The notes beneath the pieces are model-generated. The model was not told the DNA's origin. It worked only from the letters and a program-made list of their open reading frames with translations, and made no database searches. This document shows, one piece after another, positions 1-37,827 of a DNA stretch of 37,827 nucleotides. Positions within the stretch are counted from its first letter, which is position 1; each line of letters opens with the position of its first letter. This DNA is from Dactylosporangium siamense (lineage in GTDB: Bacteria; Actinomycetota; Actinomycetes; Mycobacteriales; Micromonosporaceae): assembly GCF_016862795.1 (NCBI RefSeq), contig NZ_BONQ01000204.1, forward strand, positions 1 to 37,827, in the 5' to 3' direction. Both the position numbers and the translations under genes were made by a program.

Positions 1-3000
1 AGTCCGGCGGCAAGCTCGCGGTCCGCTACATGCCGACGAACTGCTCGACCACCAGCCTGCCCGTCTCGCCGCAGGCGAACACGCTGCGGTGCATGCCGGT
101 CAAGGGCGTCGACGAGGCCTACCCGAACCGCGTCGACTGGTTCCACAAGTACGTCGTGGACCGGGTTACGCAGGCTGACGCGTACAGCGGCATGCAGCCG
201 GTCGTCACCGACTACGAGTACGTCGGCGACGCGGCGTGGCACTTCGACGAGATCGACGGGATCATCCCGGTCGAGGACAAGACGTGGTCGCAGTGGCGGG
301 GCTACGGCACCGTGATCACCCGCACCGGCGACGGCACCGACGGCACCCGGCGCAAGGCGGAGACCCGGTTCTTCCGGGGCATGAACGGTGACCGCAACGG
401 CTCCGGCGGCACGAAGACGGTGAACGTCACCGACTCGCGCGGCGGCTCGATCCCGGACGACGACCGGTTCGCGGGCATGACCCGCGAGACCACCAGCTAC
501 CTCGACGACACCACCCGGCTCACCACCACGATCGACGACCCTTGGGTCTCCGCGGTGCAGGCCAGCCAGACCAAGCCGTGGGGCACCACCGTCTCGACCA
601 AGGCCGACGTGGCGATCTCCCGGTCGTTCACGTATCTGACGCCAACCACGGTCCGGGAGACGAAGGTCGTCAAGACCCTGACGTCCGAGGGTGTCGTCAC
701 CGCGATCGAGAACCAGGGTGTCGTCGGTGACAGCACCGATGACCAGTGCACGAAGTACACGTTCGCCTCCAACGCCGGCAAGCACCTGATGAACCTGCCG
801 ACGCGGGTGCAGCAGCTGACCGTCGCGTGCTCGGTGGCCAACCCCGCCAAGGGCGACGTCCTCAGCGACTCGCGCAACTACTACCAGTCCGACACGCTCG
901 GCGTCATCGGCGACCGGGGCCTGCTCACGAAGGTCGAGCAGGTCAATGGCTACACGGGCGCGGCGGCGAGCACGGCGACGTATCAGATCCAGTCGACGGC
1001 GGCCTACGACGCGACGGGTCGGGTCACCGACGCCACGGACGTCAGGGGCAACCTGACGCACACCGACTACGTGCGGACGGGGAACGGGCCGATCACCCGC
1101 GTGGTGACGACCGATGCGCTCGGGCACGTCTCGTACACCGACAACGACCCCGCCTGGGGCGCGCCGGTGAAGATGGTCGACGACACGAACGACGACCTGA
1201 CCACGGAAGCGGAGCTCGACGCGCTGGGCCGGGTGCTCAACGTGTGGGGGCCGACCCGCAAGCGGGGTGTCGACTCGCCGGACAGCACCTTCTCCTACCT
1301 GATCAGCCAGACCGGGTACTCGGTTGTGGCGACGTCGACCTTGCAGGCGCCGTCGCAGGTCCCGGGGCAGCCGGTGGGCACGTTCGCGCCGCAGTACTCC
1401 TCGAAGTACGAGCTGTACGACGGCTTGCTGCGGCTGCGGCAGACGCAGATCGCCAGTCCCACCGGCGGTCGTTCGGTCAGCACCATCGAGTACGACACCC
1501 AGAACCGGATCGTGAAGCGGTCGGGTCCGATGACCAATGACGCCCCGCCCGGGTTCTCGTTCCTGCCGGTGAACGAGGCGTCGCTGCCCAACCAGGTCCG
1601 CACGTCCTACGACGGTGCCGGCCGGACCACGGCCGAGGTGCTGTACGGGCACACGTCGACCGGTCTGGCCGAGAAATGGCGCACGACCACGGCGTACGGC
1701 GGCGACCAGATCACGACCACGCCACCGGCGGGCGGGGTCGCCACCACGGCGACATACGACCCGCAGGGCCGGCTGTGGAAACTGTGGCAGTACAAGACCG
1801 CCGGCGTCTACGACGAGACGAAGTTCAGCTACACCAAGGACGGCCAGCAGAGCGTCGTGGAAGACTCCGCGGGCAACAAGTGGGAGTACTTCTACGACGA
1901 TCTGCACCGGGTCAACCGGCTGAAGGAGCCCGACCGCGGCGAGTCGACGCTGACGTACACGCAGTACGGCGAGGTCGCCACCACCACCGACGCGCGGGGC
2001 AAGAAGCTCGGGACGACGTACGACGCCGTCGGCCGGCCGGTCGAGGTCAAGGACGTCACCACCACGCCGGAGAAGAAGCTCACCAGTTGGGTGTACGACA
2101 CCCTCAAGCTGGGCATGCCGACGTCCTCGTCGCGGTGGGTGGGCTCCGACGAGTACCGCACCTCGGTGATCGAGTACGACGCCTACCTGCGGCCGACGAA
2201 GACCCGCATCGGCATCCCGATGATCGAGGGTGGCCTGGCCGGCACCTATGACTATTCGGCCACGTACAACTTCGATGGCTCGCCCGACACCACGTCAATG
2301 CCGGCCCTGGCGTCGCTGCCGGCCGAGACACTGACGCACCGGTACAACGCGTGGGGTCTGCCGACCTCCACCGTCGGCATCTCGTCCTACGTCCAGGCCT
2401 CGGCGTACAACTCGTTCGCTGAGCCGCTGAGCATGACGGTCGGCGCGACCGGGTCAGGCAAGAAGTCGCTGCTGCTGCAGTTCACCTACGAGGAGGCCAC
2501 CCGCCGCCTGTTGACTGCGAGCGCGAAGCCCAACGGCGGGGCGAGCGTCGCGAACGCGACCTACGGCTATGACGCCGCGGGCAACGTCGTCTCGGTCTTC
2601 GACCAGCCGACCGCGTCCGGGCAGCAGGCCGACTACCAGTGCTTCAGCCACGACTACCTGCGCCGGATGACCGAGGCCTGGACGCCGGCGACGGCGGACT
2701 GCGCCACCTCCGGTCGCACGGTTGCGAATCTGGGCGGTCCGGCGAAGTACTGGAGCAGCTACACCTACGACAAGACGGGCAACCGCAAGACGGAGCAGCG
2801 GCACGAACTGCCGGGTGAGCCGACCACGACCTACAACTACGGCACGACGGGGCACCGGCTCAACACCACGACCGTGGGTGGCAGCACGCTGACGTCGTAC
2901 CAGTACGACGCGAGCGGCAACACCACGCAGCGGGTCGTCGGCGGCGCCACCCAGGACCTTGAATGGGACACCGAAGGCAGCCTCGCGAAGGTCACCGAGG

Positions 3001-4910
3001 GCACGAAGATCACCCGGTACCTCAACGACGCCACGGGCAACCGGCTGATCCGCCGCGACGACACCGGGACCACGCTGTACCTGCCCGGCCAGGAGCTGCA
3101 CGTCAGCCTGACCGGGACGAAATCGGCGACCCGGTACTACAGCCACGCCGGGATGACGGTCGCCGTCCGGACCAACGACGGCAACCTGACCTACCTCGCC
3201 GCGGACCCGCACGGGACCGCGACGGTGGCGATGGACTCCGTCACCGGCGCGGTGCAGAAGCGCCGCACGACGCCGTTCGGCGAGGAGCGGGGCACGGCGG
3301 TCGTCAGCTGGCCGGGTGACAAGGGCTTTGTCGGCGGTACGAAGGATCAGTCGACGGGTTTGACGCATCTCGGTGCGCGGGAGTACGACCCGAAACTCGG
3401 TCGGTTCGTCTCGGTGGACCCGCTGACGATTCCCGAGGATCCGCAGCGGCTCAACGGCTACGCGTACGGCAACAACGCACCGATGACGAACGCGGACCCG
3501 ACCGGTGAGGCGTTCCCCGCCGACCCGGACGCCAATCCGCCGAAGACGGTCACGCCGCCGCCCCCGCCGGGCAACCCCGGCGACCTCTCCCCGGATGACC
3601 AGAAGGCCCGCCTCGAGGCCGAGGCGATCAAGAAGAAGTCCATGATGGACATGCTGGTCGAACAGGGCCTGGCGTTCCTGCTGGACTTCCTCGGGATCAC
3701 CGACATCGTCAACTGCATCACCAAGGGCGACGTCGGGGCCTGCGTGAACACCCTCATCGGGATGATCCCGTGGGGCAAGGTGTTCAAGGCGGGCAAGGCG
3801 ATCGTCAAGGGCATCAACAAGGCGTTCGTCGCATACAAGTCCTGGCAACGGGCGATCAAGATCGCCGATGACGTCATCCGGCGCACCGACGACCTCATCG
3901 CCGCGGCCAGAAAGAAGGCCGACGAACTCGCGCAGAAGGCGGGCGCGGGCGCCAAGAAGGCCGACGACGCGCCCGGCGGCCTCGCCGACGACGCGGCGGG
4001 CGCCGGCGGCGCCGCGAAGAAGGGCGACGACGTCGCCGGCGGCGCGGACAACGCCGGGGCCAGCTGCAAACACAGTTTCGACCCCGACACCCGCGTGCGG
4101 ATGGCGGACGGCACCGACCGACCGATCGGGGAGATCGGGGAGGGCGACCAGGTCGTCGCCACCGACCCGCAGACCGGTGAGACCACCACCCGGACCGTCA
4201 CCCGCAAGCACATCAACCTCGACACCGACCTCACCGACCTCACCGTCGCCGACGCCGACGGTGTGCAGACGCTGAACACCACGGCCCACCACCCGTTCTG
4301 GTCGGAGACCCGCCAGAGCTGGGTCGACGCCGCGGACCTGCGGGCCAACGAACAGATCGAGAGCCTCGACGGCAGCGTCGTCGTCATCCTCACGGTGCAC
4401 CGTTTCACCGCGCCGCAGGTGATGCACGACCTCACGGTCGCCGAGATCCACACCTACTACGTCCTCGCCGGCGGCACGCCGGTCCTCGTCCACAACTGCG
4501 GCTACGAGGCCGAGGCGATCGACGCCCAGGCCAGGGCGCAGTCCTTGAAAGACATGTGGACCGCGACCACCAACTACAATGGCGGCACGGTAGCCGTCAT
4601 CGGGGTCCGCAACCTCGACACCGGACAGATCACCAACCGCATCGCCATCAACGGACCACGAAGGATGCCGAAGTGGATTCTCGGAGCCGGCGAGCAGTTC
4701 GTCCGGGGGAAGGGCCACGCGGAGGAGACCATTTTCCGTGGCCTCGCCAGCAATGAGGAGATCCTCTACGGCGGAACGTCGAGAAACGTCTGCAAGAAGC
4801 GTTGCGCACCGTTCATGAGAACCTGGTCCATGCGGCTCGGTGGGCAGGTTTTCAATGGCCGGGACGACAAGACGGCCTACCGCATTTTCTGGCGAACCTG
4901 GCGATATTGA
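1..4910 (+). CDS. RHS/YD-repeat polymorphic toxin with HINT and C-terminal deaminase-like domain (5' partial)
   Basis: The reading frame is open from base 3, so the true start lies before the window; residue numbers here count from the Met codon at 30. Many YD repeats (YDATGRV, YDAVGRP and similar) run to the conserved RHS core end near residues 1115-1134 (GAREYDPKLGRFVSVDPL). A Pro-rich linker and a pretoxin-like helical stretch (about 1220-1290, IGMIPWGKVFKAGKAI) follow, then an Ala/Lys/Asp-rich linker. The HINT domain begins at Cys1346 and ends VLVHNC at 1490, with an internal TTAHHPFW block, so autoproteolysis there is likely. The remaining 136 residues form the toxin: strands around VAVIGVRN, then H1563-A-E1565 and C1588...C1592, which resemble the zinc site and catalytic Glu of deaminase-superfamily toxins. 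The second Cys pair is spaced CxxxC rather than the usual CxxC, so the deaminase call is moderate. RHS toxins form a shell around the toxin and act in competition between cells. The likely immunity gene begins 8 bases downstream. Confidence 0.9.
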   Translation, partial: SGGKLAVRYMPTNCSTTSLPVSPQANTLRCMPVKGVDEAYPNRVDWFHKYVVDRVTQADAYSGMQPVVTDYEYVGDAAWHFDEIDGIIPVEDKTWSQWRGYGTVITRTGDGTDGTRRKAETRFFRGMNGDRNGSGGTKTVNVTDSRGGSIPDDDRFAGMTRETTSYLDDTTRLTTTIDDPWVSAVQASQTKPWGTTVSTKADVAISRSFTYLTPTTVRETKVVKTLTSEGVVTAIENQGVVGDSTDDQCTKYTFASNAGKHLMNLPTRVQQLTVACSVANPAKGDVLSDSRNYYQSDTLGVIGDRGLLTKVEQVNGYTGAAASTATYQIQSTAAYDATGRVTDATDVRGNLTHTDYVRTGNGPITRVVTTDALGHVSYTDNDPAWGAPVKMVDDTNDDLTTEAELDALGRVLNVWGPTRKRGVDSPDSTFSYLISQTGYSVVATSTLQAPSQVPGQPVGTFAPQYSSKYELYDGLLRLRQTQIASPTGGRSVSTIEYDTQNRIVKRSGPMTNDAPPGFSFLPVNEASLPNQVRTSYDGAGRTTAEVLYGHTSTGLAEKWRTTTAYGGDQITTTPPAGGVATTATYDPQGRLWKLWQYKTAGVYDETKFSYTKDGQQSVVEDSAGNKWEYFYDDLHRVNRLKEPDRGESTLTYTQYGEVATTTDARGKKLGTTYDAVGRPVEVKDVTTTPEKKLTSWVYDTLKLGMPTSSSRWVGSDEYRTSVIEYDAYLRPTKTRIGIPMIEGGLAGTYDYSATYNFDGSPDTTSMPALASLPAETLTHRYNAWGLPTSTVGISSYVQASAYNSFAEPLSMTVGATGSGKKSLLLQFTYEEATRRLLTASAKPNGGASVANATYGYDAAGNVVSVFDQPTASGQQADYQCFSHDYLRRMTEAWTPATADCATSGRTVANLGGPAKYWSSYTYDKTGNRKTEQRHELPGEPTTTYNYGTTGHRLNTTTVGGSTLTSYQYDASGNTTQRVVGGATQDLEWDTEGSLAKVTEGTKITRYLNDATGNRLIRRDDTGTTLYLPGQELHVSLTGTKSATRYYSHAGMTVAVRTNDGNLTYLAADPHGTATVAMDSVTGAVQKRRTTPFGEERGTAVVSWPGDKGFVGGTKDQSTGLTHLGAREYDPKLGRFVSVDPLTIPEDPQRLNGYAYGNNAPMTNADPTGEAFPADPDANPPKTVTPPPPPGNPGDLSPDDQKARLEAEAIKKKSMMDMLVEQGLAFLLDFLGITDIVNCITKGDVGACVNTLIGMIPWGKVFKAGKAIVKGINKAFVAYKSWQRAIKIADDVIRRTDDLIAAARKKADELAQKAGAGAKKADDAPGGLADDAAGAGGAAKKGDDVAGGADNAGASCKHSFDPDTRVRMADGTDRPIGEIGEGDQVVATDPQTGETTTRTVTRKHINLDTDLTDLTVADADGVQTLNTTAHHPFWSETRQSWVDAADLRANEQIESLDGSVVVILTVHRFTAPQVMHDLTVAEIHTYYVLAGGTPVLVHNCGYEAEAIDAQARAQSLKDMWTATTNYNGGTVAVIGVRNLDTGQITNRIAINGPRRMPKWILGAGEQFVRGKGHAEETIFRGLASNEEILYGGTSRNVCKKRCAPFMRTWSMRLGGQVFNGRDDKTAYRIFWRTWRY

Positions 4911-4918
4911 GGAATGGC

Positions 4919-5638
4919 ATGATGCACGGTGACTACTTCGATGGCTTTCCGGACGACGTGCGTCCGGAGGACCACCTCGTCGACGGGTTCCCGCTGGTCG
5001 GACAGGCCGCGTTCTGGCCCGCCTACTTCCTGAACCAGTCGATCGAAGAGCAGGATCTGCTGTGCCGGGTCTACTCGGTCGACGCCGAGTCGGTCGGGCA
5101 GATGCAGCGGCTCCTGTCCGACCCCCGCGCGTGGCCGAGGTTCGACCTCGACCTGCCGCGCGGGGGACGGATCACCGTCATCTTCCGCAACTACGCCGAC
5201 GACCCCGGGGTCGACTATCTCCTCGCCGCCGAGCCCGACGGCCGCTCCGTGCGGATCTCCGCGCTCGGCGGCGACGCCGAGGGGCCGGGCATCTCCTGGC
5301 CTGAGCTGGTTTCGGTGGCCGACCACGGGACCGACCCCCGCGAGGGGGCCGTCCGCCTGCTCCTGCTGGCGCCCATGCTCGGTGATGCCGATGCCGACGA
5401 GCTCGGGGCCACGGCGAGGGTGGTGGAATCGCTGCGGCTGACCGGGGCGACCGGCGACCTCGGCGAGGTGGCCCGGCTCATCGTGGCCGAGAACCTCGAC
5501 TTCGAGCCGGCCAGCTGGGAACCCGACGACGATGACGTCAATGTGTGTGACGGGGAGTCGAGTCCCCGCAATCCCGACGGTGTGGTTTCTCTCAAGGTCG
5601 ATGAATTGCTCATGGTGTCGAGCGCCCTGACCCCGTAG
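4919..5638 (+). CDS. Probable immunity protein for the RHS toxin
   Basis: The start is set at the ATG at 4919 because GAGGA at 4909-4913, overlapping the toxin stop codon, sits 5 bases upstream. The frame is open further upstream, but that part lies inside the toxin gene. The product is 239 residues, strongly acidic (for example WEPDDDDVNVCDGESS near the C-terminus), with no signal peptide or membrane segment, so it should be cytoplasmic. I do not recognise a named immunity family. The immunity role is inferred from position (directly after the toxin, coupled translation), size and acidity, which are typical of polymorphic-toxin immunity proteins. Its last 29 bases overlap the 3' end of the convergent DUF998 gene. 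Confidence 0.65.
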   Translation: MMHGDYFDGFPDDVRPEDHLVDGFPLVGQAAFWPAYFLNQSIEEQDLLCRVYSVDAESVGQMQRLLSDPRAWPRFDLDLPRGGRITVIFRNYADDPGVDYLLAAEPDGRSVRISALGGDAEGPGISWPELVSVADHGTDPREGAVRLLLLAPMLGDADADELGATARVVESLRLTGATGDLGEVARLIVAENLDFEPASWEPDDDDVNVCDGESSPRNPDGVVSLKVDELLMVSSALTP

Positions 5639-6341
5639 GGCGCCCTGAGGCCAGGGCTGACGCCCATCGGCCGATGGTGAATGGATGCATCGTCGTGTCG
5701 GAGAGCACCGTCGGGGGGCCGGTGCGGCGATACATGCGGAGCAGCTTCCAGGCGGTGACGGCGTACCAGGCGAAGGCGACGGTCGCGAGGGTCCGGTTGA
5801 CCAGGCCGCCGATGCCGGCCGCGGCCATGGGCGACGCGGGATTGAGCACGAAGAACGTGGTGATGAACAGCGCCACGGAGACCACCGCGGTCCAGGTGGA
5901 GTAGCGGGCCAGGCCGCGCCAGCCGGGTACGCGACGGAAAACCCGGCCGCCGTAGCAGGCGGCCACCACCGCCGACACCATCACGATGAGGAACCCGAAC
6001 AGGAAATGGAACAGCCCGGTGGCCGGAGCGGCCGGGAACACGACGGCACCAACCGTGCCGACGGCGCCGGCGCCGATCACGACGGCTCCCCAGCTTGCGG
6101 TGCGGACGCCGACGAGGGGGGCCATCGCCCGGCGGAACCCGACGGCGTACCCCACGAGCAGGATGCCGAAGAGGAGGAAGTTGGCGTTCTGGAGCCAGGC
6201 GTTCTCGCCAACGCCGAGGTCGCTGATGGCGTCGGTCCGGGCCGAGTAGCCGGGACGGAGCCACCCGGCCAGGGTCGCGATGACCAGGAAGAGGATCGGA
6301 CCGGCGAGGCCGGCGGCGAGCAGGAAACGCGATGGACGCAC
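5610..6341 (-). CDS. DUF998-family membrane protein
   Basis: This is a 243-residue protein with about six hydrophobic helices. The N-terminus MRPSRFLLAAGLAGPILFLV followed by RPGYSARTDAISDLG and NANFLLFG is the typical DUF998 pattern, and length fits the family. Function is unknown; related proteins are integral membrane proteins of actinobacteria. The start is a GTG at 6341, two bases after the SDR stop codon, with GGAGGG at the end of the SDR gene as ribosome site, so the two genes are translationally coupled. The C-terminal tail after the last helix is poorly conserved in appearance and overlaps the end of the convergent immunity gene. Confidence 0.8.
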   Translation of the reverse strand: MRPSRFLLAAGLAGPILFLVIATLAGWLRPGYSARTDAISDLGVGENAWLQNANFLLFGILLVGYAVGFRRAMAPLVGVRTASWGAVVIGAGAVGTVGAVVFPAAPATGLFHFLFGFLIVMVSAVVAACYGGRVFRRVPGWRGLARYSTWTAVVSVALFITTFFVLNPASPMAAAGIGGLVNRTLATVAFAWYAVTAWKLLRMYRRTGPPTVLSDTTMHPFTIGRWASALASGRPTGSGRSTP

Positions 6342-6343
6342 AA

Positions 6344-7150
6344 CTATCCCTCCATTGTGGACAGGGCGAACCGCCAGGCGCGGTCGTGCAATGCCGGGTC
6401 GCGCAGGCGCGGGGGGAGTGGCTTCGCCGTCCCCCTGCTTTCGTAGAACCGGCCGGTGTCGATGGGATCGAGGGCCAGCCGGGTCGGGGTCCGGGCGGCC
6501 TTCTCGGGCAGGGCCCGGCGCTGCATCGCGCGCACCAGCGGCCAGATGTAGCGCCAGGCCGGCACGGCCTGCGGGGTCAGCGCCTGGACGCCCGGGGTCC
6601 AGGCCATGCCCGGGTTGACCGCATTGACCCGGGCGCGGACACCGAGTTGCCGGGCGAGGCTCATCGTGGCGAGCAGATTCAACTGTTTGGCCTGGGCGTA
6701 GGCCGCGATCGCGGTATATGGGGTCGGCTCGGTGAACGGGTCGCCGGTGTGCATCGTGAGCGCACTCGACACGACCTGAACGATGTGCACGTCTGAGGCA
6801 AGGACGGGCCGCAACGCCTGGGTGAGGACGATCGGACCGAGGTAGTTCAGGGCGAGGGTCGCCTCGTGGCCCTCGTCCGTCAGCATCCGCGTCGCGAACG
6901 CACCACCGCCGACGTTGTTGACCAGCACATCGAGCCGGGAAACGTCCTCTCGGAGCCGCTGGGCCAGGTCAAGGTTCCCGCGGACGGTCGCGTGGTCGGC
7001 GGGCAGGAAGGTCGCGCCGAGCTCGGCCGCGACCGCCGCCCCGCGCTGCTGGTCGCGTCCGGTGATGAGGACTGTCGCCCCGGCGGCACACAGCTTGGCC
7101 GCGATCTCGCGGCCGATTCCGGCCGTGGCCCCGGTCACCAGCGCGATCAT
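6344..7150 (-). CDS. SDR-family NAD(P)-dependent oxidoreductase
   Basis: This is a 268-residue classical short-chain dehydrogenase/reductase. The nucleotide-binding motif TGATAGIG spans residues 6-13, the NNVGG structural motif 78-82, and the catalytic set is Ser128/129, Tyr151 and Lys155 (YAQAK). The C-terminal part (PGMAWTPGVQ and later) resembles retinol-dehydrogenase/WWOX-like SDRs. An Arg in GRDQQR after the second strand suggests NADP(H) preference. The substrate cannot be told. The gene is divergent from a MarR regulator 160 bp away and coupled to the DUF998 gene; control by that regulator is a reasonable inference, since MarR proteins often repress a divergent enzyme gene. Confidence 0.9.
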   Translation of the reverse strand: MIALVTGATAGIGREIAAKLCAAGATVLITGRDQQRGAAVAAELGATFLPADHATVRGNLDLAQRLREDVSRLDVLVNNVGGGAFATRMLTDEGHEATLALNYLGPIVLTQALRPVLASDVHIVQVVSSALTMHTGDPFTEPTPYTAIAAYAQAKQLNLLATMSLARQLGVRARVNAVNPGMAWTPGVQALTPQAVPAWRYIWPLVRAMQRRALPEKAARTPTRLALDPIDTGRFYESRGTAKPLPPRLRDPALHDRAWRFALSTMEG

Positions 7151-7249
7151 GACGATCGGGGGCGACTGGCGATGGTCAGAACAATGGAGGCCAGGCCCGG
7201 GGTGGTCAATGGCGGGCCGGTCTGTGGTCGGGACATGTGGGCTCCCAAA

Positions 7250-7312
7250 TTGATGTACACGGAGAAACCATATACGAGTGTGTACGATTCACCAACCGCT
7301 ACGATAGGCTGG
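7250..7312. promoter_or_regulatory. Divergent SDR/marR control region with inverted repeat
   Basis: GTACAC at 7255-7260 and GTGTAC at 7280-7285 form an inverted repeat centred between the SDR and MarR genes, a layout typical of MarR operators. TTGATG (7250-7255) followed after 17 bases by TACGAG (7273-7278) is one possible promoter. TACGAT at 7300-7305 lies 6 bases before the GTG at 7312, which would give a leaderless marR transcript. Operator function is inference from position and symmetry. Confidence 0.4.
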
Positions 7313-7797
7313 TGCCTGACCGAGACGATCGATCGTGGGGCGGGGCGGCGTTCCTGCTCGCGCAGCTGGGCGCCCACGCCACAACGGCGTTCGCGCAACG
7401 AGTGGCCGAGCTGGACCTGACACCGCCCCAGGCCGGGCTGATCCGGATGCTCGCGCAGGCGCCGGGCCGGAGTCAACTGACGTACGCAGAACGACTGGGA
7501 ATGCCGCCCAGCCGGTTCGTCACGCTCGTGAACACCATGGAGGAGCGCGGTCTCGTCGAACGCCGACGCGGCGAGCCGGACCGCCGCGTGTATGCGCTGC
7601 ACCTGACCGACGCCGGGCAGCACATCAAGCGCCGCCTCGACTCGACCGGCAAGGCACACGAGGACGACCTGTTCGCGGCACTGACCACAGCGGAGCGCAC
7701 CACCCTCCGCGAGCTGCTGGCTCGGATCGCGCAGCAACAGAACCTCACCGCCGGGGTCCACCCCGGCTACCGGCAACGCCCGGGCCGATCTGAGTGA
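7312..7797 (+). CDS. MarR-family transcriptional regulator
   Basis: This is a 161-residue winged-helix regulator. The core runs from LDLTPPQAGLIRMLAQAPGRS through the recognition helix region (YAERLGMPPSRFVTLVNTM) to the wing (RRRGEPDRRVYALHLTDAG), matching MarR architecture. The frame is open upstream to 7237, but the GTG at 7312 is preferred: the upstream stretch holds the inverted repeat and candidate promoter, and a TANNNT box sits 6 bases before this GTG. It probably represses the divergent SDR-DUF998 pair and itself in response to a small phenolic or lipophilic ligand (family knowledge). Its stop codon overlaps the start of the decayed hydrolase frame downstream. Confidence 0.88.
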   Translation: MPDRDDRSWGGAAFLLAQLGAHATTAFAQRVAELDLTPPQAGLIRMLAQAPGRSQLTYAERLGMPPSRFVTLVNTMEERGLVERRRGEPDRRVYALHLTDAGQHIKRRLDSTGKAHEDDLFAALTTAERTTLRELLARIAQQQNLTAGVHPGYRQRPGRSE

Positions 7798-8062
7798 TAT
7801 CGAACGATCCCCGCAGCGTCGAGCCGATCGCAACGCTCCTGCCGAAGGTGCTGTTCGGCCACGACTTGAACGAGCACACAGTGCTGGTCGGCCACTCGGG
7901 AGGCGGGGCGTTGCTCCTTGCGCTGCTCGAGCATGTCGAGCCACGGTGGCCCAGGCCATCCTCGTCGCTGGGTACCGCACTGAGCCCAAAATCAGTGACG
8001 AGCCCGTCCTTCAGGTGAGCTACGACTGGCCCGCGATCAAGGCCCGCGTTCGCGACCTGTAG
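7794..8062 (+). pseudogene. Frameshifted RBBP9/YdeN-type serine hydrolase fragment
   Basis: The first frame (from GTG 7794) reads NEHTVLVGHSGGGALLLALL, the nucleophile elbow (GHSGG) of RBBP9/YdeN-like alpha/beta hydrolases. Around 7945 the coding frame shifts: the continuation VAQAILVAGYRTEPKISDE and then VSYDWPAIKARVRDL, ending at TAG 8060-8062, lies in another frame. The N-terminal strand with the HG motif found in intact members (usual length about 180-190 residues) is also missing. The gene is therefore truncated at the 5' end and carries at least one frameshift. It overlaps the marR stop codon, so it may once have been co-transcribed. Confidence 0.6.
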
Positions 8063-8093
8063 TCCATCAACTCTCGTCAGTACCCTGTGCAGG

Positions 8094-8558
8094 ATGGCAA
8101 TCCAGGTTCTTGGTCGTAGGCCTCACCGCCCGGCCGATGTGAGCTCTCGCGGGATCCTCGACCGTGCGCCGGCCCGGATCGGCACCGTGTTCATCTCCGA
8201 GCTTGATCGATCCGACGCGACGCAGCTTGGCTCGTATGGCCGGCGGATGGTGGTACTGGCGATGCGGGAACGTTCCCTCGATCGCCTCCAGCACGGATTG
8301 CTGGCGATGAGTCTTGGCGCCGCGGTCGACACCGCCGACGATCGGGATCTCATGATCGGTCTGGCATTGCCACACGTGGCCGCCAACCAACTCGGCGCTC
8401 GGCCAACCCAGGTCTTCGAAACGACTGCCGCCCGCTTCGAGGAGGGCTGGTTGCCGGAACTCCTGCGGGTCTTCGGCGCCCGCGTCGACGTCACGCTCGC
8501 CGCCTTCGGATGGCGTCAGATCATGACTGACGACGGCCTCGACGTCATATCCGGCTGA
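8094..8558 (+). CDS. Hypothetical protein
   Basis: This 154-residue product is not assigned to a family. It looks like a genuine soluble, largely helical protein: LGSYGRRMVVLAMRERSLD, then LLAMSLGAAVDTADDRDLMI and LALPHVAANQLGARP, in a pattern of repeated amphipathic helices. No signal peptide, membrane segment or catalytic motif is visible. There is no good ribosome site, but TACCCT at 8081-8086 lies 7 bases before the ATG, which suits a leaderless actinobacterial promoter and supports this start. Neighbours are decayed gene pieces on both sides, so its functional setting is unclear. Confidence 0.55.
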   Translation: MAIQVLGRRPHRPADVSSRGILDRAPARIGTVFISELDRSDATQLGSYGRRMVVLAMRERSLDRLQHGLLAMSLGAAVDTADDRDLMIGLALPHVAANQLGARPTQVFETTAARFEEGWLPELLRVFGARVDVTLAAFGWRQIMTDDGLDVISG

Positions 8559-8673
8559 CTGTCGACAGCCACCCCGATTCGGTGAGCTACCTCGTCTTCG
8601 ATGGCAATCAGCACCTCCGGCGTCGCCGCACCATACAAGACAGCCCAGCTCACCGCACCGCAGCGCCTTGGTT

Positions 8674-8826
8674 CTACTGGCAAGAGGTGTACGGCTTGAA
8701 GTGGTTGGTGTAGACGCGCCCGTGCTGGACGTAGCAGAGCGGGCATGACCCGTCCAGAAGATCACCGAGGTTCTCTACGTAACTGTTCAGGTGGTCCCGT
8801 CCGTTGCGGTGGGCTGCGGATATTAC
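8674..8826 (-). pseudogene. Short coding remnant with CPLC motif, unknown
   Basis: A frame ending at TAG 8674-8676 reads ...HLNSYVENLGDLLDGSCP, then LCYVQHGRVYTNHF, then KPYTSCQ. The composition (aromatic, Cys, His and Asn rich) looks like real protein and the Cys pattern (CPLC and a later Cys) hints at a small metal site. No ATG, GTG or TTG start is evident, so it is probably the 3' end of a lost gene. A second protein-like stretch on the same strand in another frame (about 8516-8650, YGAATPEVLIAIEDEVAHRI) may be another piece. Apart from these fragments I see no gene in 8559-8876. Confidence 0.25.
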
Positions 8827-8876
8827 GTTCTGGCCCGGTGCGCTCGACCGCTGGCGCTGGGCAACAGCGTGATCCC

Positions 8877-10202
8877 CTACCGGATGCTGAGATCGCTTCC
8901 GAGTGGTGGCAGGACCCGGGCGAAGGCTGTGCTGGCGAAGTGCCAGTTGTGTCCGCCGCTTCCGGTGAACTCGTGTGACGTGATGCCGGCGGTCGCCGCT
9001 GAGCGGGCAAGCTCTCGGGCGGTGGCGATGCCTCGCAGGTCGTCAGCACCCGCGGCGAACCATGCGGTGACCCCGTCGTAGTGGTGCGTGGCGAGCAGCC
9101 GGGCTGGATCATGGGCTTCCTCGTCGGTGACCGAGCCGTTGTACAGCTGGAGTGTCGTCTGGGCGTTGCGGAGGGTGGGCCGCGGCTCGCCGCCGAGGTC
9201 GACGAGGTGGCGGTAGACGTCGGGGTGGGCGATCACGAGATCGGCCGCGCAGGTGCCGCCCTCGGAGAAGCCGACGACGCCCCACGTCTCGGGGTCGTGC
9301 CTGAGGTGCAGGGTGGCGGTGACGAACGCCGGGATGTCGACGGTGAGGAAGGTTTCGGCGTTGCCATTCTGGCCGTCGACGCATTCGGTGTCGCGGTACG
9401 TCGCGCCGTTCTGGTCGGCGAAGACGAGCACCGGGGCGATGCCGTGGTGCTCGGCGGCGTAGGTGGCGTCGGTGGTGACGGCCTGGCCGGCCTCCGGCCA
9501 TTGGCTGGTCCAGCCGGGCACGCCGGCGAGGACGAGCAGGACCGGCAGGTCCGGCCGGGGCGCCGTGAAGTAGGCCGGTGGGAGGTAGACGTAGCCTGGC
9601 CGGTGCGCGAAGTGTGAGTCGGTGGCTGGCATGTCGAACGCGCCGAGCACGCCCTCGGCGCGGGCGTCCGGCGACGTGCCACGGAGTGTCCGTTCGAGGT
9701 CGCCGCCGCTCAGTGCGCCGGTGTGGTCGAGAAGGTCTCCCACGTTCGGCCAGACGGCATAGATCTGGTTGACGAACAGGAGTCCCCCGGCGAGGGTCAA
9801 GGGGACGGCGGCTACGGCGGTGATCCGGCGGATGACCCCGGGGCGCGGCAGCGCGAGGGGTATGCCGAGGACGGCTGCCACAATCGCGGCGAACCACAGG
9901 TCGAACATCGGCGGATAGCGGTCGCGGACCGTGTCGGTCAGCCGCAGCAGCACGACGGTCGCCGCAGTGAGGGCCGTCGCCGACGCCAGCAGCAGCGGCA
10001 GGGTGCGCAGCAGCCATCGCCGGTCCCGACGAATCCAGGAGCCGGTCAGGCCGGCCAGGGCGAGCAGTTCGACGGCGTGAGCGACGGTGGGGTTGAGCAG
10101 CGGCACGTCGTCGAACACCCCGGAGTGCGCGGCGAAGACGGCGGCCAGGAGCACCACGATCACTGTCGCGGTGAGGGTGGTCTTGCGGGTACACCACATC
10201 AT
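8877..10202 (-). CDS. Membrane-anchored esterase-family alpha/beta hydrolase
   Basis: The 441-residue product has an N-terminal half with four or five hydrophobic helices (TVIVVLLAAVFAAHSGVF, LLPLLLASATALTAATVVLL, WFAAIVAAVLGIPLAL, AAVPLTLAGGLLFVNQIYAV) followed by an extracytoplasmic hydrolase of the esterase-D/antigen-85 type. Motifs are YVYLPPAYF, the nucleophile elbow GFSEGG (Ser313), and a C-terminal His region GGHNWH (His418 or His421). Similar membrane-plus-esterase proteins in actinobacteria are linked to envelope lipid or acyl transfer (family knowledge). The start is set at ATG 10202, since CAGG lies 8-9 bases upstream; GTG 10208 is also possible. It follows the GT2-GtrA gene by 13 bases and is probably the last gene of that operon. 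Confidence 0.82.
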   Translation of the reverse strand: MMWCTRKTTLTATVIVVLLAAVFAAHSGVFDDVPLLNPTVAHAVELLALAGLTGSWIRRDRRWLLRTLPLLLASATALTAATVVLLRLTDTVRDRYPPMFDLWFAAIVAAVLGIPLALPRPGVIRRITAVAAVPLTLAGGLLFVNQIYAVWPNVGDLLDHTGALSGGDLERTLRGTSPDARAEGVLGAFDMPATDSHFAHRPGYVYLPPAYFTAPRPDLPVLLVLAGVPGWTSQWPEAGQAVTTDATYAAEHHGIAPVLVFADQNGATYRDTECVDGQNGNAETFLTVDIPAFVTATLHLRHDPETWGVVGFSEGGTCAADLVIAHPDVYRHLVDLGGEPRPTLRNAQTTLQLYNGSVTDEEAHDPARLLATHHYDGVTAWFAAGADDLRGIATARELARSAATAGITSHEFTGSGGHNWHFASTAFARVLPPLGSDLSIR

Positions 10203-10215
10203 GACCACGACCTGT

Positions 10216-11454
10216 TCAGCCGGTTGGGCGGAAGACCCAGCCGCGCATGAGGAGGAATCGCACCAGGGTGGCGCTCAGGTTGGCGACGACGAGCACCGCC
10301 ATTTCCAGGATCCGGGTCGGGTGCGGGTTGCACCGGTTGAGGGCGGCGAGCGCGCCGCTGGTCATGGCGAGCCCGAGCGCGAAGATGAGCATGCCCTGGA
10401 ATTGGTGCAGGACGGCCCGTTCCCGCCCGTGGACGCCGAATGTCAGGCGCCGGTTTGCGGTGGTGTTGACAACCGCGGTGATGAGCAACGCGAGGAGGTT
10501 CGCCAGCTGGGCACCGGCGGTGAGGCGTATCGCCGCGAACAAGGCGAGATAGGCGGCTGTGCTCAGCACTCCTACCGTCGTGAACCGCGCCAGTTGGCCC
10601 GGCATGCCAACCGGTACGCCTGGGATGTCCGGCTGGAGCGGTGCGCGGCCGAATTGGGCGCGCAGATTGGTGAGGGACGGCGTTGCGGTGAGCACCTCGC
10701 GGGCGAGGCGAGCGATGCCCATGAGGTCGGCGAGGGCGGTGGCCAGGATGTCGACCCGGGTGTCCGGGTCGTCGACCCAGTCGACCGGGACCTCGTGGAT
10801 GCGCAGGCCGGCGCGCTGGGCGAGGATCAGCAGTTCGGTGTCGAAGAAGAAGCCGGTGTCCTGGATGAGCGGGAGCACCTGGTCGGCCACGTCCTTACGG
10901 ATCGCTTTGAAGCCGCACTGTGCGTCGGAGAAGTCGGCGTGCAGCGCGCTGTGGAGGATGAGGTTGTAGCAGCGGGAGATGCATTCGCGTTTGGCTCCCC
11001 GCACCACGCGGGCGCCGCCGGTCAGGCGGGTGCCGATGGACACGTCGGAGTGCCCGGACAGCAGTGGCGCGACCAGTGGCAGCAACGCCGCCAGGTCGGT
11101 GGACAGGTCGACGTCCGTGTAGGCGAGCACCTGGGCGTGCGACGCCGTCCACGCCGCGCGCAGCGCCCGGCCGCGCCCCTTCTCCGCGACGTGCAGGACG
11201 CCGATCCCGGACAGTTCCCCGGCCAGGGTGTGCGCGACGTGGAGCGTGCCGTCGGTGCTGCCGTTGTCGGCCACCGTGATCCGGAAGGGGTACGGGAACG
11301 TCGCGGTGAGGTTGGCGTGCAGGCGCCGTACGCACGGCGCCAGATCCGTCTCCTCGTTGTAGACGGGCACGACGAGGTCCAGGACAGGCTCGTCGGGACC
11401 CGGGACGTCGGTCCGCACGGGGCAGGTCGCACCAGGAATCCGCACATCGGCCAC
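10216..11454 (-). CDS. Bifunctional GT2 glycosyltransferase / GtrA-family protein
   Basis: The 412-residue product joins two domains. The N-terminal GT2 domain (to about 260) has LVVPVYNEE, the nucleotide-sugar contact DNGSTDGT, the DxD-type YTDVDLSTDL, and DAQCGFKAIRKD, as in dolichyl/polyprenyl-phosphate hexosyltransferases. The C-terminal domain (about 280-412) has four hydrophobic helices with FTTVGVLSTAAYLALF and NTTANRRLTFG, the GtrA/DPMS signature. It likely makes a polyprenyl-phosphate sugar, and the GtrA part may help move it across the membrane. The GTG at 11454 is chosen as start: the frame is open further upstream but that part lies inside the GT39 gene and has shadow composition. 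The spacing to the GT39 stop is 4 bases, indicating coupling. Confidence 0.9.
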   Translation of the reverse strand: MADVRIPGATCPVRTDVPGPDEPVLDLVVPVYNEETDLAPCVRRLHANLTATFPYPFRITVADNGSTDGTLHVAHTLAGELSGIGVLHVAEKGRGRALRAAWTASHAQVLAYTDVDLSTDLAALLPLVAPLLSGHSDVSIGTRLTGGARVVRGAKRECISRCYNLILHSALHADFSDAQCGFKAIRKDVADQVLPLIQDTGFFFDTELLILAQRAGLRIHEVPVDWVDDPDTRVDILATALADLMGIARLAREVLTATPSLTNLRAQFGRAPLQPDIPGVPVGMPGQLARFTTVGVLSTAAYLALFAAIRLTAGAQLANLLALLITAVVNTTANRRLTFGVHGRERAVLHQFQGMLIFALGLAMTSGALAALNRCNPHPTRILEMAVLVVANLSATLVRFLLMRGWVFRPTG

Positions 11455-11458
11455 AGGA

Positions 11459-13426
11459 CTACCCCGAAAGGTCGTAGATGGTGACGCCGTCGATGGTGGT
11501 GGGGGTGTAATGCCGCTGGATCCAGTTGGCGATCTGCGCGCTGTCGCCGGTACGTGCCCTGCTGACGTCGCTGCCGAGCGGGCCGCCGGCGACGAAGTAG
11601 TGGATCTCCTTGGCGGCGACGTCCTGCTGGAACTGCGCGAGGGTCGGGGTCGGGTCACGGCCGCTGAAGCCGCCGACGGCCATCGCGGGCCGGCCGGTGG
11701 ACAGCTGGTAGGTCGCGGCAGTCCGAGAACCGACCGCCGCCACGACCCACCGGTACGAGTCGTCGTCGCGCTTCAGCAGCGCGAGAACTTGCGGGCTGGG
11801 CTGGCTGAGCTGCCGGTTCAGGACCAACCAGGCGGGCCGGCTGCCGCGAGCGCCCGTGACAGCTCCGAAACCGTCCGCCGCGCCGCCCCACATGGGCCCG
11901 TGCCGCGCCGCGGGCACCTCGGGCCCGGCTGCGGTGTCCGCACCGCCCGATCGCGGCACGGACGCGGTCTGCAGGCTGTACGCCGCCGGGCCGGCCAGTA
12001 CGGCGATCATGGCGCCGGTCGCGGCGGCGACGCGGACCGTACGCAGTGTCCCCGGCCGGCGGGTGAACAGCACCAGCGCCGCCGCGAGGAGACCGGTCAG
12101 CAGCACCGTGCCCCGCAGCCACGGCTCGAAGCGCGGACTGCGGTCCAGCAGCACGTACGACCAGACTGCCGTGCCGGCGACCACGGCCGCGAGCAGCGCC
12201 GTCGCCCGGGCATCGCTCCGCCGGCGCCAGAGCGTGCCCGCTCCCATGCCCACCAGTGCGGCCACGGCCGGCGCAAGGGCGAGGGTGTAGTACGGGTGGA
12301 AGATGCCCGCCATGAAACTGAACACCAGCGCGGCCACCACCAGCCACACGCCCCACAGCACGAACGCGGCCCGCTGCTGGTGGGCCCGTGCCGAGGCCCC
12401 GCCCCGCGCGGCGACCCAGGCGAAGCCGGCGACGCCCAACACCAGCGCCGCAGGCAGCAGCCAAGCGACCTGACCACCCACCGCAGCGCTGAACATGCGT
12501 CCCCAACCGGGCTCTCCCCAACCGATCCGCGGGACGCCGAGACCGGCTGTCTCGTTCCCGGTCAGACGGCCGAAGCCGTTGTATCCCAGCGCGAGTTGCA
12601 GGACGTCGTTGTCGCTCGATCCTCCGACGTAGGGCCGATACCGGGCCGGTGTCAGCTCCACGACTGCCACCCACCAGGCCGCCGAACCCACCATCGCCGC
12701 CCCGGCGACGAGCACCTGCCGAATCCGGCGCCGGACGGGCGTCGGCGCGAAGACCAGAAAGGCGATCGCGAACGCCGGCACGACCAACACCGCCTCCAGC
12801 ATCTTGGCCAGGAAACCGAGGCCGACACAGGCACCGGCCAGCACCAGCCAACCGGTGCGCGCATGCTCCAGCGCCCGGATCACCCCGTACGCACCCGCGA
12901 CGAGCGCCAACGTGAGCAGCGCGTCGGGGTTGTTGAACCGGAACATCAGCGCGGCCACCGGCGTGACGGCGAGGACCACACCGGACAGCAGTGCCGCGCC
13001 GGCCCCGAACCAGCGGCGAACGGCCGAATAGAGCAACGCCACCGTGGCAACGCCTTCCAGTGCCTGCGGCGCCAGAACACTCAACGGGCTCAGGCCGAAG
13101 ATCCGCACCGAAAGGCCCGAAACCCACAGTGCGGCCGGCGTCTTGTCGACGGTGATGAAATTCGAGGCGTCGAACGACCCGAAGAACCAGGCCTTCCAAC
13201 TCGCCGACCCGGCCTGGGCCGCCGCCGCATAGAACGAATTCGCCCACCCCGACGCGCCGAGGCCCCACCCGTACAGGACCGCGGTTGCCAGCAACAGGAC
13301 GATCAGCGCAGGACGAGCCCACACCGGCTCGCCTTCCCCGCCACGCAGCAACCGCTGCCCGGTCCCGAGCCACCGGGGGCACCCAGCTGGGCTGGCCTCG
13401 TCAGCCGGTCTCGTTGCCCTGGCCAC
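11459..13426 (-). CDS. GT39-family (ArnT/YkcB-like) membrane glycosyltransferase
   Basis: This is a 655-residue polytopic protein with about a dozen hydrophobic segments. The first periplasmic loop carries ANSFYAAAAQAGSASWKAWF and the aromatic FGSFDASNFITVDKTPAALW, matching the catalytic loop of ArnT/PMT-like GT-C enzymes that use polyprenyl-phosphate sugars. RFNNPDALLTLALV and GLGFLAKMLEAVLVVPAF are further family marks. The C-terminal 170 residues form a soluble outer domain typical of the YkcB-like group. It very likely uses the lipid-linked sugar made by the downstream GT2-GtrA protein to decorate an envelope acceptor; the acceptor and sugar are unknown. It is the first gene of the three-gene minus-strand cassette, 75 bp after the Nramp gene. 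Confidence 0.88.
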   Translation of the reverse strand: MARATRPADEASPAGCPRWLGTGQRLLRGGEGEPVWARPALIVLLLATAVLYGWGLGASGWANSFYAAAAQAGSASWKAWFFGSFDASNFITVDKTPAALWVSGLSVRIFGLSPLSVLAPQALEGVATVALLYSAVRRWFGAGAALLSGVVLAVTPVAALMFRFNNPDALLTLALVAGAYGVIRALEHARTGWLVLAGACVGLGFLAKMLEAVLVVPAFAIAFLVFAPTPVRRRIRQVLVAGAAMVGSAAWWVAVVELTPARYRPYVGGSSDNDVLQLALGYNGFGRLTGNETAGLGVPRIGWGEPGWGRMFSAAVGGQVAWLLPAALVLGVAGFAWVAARGGASARAHQQRAAFVLWGVWLVVAALVFSFMAGIFHPYYTLALAPAVAALVGMGAGTLWRRRSDARATALLAAVVAGTAVWSYVLLDRSPRFEPWLRGTVLLTGLLAAALVLFTRRPGTLRTVRVAAATGAMIAVLAGPAAYSLQTASVPRSGGADTAAGPEVPAARHGPMWGGAADGFGAVTGARGSRPAWLVLNRQLSQPSPQVLALLKRDDDSYRWVVAAVGSRTAATYQLSTGRPAMAVGGFSGRDPTPTLAQFQQDVAAKEIHYFVAGGPLGSDVSRARTGDSAQIANWIQRHYTPTTIDGVTIYDLSG

Positions 13427-13501
13427 GGCCCCAACGGTAGCTCCGGCCGCTGGCAGGAACAGGGGTGTCGAATGTGTACCGGGTGTGAGAAGCTGCGCTG
13501 G

Positions 13502-15124
13502 TCAGTGGCCGAGCGCGACCTGGACGAGCTTGATGGTGACCAGGATCATCGCGACCGCGAGGTAGAGGCGAAGCGCGCCGATGCCGAGCTTGCGGCCGGC
13601 GGACATGGGGGCGCGGCCGAGTTCTGCCAGCAGCGTCATCCGCCAGTTCTCCCGGTCCTGCCGGTTGATCGGCGCCGCGACGGTCCGGCGGGTGGTGGTG
13701 AGGGCGAAGCCGAGCGCGGCCGCGGCGGCCAGGCCGCAGCCGGCGATGATGGCCAGGATCGCGGTCGTGGTGATGTCCGGGAAGAGGACCGAGGTGGTCA
13801 GGATCACCGAGAGGGTCACCAGGACCGCGACGACCAGCGCGGCGAAGGCGTTGCGCCCGCGGCCGTTGACCCATGGGCCGAGCACGTCTTTGTCGTTGCA
13901 CAGCAGCAGCAGGAACATCGACGCGGACGGCAGCAGAACGCCGGCCAGGACCTGGACGCCCTGGGTGAGCAGGCCCAGCGGTGTGCCGGGCAGCAGGACC
14001 AGGGTCGCGGCGGTGCAGATCAGCAGCGCGTAGACGGCGTAGAAGCCTTTGGCCTGCTTGATCCCGCGGTGCAGGGAGTGCTTGACGCCCAATGCGTCGC
14101 CGAGGGCGTAGGAGGTCGCCAGTGACACCGCGAACGCGCCGATGATCGAGGCGTCCAGCAGCGCGATCGCGAACAGTACCCCAGCCGCGTTGCCCGCGTG
14201 GGCGGCGATCCCGGCCGCCAGCCCGGTGGAGTCGGTGTAGGTGCCGGACCCGGAGGTGCCGGCGAACGCCGCGGCGGCAGCTCCCATGATCGCCCCGGCG
14301 CCGATCACGACAATGAGGACGCCAAGCCACAGGTCGGCCTTCTCGTACCTCATGAACCGCGGTGTGATGCGCTTGTCGACGATGTAGGACTGCTGGAAGA
14401 ACAGCTGCCAGGGGGCGACGGTCGTGCCGACGATGCCGATGATCAGCAGCATGACGGCGGAGAGCTGTCCGGCCCCGCCGGGCATCGTCGGGGTGAGGAA
14501 GCCGCGGGCCATCTGCGAGGTCGCGGGATGGGCCATGACGTAGACCGGGACCAGCAGCAGCGACCCGGCGCAGAACGTGACCGCGATGCGTTCGAACCGG
14601 CGGAAGCTGCCCGTGTACGCCGCGGCGACGATGACCGCGGCGGCCAGCAGCACGGCGGGGACCTTCGGCAGGCCCAGGTACCCGGCCGCGAGGGTGATCC
14701 CGATGAACTCGGTGACGACGGTCAGGGCGTTGAGGATGACCAGGTCGATCACTGAGAAGGCGCCCCAGAACCTCCCGAACCGCTCCAGGATCAGGCGAGC
14801 GTGCCCGACGCCGGTCACGGCACCCAGGCGCACCACCATCTCCTGGTTGACGTACAGCACCGGGACGAGCAGCAGCAGCGTCCACAGCAGCGCGGTGCCG
14901 TAGTTCTGCCCAGCCTGACCGTAGGTGGCGAACGCGCCGGCGTCGTTGTCGCCGACCATGACGATGAGGCCCGGCCCGACGATCGCCAGCAGGGTCATGA
15001 GCTTGCGGCGCGGACCCCGGCGCGAGGTCACGTCGTCCCGGCGGATGGTGCCCAGGGCACCGCGGATGTCGCCGACACGCGCGTCGTCGCGCGCCACGGA
15101 ACGCGTCGTGGTGGTCGTGGTCAT
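13502..15124 (-). CDS. Nramp-related transporter, likely Mg2+ (NRMT-type)
   Basis: This 540-residue membrane protein has the Nramp (SLC11) fold, with about 11 helices. The canonical metal-site motif DPGN in helix 1 is replaced by DNDAG (GPGLIVMVGDNDAGAFATYG), and the helix-6 MPH motif by APW (GTTVAPWQLFFQQS). In classical Nramp proteins the helix-6 Met confers selectivity for transition metals, and its loss is a mark of Nramp-related magnesium transporters. An M-box riboswitch in the leader agrees with a magnesium role. The ATG at 15124 is preceded by GGGAGG (15137-15132, spacing 7), so the open frame further upstream is leader, not protein. Confidence 0.88.
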   Translation of the reverse strand: MTTTTTTRSVARDDARVGDIRGALGTIRRDDVTSRRGPRRKLMTLLAIVGPGLIVMVGDNDAGAFATYGQAGQNYGTALLWTLLLLVPVLYVNQEMVVRLGAVTGVGHARLILERFGRFWGAFSVIDLVILNALTVVTEFIGITLAAGYLGLPKVPAVLLAAAVIVAAAYTGSFRRFERIAVTFCAGSLLLVPVYVMAHPATSQMARGFLTPTMPGGAGQLSAVMLLIIGIVGTTVAPWQLFFQQSYIVDKRITPRFMRYEKADLWLGVLIVVIGAGAIMGAAAAAFAGTSGSGTYTDSTGLAAGIAAHAGNAAGVLFAIALLDASIIGAFAVSLATSYALGDALGVKHSLHRGIKQAKGFYAVYALLICTAATLVLLPGTPLGLLTQGVQVLAGVLLPSASMFLLLLCNDKDVLGPWVNGRGRNAFAALVVAVLVTLSVILTTSVLFPDITTTAILAIIAGCGLAAAAALGFALTTTRRTVAAPINRQDRENWRMTLLAELGRAPMSAGRKLGIGALRLYLAVAMILVTIKLVQVALGH

Positions 15125-15198
15125 GGCGGAACCTCCCGCCCCGCCGAGGGGCGTGCCGTCACGGAGGCGCGCAGCATGCATCCACCCGGCCGGGAGCA

Positions 15199-15218
15199 CG
15201 GTGACGCATCGGTCACCG
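15199..15218 (-). other. Leader hairpin between M-box and Nramp start
   Basis: CGGTGAC (15199-15205) and GTCACCG (15212-15218) form a 7-bp stem with a 6-base loop in the Nramp leader. Two other hairpins lie in the same leader: CCGGCA/TGCCGG at 15390-15406 just after the aptamer, and GCCCC/GGGGC just before the ribosome site. One or more may be part of the riboswitch expression platform, but no U-tract follows any of them. Confidence 0.3.
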
Positions 15219-15418
15219 CAACATCCGGGTCGCCGCAAATAGGGAAGGGAGGGGGCTACCGCGTGCCGGAAACGGAGCACAGGCACAGACAGACGGAGGG
15301 CCTGAATCGGCCAGAATTCCTGGGTTTCATCTGGACTCGCCCCCTCCGGCCAGGGCACGCGAGCGTGCCGAACGATCGCAACGGGAGGTCCGGCATCATG
15401 TGCCGGGTGACACCCCCA

Positions 15419-15588
15419 CTCGTCAGAGCTTTGGCACTCCACGGCGTAGCGCGAGACTTCCGAGAGGTCCTGCCTGCGCAGCCACCTGGCCTTTCCCCTT
15501 AGCCCGGGGAGAGGTGTCCTGATCCGGAGGGTCTCTCGACCGGCGGGATCAGTGGCCTGTGTCCGTGGAGACGCCTCACCGAACGAGG
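15419..15588 (-). ncRNA. M-box (ykoK) magnesium riboswitch
   Basis: Read on the minus strand, the leader holds the conserved M-box blocks in order: GGTGAGGCGT (15580-15571), GGACACAGGCCACTG (15564-15550), GTCGAGAGAC, GGGCTAAGG, GTGCCAAAGCTC (15437-15426) and TGACGAG ending at 15419. This matches the known ykoK/M-box consensus, which folds compactly with Mg2+ and lowers expression of Mg2+ transporter genes. The aptamer ends about 295 bases before the Nramp start codon, so a long expression platform lies between. No clear U-rich intrinsic terminator is seen; Rho-dependent or translational control is possible. Confidence 0.88.
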
Positions 15589-15667
15589 TGTCTCATGAAG
15601 AACACTTCAAAGTATGCGCCCACCCGAGCGGCGGTCCAAGGCCAGTTGGGGCGTGACGAGAAGCTTG

Positions 15668-15823
15668 TTACTGCCTCTTGAGCCGCCGCCACCAATGCAG
15701 ATGTCTGTGCAGATGCCAAATCGGTCGGTCGTCCGGGTGAGCCAGCCGCGACGCGATACACAGCGTCGTCACGGCGCACGTGAGCAACAGCGCCATGAAC
15801 ACCAAGACGCCTGGAAGAACCAT
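15668..15823 (-). CDS. Small single-pass membrane protein
   Basis: A 51-residue frame begins at ATG 15823 and ends at TAA 15670-15668. It has one hydrophobic segment (LPGVLVFMALLLTCAVTTLC) followed by a strongly basic, Trp/His-rich tail (HLHRHLHWWRRLKRQ), the expected inside-positive pattern of a single-pass protein. The frame remains open a little upstream (EFLLGKRWPEGRLR), so the start is uncertain. It lies between the DUF4118 gene and the M-box. No family is recognised; the coding call rests on composition and topology only. Confidence 0.4.
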   Translation of the reverse strand: MVLPGVLVFMALLLTCAVTTLCIASRLAHPDDRPIWHLHRHLHWWRRLKRQ

Positions 15824-15955
15824 CCTCAGCCGCCCTTCGGGCCACCGCTTCCCCAGCAGAAATTCTATGTCACCCAGCGGCTACAACAGCCGCAGCAACA
15901 ATCCCGGGGCAGCACCTGCCCGATGCCCGATGCGCTCGGTGCTCACAGCACAGAC

Positions 15956-16714
15956 CTATCCGGGACCGCGGGTCCCGTCGGACCGCGCGGCGTCGAGGGC
16001 GGCGCCGGTCTGGTCGGCGAGGGTGACGGCGACGAGGCGGGCTTGCAGAGGCACGGCGGCGCCAGGGGTGGGCTGGAGCATGAACCGTCCGTAGAACTGC
16101 CCGGCGGCCGATGCCCGCAGTTCGACCTCTTCGTCCGGGAGCTCGTCGCGGGTGGGGTGCCTGCGGGCACGTCCCTGGGTGATGCTGCCGTCGCGTTCCA
16201 GGCGTGCCGGGTGACCGAGCAGCTTGCCATACTCAAACTGGCATCCCTGCAGGTGCAGCAGGTCGACCAGCTGCGCGCGCACCTGGTCGACCACAACGCG
16301 GCTCTCGGCACCGGACTGGACCAACGCGGTGGTGCGCTCGATCTGCGCCAGCTGGTCGGCGTCGGTGATCGTGACCAGGTGCAGGCGCCGTGCCCGCGCG
16401 GCGAGCTGCGAGACCGCCAGGCCCACGACGAGCAGCAGCACCGCCGTGGCGATGTCGGCGGGCGCGGCGATGGTGAACTGTCCGTAGGGTTGGGTGAGGA
16501 ACAGGTCGAACCACGCTGCGGCCGACAGAGCCGCGAGCGCCCCGGCCAGCCGGCTGCCGTTGGCGGCCACCGCCACGACGACCACGACCAGGACGAGTGC
16601 CGCGTTCGCCGCGGACAGCGTGCCGCGAAACGGGGTCAGTGCCACGGCGATCGCGAGCGGCGCCACAATGGCGGCGGCCAGTGCGAGCAGGTCTCTGCGG
16701 GGATTCTTGGGCAT
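15956..16714 (-). CDS. DUF4118 (KdpD-like membrane) domain protein
   Basis: The 252-residue product starts at ATG 16714, 8 bases after AGGAGG; a GTG nine bases upstream overlaps that ribosome site and is rejected. The N-terminal 120 residues contain three or four helices with GTLSAANAALVLVVVVVAVA, AAWFDLFLTQPYGQFTI and the following helix, as in the DUF4118 region of KdpD-type sensor kinases. The rest is a soluble region (ERTTALVQSGAESRVVVDQV onward) with no histidine-kinase motifs. It is thus a stand-alone DUF4118 protein, common in actinobacteria and of unknown function. It is divergent from the EEP gene 350 bp away. Confidence 0.8.
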   Translation of the reverse strand: MPKNPRRDLLALAAAIVAPLAIAVALTPFRGTLSAANAALVLVVVVVAVAANGSRLAGALAALSAAAWFDLFLTQPYGQFTIAAPADIATAVLLLVVGLAVSQLAARARRLHLVTITDADQLAQIERTTALVQSGAESRVVVDQVRAQLVDLLHLQGCQFEYGKLLGHPARLERDGSITQGRARRHPTRDELPDEEVELRASAAGQFYGRFMLQPTPGAAVPLQARLVAVTLADQTGAALDAARSDGTRGPG

Positions 16715-17065
16715 GGGACGCACCTCCTGCCTCCGGTGTGACCGTAGCGCGCGCGGCGCTCGCGCCCCAGCACGGCGACGGACCAGCCAGGCCCGCGCCG
16801 CTCAGCGGTGCTGACCCGCACCAGGGCGGACGTCCTCGACGCGCACGGTACGCGGCGCATCATGCCGGGCGACGTGCTCGCCAAGTTGCCGAAGCACGCG
16901 GACACGCCCCACATCGCCAACCACTCGGATCGCAGTCCGATGAGAGCGTGTTGCGTCGGGTGGCGTGCCCATCCGAATCGCTGCGCCTGCGGCGATCTAA
17001 GGTCGAGTCCATCCAACGAGCGTGATCGGCGGTAGCCGCCGGATCAGGAGGGCAGGTGCGTCGTT
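16715..17065. other. Intergenic region, no confident gene
   Basis: This 351-bp gap separates the divergent DUF4118 and EEP genes. A plus-strand frame (16808-17035, LTRTRADVLDAHGTRRIMPG) has some protein-like character in its first half but lacks a ribosome site and turns shadow-like later; it may be a relic. A near-palindrome at 17023-17046 (TGATC-GGCGG, loop TAG, CCGCC-G-GATCA, one bulged G) directly precedes the AGGAGG of the EEP gene and could affect its translation. Confidence 0.3.
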
Positions 17066-17860
17066 GTGCGGATCGCGAGTGTGAACGCCTGGGGTGGCGC
17101 GCTGTGCGACGAGCTCGTTGCGTGGCTGCCCCGCAGCGAGGCGCAGGTCGTCTGCCTGCAGGAGGTGACTCGGACGCCCGGCCTGACTGGATGGACCCGC
17201 TTCGAAGACGGTGAACGCACGCTGCCGCAACGTGCTGATCTGCTCGACGATGTCCGCGTCGCGCTGCCACGCCATCAGGCGATCTTCCTCGCCAGCGACT
17301 CCGGCCCCGTGCATGACGGCACGGGCGGCCGCCATCGGCAGGACTTCGGCCTGGCGACCTTGGTCGCCGAGCACCTGCCGGTGGTCGGCGTCGACTCCGC
17401 CTTCGTGCACGGGCAGTTCGTCGACCACGTCGAGTGGACGGTCGCGGACCGTCCACGCATCGCACTGGCCGTGCGCACCGTCGACCGCGCCGCCGACCGG
17501 TCGGTGTGGGTGGTGCAGGTGCACGGGCTTCGCGACCCGGCCGGCAAGGCCGACACCCCGGCCAGGCGCGGCCAAGCCGACCGACTCGCGGACCTCGTAC
17601 GCCGGATCCGCGGTCCGCAGGACCTGGTGGTGGTGTGCGGAGACTTCAATCTGCTGCCCGACAGCGCGACGTTCGACGTCCTGGCCGAGATCGGCCTGAC
17701 CGACCTGGTCGGCGCGGCAGACACCCGGACGTCTCGCTACCCGAAGCCGGTGCGACACGCGAGCTATCTGCTCATCTCCGACGTCGCCGCCGTCAAACGG
17801 TTCGAGATCCTGACCGAACCAGAGGTTTCCGACCACCGTGCGCTGATCCTCGACATCTAA
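17066..17860 (+). CDS. Endonuclease/exonuclease/phosphatase (EEP) family protein
   Basis: This 264-residue protein has the EEP metal-dependent phosphodiesterase motifs: Asn7 in RIASVNAWGG, Glu33 in VCLQEVT, GDFN at 192-195 and the catalytic SDH at 255-257. Length and motif order fit a complete single-domain member. Family substrates range from DNA to inositol phosphates and sphingomyelin; nothing here decides which. There is no signal peptide, so a cytoplasmic enzyme is expected. The start is GTG 17066; AGGAGG at 17046-17051 is rather far (14 bases), with a closer GCAGG. It is convergent with the diguanylate cyclase gene. Confidence 0.85.
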   Translation: MRIASVNAWGGALCDELVAWLPRSEAQVVCLQEVTRTPGLTGWTRFEDGERTLPQRADLLDDVRVALPRHQAIFLASDSGPVHDGTGGRHRQDFGLATLVAEHLPVVGVDSAFVHGQFVDHVEWTVADRPRIALAVRTVDRAADRSVWVVQVHGLRDPAGKADTPARRGQADRLADLVRRIRGPQDLVVVCGDFNLLPDSATFDVLAEIGLTDLVGAADTRTSRYPKPVRHASYLLISDVAAVKRFEILTEPEVSDHRALILDI

Positions 17861-17916
17861 CCGGGCGGGAACCGGCCCGAACACGCGCAGACCTGCTGCC
17901 CCTGCCGTCGCAGGGT

Positions 17917-19449
17917 CTACGCAGAGGTTGGCTGGCGGTCGACGGTGCGCTCGACGCCTGATGGTGGGGCTTCGAATGACTCGTCCCAGGAAATCCAATG
18001 GGTCTGGGGCCCGAGCTGTTTCGCCCGGTACATCGCCCGGTCCGCGCGGTGGACGATGGTGTCGTGGGTGAGCTCGCCCGGTGCGGAGACGGCGACGCCG
18101 ATGCTCGCGGCGAGTTCGATCGTCGTGCCGTCGATGGTCACGGGTTGGGTGGACGCGGCGATACGGGCGGCGACCCGTTCTGCCGCCGCGGCGTTGTCGA
18201 GGTCGGGCAGGACGACGGCGAACTCGTCGCCGCCGAGGCGGGCGGGCAGTCCGGTCTGCGGAACGCATCGGCGGAGCAGTTCGGCGAATGCCAGCAGCGC
18301 GAGGTCACCGGACTGGTGCCCGAGGGTGTCGTTGATCTCCTTGAAGCGGTTCATGTCGATGACGAGGACAGCGGCGTGCCGGCCGGCGCGGGCGCCGCGG
18401 TCCAGGGCACGGTGCGACGTGGACCGGAAGCGGGCGCGGTTGGCCAGGCCGGTGAGCGGGTCCGTCACTGCCTGCTCGTCGCTTTCGCGCTGGACGAGGG
18501 ACAGCCGGGTGAGCACCAGCGCGCTGAGGGTGGCGCCGCCGATCGCGAGGCCGCCCCATGGGTAGAACGACCCGTCCAGAGCGGCGGCGGCGAGCATCAG
18601 GGTGTGCCCACCGCCGACGGCGATGATCGGCAGGGCGCGAGCGGGCAGCAGGGCCTGCTGTCGTCGGCGCGCCGTTCGCTCGCCGGCCCGCAGTTGCTCC
18701 ACGGCGGCTGCGGCGAGCAGTGCGTCGGCGGTGATCCAGCACGCGAACTGCCAGCCTGAGTGGACCTCCGCCTGGCCGTGTGCGCTGAGGTAGCCGTGCA
18801 CGGCGTCTCCGGCGAGCAGCACGATCGCCCCGGCGGCGAGGGTCCGGATCGGGTGGTGGGCGGCGCCGCCCGGCCCGCGCACGAGCACGCGGGCCACGCT
18901 GAACAGCAGCACCAGGTCCGCGATCGGGTACACGACGATGCTCACCGCCGCGTCTGCGGTGAGGCCGCGCCGGTCGAGGTACGGGCCGAACGACGTGAAC
19001 CACAGGACCATCGAGCCGCCGACGAGGACCGTCAGCGCGTCGAGGGCGGTCTTCCATCGGCCGCGGCGGCTCGTCGGCGGCAGCGGAAACAACTGCACTG
19101 CTGCGAGTAGCGCTACGACGAACGCGATGTGGGTGACGTCGTCGGCGGAGGAGATGCTGTCAGCGGCGAACACGAGCAGCAGCACCGGTGACACCACAAG
19201 GATCGCGAAGCTCACCGCCATCGCCCGCCACGCCTTCCGCGTCCGCGGGTCGAGCGTGGGGCGCCGGGTCACCCGCAGCGCGGCGACGAGGCCGACGACG
19301 CCGAACGTCATCCGGCACACCTCGGCGGCATTCGGATACAGGCTCGGAGCGACGGACAGCACCCCGGTGAGCAGCACCGCCATGGCTGCGGCGTAGAGCA
19401 GGACGAGGCTCAGGTGCGCGGTCGGCACCCGCCGTGACCACGCCCGCAT
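17917..19449 (-). CDS. Membrane-bound diguanylate cyclase (GGDEF)
   Basis: The 510-residue protein starts at ATG 19449, just after GGGAGG; the open frame further upstream is shadow. Residues 1-310 hold about nine hydrophobic helices with no recognised named sensor domain. The GGDEF domain follows (DPLTGLANRARF, then RLGGDEFAVVL with GGDEF at 406-410, then ASIGVAVS and DRAMYRAK), intact for c-di-GMP synthesis from GTP. The RxxD inhibitory site expected before GGDEF is not present (the stretch reads PQTGLPARL), so product feedback through that site is unlikely. It is the last gene of a minus-strand run after the PrsW-like gene (64 bp gap). Confidence 0.9.
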   Translation of the reverse strand: MRAWSRRVPTAHLSLVLLYAAAMAVLLTGVLSVAPSLYPNAAEVCRMTFGVVGLVAALRVTRRPTLDPRTRKAWRAMAVSFAILVVSPVLLLVFAADSISSADDVTHIAFVVALLAAVQLFPLPPTSRRGRWKTALDALTVLVGGSMVLWFTSFGPYLDRRGLTADAAVSIVVYPIADLVLLFSVARVLVRGPGGAAHHPIRTLAAGAIVLLAGDAVHGYLSAHGQAEVHSGWQFACWITADALLAAAAVEQLRAGERTARRRQQALLPARALPIIAVGGGHTLMLAAAALDGSFYPWGGLAIGGATLSALVLTRLSLVQRESDEQAVTDPLTGLANRARFRSTSHRALDRGARAGRHAAVLVIDMNRFKEINDTLGHQSGDLALLAFAELLRRCVPQTGLPARLGGDEFAVVLPDLDNAAAAERVAARIAASTQPVTIDGTTIELAASIGVAVSAPGELTHDTIVHRADRAMYRAKQLGPQTHWISWDESFEAPPSGVERTVDRQPTSA

Positions 19450-19513
19450 CCCGCCTCCCGCCCCAGCCAGCTCTACGGTCCAGATCGGCGGTGACACGCT
19501 GAGCCTGAGCAGT

Positions 19514-20068
19514 TCACGCCCCGCCGCGCAACCGCCGGCCGGGTCGGGTCCGGGCAGAGTACGGGGGCGGGGTCCGGTGCGGCGGGTAGGGGTCGAAGGC
19601 GCGGTATCGGCGGAGCTGGACGAGGAACCAGGTGAGGCTGATGGTGCCGACCACGGCGTAGACGACGATGTTGTCGAAGCTGTCCCACAGGGCGTGCAGC
19701 ACGACGGCGCCGAAGAAGGTGGCAACGAAGAGGGTCACGCGGCGTCCGGTCGGTGCGGCGGCGACCGCGAACAGGGCGCCGGCGGTGAGACCGGTCCAGG
19801 CCAGGTGCGCGGCCGGTGCGGTGAGGCCACGGACGAACAGGGTCTGCTCGACGGCGCCGATGTTGCCTTTGGAGGCGAGCAGCGCGTTGAACGCGTAGCC
19901 CATGGTTTCCAGGGCGGCGAACCCCATGCCGCTGGCGACGCCGATGAGGATCATCGACGGCACGAAGTTCGGGTTCTGGGTGGCCACCATCGTGACCAGG
20001 ACGAGCACGTACAGGGCGACGCCGACGGCCAGCACCCCGACCCAGGCCCAACGCCGCAGCGCAGTCAT
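19514..20068 (-). CDS. PrsW-family membrane protein lacking its central segment
   Basis: The 184-residue product begins at ATG 20068 with AGGGAG upstream. Its start (VLVTMVATQNPNFVPSMILIG) matches the N-terminal helix of actinobacterial PrsW-type proteins. It then jumps directly to VASGMGFAALETMGYAFNAL, which in family members lies about 100 residues later. The skipped part normally carries further helices and the EE..K catalytic motif. The downstream His motifs (APAAHLAWTG and VVLHALWDS) remain. PrsW proteins are membrane glutamic proteases that cut anti-sigma factors; this one is unlikely to be proteolytic. The frame is uninterrupted, so it may still be made. It lies between two GGDEF genes on the same strand. 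Confidence 0.75.
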   Translation of the reverse strand: MTALRRWAWVGVLAVGVALYVLVLVTMVATQNPNFVPSMILIGVASGMGFAALETMGYAFNALLASKGNIGAVEQTLFVRGLTAPAAHLAWTGLTAGALFAVAAAPTGRRVTLFVATFFGAVVLHALWDSFDNIVVYAVVGTISLTWFLVQLRRYRAFDPYPPHRTPPPYSARTRPGRRLRGGA

Positions 20069-20129
20069 CGTGGGCTCCCTTCGACGGCCCGGCCGCTGCG
20101 CAGCCGGGCAGCGGTCGTGCAGGTCAGCG

Positions 20130-21830
20130 TCACGGTCCAGCGGTCGGGTTGGAGGCGAGGGCGGTACGGCCCTTGCCGGCGGCTTTGGCCTGGTACATGG
20201 CGTCGTCGGCAGCGCGCAGGATGTCGTCGGTGCCGGCGTGATCGCCGCCCAGGGCGACGCCGATGCTTGCCGACACGGTGACCGGGGTGCCGTTCAGGTC
20301 ATGCGGTGGGATGAGCGCGGCGATGATCCGGTCGGCGGTGATGAGGGCGTCGTCGGGGCTGGCGAGATGTTCGGCGAGGATCGCGAACTCGTCGCCGCCG
20401 TACCGGGCTACGGTGTCGCTGGACCGCACGCAGCGGGTCAGGCGTTGCGCGACCTGACACAGCAGCTGGTCGCCGGCGGCATGGCCGAAGGTGTCGTTGA
20501 CGGGTTTGAAGCCGTCGAGGTCGACGAACAGGACCGCGAAACTGTGTCCGGCGCGGGCATGCGTCGCCATCGCGTGCTCGACCCGTTCGTGCAGCAAGAT
20601 ACGGTTGACGAGGCCGGTCAGCGGGTCGTGGAAGGCGAGTTGCCGCAGCTCGTCCTCGCGCTCCCGCAACCGCTGCTCGGTCTCCTGCCGGCGCCGGATG
20701 TCCAGGCGTAGTGCCGCGGTGGCCGAGTCGACCTGCGTCATCGCCCGGTTCCGGGCCCCGGCGAGGACCCCGACCAAGGTGGTGAGCAGCAACGTCAGGA
20801 TCGCCCCGCCTGCGCCGGTCATGAGCGCCAGCCGTCGGTCGGTGACGCTGAGCAGCCGGGTCGTCGGTGCCAGGGTCAGCTCCCAGTCACGTTGCCCGAG
20901 GGTCAGCCGGTGCTCGCGGTGCAAACGATCGTCCGGGACACGGGTCCCGGCGGTGACCGCGGCGATCACCTTGGCCGGTGTGGTGGACGCGTCGGTGAGC
21001 TGGATGTGGACCGCACCGTGCGCCTGCAGGTGCAGGGTCTGGTTGATGAAGTCGCCGCCGCGCACACCCATGACGAGCCATCCGCGGAAGCGGCCGGTGT
21101 CGGCGGTGCCAGCGCGGCCGTGGACCGGCATGCTCACGGTGAACGACGTCTGCTGCTGCGCAGCGGGCAGGGCCCGGTCCTTCGTCAGCACGTAGGCGGA
21201 GCTGATCGTGAACGCGGCGTCGTCACGGGCGATGCGCAGCGCCTGCACGAGCGGCGCGACACCGCTGAGGTCCCGACCGGCGACGCTCGCCGCACCGTCG
21301 AACGGCCGGTCCAGCACCACGTACAAGCGCTCCGTCGCCGCACCGGCCGGGGACGGGGTGAGGGTCAGACCGGCGACGCCGGCCTGCCGCCATGCCGCCT
21401 GCACCGCACCGGCCTGCACGTCGGAGGCGGGCACGACGTAGGCGATGCCGCTGGTGCCCGGCAGCCGCTGCCGGTTGAGCCCGGACACGATCGCCGCGAA
21501 GTCCAACGCGCTGAGGTCGGACTGCGCGCCGATCGCGGCGGCCAGATCGGTGACCGTGTTCGCGAACACCGCGACCTGCGCCGTGACCAGCCGCGCCGCG
21601 TCGTCGCCGTAGCGGTCCATGAGCTGCGCGGCGTACCGCTGCTCGGCGCGCTGCACCGCCACGACCGCAACCGTGCTCGCCGCGGTACCGACCAGCAGCA
21701 CCACGACCACCAGCAGCCACGCCAACATCCGACGGCGTACCGAAACCGCCGTGTCCGCCGCATCGCCCCGCACACCCACCCGATCGGCCGACACCCGCCC
21801 GGGTAGAGACAAATGCGGCACAGCGATCAA
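20130..21830 (-). CDS. CHASE-type sensor diguanylate cyclase (GGDEF)
   Basis: The 566-residue protein has an N-terminal helix (MLAWLLVVVVLLVGTAASTV, about 35-55) and a second near 340 (LMTGAGGAILTLLLTTLVGV). The extracytoplasmic region between them fits a CHASE sensor (LPGTSGIAYVVPASD, PFDGAASVAGRDLSG, FRGWLVMGVRGGDF). A coiled linker (RLDIRRRQETEQRLREREDE) leads to the GGDEF domain (DPLTGLVNRILLHE, GGDEF at 478-482, SASIGVALGG). RSSD at 469-472 is a canonical inhibitory I-site, so it should be active and feedback-inhibited by c-di-GMP. The start is uncertain: TTG 21830 opens the frame, and GTG codons within the first 22 residues are alternatives without clear ribosome sites. Confidence 0.88.
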   Translation of the reverse strand: MIAVPHLSLPGRVSADRVGVRGDAADTAVSVRRRMLAWLLVVVVLLVGTAASTVAVVAVQRAEQRYAAQLMDRYGDDAARLVTAQVAVFANTVTDLAAAIGAQSDLSALDFAAIVSGLNRQRLPGTSGIAYVVPASDVQAGAVQAAWRQAGVAGLTLTPSPAGAATERLYVVLDRPFDGAASVAGRDLSGVAPLVQALRIARDDAAFTISSAYVLTKDRALPAAQQQTSFTVSMPVHGRAGTADTGRFRGWLVMGVRGGDFINQTLHLQAHGAVHIQLTDASTTPAKVIAAVTAGTRVPDDRLHREHRLTLGQRDWELTLAPTTRLLSVTDRRLALMTGAGGAILTLLLTTLVGVLAGARNRAMTQVDSATAALRLDIRRRQETEQRLREREDELRQLAFHDPLTGLVNRILLHERVEHAMATHARAGHSFAVLFVDLDGFKPVNDTFGHAAGDQLLCQVAQRLTRCVRSSDTVARYGGDEFAILAEHLASPDDALITADRIIAALIPPHDLNGTPVTVSASIGVALGGDHAGTDDILRAADDAMYQAKAAGKGRTALASNPTAGP

Positions 21831-22159
21831 CGGCGCGACGACGCGAGTCGGCGGTGGCGGCGGCCCAATCGAGCCCGACAGCGTCGCACGCGGGCGAAGC
21901 GCCGGCCCTCAGGACGTCTTCGGGAATCTCGATGATCGCCTCATGCGCTGGCACCGGACCAACGTCCGCGCGCCAGCGTCGTGTCAGCGGTCGAGCAGGC
22001 CGTAGGTCACCCGCCCCGAGTCGTATCGCCTCGCGCAGCCACTCGTCCAGCGCGGAAGATCCGCCGACACCGGGGCGATGACCTCCGGTCACGCCGGCGT
22101 CCATACGCATCCACATCCGTCACATAGTTTCCCGCCAACATCTACAGGCGGAGGCAAGG
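21831..22159. other. Intergenic region with possible minus-strand coding remnant
   Basis: This 329-bp divergent gap holds the promoters of the CHASE-GGDEF gene and the secreted-protein gene. On the minus strand a frame reads SALDEWLREAIRLGAGDL and later VPAHEAIIEIPEDVL, which looks protein-like but runs into the GGDEF gene in another phase and matches no family I know. It may be a relic. GGAGG at 22150-22154 belongs to the plus-strand gene. Confidence 0.3.
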
Positions 22160-23086
22160 ATGAGGATCTGGCGGCTCACGGTGGCGGCACTGGTGGCCGG
22201 CGCGGCGGTGACAGTACCGGTCACCCCGGCTCACGCGGCGGTCAGTGACGCGGAGCTCGCGTACCGCTGGGCGCCGGTGCACTACCAGGACACCGCGTCG
22301 TCGTACCGGGCCGACTATCTGGCCCCCGTCGACTACGACGGCGACTGGAACACGCTCGACAACTGGAACGACCTCGACGCCAACCCGCAGGGGCTCACCG
22401 GCACCAGCTACTACTCGGTGGTGGAGACCGGCACGCACTGGTTCATCGTGTACGCGTTCTACCACCCGCGGGACTGGAAGACGTTCTTCCCGCACGAGAA
22501 CGACATGGAGGGCCTGCTGCTGACGGTCCGCAAGGACGGCGGGACAGGCGTCCTGGAGGCGATGATCACGCTCGCGCACGACAACTTCTACTCCTACGTC
22601 CCGGCCGGCAGCCCGTACACCGGTAACCGGGAGAACATCGATGGCTCGGTGCTGACCCAGGTCCACGACGGCGCCGCGCACCCGACCACGTTCCAGGAGG
22701 CGAAGGGCCACGGCTGCTACAACTGGTCCGGCGGCTCGTTCCCCGGCGGCGACGGTGTCGTCTACTACCCGAGCCGCGACGCGGGCACCGTGCCGGCCAA
22801 CCGCAACGACCGCGCCGCCCGCTACCGGCTCGTGGACCTCTTCGGCCCCGGCGGCCTGTGGCAGCGCCGCGACAGCAACCCGCCGTTCGGCGAGTACGGC
22901 GCGTTCGCCGGCGACGACTACCAGCGCAACGCGGCGCACACCCCGTGGGCATGGGACGACAAGACCGACGGCAGTGACCTGCAGGCCGGTGTCATCGCCA
23001 CCGACCCGGCGTACCTCGTGTCGCAGTACTTCACCGGCCTGGGCGCGTTCAGCCTGACCTACGTGCGCAACACCTACCGAGGCTGA
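22160..23086 (+). CDS. Secreted protein of unknown function
   Basis: The 308-residue product has a clear Sec signal peptide (MRIWRLTVAALVAGAAVTVP, cleavage near AHA-AVSD). The mature part starts AELAYRWAPVHYQDTASSYR and has DYLAPVDYDGDWNTLDNWND, then TGTHWFIVYAFYHPRDW and HENDMEGLLLTV. This pattern recalls the Vps62/DUF946 and NPP1-like group of secreted proteins, where a conserved His/Asp/Glu cluster follows an aromatic strand, but I cannot assign it firmly. Two Cys are absent except one in GCYNWSGG. GGAGG lies 5 bases before the ATG. A hairpin begins directly after the stop codon. Confidence 0.75.
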   Translation: MRIWRLTVAALVAGAAVTVPVTPAHAAVSDAELAYRWAPVHYQDTASSYRADYLAPVDYDGDWNTLDNWNDLDANPQGLTGTSYYSVVETGTHWFIVYAFYHPRDWKTFFPHENDMEGLLLTVRKDGGTGVLEAMITLAHDNFYSYVPAGSPYTGNRENIDGSVLTQVHDGAAHPTTFQEAKGHGCYNWSGGSFPGGDGVVYYPSRDAGTVPANRNDRAARYRLVDLFGPGGLWQRRDSNPPFGEYGAFAGDDYQRNAAHTPWAWDDKTDGSDLQAGVIATDPAYLVSQYFTGLGAFSLTYVRNTYRG

Positions 23087-23105
23087 GGTCCGGACACCCC
23101 GGACC
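23087..23105 (+). terminator. Hairpin terminator after the secreted-protein gene
   Basis: GGTCCGG and CCGGACC form a perfect 7-bp stem with loop ACACC, beginning the base after the stop codon. There is no T-tract, which is common for GC-rich actinobacterial hairpin terminators. Confidence 0.5.
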
Positions 23106-23142
23106 CGGAACACCCCACCGCGACGATCCGGGCGGTGTCACT

Positions 23143-23187
23143 CCCGCGGATGCCAAGGGCTGCGACCCGACCCATGGCATCCGCGGG
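23143..23187. terminator. 13-bp perfect inverted repeat between convergent genes
   Basis: CCCGCGGATGCCA (23143-23155) and TGGCATCCGCGGG (23175-23187) form a perfect 13-bp stem around a 19-base loop. It lies between the 3' ends of the secreted-protein gene (plus) and the NHL/FnIII gene (minus), so a bidirectional terminator is the simplest reading. The long arms and loop would also suit a protein-binding site. Confidence 0.5.
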
Positions 23188-23307
23188 CCACGTACCGCGC
23201 GATGAAAGAAGGTCCGAACGTGCCGCCGGTGGCGGTGATGCCGGTGAAGGCTGACATCGCCGGCGTTCAGGTCCTGCGTACCGGCGCTCACGCTGCGGGG
23301 GCGTGGG

Positions 23308-26300
23308 TCACCTGGCCCGCCCTGTCGACCGGCGCGGTCCCGGGCGGCTCAACAGGACCATGGCGCCGCCGGTCATGACGATGGCGATGCCGGCGATGAG
23401 GAAGCCAGCAACCGGGACCCCTGTCACTGGGAGGCTGCCGGCGGCCTGCACCGTCACCGCCAGCTTCATGGTGTGCGTGGCGCCGTCCGGGTCGACGCCG
23501 GCCGCGACGAACGCGTGCTCGCCGGGCTCCAGCCCGGCCGGCACCCGCACCGACTTGGTGAACCCGCCGGAGGCGTCGGTCGTGACGGTGCCCAGGACGG
23601 TCGGCGTCGAGTACAGCGTGATGACCGCGGTCGAGAACGGCGCGAAGCCGGTGCCGATCACCACGACGTCCTCGCCCGGTGCCGTGGTGCTGATGGCCCC
23701 TCGGTCGGTGGTCAGCGTCAGGCTGGTGTCCGGCGGGGTCGTGGTGACCGGCGGCGACGTCGGCACGGCCGCGCCCGAGGCTGCCGACGGTGCCGAGGTG
23801 CGGTTGCCGGCGTGGGCGACCACGGTGACCGTGTAGCTGGTGCCGGCGATGCCGCCGAGCACGCACGTGGTCGCGGTGACGGTGCAGGTGGCCGGTCCGG
23901 GTGCCGCCGTCACCGTGTACCCGGTGATCGTGACCCCGTTGGCCGGCGGTGCGGACCAGGTGACGACGACGGACGACACCCCGGCGTTGGTCTGCACGTC
24001 GACCGGCGGCAGCGGCGTCCCAGCGGTCACGCTCGCCGGTGCGCTCGCCGTCCCCGCGCCCGGTGCGTTGCGGGCCCGGACCGTGACCTCGTACGACTGC
24101 CCGTCGGTCAGGCCGGTCACGGTCGCCGTCAGGGCGCCCGCGGTGCCCGGCGTGGTCGTGAGGGCCTGCCAGGTGCTGCCGCCGTCCGTGCTGACCTGGT
24201 AGCCGGTGATGGCAGCGCCGCCGTCGTCGGCCGGTGGCCGGAAGGTCAACGTCGCGCCCTGTGCGGCCGGTCGGGCGCTCAGCGCGGTCGGCGGGCCCGG
24301 CGGGACCGGCGCCGGGGTCACCGCGGCGGTCGTGCCGGCGCCGCCGCCGATCTGGTTCACGGCCCGCACCCGGACGGTGTACGGCGTGCCGTTCGTCAGC
24401 CCGGTCACCGTCCGGTCGGTGCCCAGCGGATTCCAGGTCGTGCCGTCGAGGCTGTACTGGTAGCCGGTGATCGTCGCACCGCCGTTGTCGGCCGGGGGCT
24501 GGAAGGCCAGGAGGGCCGAGGTGTTGCCGGCCGTGGCCGTGTAGGCGGTGACGGGCCCGGGCACGGTCGCCTGTGGGGTGACCGGGGTGCTCGCCGCCGC
24601 GCCCGGCCCGACGGAGTTCGCCGCGCGCAGCTGCACCGCGTATGCGGTGCCGTTGACGAGGCCGGTGATCGTGTTGTTGCCCGGCACCGCGGTCCAGCTG
24701 CTGCCGTTGAGGCTGTACTGGTAGCCGGTGACGGGGTCGCCGCCGTCGCTCGCGGGTGGCGAGAAGGTGAGCACGGCGCGGCCGTTGCCGCCGGTGGCGG
24801 ACACGCTGAGCGGGACCGTCGGCACGGTCGCCGGGGTCGCCGGTTGGGAGGCCGCGATGCCACCGCCGACCGAGTTCTTCGCGCGGACCCGCACGGTGTA
24901 CGCGGTGCCGTTGGTGAGCCCGGTGATGATGTTGTTGCCCGGCAGGGCGATCCAGGTGGTGCCGTTGAGGCTGTACTCGTAGCCGGTGACCGGGCTGCCG
25001 CCGTCGTCAGCGGGCGCCTGGTAGGTCACCGTCACCTGGCTGTCGCCGCGGGTCGCGACGAGGTTGACCGGCACGCCCGGCGCGGTCGGCACCGGCGTCA
25101 CCGCGCCGGACACGGGGGTGCTCTGACCGATGGCGTTCGTCGCCCGCACCCGCACCGTGTACGGGGTGGCGTTGGTGAGGCCGGTGACGGTGCCGGTGCG
25201 CGCGCCGCCGGTCGCGGGCGTGGTGCTCAGCGTGTTCCAGCTGGTCCCGTCCAGGCTCCACTGGTAGTCCAGCAGCGGGCTGCCCCCGTCGTCGGTCGGC
25301 GGCTGGAACGTCACGGTCGCCGAACCGTTCGCCGGGGTCACGACGAGGCTGGTCGGCGCGGCCGGGGCGGTCGGGTTCGGCGTCACCGAGCTGCTCGCTG
25401 CGGGCCCGCCGGCGATCCGGTTCATCGCCCGCACGCGCAGGGTGTATGCGGCGCCGTCGGTGAGCCCGGTGACCGTTGCGGTGCGCGTCCCTCCGGTGCC
25501 GGCCGACGTGGGCAGCGTGGTCCAGGTGGTGCCGTCCAGACTGTACTGGTAGCCGGTGATCGTGGTGCCGCCGTCGTCGTCGGGTGGCACGAACGACACC
25601 CCGGCCCGGCTCGGTCCGGGGGTGAGTGTGAGGCTGGTCGGTGCCGCCGGGACGGAGATGACGCCGACGCCGTACGGGCCGCTGAGCCCGGTCAGCAGCG
25701 ACGTCCGGGTGCCGGTCGAGGTCGTCTTGTACAGGGTGCTGCCGGTGGTGCTGCCGGCGAAGATGTCGCCGAGCGCGTCGACCGCGAGGGCGTGGCTGTA
25801 TCCGGTGCCAGTGGTCACGTTGGTCGGGTTGGTGCCGTCGGCATCGAAGCGGACGACCTGGCTGTTGTCGCCGTCGCTGACGAACACCCGGCCGGCGTGG
25901 TCAAGTGTCAGCCCGGTCGGCGAGCCGAGCCCGGTCGCGAACACCGTCTTCGTCCCGCCCGGTGTGACCTTGGAGACCTGCCCGCCCGTGGACTCGGCGA
26001 CGAACAGGTTGCCGCTCGCGTCGACCGCCATGCCCCACGCGTCTGACAACCCGGTGGCGAAGGTGGTCTGGACCCCGCCGGTGGTCAGCTTCAGCACGGT
26101 GCCGCCGTTGGTGGCATACACGGCGCCGTTGCTGTCGACCGCGACCCCGTACGGGCTCGTGAGCCCGGTGAAGCCCAGCGTCGTCTGCGTCCCGGCGTAG
26201 GTGATCTTGACGATGCGCTGGTTGCTGTTGTCGGCCACGTACACGGTGCCGTCCCGGTCCACGGCCAGGTCGATCGGGTTGCTCAGCCCGCCGCCGAGGG

Positions 26301-26502
26301 TGACCTTGGTGCCGTCCGGGTCGATGCGCAGGATCGAGGTCGCGTTGCCGTCGGACAGCCAGAACTGGGCGTTGGGGTCCGACCCGGCGATCGCCGCGGC
26401 CGCCGGCGCGGCGCTGACCGCGGTGAGCGTCGCGCACGCCGCGATCCCCAGCGTCGCAGTCAACCCGAACCGGCGCGCCAGCAGGCCAGCCATCCCCAAC
26501 AT
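23308..26502 (-). CDS. NHL-repeat / fibronectin-III surface protein with LPxTG sorting signal
   Basis: The 1064-residue protein starts at ATG 26502 after GGAGGG; the open frame 12 codons further upstream overlaps that ribosome site. A signal peptide ends near residue 38 (AAPAAAAIAG). Residues about 40-290 form an NHL-type beta-propeller (repeats such as NPIDLAVDRDGTVYVADNSN). Seven fibronectin type III domains follow to about 890, each with a PPxDDGG..ITGYQYSLDG-like core. A further beta domain (VVVIGTGFAPFSTAVITLYS) precedes LPVTG at 1024-1028, a hydrophobic helix and a basic tail (RPGPRRSTGRAR), the sortase sorting signal. It should be covalently attached to the cell wall as a stalk-and-propeller display protein. 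Its ligand is unknown, and no sortase lies in the window. Confidence 0.88.
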   Translation of the reverse strand: MLGMAGLLARRFGLTATLGIAACATLTAVSAAPAAAAIAGSDPNAQFWLSDGNATSILRIDPDGTKVTLGGGLSNPIDLAVDRDGTVYVADNSNQRIVKITYAGTQTTLGFTGLTSPYGVAVDSNGAVYATNGGTVLKLTTGGVQTTFATGLSDAWGMAVDASGNLFVAESTGGQVSKVTPGGTKTVFATGLGSPTGLTLDHAGRVFVSDGDNSQVVRFDADGTNPTNVTTGTGYSHALAVDALGDIFAGSTTGSTLYKTTSTGTRTSLLTGLSGPYGVGVISVPAAPTSLTLTPGPSRAGVSFVPPDDDGGTTITGYQYSLDGTTWTTLPTSAGTGGTRTATVTGLTDGAAYTLRVRAMNRIAGGPAASSSVTPNPTAPAAPTSLVVTPANGSATVTFQPPTDDGGSPLLDYQWSLDGTSWNTLSTTPATGGARTGTVTGLTNATPYTVRVRATNAIGQSTPVSGAVTPVPTAPGVPVNLVATRGDSQVTVTYQAPADDGGSPVTGYEYSLNGTTWIALPGNNIITGLTNGTAYTVRVRAKNSVGGGIAASQPATPATVPTVPLSVSATGGNGRAVLTFSPPASDGGDPVTGYQYSLNGSSWTAVPGNNTITGLVNGTAYAVQLRAANSVGPGAAASTPVTPQATVPGPVTAYTATAGNTSALLAFQPPADNGGATITGYQYSLDGTTWNPLGTDRTVTGLTNGTPYTVRVRAVNQIGGGAGTTAAVTPAPVPPGPPTALSARPAAQGATLTFRPPADDGGAAITGYQVSTDGGSTWQALTTTPGTAGALTATVTGLTDGQSYEVTVRARNAPGAGTASAPASVTAGTPLPPVDVQTNAGVSSVVVTWSAPPANGVTITGYTVTAAPGPATCTVTATTCVLGGIAGTSYTVTVVAHAGNRTSAPSAASGAAVPTSPPVTTTPPDTSLTLTTDRGAISTTAPGEDVVVIGTGFAPFSTAVITLYSTPTVLGTVTTDASGGFTKSVRVPAGLEPGEHAFVAAGVDPDGATHTMKLAVTVQAAGSLPVTGVPVAGFLIAGIAIVMTGGAMVLLSRPGPRRSTGRAR

Positions 26503-26667
26503 CCGGCAATCCCTCCGCCCGGCAACACGCATCATCACTATGCGTGACCGATTCGTTCCAGTGTGGGGGATTGGTGAAAAGTGCGGCCGCCGAGACGCTG
26601 CTCAACCTGCCGACAGTTCCCGGTCGGTCCTAGCCGGGCATGGAACGGCGTGGAACTCCTGTCCTGC

Positions 26668-26820
26668 ATGAGGTCCTTGTGTAAGGCGGCCGCGGCGCTC
26701 GCCGCCGTTGCTGCCATGGTCATCGGTTCGGTTCCGTCGCCCGTGCAGGGCGACCCGGGTGCGCAGGTCCTGGCGCTGGGTGAAAGTACGCAGGACGATC
26801 CCGATGAGGGAGGCCAGTAG
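26668..26820 (+). CDS. 50-residue secreted peptide, copy 1
   Basis: The frame ATG 26668 to TAG 26820 gives a signal-peptide-like N-terminus (MRSLCKAAAALAAVAAMVIG) and a short polar, acidic mature end (DPGAQVLALG, then ESTQDDPDEGGQ). A second copy of equal length lies at 33283-33435; the two share 97 of the last 100 coding bases and an identical last 16 residues. The region upstream is also conserved (GGAACGGC, G/T, TGGAAC). No ribosome site precedes the ATG; a GTG 18 bases upstream is in frame and could be the start. Function is unknown. Conservation of the mature end suggests a secreted signal or structural peptide. A 9-bp hairpin follows the stop codon by 5 bases. Confidence 0.6.
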   Translation: MRSLCKAAAALAAVAAMVIGSVPSPVQGDPGAQVLALGESTQDDPDEGGQ

Positions 26821-26825
26821 GCAGT

Positions 26826-26851
26826 CCGGCACGGACGTCTACCCGTGCCGG
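26826..26851 (+). terminator. Hairpin terminator after peptide copy 1
   Basis: CCGGCACGG (26826-26834) and CCGTGCCGG (26843-26851) form a perfect 9-bp stem with an 8-base loop, starting 5 bases after the peptide stop codon. Confidence 0.6.
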
Positions 26852-26869
26852 GCCGCTTGGTGAACGGAT

Positions 26870-26915
26870 AGCCGTCTCCGGGTCGACGCCCCGTGTCGGC
26901 GACCCGGAGACGGCT
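26870..26915. terminator. 16-bp perfect hairpin, probable terminator of the ArsR-SRPBCC-VOC operon
   Basis: AGCCGTCTCCGGGTCG (26870-26885) pairs perfectly with CGACCCGGAGACGGCT (26900-26915) around a 14-base loop. It sits 3 bases beyond the VOC stop codon on the minus strand and also faces the plus-strand peptide gene, so it can stop transcription from both sides. Confidence 0.7.
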
Positions 26916-26918
26916 GCC

Positions 26919-27308
26919 TCAGGTGCCGTCTGTTTCGAGGTCGATCTGCGCAAGGTCCCAGGTGGACAAGCAGAACGGATGGCCCGCTGGATCGGAGTAG
27001 ACGAAGCAGTGGTCGGAGTTCGGCTGGAATTCGAAGCGGTGGGCTCCGGCGGCAAGGACCCGCGCGTTGGTGGCTGCCAGATCGTCGACGAAGAAGTCGA
27101 GGTGCATCGGTGTGCCGCCCGCCGGCCACGCCGGCGGGCGGAAGTCGTCGACCTGCTGGAAGGCGATGTGTCCGTTGGGTCCGGTGACGGTGGCCCAGCG
27201 TGAGTTGCCCTTCGCGGCGCCGTGAGTGATCAGCGCGTAGAACCTGGCCAGCGCGATCGCGTCGGGTGCGTTGACCGTGGCGCCGCTGAGTCTGATCGTG
27301 TCGGGCAT
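26919..27308 (-). CDS. VOC-family (glyoxalase-like) protein
   Basis: The 129-residue product has the two beta-alpha-beta-beta-beta halves of the vicinal oxygen chelate fold: an N-terminal half (LSGATVNAPDAIALARFYAL and GHIAFQQVDDFRPP) and a C-terminal half (MHLDFFVDDLAATNARVLAA, then CFVYSDPAGHPFCLST). The Glu of the usual final metal motif is not obvious. It matches the group often annotated as glyoxalase/bleomycin-resistance-like, which binds or modifies small molecules. It is the third gene of an operon: its ATG overlaps the SRPBCC stop codon by one base (TGATG). Confidence 0.85.
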   Translation of the reverse strand: MPDTIRLSGATVNAPDAIALARFYALITHGAAKGNSRWATVTGPNGHIAFQQVDDFRPPAWPAGGTPMHLDFFVDDLAATNARVLAAGAHRFEFQPNSDHCFVYSDPAGHPFCLSTWDLAQIDLETDGT

Positions 27309-27832
27309 CAGGCGATCGTCATCTGTTCATACGTGGGTGTGAGCTCCGTCCACCGTGTGCGCCAGTGCGGCTCCGGTGACTGCTCCGTCCAGGTCTGTGG
27401 TCCGGCGGCAGGCTCGTCCCCGAGTGACCGGCCGAGGTCCTCGAGGTGGGCCTGCCACCCGGCGCCGTAGAAGTGGAGGCGATTCAGGGGAAGGCCGCGT
27501 TCCTCGACGATCAGGCGGGTGCGGGAGCCTTCCTGGCTCAGCCATGCCTCGATCTGGGCCTCGTCGCTGGTGCCCGGCTCCGTGGTGATCAGCAGGTGGT
27601 GTGGTTTCTCGCAGGCGTCGATGCGTCCGGGTCCCGTCCACGTGCTGGTGAAGACGGCGTGGATGGAGCCGCCGACCCGCAGCTCGCCGGAGACTTTGGC
27701 GATCCAGCGGGCGAGCCGTTCCGGGTTTGTGCAGGCGTCCCACAGGTCGTCGATGTCGGTGTCGTAGAGGTCCTCGACGCGCACCGCGCCGAGTGTCGTG
27801 TCGAGTGGACGCATGGTCCCGATGATGTTCAT
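27308..27832 (-). CDS. SRPBCC/AHSA1-domain protein
   Basis: The 174-residue product has the START-like AHSA1 pattern: VRVEDLYDTDIDDLWDACTN, PERLARWIAKVSGELRVGGS, and the terminal helix GAGWQAHLEDLGRSLGD. These form a hydrophobic pocket for small lipophilic ligands. ArsR-AHSA1 gene pairs are very common, with the AHSA1 protein thought to take part in ligand response. The start ATG overlaps the ArsR stop codon (ATGA), and the stop overlaps the VOC start, so all three are translated from one message. Confidence 0.9.
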   Translation of the reverse strand: MNIIGTMRPLDTTLGAVRVEDLYDTDIDDLWDACTNPERLARWIAKVSGELRVGGSIHAVFTSTWTGPGRIDACEKPHHLLITTEPGTSDEAQIEAWLSQEGSRTRLIVEERGLPLNRLHFYGAGWQAHLEDLGRSLGDEPAAGPQTWTEQSPEPHWRTRWTELTPTYEQMTIA

Positions 27833-28146
27833 GTTCGTGCCTTCTTCCCCCGGGTGATCTCCGTGTGCAGGGCGTCGAGCCGGTTGCGCCAGAGGGCGCG
27901 GTACGGCTCCAGCCAGTCGTCCACCTCGGTGAGCGCCTCTGGTCGCAGCGTGTAGATGCGGCGCTGCGCGTCCTGGCGGACGTCGACCAGTCCGGCCTCG
28001 CGCAGCACGCGGAGGTGGCGCGACACCCCTGGCCGGGCGATCGGCAGTGCCTCCGCGAGCTCGCCCGCCGTTGCCGGGTTCCTGCGGAGGATCTCCAGCA
28101 CCGTTCGCCGGCTCGGATCCGCCAGTGCCTGCAATACCGCATCCAT
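27829..28146 (-). CDS. ArsR-family transcriptional regulator
   Basis: The 105-residue winged-helix protein begins at ATG 28146. DPSRRTVLEILRRNPATAGE, then LAEALPIARPGVSRHLRVLR and the wing GLVDVRQDAQRRIYTL give the standard ArsR core. The Cys metal site of the classical arsenic sensors is absent, as in the SRPBCC-linked subgroup. The frame open upstream to 28587 crosses the operator and the transposase remnant and is not part of this gene. Two tandem palindromes directly upstream are the likely autoregulatory operator. Confidence 0.9.
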   Translation of the reverse strand: MDAVLQALADPSRRTVLEILRRNPATAGELAEALPIARPGVSRHLRVLREAGLVDVRQDAQRRIYTLRPEALTEVDDWLEPYRALWRNRLDALHTEITRGKKART

Positions 28147-28159
28147 GATGACCACGAGC

Positions 28160-28191
28160 GTAACCAGATGGGTACGTAACCGCAAGGGTAC
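28160..28191 (-). promoter_or_regulatory. Tandem palindromic operators upstream of arsR
   Basis: GTAACC-N4-GGGTAC occurs twice back to back (28160-28175 and 28176-28191; spacers AGAT and GCAA). Each unit is itself an imperfect inverted repeat. They lie 14 bases before the arsR ATG, and TATATG (minus strand, 28196-28191) at the far edge could be the -10 element. This is the expected place for an ArsR autoregulatory site. Confidence 0.6.
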
Positions 28192-28447
28192 ATATAGGTC
28201 GGCATCAGTTGTAGCTCGCGGATGACCTTGTAGAGGGTCGGGCCGGCGCATCCGCTTTTGGGTCGAGCCGCAGCGTGGTGATGAACGGATGCGCGGCGGT
28301 GACGAGGGTGACGTGACGGTGCCAGCCGGCGGCGGTCCGCCCGCGGTGGTTCGATGCGGGCGCGAACGCGAGATCGGCCGGACACGACCCGGCCAAGACG
28401 ATCGAGGACCGGGCGGGCACCGCGACAGCTGGCGCCCACCCGGGCAT
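28190..28447 (-). mobile_element. Transposase C-terminal remnant (IS701/IS4-like)
   Basis: On the minus strand one frame reads AAGWHRHVTLVTAAHPFITT and then LRLDPKADAPARP, and a second frame continues TLYKVIRELQL. Together these resemble the conserved C-terminal end of IS701/IS4-type transposases (W..RH.TL...AHAFL). A frameshift separates the two parts, the N-terminal two thirds are gone and no terminal repeats are visible. This is a dead fragment, next to the ArsR operator. Confidence 0.45.
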
Positions 28448-28456
28448 CGCGGTGTC

Positions 28457-29080
28457 CTACAGCTTGGCCAGCAGGCCCTGCATCTCGGCGATCTCGGCGG
28501 TCTGGCTGGTGGCGATGTCACCGGCGAGCTTCTTCGCCGCCGGGTCCTGGCCCTGGGCCTGTTCGGTCTTGGCCATCTCCACTGCACCTTGGTGGTGCTT
28601 GATCATCATCCGCAGGAACATCTTGTCGAAGGCGGTGCCGGTGGCCTTGGAGAGCTCCTGCATCTCCTGGTCGGTCATCATGCCCGGCATCTCGGCGCCC
28701 ATGTCGCCGTGGTTCATGCCGCCAGGGCTGGGGACCGGCTCACCCCACGCGGTCAGCCACCCCGACATGGTCGTGATCTCCGGTTCCTGCGCCTTGGCGA
28801 TCTTCCCGGCGAGGGCCTTGACCTCGGGCGTGCTCGCCTTGGCCTGGGCCGCTTTCGCCATATCCAGGGCCTGACGGTGGTGCGGGATCATGTCGGTGGC
28901 GAACTGGACGTCAGTGCCGTTGAATGTGGCGCCGGACTTCGGCGCTGCCGCCGACGTCGGGGTGCTGCCGCCCATGTTGCCGTGGTCCATCCCGCCGTCG
29001 GCGCCGCAGGCGCCGGCGAGCAGGACGAGGCCGAGCGCGCCGGTGGCCGGAGCGGCACGACGCAGATTGATCGTACGCAT
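28457..29080 (-). CDS. DUF305-domain lipoprotein (first copy)
   Basis: The 207-residue product starts at ATG 29080 with AGGAG upstream. A lipobox (GLVLLAGAC) marks it as a lipoprotein, followed by a Met/His-containing linker (MDHGNMGG). Two DUF305 halves each carry a paired-His helix: FATDMIPHHRQALDMAK and FLRMMIKHHQGAVEMAK. DUF305 is a ferritin-like fold with possible metal binding, and its genes often sit with copper exporters, as here. A second His/Met linker (GGMNHGDMGAEMPGMM) joins the halves. It is downstream of the DUF6153 gene on the same strand (123 bp). Confidence 0.88.
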   Translation of the reverse strand: MRTINLRRAAPATGALGLVLLAGACGADGGMDHGNMGGSTPTSAAAPKSGATFNGTDVQFATDMIPHHRQALDMAKAAQAKASTPEVKALAGKIAKAQEPEITTMSGWLTAWGEPVPSPGGMNHGDMGAEMPGMMTDQEMQELSKATGTAFDKMFLRMMIKHHQGAVEMAKTEQAQGQDPAAKKLAGDIATSQTAEIAEMQGLLAKL

Positions 29081-29203
29081 AGCGGAACTCAACTCCTGGG
29101 AATCCGAAAAGGGTGGCGCGGACGCGCCGGAACGTCGCCGCAGCCTGTTACCGCCCGCGAGGTGCGGGGTGCGGTCTGCGGCGTCTGGGTGCCTGGAGTC
29201 GGC

Positions 29204-29623
29204 CTACGTCCGGGAGATCGAGAGCATGGTCAGCGATGGCGGGCCGCAGCCGCTGCCGGCGGCCGCGTCGACGGCGGTCGTGGCCGGCCAGGCTCGGGTG
29301 GCCGGGCGGGGTGCTGTCAGCGGCGATGGGGTCAAGGCGGGAATGTGCATGCCTTCGGCGGCCGGCGGGGTTGACTGACACATCGACGCGGCGTGGCCGC
29401 TGCCGTGAGGGGCGTCGCGACACGGCGTGCCGTGCTCGCCGGCAACGCAATGCGGCGCAGCTGCCATCGCCATACGGGTGTGGCCGCCGGCGTACCCGCC
29501 CGCCGGGAGGGGAGCCATCGCCAGGGTGTGCATCCAGGCGACGCCGAGGACGAGTAGGACCGCCACGAACGCTCCGGCGCGGCACGCCGCGCCCGCCGTG
29601 CGTTTATGGCCGCCTCCCGGCAC
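29204..29623 (-). CDS. DUF6153-family membrane/secreted protein
   Basis: The 139-residue product has one N-terminal hydrophobic helix (AFVAVLLVLGVAWMHTLAMA) followed by a His/Met/Cys-containing outer part (HTRMAMAAAPHCVAGEH, HGSGHAASMCQ) and the family-typical end PPSLTMLSISRT. Actinobacterial DUF6153 proteins share this layout and are found near copper genes. GTG 29623 is chosen as start because AGGAGG lies 8 bases before it; the GTG at 29632 overlaps that site. The gene is divergent from the copper ATPase, with the CsoR-type palindrome between them. A role in copper handling is inferred. Confidence 0.75.
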   Translation of the reverse strand: MPGGGHKRTAGAACRAGAFVAVLLVLGVAWMHTLAMAPLPAGGYAGGHTRMAMAAAPHCVAGEHGTPCRDAPHGSGHAASMCQSTPPAAEGMHIPALTPSPLTAPRPATRAWPATTAVDAAAGSGCGPPSLTMLSISRT

Positions 29624-29674
29624 CCGACTCACCTCCTACGCAGCATCGTAGCGGTCACATCCGGGGCCCAGCCC

Positions 29675-29703
29675 TTGGCGTCAATACCCCCCGGGGGTAT
29701 GTT
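29675..29703 (+). promoter_or_regulatory. Copper ATPase promoter with CsoR-type operator
   Basis: ATACCCCCCGGGGGTAT (29684-29700) is a near-perfect palindrome of the GC-rich type bound by CsoR copper repressors. It fills the 17-base spacer between TTGGCG (-35, 29675-29680) and TATGTT (-10, 29698-29703), so a bound repressor would block polymerase. Cu(I) should release it. No csoR gene is present in the window. Confidence 0.75.
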
Positions 29704-29726
29704 GAGAAGGGCGAAAGGAGATGGCC

Positions 29727-31937
29727 ATGTCAGAACAACACCACGGGACAGCGGCGGCCCATCACAACGGCCACAGCCAAGCTGACCACTCCGAGCATCA
29801 CGGCCAGCACGCACCGGCCCGTGGCCACCCGGGTGGTGGTCACACCGATCTCACCCGGCCGCATCCAGCCGGCGGCCACCCAAGACATGGCAGCGCACAC
29901 AGCAACGGACACGGTGGCGGGCATGACAAGCACGCCGGGCACGACCCAGAGGTGTTCCGGCGCAAGTTCTGGTTGACCCTCGCCCTGACCGTGCCGATCG
30001 TGGCGACCAGCCACATGGTGATGGGTTGGCTGGGCTATCAGCTGGACTTCCCCGGCATGGATCTGGTCGGCCCGGTGCTGGGCACCGTCGTGTTCACCTA
30101 CGGCGGCTGGCCGTTCCTCGCCGGCGCTGTCAGCGAACTGCGCGACCGTGCGCCTGGAATGATGCTGCTCATCTCCATGGCGATCACCGTGGCGTACATC
30201 GCCTCCCTGGCGACCAGCCTCGGCTGGTTCGACCTGGAGTTCTGGTGGGAGCTGGCCGCGCTGGTCACGATCATGCTGCTGGGCCATTGGCAGGAGATGA
30301 AGGCGATCGGGCAGGCCAGCGGCGCGCTCGCCGCCCTCGCCGCGCTACTGCCGGACGAGGCGGAACGCCTCGACGCGGCCGGCCAGGCGCTACCGGTGCA
30401 CCTCGCTGAGCTGCGGGTCGGCGATGTAGTGCTGGTGCGATCCGGTGGCCGGGTCCCCGCCGACGGACGGATCGTGCAGGGCAGCGCCGAACTCGACGAG
30501 TCGATGGTGACCGGCGAGTCCCGGCCGGTCGCCCGGACGGTCGGGGATCGGGTCGTGGCCGGCACCGTTGCCACCGACTCCGCGTTGCGGGTGCAGGTCG
30601 ACGCGGTCGGCGACGACACCGCCCTGGCCGGTATCCAGCGCCTGGTCGGGCAGGCGCAGCAGTCCCGCGGCCGGGCCCAGGTCCTCGCCGACCGGTTCGC
30701 TGCCTGGCTGTTCTACATCGCCGCCGGCGCCGGCCTGATCACCTTCGCCACCTGGTGGGCGCTCGGTGACCTGGACGAGTCCGTCGTGCGGACCGTCACG
30801 GTGCTGGTCATCGCCTGCCCGCACGCCCTCGGCCTGGCCATCCCGCTGGTGATCTCCCTGTCCACCGCGGTCGCGGCAAGCGCCGGGATTCTGGTGAAGG
30901 ACCGCCTCGCCCTGGAGCGGATGCGCACCGTCGACGCGGTGCTGTTCGACAAGACCGGCACCCTGACCAAAGGTGCGCACACCGTCACTGGTGTCGCTGC
31001 CGCCGACGGGCGCACGGAAGTGCAGATTCTGCAGCTCACGGCGGCAGTGGAAGCCGACAGTGAGCACCCTCTTGCCCGCGCCATCGTTGCAGCAGCTCAC
31101 CGCGACGGCACAACCGGTATCCACGCCGAGGGGTTCCAGTCGCTCACCGGCCGCGGGGTCCAGGCCACCGTCGACGGGATCAACTACGCCGTGGGTGGCC
31201 CCGCGCTGCTGCGGGAGCTGCACGTGACGGTGCCCGACGACGTCGCCGCCGCCGCCGCGGCGTGGAGCGGGCGCGGCGCCGCCGTGCTGCACCTGGTCCG
31301 TCTCGACCCGGACAGTGCCGATGACCGAGCAAGGAGCATCGGCGCACTGGCCCTCGAGGACGAGGTGCGGCCCGAAGCCCGCGAGGCGATCACCCAGCTC
31401 CGCAAGGAGGGCATCACCAAGATCGTCATGATCACCGGGGACGCCCGGCAGGTTGCCGACGCGGTCGCCGCCGACCTCGGCCTGCGCCCCGGTGTCGACG
31501 AGGTGTTTGCCGAGGTGCTGCCCGCGGACAAGGACCGCACCGTGGCCGCGCTGCAGGAGCGAGGGCTGCGGGTGGCGATGGTCGGCGACGGAGTCAACGA
31601 CGCCCCCGCGCTGGCCCGCGCCGACGTCGGGATCGCCATCGGTGCGGGCACCGACGTGGCGATCGAGTCCGCCGGGGTGGTCCTGGCATCCTCGGACCCG
31701 CGTGGGGTCACCGGCGTGATCCGGCTCTCGCAGGCCAGCTACCGCAAGATGGTCCAGAACCTGGCCTGGGCGGCCGGGTACAACGTTGTCGCCATTCCGC
31801 TCGCGGCGGGGGTCCTGGCCTGGGCCGGAGTCACGCTCAGCCCGGCCGTCGGCGCCGTCCTGATGTCGGTCTCGACGATCGTGGTCGCGCTCAACGCCCA
31901 ACTCCTGCGCCGGGTGCGGCTGGCGCCCGCGCCGTGA
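29727..31937 (+). CDS. copB: P1B-3-type (CopB-like) copper-translocating ATPase
   Basis: The 736-residue protein starts at ATG 29727, six bases after AGGAG; the ATG at 29721 directly touches that site. The first 70 residues are very His-rich with no CxxC domain, as in CopB-type pumps. Key motifs are the transport-site CPH (Cys364, in IACPHALGL), DKTGTLT (Asp408), HPLA, and GDGVNDAP (from Gly620), with the P1B-3 helix signatures NLAWAAGYN and GAVLMSVSTI. All catalytic motifs are intact. P1B-3 pumps export Cu(II), Cu(I) or Ag(I) across the cytoplasmic membrane. Control by a CsoR-type operator, and DUF305 lipoproteins on both sides, fit copper detoxification. Confidence 0.93.
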   Translation: MSEQHHGTAAAHHNGHSQADHSEHHGQHAPARGHPGGGHTDLTRPHPAGGHPRHGSAHSNGHGGGHDKHAGHDPEVFRRKFWLTLALTVPIVATSHMVMGWLGYQLDFPGMDLVGPVLGTVVFTYGGWPFLAGAVSELRDRAPGMMLLISMAITVAYIASLATSLGWFDLEFWWELAALVTIMLLGHWQEMKAIGQASGALAALAALLPDEAERLDAAGQALPVHLAELRVGDVVLVRSGGRVPADGRIVQGSAELDESMVTGESRPVARTVGDRVVAGTVATDSALRVQVDAVGDDTALAGIQRLVGQAQQSRGRAQVLADRFAAWLFYIAAGAGLITFATWWALGDLDESVVRTVTVLVIACPHALGLAIPLVISLSTAVAASAGILVKDRLALERMRTVDAVLFDKTGTLTKGAHTVTGVAAADGRTEVQILQLTAAVEADSEHPLARAIVAAAHRDGTTGIHAEGFQSLTGRGVQATVDGINYAVGGPALLRELHVTVPDDVAAAAAAWSGRGAAVLHLVRLDPDSADDRARSIGALALEDEVRPEAREAITQLRKEGITKIVMITGDARQVADAVAADLGLRPGVDEVFAEVLPADKDRTVAALQERGLRVAMVGDGVNDAPALARADVGIAIGAGTDVAIESAGVVLASSDPRGVTGVIRLSQASYRKMVQNLAWAAGYNVVAIPLAAGVLAWAGVTLSPAVGAVLMSVSTIVVALNAQLLRRVRLAPAP

Positions 31938-32386
31938 ACCACCGTGCGGGCCGCCTCGATGGGCGGGACGCCGCGCTGTCCCGCCCATCACAGGATGCTC
32001 TCGCACCGCTCGTCGCCATCGGCGCGCAACGCCGTTCGATCCGGGCTGGTCCATCTCCGCAGTGGCGTCCGGTGTGGTCGCCGTCGGCGTGCCGCCTGCC
32101 GCCGCGCCGCTGGCGTGGTCTGCGTACTCGCGGACGACTGGCGAACTGGATAAGGACCGGGTGAGTTTCTGGTTGGTGGTGTTGTGCCCGTATAGCGCCA
32201 CCCCGTTCGGGAAGCATGCCGTGGATGCCCGGGGTGTGAGGTGGCGCCGAATTCGGCCGTGGCCGGATTGCAGCTCCGAGGTCACGCCGGCCGGGCGATG
32301 ACGCCCGCGTTCGGTATGACCGTGTCACAGGGGTAGTCGCTCAGGGCGATGCAGCTCGCCACACCGAGTCGAGAGAGTTGAGCGCC
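31938..32386. other. Intergenic region after the copper ATPase
   Basis: Apart from the terminator at 31958-31989 I see no gene in this 449-bp stretch. Frames on both strands read as low-complexity Arg/Pro/Ala shadow. The promoter of the second DUF305 gene should lie near its end; GAGAGAG at 32371-32377 may serve as its ribosome site. Confidence 0.4.
31958..31989 (+). terminator. 12-bp hairpin terminator of the copper ATPase gene
   Basis: GATGGGCGGGAC (31958-31969) and GTCCCGCCCATC (31978-31989) form a perfect 12-bp stem with an 8-base loop, 20 bases after the stop codon. Confidence 0.75.
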
Positions 32387-33070
32387 ATGAGGTACTCCAC
32401 CCGAGGCGGCGCCATGCTGGTGGGCGCCGTCCTGACTGTCACCGTCACGCTCGCTGCTTGCAGTGACACCGCAAGCGGCGGCGGTAGTCCGACGGCACCG
32501 AACAACGGCAGCGTCAGCGTCAACCCGACCTTTAATAACGTCGACGCGATGTTCGCCCAGATGATGATCCCGCATCACGAGCAAGCCGTGGAGATGGCCT
32601 CCCTCGCCGAGATGAAGGCGGCCGATCCGGACGTCAAACAGCTCGCCGACAAGATCATTGCCGGGCAGAAGGCGGAGATCGCAACGATGAAGGGCTGGTT
32701 GGTCGCCTGGGGACAGCCGACCACGATGCCGAGCTGTCCCGGAATGCATTGCATGCCGAGCATGATGCCGAATGGAAAATCGCCGAATGGCATGATGCCG
32801 AGCGGGATGATGCCCAGCGGGATGCCGACGATGCCGGGCCCGATGTCCGGCGCAGACATGGCGAAGCTGCAGGCGGCGACCGGCACCGACTTCGACAAGC
32901 TGTTTCTCCAGATGATGGTCGTTCACCACCAGGGAGCGATCACGATGGCTCAGGCGGAGCTGGCCCATGGGACCAACCCGGACGCCAAGGCTCTCGCTAG
33001 CCGCATCGTGAAGACGCAGCAAGCCGAGATCGTGGCGATGCAGCAGATGGCCGGCCAACTGCATTCCTGA
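32387..33070 (+). CDS. DUF305-domain lipoprotein with Met-rich linker (second copy)
   Basis: The 227-residue product begins at ATG 32387. The lipobox LTVTVTLAAC marks a lipoprotein. The two DUF305 halves carry MFAQMMIPHHEQAVEMA and FLQMMVVHHQGAITMAQAE. Between them lies an unusual stretch with CPGMHCMPSMMPNG followed by near-repeats MMPSGMMPSGMPTMPG, which resembles Met-rich Cu(I)-binding segments. The protein is a diverged paralogue of the DUF305 protein on the other side of the ATPase gene. An extracytoplasmic copper-binding or delivery role is inferred. Confidence 0.88.
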   Translation: MRYSTRGGAMLVGAVLTVTVTLAACSDTASGGGSPTAPNNGSVSVNPTFNNVDAMFAQMMIPHHEQAVEMASLAEMKAADPDVKQLADKIIAGQKAEIATMKGWLVAWGQPTTMPSCPGMHCMPSMMPNGKSPNGMMPSGMMPSGMPTMPGPMSGADMAKLQAATGTDFDKLFLQMMVVHHQGAITMAQAELAHGTNPDAKALASRIVKTQQAEIVAMQQMAGQLHS

Positions 33071-33282
33071 CAGCCAGTTGGAGTCCTCCAAGCAAGGGAT
33101 CCGCGCGCCGTGGATCTCGCTGCTCGTCCTCGGCGTCACCGCCGCCCCGCAGGTCGTCATCGTGCTGCTCTCCCGCCGAGCAGCTGGAGTTTGCGGTGAT
33201 GCGTGCATGGCGATGTGCCGCCGGGTGCTGGCGGCACCCACCCGGGTTCACGGCGTGGAACGGCTTGGAACACCTATCGGGC

Positions 33283-33435
33283 ATGAGTTCCTTGTGGAGG
33301 GCGGCCTCGGCGCTCGCCGTCGTCGCTGCCCTGGTCATCGGTTCGGTTCCGTCGCCTGTGCAGGGCGACCCGGGTGCGCGGGTCCTGGCGCTGGGTGAAA
33401 GTACGCAGGACGATCCCGACGAGGGAGGCCAGTAG
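33283..33435 (+). CDS. 50-residue secreted peptide, copy 2
   Basis: The frame ATG 33283 to TAG 33435 has the same length as the copy at 26668-26820. The signal-peptide part differs (MSSLWRAASALAVVAALVIG) while the mature end (DPGARVLALG, then ESTQDDPDEGGQ) differs by one residue (Arg for Gln). Only 3 of the last 100 coding bases differ, against about 9 in the first 53, so the 3' half is either recently converted between copies or under strong constraint. Upstream, WNG.E.LS-coding sequence is also shared; a TTG 18 bases before the ATG is the alternative start. The preceding 200 bases hold a short hydrophobic frame (PWISLLVLGVTAAPQVVIVL) of doubtful coding status. Confidence 0.6.
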   Translation: MSSLWRAASALAVVAALVIGSVPSPVQGDPGARVLALGESTQDDPDEGGQ

Positions 33436-33503
33436 GCGTTCCCAGCGTGGCCTCAGCGCAGATGTCCGGGGAAGCGGGAAACTGAGCCTGCTATGGTCCG
33501 ACC

Positions 33504-34388
33504 ATGTCAGGGCTGGGACACCGGCGCCATCGAGAGCTGCTGGTCTCCGACCTCGATGGCACGCTGCTGCGGCACGACACGACCCTGAGCGCGTTCACGG
33601 TCAGCGTGATCAACGGGTACATCGCCGATGGTGGCCTGTTCACCTACGCGACGGCCCGGTCCTACACCTCTGCGGCACGGGTGACCGCGCCGTTGCGGCT
33701 GCGGCTTCCGGTCATCACGTACGGCGGCGCGATCGTCCTGGATCCGGTGACCGGCCAGCCACGTCAGGCGCAGCTCCTGCCGGCAGCCCTGGTCGAGGAG
33801 GTGCTCCGGCTCACCGACGGTTCGCGGCTCGTGCAACCGATCCTGTACGTCCTCCGGCAGGGCAGGGACCGTGCCTGCTGGCTGGCCGACCGGATCACGC
33901 CCGGAGTGGCGAACTTCCTGCGCGCCCGACCCGGCGACCCCCGGCTGCTGCCCCTGTCCACCTGGGACGACATCGACACGGCCGCGGTCTTCTTCGTGTC
34001 CTTGATCGGTGACCGGCAGCCGCTGCAGGAGCTCTTCGAGCAGTTTCCCGCCGCGCCGGACGGTTGCCACGTCGTCTTCGCCGAGGACATCTACTCGCCC
34101 GGCCAATGGTGGCTGGAGCTGACCTCCGGCACCAAGGCGACCGCGGTCGCCGCGTTGAAGGCCGAGCTCGCGGCGGCAACGGTGACCTGCTTCGGTGACC
34201 AGCTCAACGACCTGCCGATGTTCGCGGTCGCCGACACCGCGCTGGCAGTCGCGAACGCCGCGCCCGAGGTCCGCGCGGCCGCCACACAGGTGATCGCCGC
34301 CAACACCGACGACGGCGTGGCCCAATGGATCGCCGCGACATCAGCGGCCGCGTCGCACCCTGGCGGCGCCGACCCCGTCCCGGCGTAG
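33504..34388 (+). CDS. HAD-superfamily (Cof-type) phosphatase
   Basis: This 294-residue protein has the Cof/type-IIB HAD motifs: nucleophile and general acid Asp16/Asp18 in SDLDGTLLRHD, motif II TYATARSYTSA, a Lys in SGTKATAV, and metal-binding GDQLNDLPMF (Asp232, Asp236). Family members hydrolyse sugar phosphates, FMN or similar small phosphates. There is no signal peptide. TATGGT at 33492-33497 lies 6 bases before the ATG, suggesting a leaderless transcript. It follows the second peptide gene by 68 bp with no clear terminator between them, so read-through is possible. Confidence 0.9.
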   Translation: MSGLGHRRHRELLVSDLDGTLLRHDTTLSAFTVSVINGYIADGGLFTYATARSYTSAARVTAPLRLRLPVITYGGAIVLDPVTGQPRQAQLLPAALVEEVLRLTDGSRLVQPILYVLRQGRDRACWLADRITPGVANFLRARPGDPRLLPLSTWDDIDTAAVFFVSLIGDRQPLQELFEQFPAAPDGCHVVFAEDIYSPGQWWLELTSGTKATAVAALKAELAAATVTCFGDQLNDLPMFAVADTALAVANAAPEVRAAATQVIAANTDDGVAQWIAATSAAASHPGGADPVPA

Positions 34389-34443
34389 CCTGTGCTGGGG
34401 CAGAACCAACCACGCCGAGGGTGACCGCGCGTGGGGGAACGGC

Positions 34444-35196
34444 CTACCGGGGCTTGGCCACGGTCGTCGCCTCCGAGTGCATGGTTCGACTGATGGAGCT
34501 CTGCGGGCGGTGGCCGGGAGGTTGCGGGGCGAGGATGCCATCCACTGTGTCGAGCAGTTCCCGTACCACTATGGGTTTTGTGAGGTAGGCAGTGGCACCT
34601 TCGGCCAGCAGCCGCTCGATGTGGGGCCGGGTAGCGTCAGCGCTGAGCACCACCACCGGGACATCACTCGTCGCGGGATCGGCGTGCAACCGCCGCATGA
34701 CTTCCTCGCCGGGTAGGTCGGGCAGATGCAGATCGAGCAGCACCAGATCGGGCCGGTGTTCGCGCGCCAGATCCAGCGCGACGCCGGCCAGCATCGCCGG
34801 GATGAGCGTGACGTCTGGTCGGTGCGTGAGGATCTGCTCGACCAGCCGCACGTTCTCCACCATGTCTTCCACGTAGAGCACCCGCTTCGGCCCGTCGTAG
34901 GCGGGCGCCCGGAGCACCTCGCGGTCCACCGGCAACGCGACAGCGGCCGGCGCAACCGTCTCCGGCAGCTCGATCGTGAACGTGCTGCCCCGTCCGTGCA
35001 TGCTGGACACGTCCAGTGTGCCGTTCATCGACTGCATCAGGTGGCGGGACAGCGCAAGTCCCAGCCCGGTGCCTTCGATGCCTGCCTGCGCGGCGTCCAG
35101 CCGCTCGAACGGGGTGAACAGCTTCGCCAGGGCATGCTTGCTCATGCCGCGACCGGTGTCGGCGACGGCGATACGCACCCGACACCGCAGGTGCAT
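34444..35196 (-). pseudogene. 5'-truncated hybrid histidine kinase (HATPase + receiver)
   Basis: The conserved sequence begins abruptly near 35190 with the ATP-lid half of a histidine-kinase ATPase domain: ADTGRGMS (residues 12-19 from ATG 35196) and GTGLGLALSRHLMQSMNG. A full receiver domain follows with acidic pair 110-111, phosphoacceptor Asp155, Ser185 and Lys207. The dimerisation/His domain and the N box of the ATPase are missing; upstream lies the YdeI-type gene. It cannot be a working kinase, but the receiver is complete, so an expressed ATG-start product could act as a stand-alone receiver. The frame continues upstream as a shadow of the neighbouring gene. Confidence 0.7.
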
Positions 35197-35239
35197 CGTG
35201 GGCAACGCCCGTTCACGACCTCTATCGAGGACGCCGCCG

Positions 35240-35854
35240 TCACGACGTCGGCGGGTCCGCCGGCCTGGCTCGCTGCGGGTGGATCGTCTCGTGCCGGGCC
35301 AGCATCGCCACATACTCGGCGATCTTCCGGGTGCGCGTCTCGGCCCGCTTGACGGCATTGACCCGGGCGATGAGGGAGAAGAGGTTGGCCTTGGTGAGCA
35401 CGTCGAACATCGCCGTCGCCGCCGGGTCGGCGGCGATCGCGGCGCGCAGGTCGGCCGGCACCTCCGCTTCCGACGACGGCGCATAGGCGGCCGTCCACCG
35501 CCCGTCGGCCTTCGCAGCGTCCACCGCGGCGCGGCCGGCGGGCAGCATCAGGCCGGCCGCCTCGAGCCGGGCCACGTTTTCGACGTTGCGTTGGGACCAG
35601 ACGCTGCGGGGCCGGCGCGGGGTGAACCGCCGCCAGGAGCTCTCCTCGTCGCGCTTGCGGGCCTGTCCGTCGATCCAGCCGAAGCACAGCGCCTCATCGA
35701 CCGCCTGCTGCCAGGTCAGCGTGGTGACGGAGCCGCCCTTCCTGGTCAGGGCGAGCCACACGCCGGGGGAGGCGGTGTGGTTTTCCAGCAGCCACGCGCG
35801 CAGCGCCGCACCGTCGGCCGCGATCAACTCGTCCAGTTCACTTCCTGCCACCAC
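35240..35854 (-). CDS. YdeI/OmpD-associated family protein
   Basis: The 204-residue protein shows the family pattern: LRAWLLENHTASPGVWLALT near the N-terminus, then QQAVDEALCFGWIDGQARKR, RRFTPRRPRSVWSQRNVENV, and the C-terminal helical part LFSLIARVNAVKRAETRTRK. These cytoplasmic proteins are linked to stress and bacteriocin tolerance in some bacteria, but the mechanism is not known. GTG 35854 or the adjacent GTG 35851 is the start. The stop lies 43 bp from the conserved break of the truncated kinase gene, suggesting the rearrangement that cut the kinase ended next to this gene. Confidence 0.87.
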   Translation of the reverse strand: MVAGSELDELIAADGAALRAWLLENHTASPGVWLALTRKGGSVTTLTWQQAVDEALCFGWIDGQARKRDEESSWRRFTPRRPRSVWSQRNVENVARLEAAGLMLPAGRAAVDAAKADGRWTAAYAPSSEAEVPADLRAAIAADPAATAMFDVLTKANLFSLIARVNAVKRAETRTRKIAEYVAMLARHETIHPQRARPADPPTS

Positions 35855-35916
35855 CGCAGGCTAGTACCGCAACCCGGTGTCGTGATCCTTTGGGGTGCCC
35901 GGCACCAACCGTTCCA

Positions 35917-36459
35917 TCACGGCGATGCCGGGCTTGGCAGGATCATGGCCATGGACAGCTCGTCGCGGAAGTTGCCGTCGATCAGCAGGCAGCCCACGCG
36001 GCGGCCTTCGTGGACGAAGCCCATGCGCTCATACAGGGCGATCGCCCGGTGATTGTGGGCCATCACGTTGAGCTCGATGCGGTGCAGGCCGCGGTCCGCC
36101 GCCCAGCGTTGTGCCTCCTGTAGCAATCTGGTGCCGATGCCGTTGCCGCTCGCTTCGGTCAGGACGCCGAGGATGACGTGGGTCGTGGACCGGTTCCGCC
36201 GGAACTTCCCCCCGGCCAGCTCCACGTATCCGGTCAGCTCGCCGTCCTGGCCGGCCACGATCACCACGGAGTTCTCCGACCGGCTGACGTCCTCCAGATG
36301 GCGAGCCAGCGTCTGGGTCGAGGTGTCGCGCTCGTCCGGCTCCAGGAGCATGAACGAGGTCTGTTCGTCCAGGCGCTGCTTCAGCTGCATCAGCGCCGCC
36401 GCGTCGTGCGGCCGGGCGATACGGAGGACCGGCCGGCCCGTGTCTTCGTCGTCGCTCAC
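35917..36459 (-). CDS. GNAT-family N-acetyltransferase
   Basis: The 180-residue protein has the GNAT fold: VVIVAGQDGELTGYVELAGG (strand 2-3), HVILGVLTEASGNGIGTRLL with the acyl-CoA loop GNGIGT, and the C-terminal IELNVMAHNHRAIALYERMG FVHEGRR block. The set resembles ribosomal-protein or PhnO-like acetyltransferases acting on an amine substrate that is not identifiable. GTG 36459 is taken as start because the frame further upstream is of shadow composition and overlaps a hairpin; the ribosome site is weak. Confidence 0.87.
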   Translation of the reverse strand: MSDDEDTGRPVLRIARPHDAAALMQLKQRLDEQTSFMLLEPDERDTSTQTLARHLEDVSRSENSVVIVAGQDGELTGYVELAGGKFRRNRSTTHVILGVLTEASGNGIGTRLLQEAQRWAADRGLHRIELNVMAHNHRAIALYERMGFVHEGRRVGCLLIDGNFRDELSMAMILPSPASP

Positions 36460-36601
36460 GGAGCCATTCTGCCCGGATCCTGGCACCGCCCCGCACCTAC
36501 GCCGGCGCGGCCGCTGTCGGCAGGAGCAGGATGCGGCCGGTGTGGTGGCGCCGCGGACCGTCTGGACCGGACCCTGCGTGACCTGGTGAACGGCCTGATG
36601 C

Positions 36602-36630
36602 CCGCCCGCCATGACACACCTGGCGGGCGG
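36602..36630 (-). terminator. 10-bp hairpin after the beta-propeller gene
   Basis: CCGCCCGCCA (36602-36611) and TGGCGGGCGG (36621-36630) form a perfect 10-bp stem around a 9-base loop, 28 bases beyond the stop codon of the minus-strand secreted-protein gene. It probably ends that transcript before the GNAT gene. Confidence 0.6.
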
Positions 36631-36657
36631 CGCGACGGGGTGCAGTGACCGAACTGG

Positions 36658-37707
36658 TCAGGCGGTGAAGGTGATCGGGACGGACATGAAGTCGCGGACA
36701 CCGGTGCCGGGGCGCATGCGGGCGTAGTACAGGCGCACGTCGCGGCCGGAGCTCTGGTCGCCGCCGTCGCCGATGAGGGTCGGGTACCAGATCCGGTCGT
36801 AGGGCGGGGCCGGGGCGAGCAGCAGCACCGGTGGCGTCCAGTTGAGCAGGCCGACGCTGGAGGACAGGTAGGTGCGGCCGTCCCAGCCGGCGTAGACCAT
36901 GACCCAGCGATCGAGGTACCCGTTCCAGGTGACGGACGGGTTGTGTCCCTCATGTGGCAGGAACGCGTCGATGGAGTGGTCGGCGCCGCCGATGCCGGGG
37001 ACGGTGAAGCCGGTGCCGTCCCACTTGCGCCAGGTGCCGGGTGCGCCGGCCGGGTCGTAGGAGGCGGCCATGTGCAGCCGCCCGCCGTCGTGGTAGTAGC
37101 AGATCCAGCGCCGGTTGTAGGCGTCGTAGACGACGTCGTTGTCGCCGGCGCCGCCGAAGACCGGGGTGGCCGGGCGGGGCGTGGCCGAGGTGATGATCTG
37201 CCGGCCCGGGGCCCAGGTGCGGCCGTTGTCCTCGGAGTAGGTGACCGCGACCGACGCCCAGAGGGCCTTGCCGAGGTCGGCGCCGCACCACCAGTCCTCG
37301 GCGTGGTAGTAGGCGACGAGGCGCGAGCCGCTCAGCCGGAAGACCCGCATCAGCCAGGATCCGCCGTTGTCCCAGCCGCACCGGTTCGGGTCGTCGCGGC
37401 CGCCGAAGACCCGGCCGGAGGGTTCACGGACGGTCTGGTCCTCCGGGAACGGGGTGGTGCCGACGGTCCGGTAGTTCTCGAACTCGGCCCAGAACATGAT
37501 CCAGCGGCCGGGGCCGTCGGCGAGGACCGAGATGTGCCCGTCGGGCATCCACGGGTAGACGGGCACCGAGGCCCGGTTCGGCACCACCGACGGGGTGCCG
37601 ACCGAGGCCCTGAACGGTCCGGCGTCGATGACCGCGGCGCGGGCCGCGGGCGGCGCGACGAGCAGCGCGCCGAGCACGATCAGGACGGCGACCACGCGGG
37701 TCCTCAT
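36658..37707 (-). CDS. Secreted beta-propeller (glycosidase-like) protein
   Basis: The 349-residue product has a signal peptide (MRTRVVAVLIVLGALLVAPP, cleavage near ARA-AVID) and AGGAGG before its ATG. Five blade-like repeats end in aromatic strands: RWIMFWAEF, RLVAYYHAEDWW, RRWICYYHDGG, RWVMVYAGWDG and DVRLYYARM. YSEDNGRTW resembles an Asp box. This is the layout of five-bladed propeller glycoside hydrolases (GH43/GH117-like or DUF4185). An acidic catalytic set cannot be assigned by eye, so activity is open. Its ATG overlaps the stop codon of the preceding gene (ATGA), so both are translated together. Confidence 0.75.
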   Translation of the reverse strand: MRTRVVAVLIVLGALLVAPPAARAAVIDAGPFRASVGTPSVVPNRASVPVYPWMPDGHISVLADGPGRWIMFWAEFENYRTVGTTPFPEDQTVREPSGRVFGGRDDPNRCGWDNGGSWLMRVFRLSGSRLVAYYHAEDWWCGADLGKALWASVAVTYSEDNGRTWAPGRQIITSATPRPATPVFGGAGDNDVVYDAYNRRWICYYHDGGRLHMAASYDPAGAPGTWRKWDGTGFTVPGIGGADHSIDAFLPHEGHNPSVTWNGYLDRWVMVYAGWDGRTYLSSSVGLLNWTPPVLLLAPAPPYDRIWYPTLIGDGGDQSSGRDVRLYYARMRPGTGVRDFMSVPITFTA

Positions 37708-37827
37708 GCCGCACCTCCTGCGGTGATGTTGTCGAACGTGGCGGTGGCGTTGAACGTGCGCACGCCGATCAGGCCACTGCCGAAGGTCCCGTCGGTGACG
37801 GTCAGCTTCGGGGTGGTCATGTCGGTG
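37704..37827 (-). CDS. C-terminus of a protein with jelly-roll/LamG-like end (5' cut by window)
   Basis: Forty codons ending at TGA 37706-37704 read ...KLTVTDGTFGSGLIGVRTFN followed by ATATFDNITAGGAA. The pattern G.IGVR.FN..A.FDN is the usual last strand pair of DUF1080/LamG-like concanavalin-type domains found at the ends of secreted glycosidases. The stop overlaps the start of the propeller protein gene, indicating one operon, plausibly for polysaccharide use. The rest lies outside the window. Confidence 0.6.
   Translation of the reverse strand, partial: TDMTTPKLTVTDGTFGSGLIGVRTFNATATFDNITAGGAA

What the first reader, a model, noticed from the sequence alone, without database searches (positions are those of the whole stretch)
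26668..33435. Duplicated 50-residue secreted peptide with a near-invariant acidic end
Two equal-length small ORFs about 6.6 kb apart encode a signal peptide followed by the same short mature end (LALGESTQDDPDEGGQ). The 3' 100 bases differ at only 3 positions while the signal-peptide halves have diverged at about 9 of 53, and the flanks after the stop are unrelated. This points to gene conversion or strong selection on the mature peptide. The size, export signal and acidic Ser/Thr end suggest a secreted signal, a structural peptide or a processed product. I know of no described family that matches.
Basis: partly seen in the sequence, partly recalled or inferred. Interest (0 to 1): 0.75.

Follow-up and report, generated by a model that had tools for sequence, protein, structure and literature searches.

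The report
Twin exported-peptide genes behind shared box
A bacterium with a large GC-rich genome carries two near-identical genes for a tiny, probably exported peptide behind a repeated DNA motif that its relatives often place in front of exported proteins and, in a few cases, of small peptides joined to TPR-protein genes, so the twins may belong to an undescribed peptide-signalling system.

Summary
In detail: a 191-nt unit (26637-26827 and 33252-33442; 18 differences) occurs twice in the genome, with flanks no more alike than shuffled DNA. No homologue of the peptide was found elsewhere.

New here: each unit opens with a direct-repeat box (commonest form in relatives TGGAACGGGATGGAACGCC), then 8 nt, then ATG. 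Across 56 box places, 27 are followed within 110 nt by a signal-peptide-like start (25 of 54 without the two copies) against 6.8% of random positions; ATG stands 8 or 9 nt behind the box at 11 of 56. Six other box places precede ORFs of 40-63 residues. In three of them these overlap, by 4 nt, a chain that ends in a 277-335-residue TPR protein, the layout of RRNPP peptide signalling.

So the copies are most likely genuine box-controlled genes for one exported peptide, and possibly orphan pro-signals. No TPR gene was found in the window and the own genome could not be searched for one, so signalling is inference. 'Strong selection on the mature peptide' is not shown: 7 amino-acid changes against 7.2 expected.

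The parts
26637..26827 (+). repeat unit, copy A
   Evidence: 191 nt, 18 differences to copy B
26641..26659 (+). direct-repeat box of copy A (TGGAACGGCGTGGAACTCC)
   Evidence: 2 mismatches to the searched 19-nt form
26668..26820 (+). copy A: 50-residue pro-peptide, ATG 8 nt behind the box
26824..26853 (+). hairpin (11-bp stem) 3 nt after the stop of copy A, possible terminator
   Evidence: fold of 26821-26925, z -6.1; no T run, the terminator scan found none
26854..26925 (.). second, very stable hairpin between copy A and the convergent glyoxalase-like gene
   Evidence: same fold
33252..33442 (+). repeat unit, copy B
33256..33274 (+). direct-repeat box of copy B (TGGAACGGCTTGGAACACC)
   Evidence: 2 mismatches to the searched 19-nt form
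33283..33435 (+). copy B: 50-residue pro-peptide, ATG 8 nt behind the box

Best explanation
Each copy is a minimal gene: a TGGAAC-type direct-repeat box, 8 nt, an ATG, a 50-residue exported pro-peptide and a stop. Shown here: the repeat; the box; its association with signal-peptide-like starts in relatives; the preferred 8-9 nt spacing to ATG; box-peptide-TPR gene chains at three loci of relatives. Inferred: the transcript starts at or near the ATG (leaderless); a regulator binding the box controls the gene together with other exported proteins; signal peptidase removes about 28 residues; the acidic tail, identical over its last 17 residues in both copies, is released. Most likely next step, by analogy with the box-peptide-TPR chains: the tail or its C-terminal end is taken up and read by a TPR protein, as in RRNPP signalling, the two copies giving two doses of one message whose receptor gene lies elsewhere in the genome. 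My odds: real exported-peptide gene about 0.85; signalling role about 0.4.
For: Signal-peptide-like start 3-110 nt behind the box at 27 of 56 places (25 of 54 without the copies; 19 of 36 with at most 1 mismatch), against 333 of 4896 random positions in the same loci and 10 of 56 on the opposite strand. ATG at offset 8 or 9 at 11 of 56 places against 0.65 per other offset; 8 of the 11 are signal-peptide-like (A, B, L155, L189, L215, L170, L206, L210). Box matches 51 against 11 for the reversed pattern in 101 genomes, core 35 against 5 in 354 genomes. Three loci with box, small peptide(s) and TPR protein in a chain with 4-nt overlaps: L220, L221, L222. L220 and L221, two genera, share the peptide end NHNQVLL and related TPR proteins (E about 1e-56). 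The duplicated unit begins 4 nt before the box and ends 7 nt after the stop. GC dip at codon position 2, p = 0.006.
Against: The tail of A and B resembles none of the peptides that sit beside TPR genes. Many box genes encode ordinary exported proteins, e.g. ricin-type lectins, and 29 of 56 box places show no signal-peptide-like start. No homologue in another genome, so no cross-species conservation of the frame. Substitutions show no protein-level constraint. The signal peptide was judged by my own hydropathy filter. Both boxes differ from the searched form at 2 of 19 positions.
Confidence: 0.45

Rival explanations
1. An exported peptide of the same box-controlled set that does not signal: for example a wall- or ion-binding, inhibitory or structural acidic peptide, secreted along with lectins and other exported proteins.
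For: Most signal-peptide-like box genes found are not small peptides beside TPR genes: 3 of the 27 places lead to a TPR chain. A box gene of the own genome encodes an exported ricin-type lectin. No TPR gene was found beside A or B.
Against: 22 mature residues without Cys leave little room for a fold; other small box peptides with similar length are coupled to TPR genes.
Confidence: 0.35
2. The repeat is a short piece of DNA that was copied, and the ORF in it is a by-product of GC-rich sequence.
For: 7 of 10 ORF changes alter the protein, as chance gives; no homologues; ORFs of this length are common in all frames here.
Against: Box with 8-nt spacing to the ATG, seen also before signal-peptide genes elsewhere; unit ends coincide with box and stop; GC dip at codon position 2.
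Confidence: 0.12
3. A peptide of the copper locus: the copies flank two CopM/DUF305 proteins and a copper P-type ATPase and act in copper handling outside the cell.
For: CopM-family and copper-ATPase models score above cut-off for the block; acidic tails can bind metal (general knowledge).
Against: In 20 ATPase loci of relatives no similar peptide was found (best E 0.055); the tail has no His, Cys or Met; box genes elsewhere are not copper genes where scanned.
Confidence: 0.08

Closest known systems
RRNPP peptide signalling systems (Rap, Rgg, NprR, PlcR, PrgX) of Bacillota
   Same: Small Sec-type pro-peptide; at L220-L222 the peptide gene chain ends in a directly adjacent TPR protein of 277-335 aa, within the published criteria (PMC10075063, Introduction part 1, read)
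   Different: Another bacterial family; TPR proteins whose nearest solved relatives by sequence are kinesin light chains (L220, L221); gene chains with 4-nt overlaps behind a shared box; copies A and B have no receptor gene next door
FxSxx-COOH system TPR protein (NCBIfam NF040586)
   Same: TPR protein associated with a small peptide; weak similarity (71.8, 71.5 and 32.5 bits)
   Different: All below the family cut-off of 300 bits; these peptides do not end in FxSxx
SARP (BTAD) regulators and direct-repeat operators
   Same: Two BTAD/Trans_reg_C genes lie beside the L220 peptide chain; a paper title in a search listing speaks of heptameric direct repeats for SARP-LAL binding (PMC5930380, listing only)
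   Different: Binding of this 10-bp-period box by any regulator is untested
CopM / DUF305 copper proteins
   Same: Neighbours of both copies
   Different: No sequence relation to the peptide

Membership tests
RRNPP system (copies A and B) | pro-peptide of 10-100 aa | tested here: met
   50 aa
RRNPP system (copies A and B) | Sec signal peptide | tested here: inconclusive
   passes my hydropathy filter; SignalP not available
RRNPP system (copies A and B) | TPR receptor gene of 250-500 aa directly adjacent | tested here: not met
   neighbours are FN3/NHL, glyoxalase-like, DUF305 and HAD genes; no TPR homologue in the window
RRNPP-like layout (L220, L221, L222) | small peptide gene directly adjacent to a TPR protein of 250-500 aa | tested here: met
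   TPR_12 above cut-off in 335, 277 and 331 aa proteins; 4-nt overlaps
RRNPP-like layout (L220, L221, L222) | Sec signal peptide on the pro-peptide | tested here: inconclusive
   first peptide of each chain passes my filter; the later ones in L220 and L222 judged by eye
RRNPP-like layout (L220, L221, L222) | mature peptide binds the TPR protein | not testable with these tools
   needs a binding assay
FxSxx-COOH TPR system | TPR model at or above cut-off | tested here: not met
   71.8, 71.5 and 32.5 bits against 300
Lanthipeptide-type precursor | Cys in the core peptide | tested here: not met
   no Cys in residues 29-50 of A or B

The most novel reading that the evidence does not exclude
A box-controlled family of exported pro-peptides with TPR receptors forms a gene-encoded peptide-signalling system in this bacterial family, comparable to RRNPP of Bacillota; copies A and B are a duplicated orphan signal of it, carrying one identical C-terminal message at two loci, and the same box switches on a set of exported proteins.
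Probability: 0.3. Interest if true: 0.88.

Novelty: new variant of a known kind. Interest (0 to 1): 0.66.

Why it matters
PMC10075063 (Introduction) says that signals in Actinomycetota are typically small molecules made by enzymes. If this genome is an actinomycete, as I infer, a DNA box that marks exported peptides, some of them coupled to TPR genes, would give a direct way to find and test gene-encoded peptide signals there. Even without signalling, the box defines a group of exported proteins that may be switched together.

Tried and rejected
Homologue searches for the peptide. Own genome: 2 places. 101 relatives: only the own genome. Seven genus genomes at E up to 10: best outside the own genome 0.185. 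HMM over 354 family genomes: matches at E up to 0.1 in 150 of 354, best outside the own genome 1.7e-4 in a 401-residue frame, list cut by the tool. I read 57 loci returned, not all matches; none is a short exported ORF with this tail. An earlier script read minus-strand matches on the wrong strand and is superseded. DNA over 354 family genomes: besides the own genome, three genomes with one 28-32 nt match each (E 1e-6 to 7e-6, L128-L130), which I did not follow. The 85k-genome collection: 595 and 252 pattern stretches, none confirmed by tblastn. Plasmids, phages: none. Viral contigs: 43 stretches, none confirmed. These collections may leave out the own genome and close kin. The L221 TPR protein and the 42-aa peptide have no match in plasmids.

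Structured RNA. Rfam: best E 0.056, at the hairpin behind copy A, far below gathering score. Fold z of the repeat between -1.6 and 0.2 on both strands. Rejected.

Remnant of a GDSL-type hydrolase: several weak hits are signal peptide + LGDS enzymes (family name recalled). Rejected: both copies end at the same stop.

Origin by insertion of the copper block: synteny in relatives too poor to decide.

Box. By a crude gene finder 13 of 33 loci of the 16-nt core lie inside genes (the 33 include the copies and two overlapping loci of one triple box). So the exact core partly marks coding sequence. The 56 places are all 51 (49 after merging tandem boxes) plus 7 with at most 2 mismatches in the 19-nt form. 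29 of 56 showed no signal-peptide-like start; some lie inside genes, some precede genes that my filter does not accept. Three of the 11 places with ATG at 8-9 nt (L179, L183, L186) have no signal-peptide-like start there. Sigma-70 promoter and terminator scans found nothing at copy A.

Papers. Box letters: 0 papers. NHNQVLL and variants: 0 papers. RRNPP with Actinobacteria terms: 6 papers, none with such a system in title or abstract start. Other listings. PMC9765709: the words Actinobacteria, Actinomycet-, Streptomyces do not occur. PMC4335983: passages. PMC10075063: passages and part 1 of the Introduction. Absence in print is claimed for these searches only.

Full report
What is there. Two 191-nt stretches, 26637-26827 and 33252-33442, align without gaps with 18 differences. 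Each holds a 50-codon ORF on the + strand (26668-26820, 33283-33435) with a basic start (copy A; copy B has one Arg at position 6), a hydrophobic stretch, a plausible signal-peptidase site after residue 28 (VQG|D, my reading) and an acidic tail; the last 17 residues are identical. The genome (12.7 Mb, 296 contigs) has no third copy at comparable strength. The surroundings are no more alike than shuffled sequence. Since synonymous sites in the ORF have barely diverged (3 of 40.3 sites), flank decay alone cannot explain this: either a short unit was copied, or conversion keeps just this unit alike (inference).

Is it coding? For: GC is low at codon position 2 (27 of 50 against 38 and 38, p = 0.006). 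Signal-peptide-like ORFs of 40-110 aa are rarer in first-order Markov sequence (1-4 of 441-453 in five runs) than in the window (9 of 266, both copies among the 9). Copy A's stop is followed after 3 nt by a stable hairpin and then a second one (fold z -6.1; copy B's downstream stretch z 0.7), though the terminator scan, which asks for a T run, found none. Against: 7 amino-acid changes in the ORF are what random placement of the 10 substitutions gives (mean 7.2, P = 0.58); over the longer frame from 26638, 10 against 11.4 (P = 0.27), and 8 of 16 differences at third positions (p = 0.13). Protein-level selection is not shown.

The box. The 5' end of the unit carries TGGAAC-N4-TGGAAC, a 10-bp direct repeat. 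In the own genome the core TGGAACGNCNTGGAAC occurs 4 times: at A, at B, and twice within one triple repeat in C108, before a gene with RamC_N and kinase domains (Pfam above cut-off; the LanL model is below its cut-off on a protein cut by the locus end). In 354 family genomes it occurs at 35 places in 28 genomes, against 5 for the reversed pattern. In 101 relatives the 19-nt form with up to 2 mismatches occurs at 51 places in 21 genomes, against 11 for the reversed pattern. Over the 36 places with at most 1 mismatch the commonest bases read TGGAACGGGATGGAACGCC. In the window only A and B match (0.06 expected).

What follows the box. The 56 distinct places are all 51 (49 after merging tandem boxes) and 7. 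A signal-peptide-like start lies 3-110 nt downstream on the same strand at 27 of 56; without A and B at 25 of 54; with at most 1 mismatch at 19 of 36; with none at 6 of 11. Random positions in the same loci give 333 of 4896 (6.8%), the opposite strand 10 of 56. Of the 27 first such starts, 16 lie 32-73 nt behind the box and most of the rest at 8-9 nt. Counting ATG alone, 11 of 56 places have it at 8 or 9 nt, against 0.65 per other offset; 8 of these 11 are signal-peptide-like, A and B included. A and B both have exactly 8 nt, which favours ATG 26668 and 33283 as start codons; the upstream GTG/TTG (26650, 33265) lies inside the box. The short group suggests leaderless transcripts but does not prove them.

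Small peptides and TPR genes. Besides A and B, six box places precede ORFs of 40-63 residues with signal-peptide-like starts: L155/L220, L170/L222, L171, L191/L221, L204, L210. In three of the six the genes form a chain with 4-nt overlaps ending in a TPR protein. L220 (same genus as the window): 54-aa peptide ending GQNHNQVLL, a 49-aa second peptide, a 335-aa TPR protein; two BTAD/Trans_reg_C genes lie alongside. L221 (another genus): 42-aa peptide ending ATNHNQVLL, 277-aa TPR protein. L222 (same genome as L221): five peptides of 38-41 aa ending CEPLEES, TEPLVES, LEPLVTS, CEPLVAQ and CEPIAP, then a 331-aa TPR protein. The other three (L171/L225, L204/L223, L210/L224) have other neighbours. The TPR proteins of L220 and L221 match each other at E about 1e-56, that of L222 at about 1e-20. 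For L220 and L221 the nearest solved structures by sequence are kinesin light chains. The three loci meet the length, TPR and adjacency criteria published for RRNPP systems (PMC10075063); the Sec criterion is met only by my filter or by eye.

Reading. Best supported: A and B are real genes for one exported peptide behind this box. That they are signal precursors is an inference from company. In favour: peptide length, box, spacing, and an identical C-terminal end, the part from which RRNPP messages are usually cut (general knowledge). Against: no TPR gene was found in the window (28 window translations; phmmer), their tail resembles no TPR-linked peptide, and many box genes are ordinary exported proteins such as ricin-type lectins.

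Neighbourhood. The copies flank a block with two CopM/DUF305 proteins and a copper P-type ATPase. In 20 ATPase loci of relatives no similar peptide was found (best E 0.055), while DUF305-DUF6153-ATPase is kept in two same-genus loci (L108, L110). The link to copper is probably accidental.

Organism. From genome size, GC content and family size I guess Micromonosporaceae (inference, no call).

Noticed in passing
L222:5897-6486 (-): Five consecutive 38-41 aa peptides with hydrophobic starts, each overlapping the next by 4 nt, with variants of an EPL-type end, in front of a TPR protein.
   Followed up: partly
L220:2110-7117: Two SARP-type (BTAD) regulator genes beside the peptide-TPR chain; candidate binders of the box.
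   Followed up: partly
L141:1501-1529 (G000:C108): Triple decamer box in the gap before a RamC_N/kinase, lanthipeptide-synthetase-like gene in the own genome.
   Followed up: partly
L226:6394-7046 (G000:C94): Another box of the own genome, 37 nt before a TTG start of an exported ricin-type lectin.
   Followed up: partly
L224:6915-7953: In same-genus genome G001 a box with a 51-aa exported peptide (ALGEP after the signal peptide) lies next to a HAD hydrolase gene, as copy B does; homology of the peptides is not shown.
   Followed up: partly
L128, L129, L130 at 1501-1532: 28-32 nt stretches 94-96% identical to positions 106-137 of unit A in three other family genomes.
   Followed up: no
window 30-4910: Large protein with a Pretoxin-HINT domain above cut-off and a sub-threshold YD-shell match.
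   Followed up: no
window 23308-26538 (-): FN3/NHL-repeat protein with an LPVTG-like C-terminal end (sortase motif recalled), divergent from copy A.
   Followed up: no
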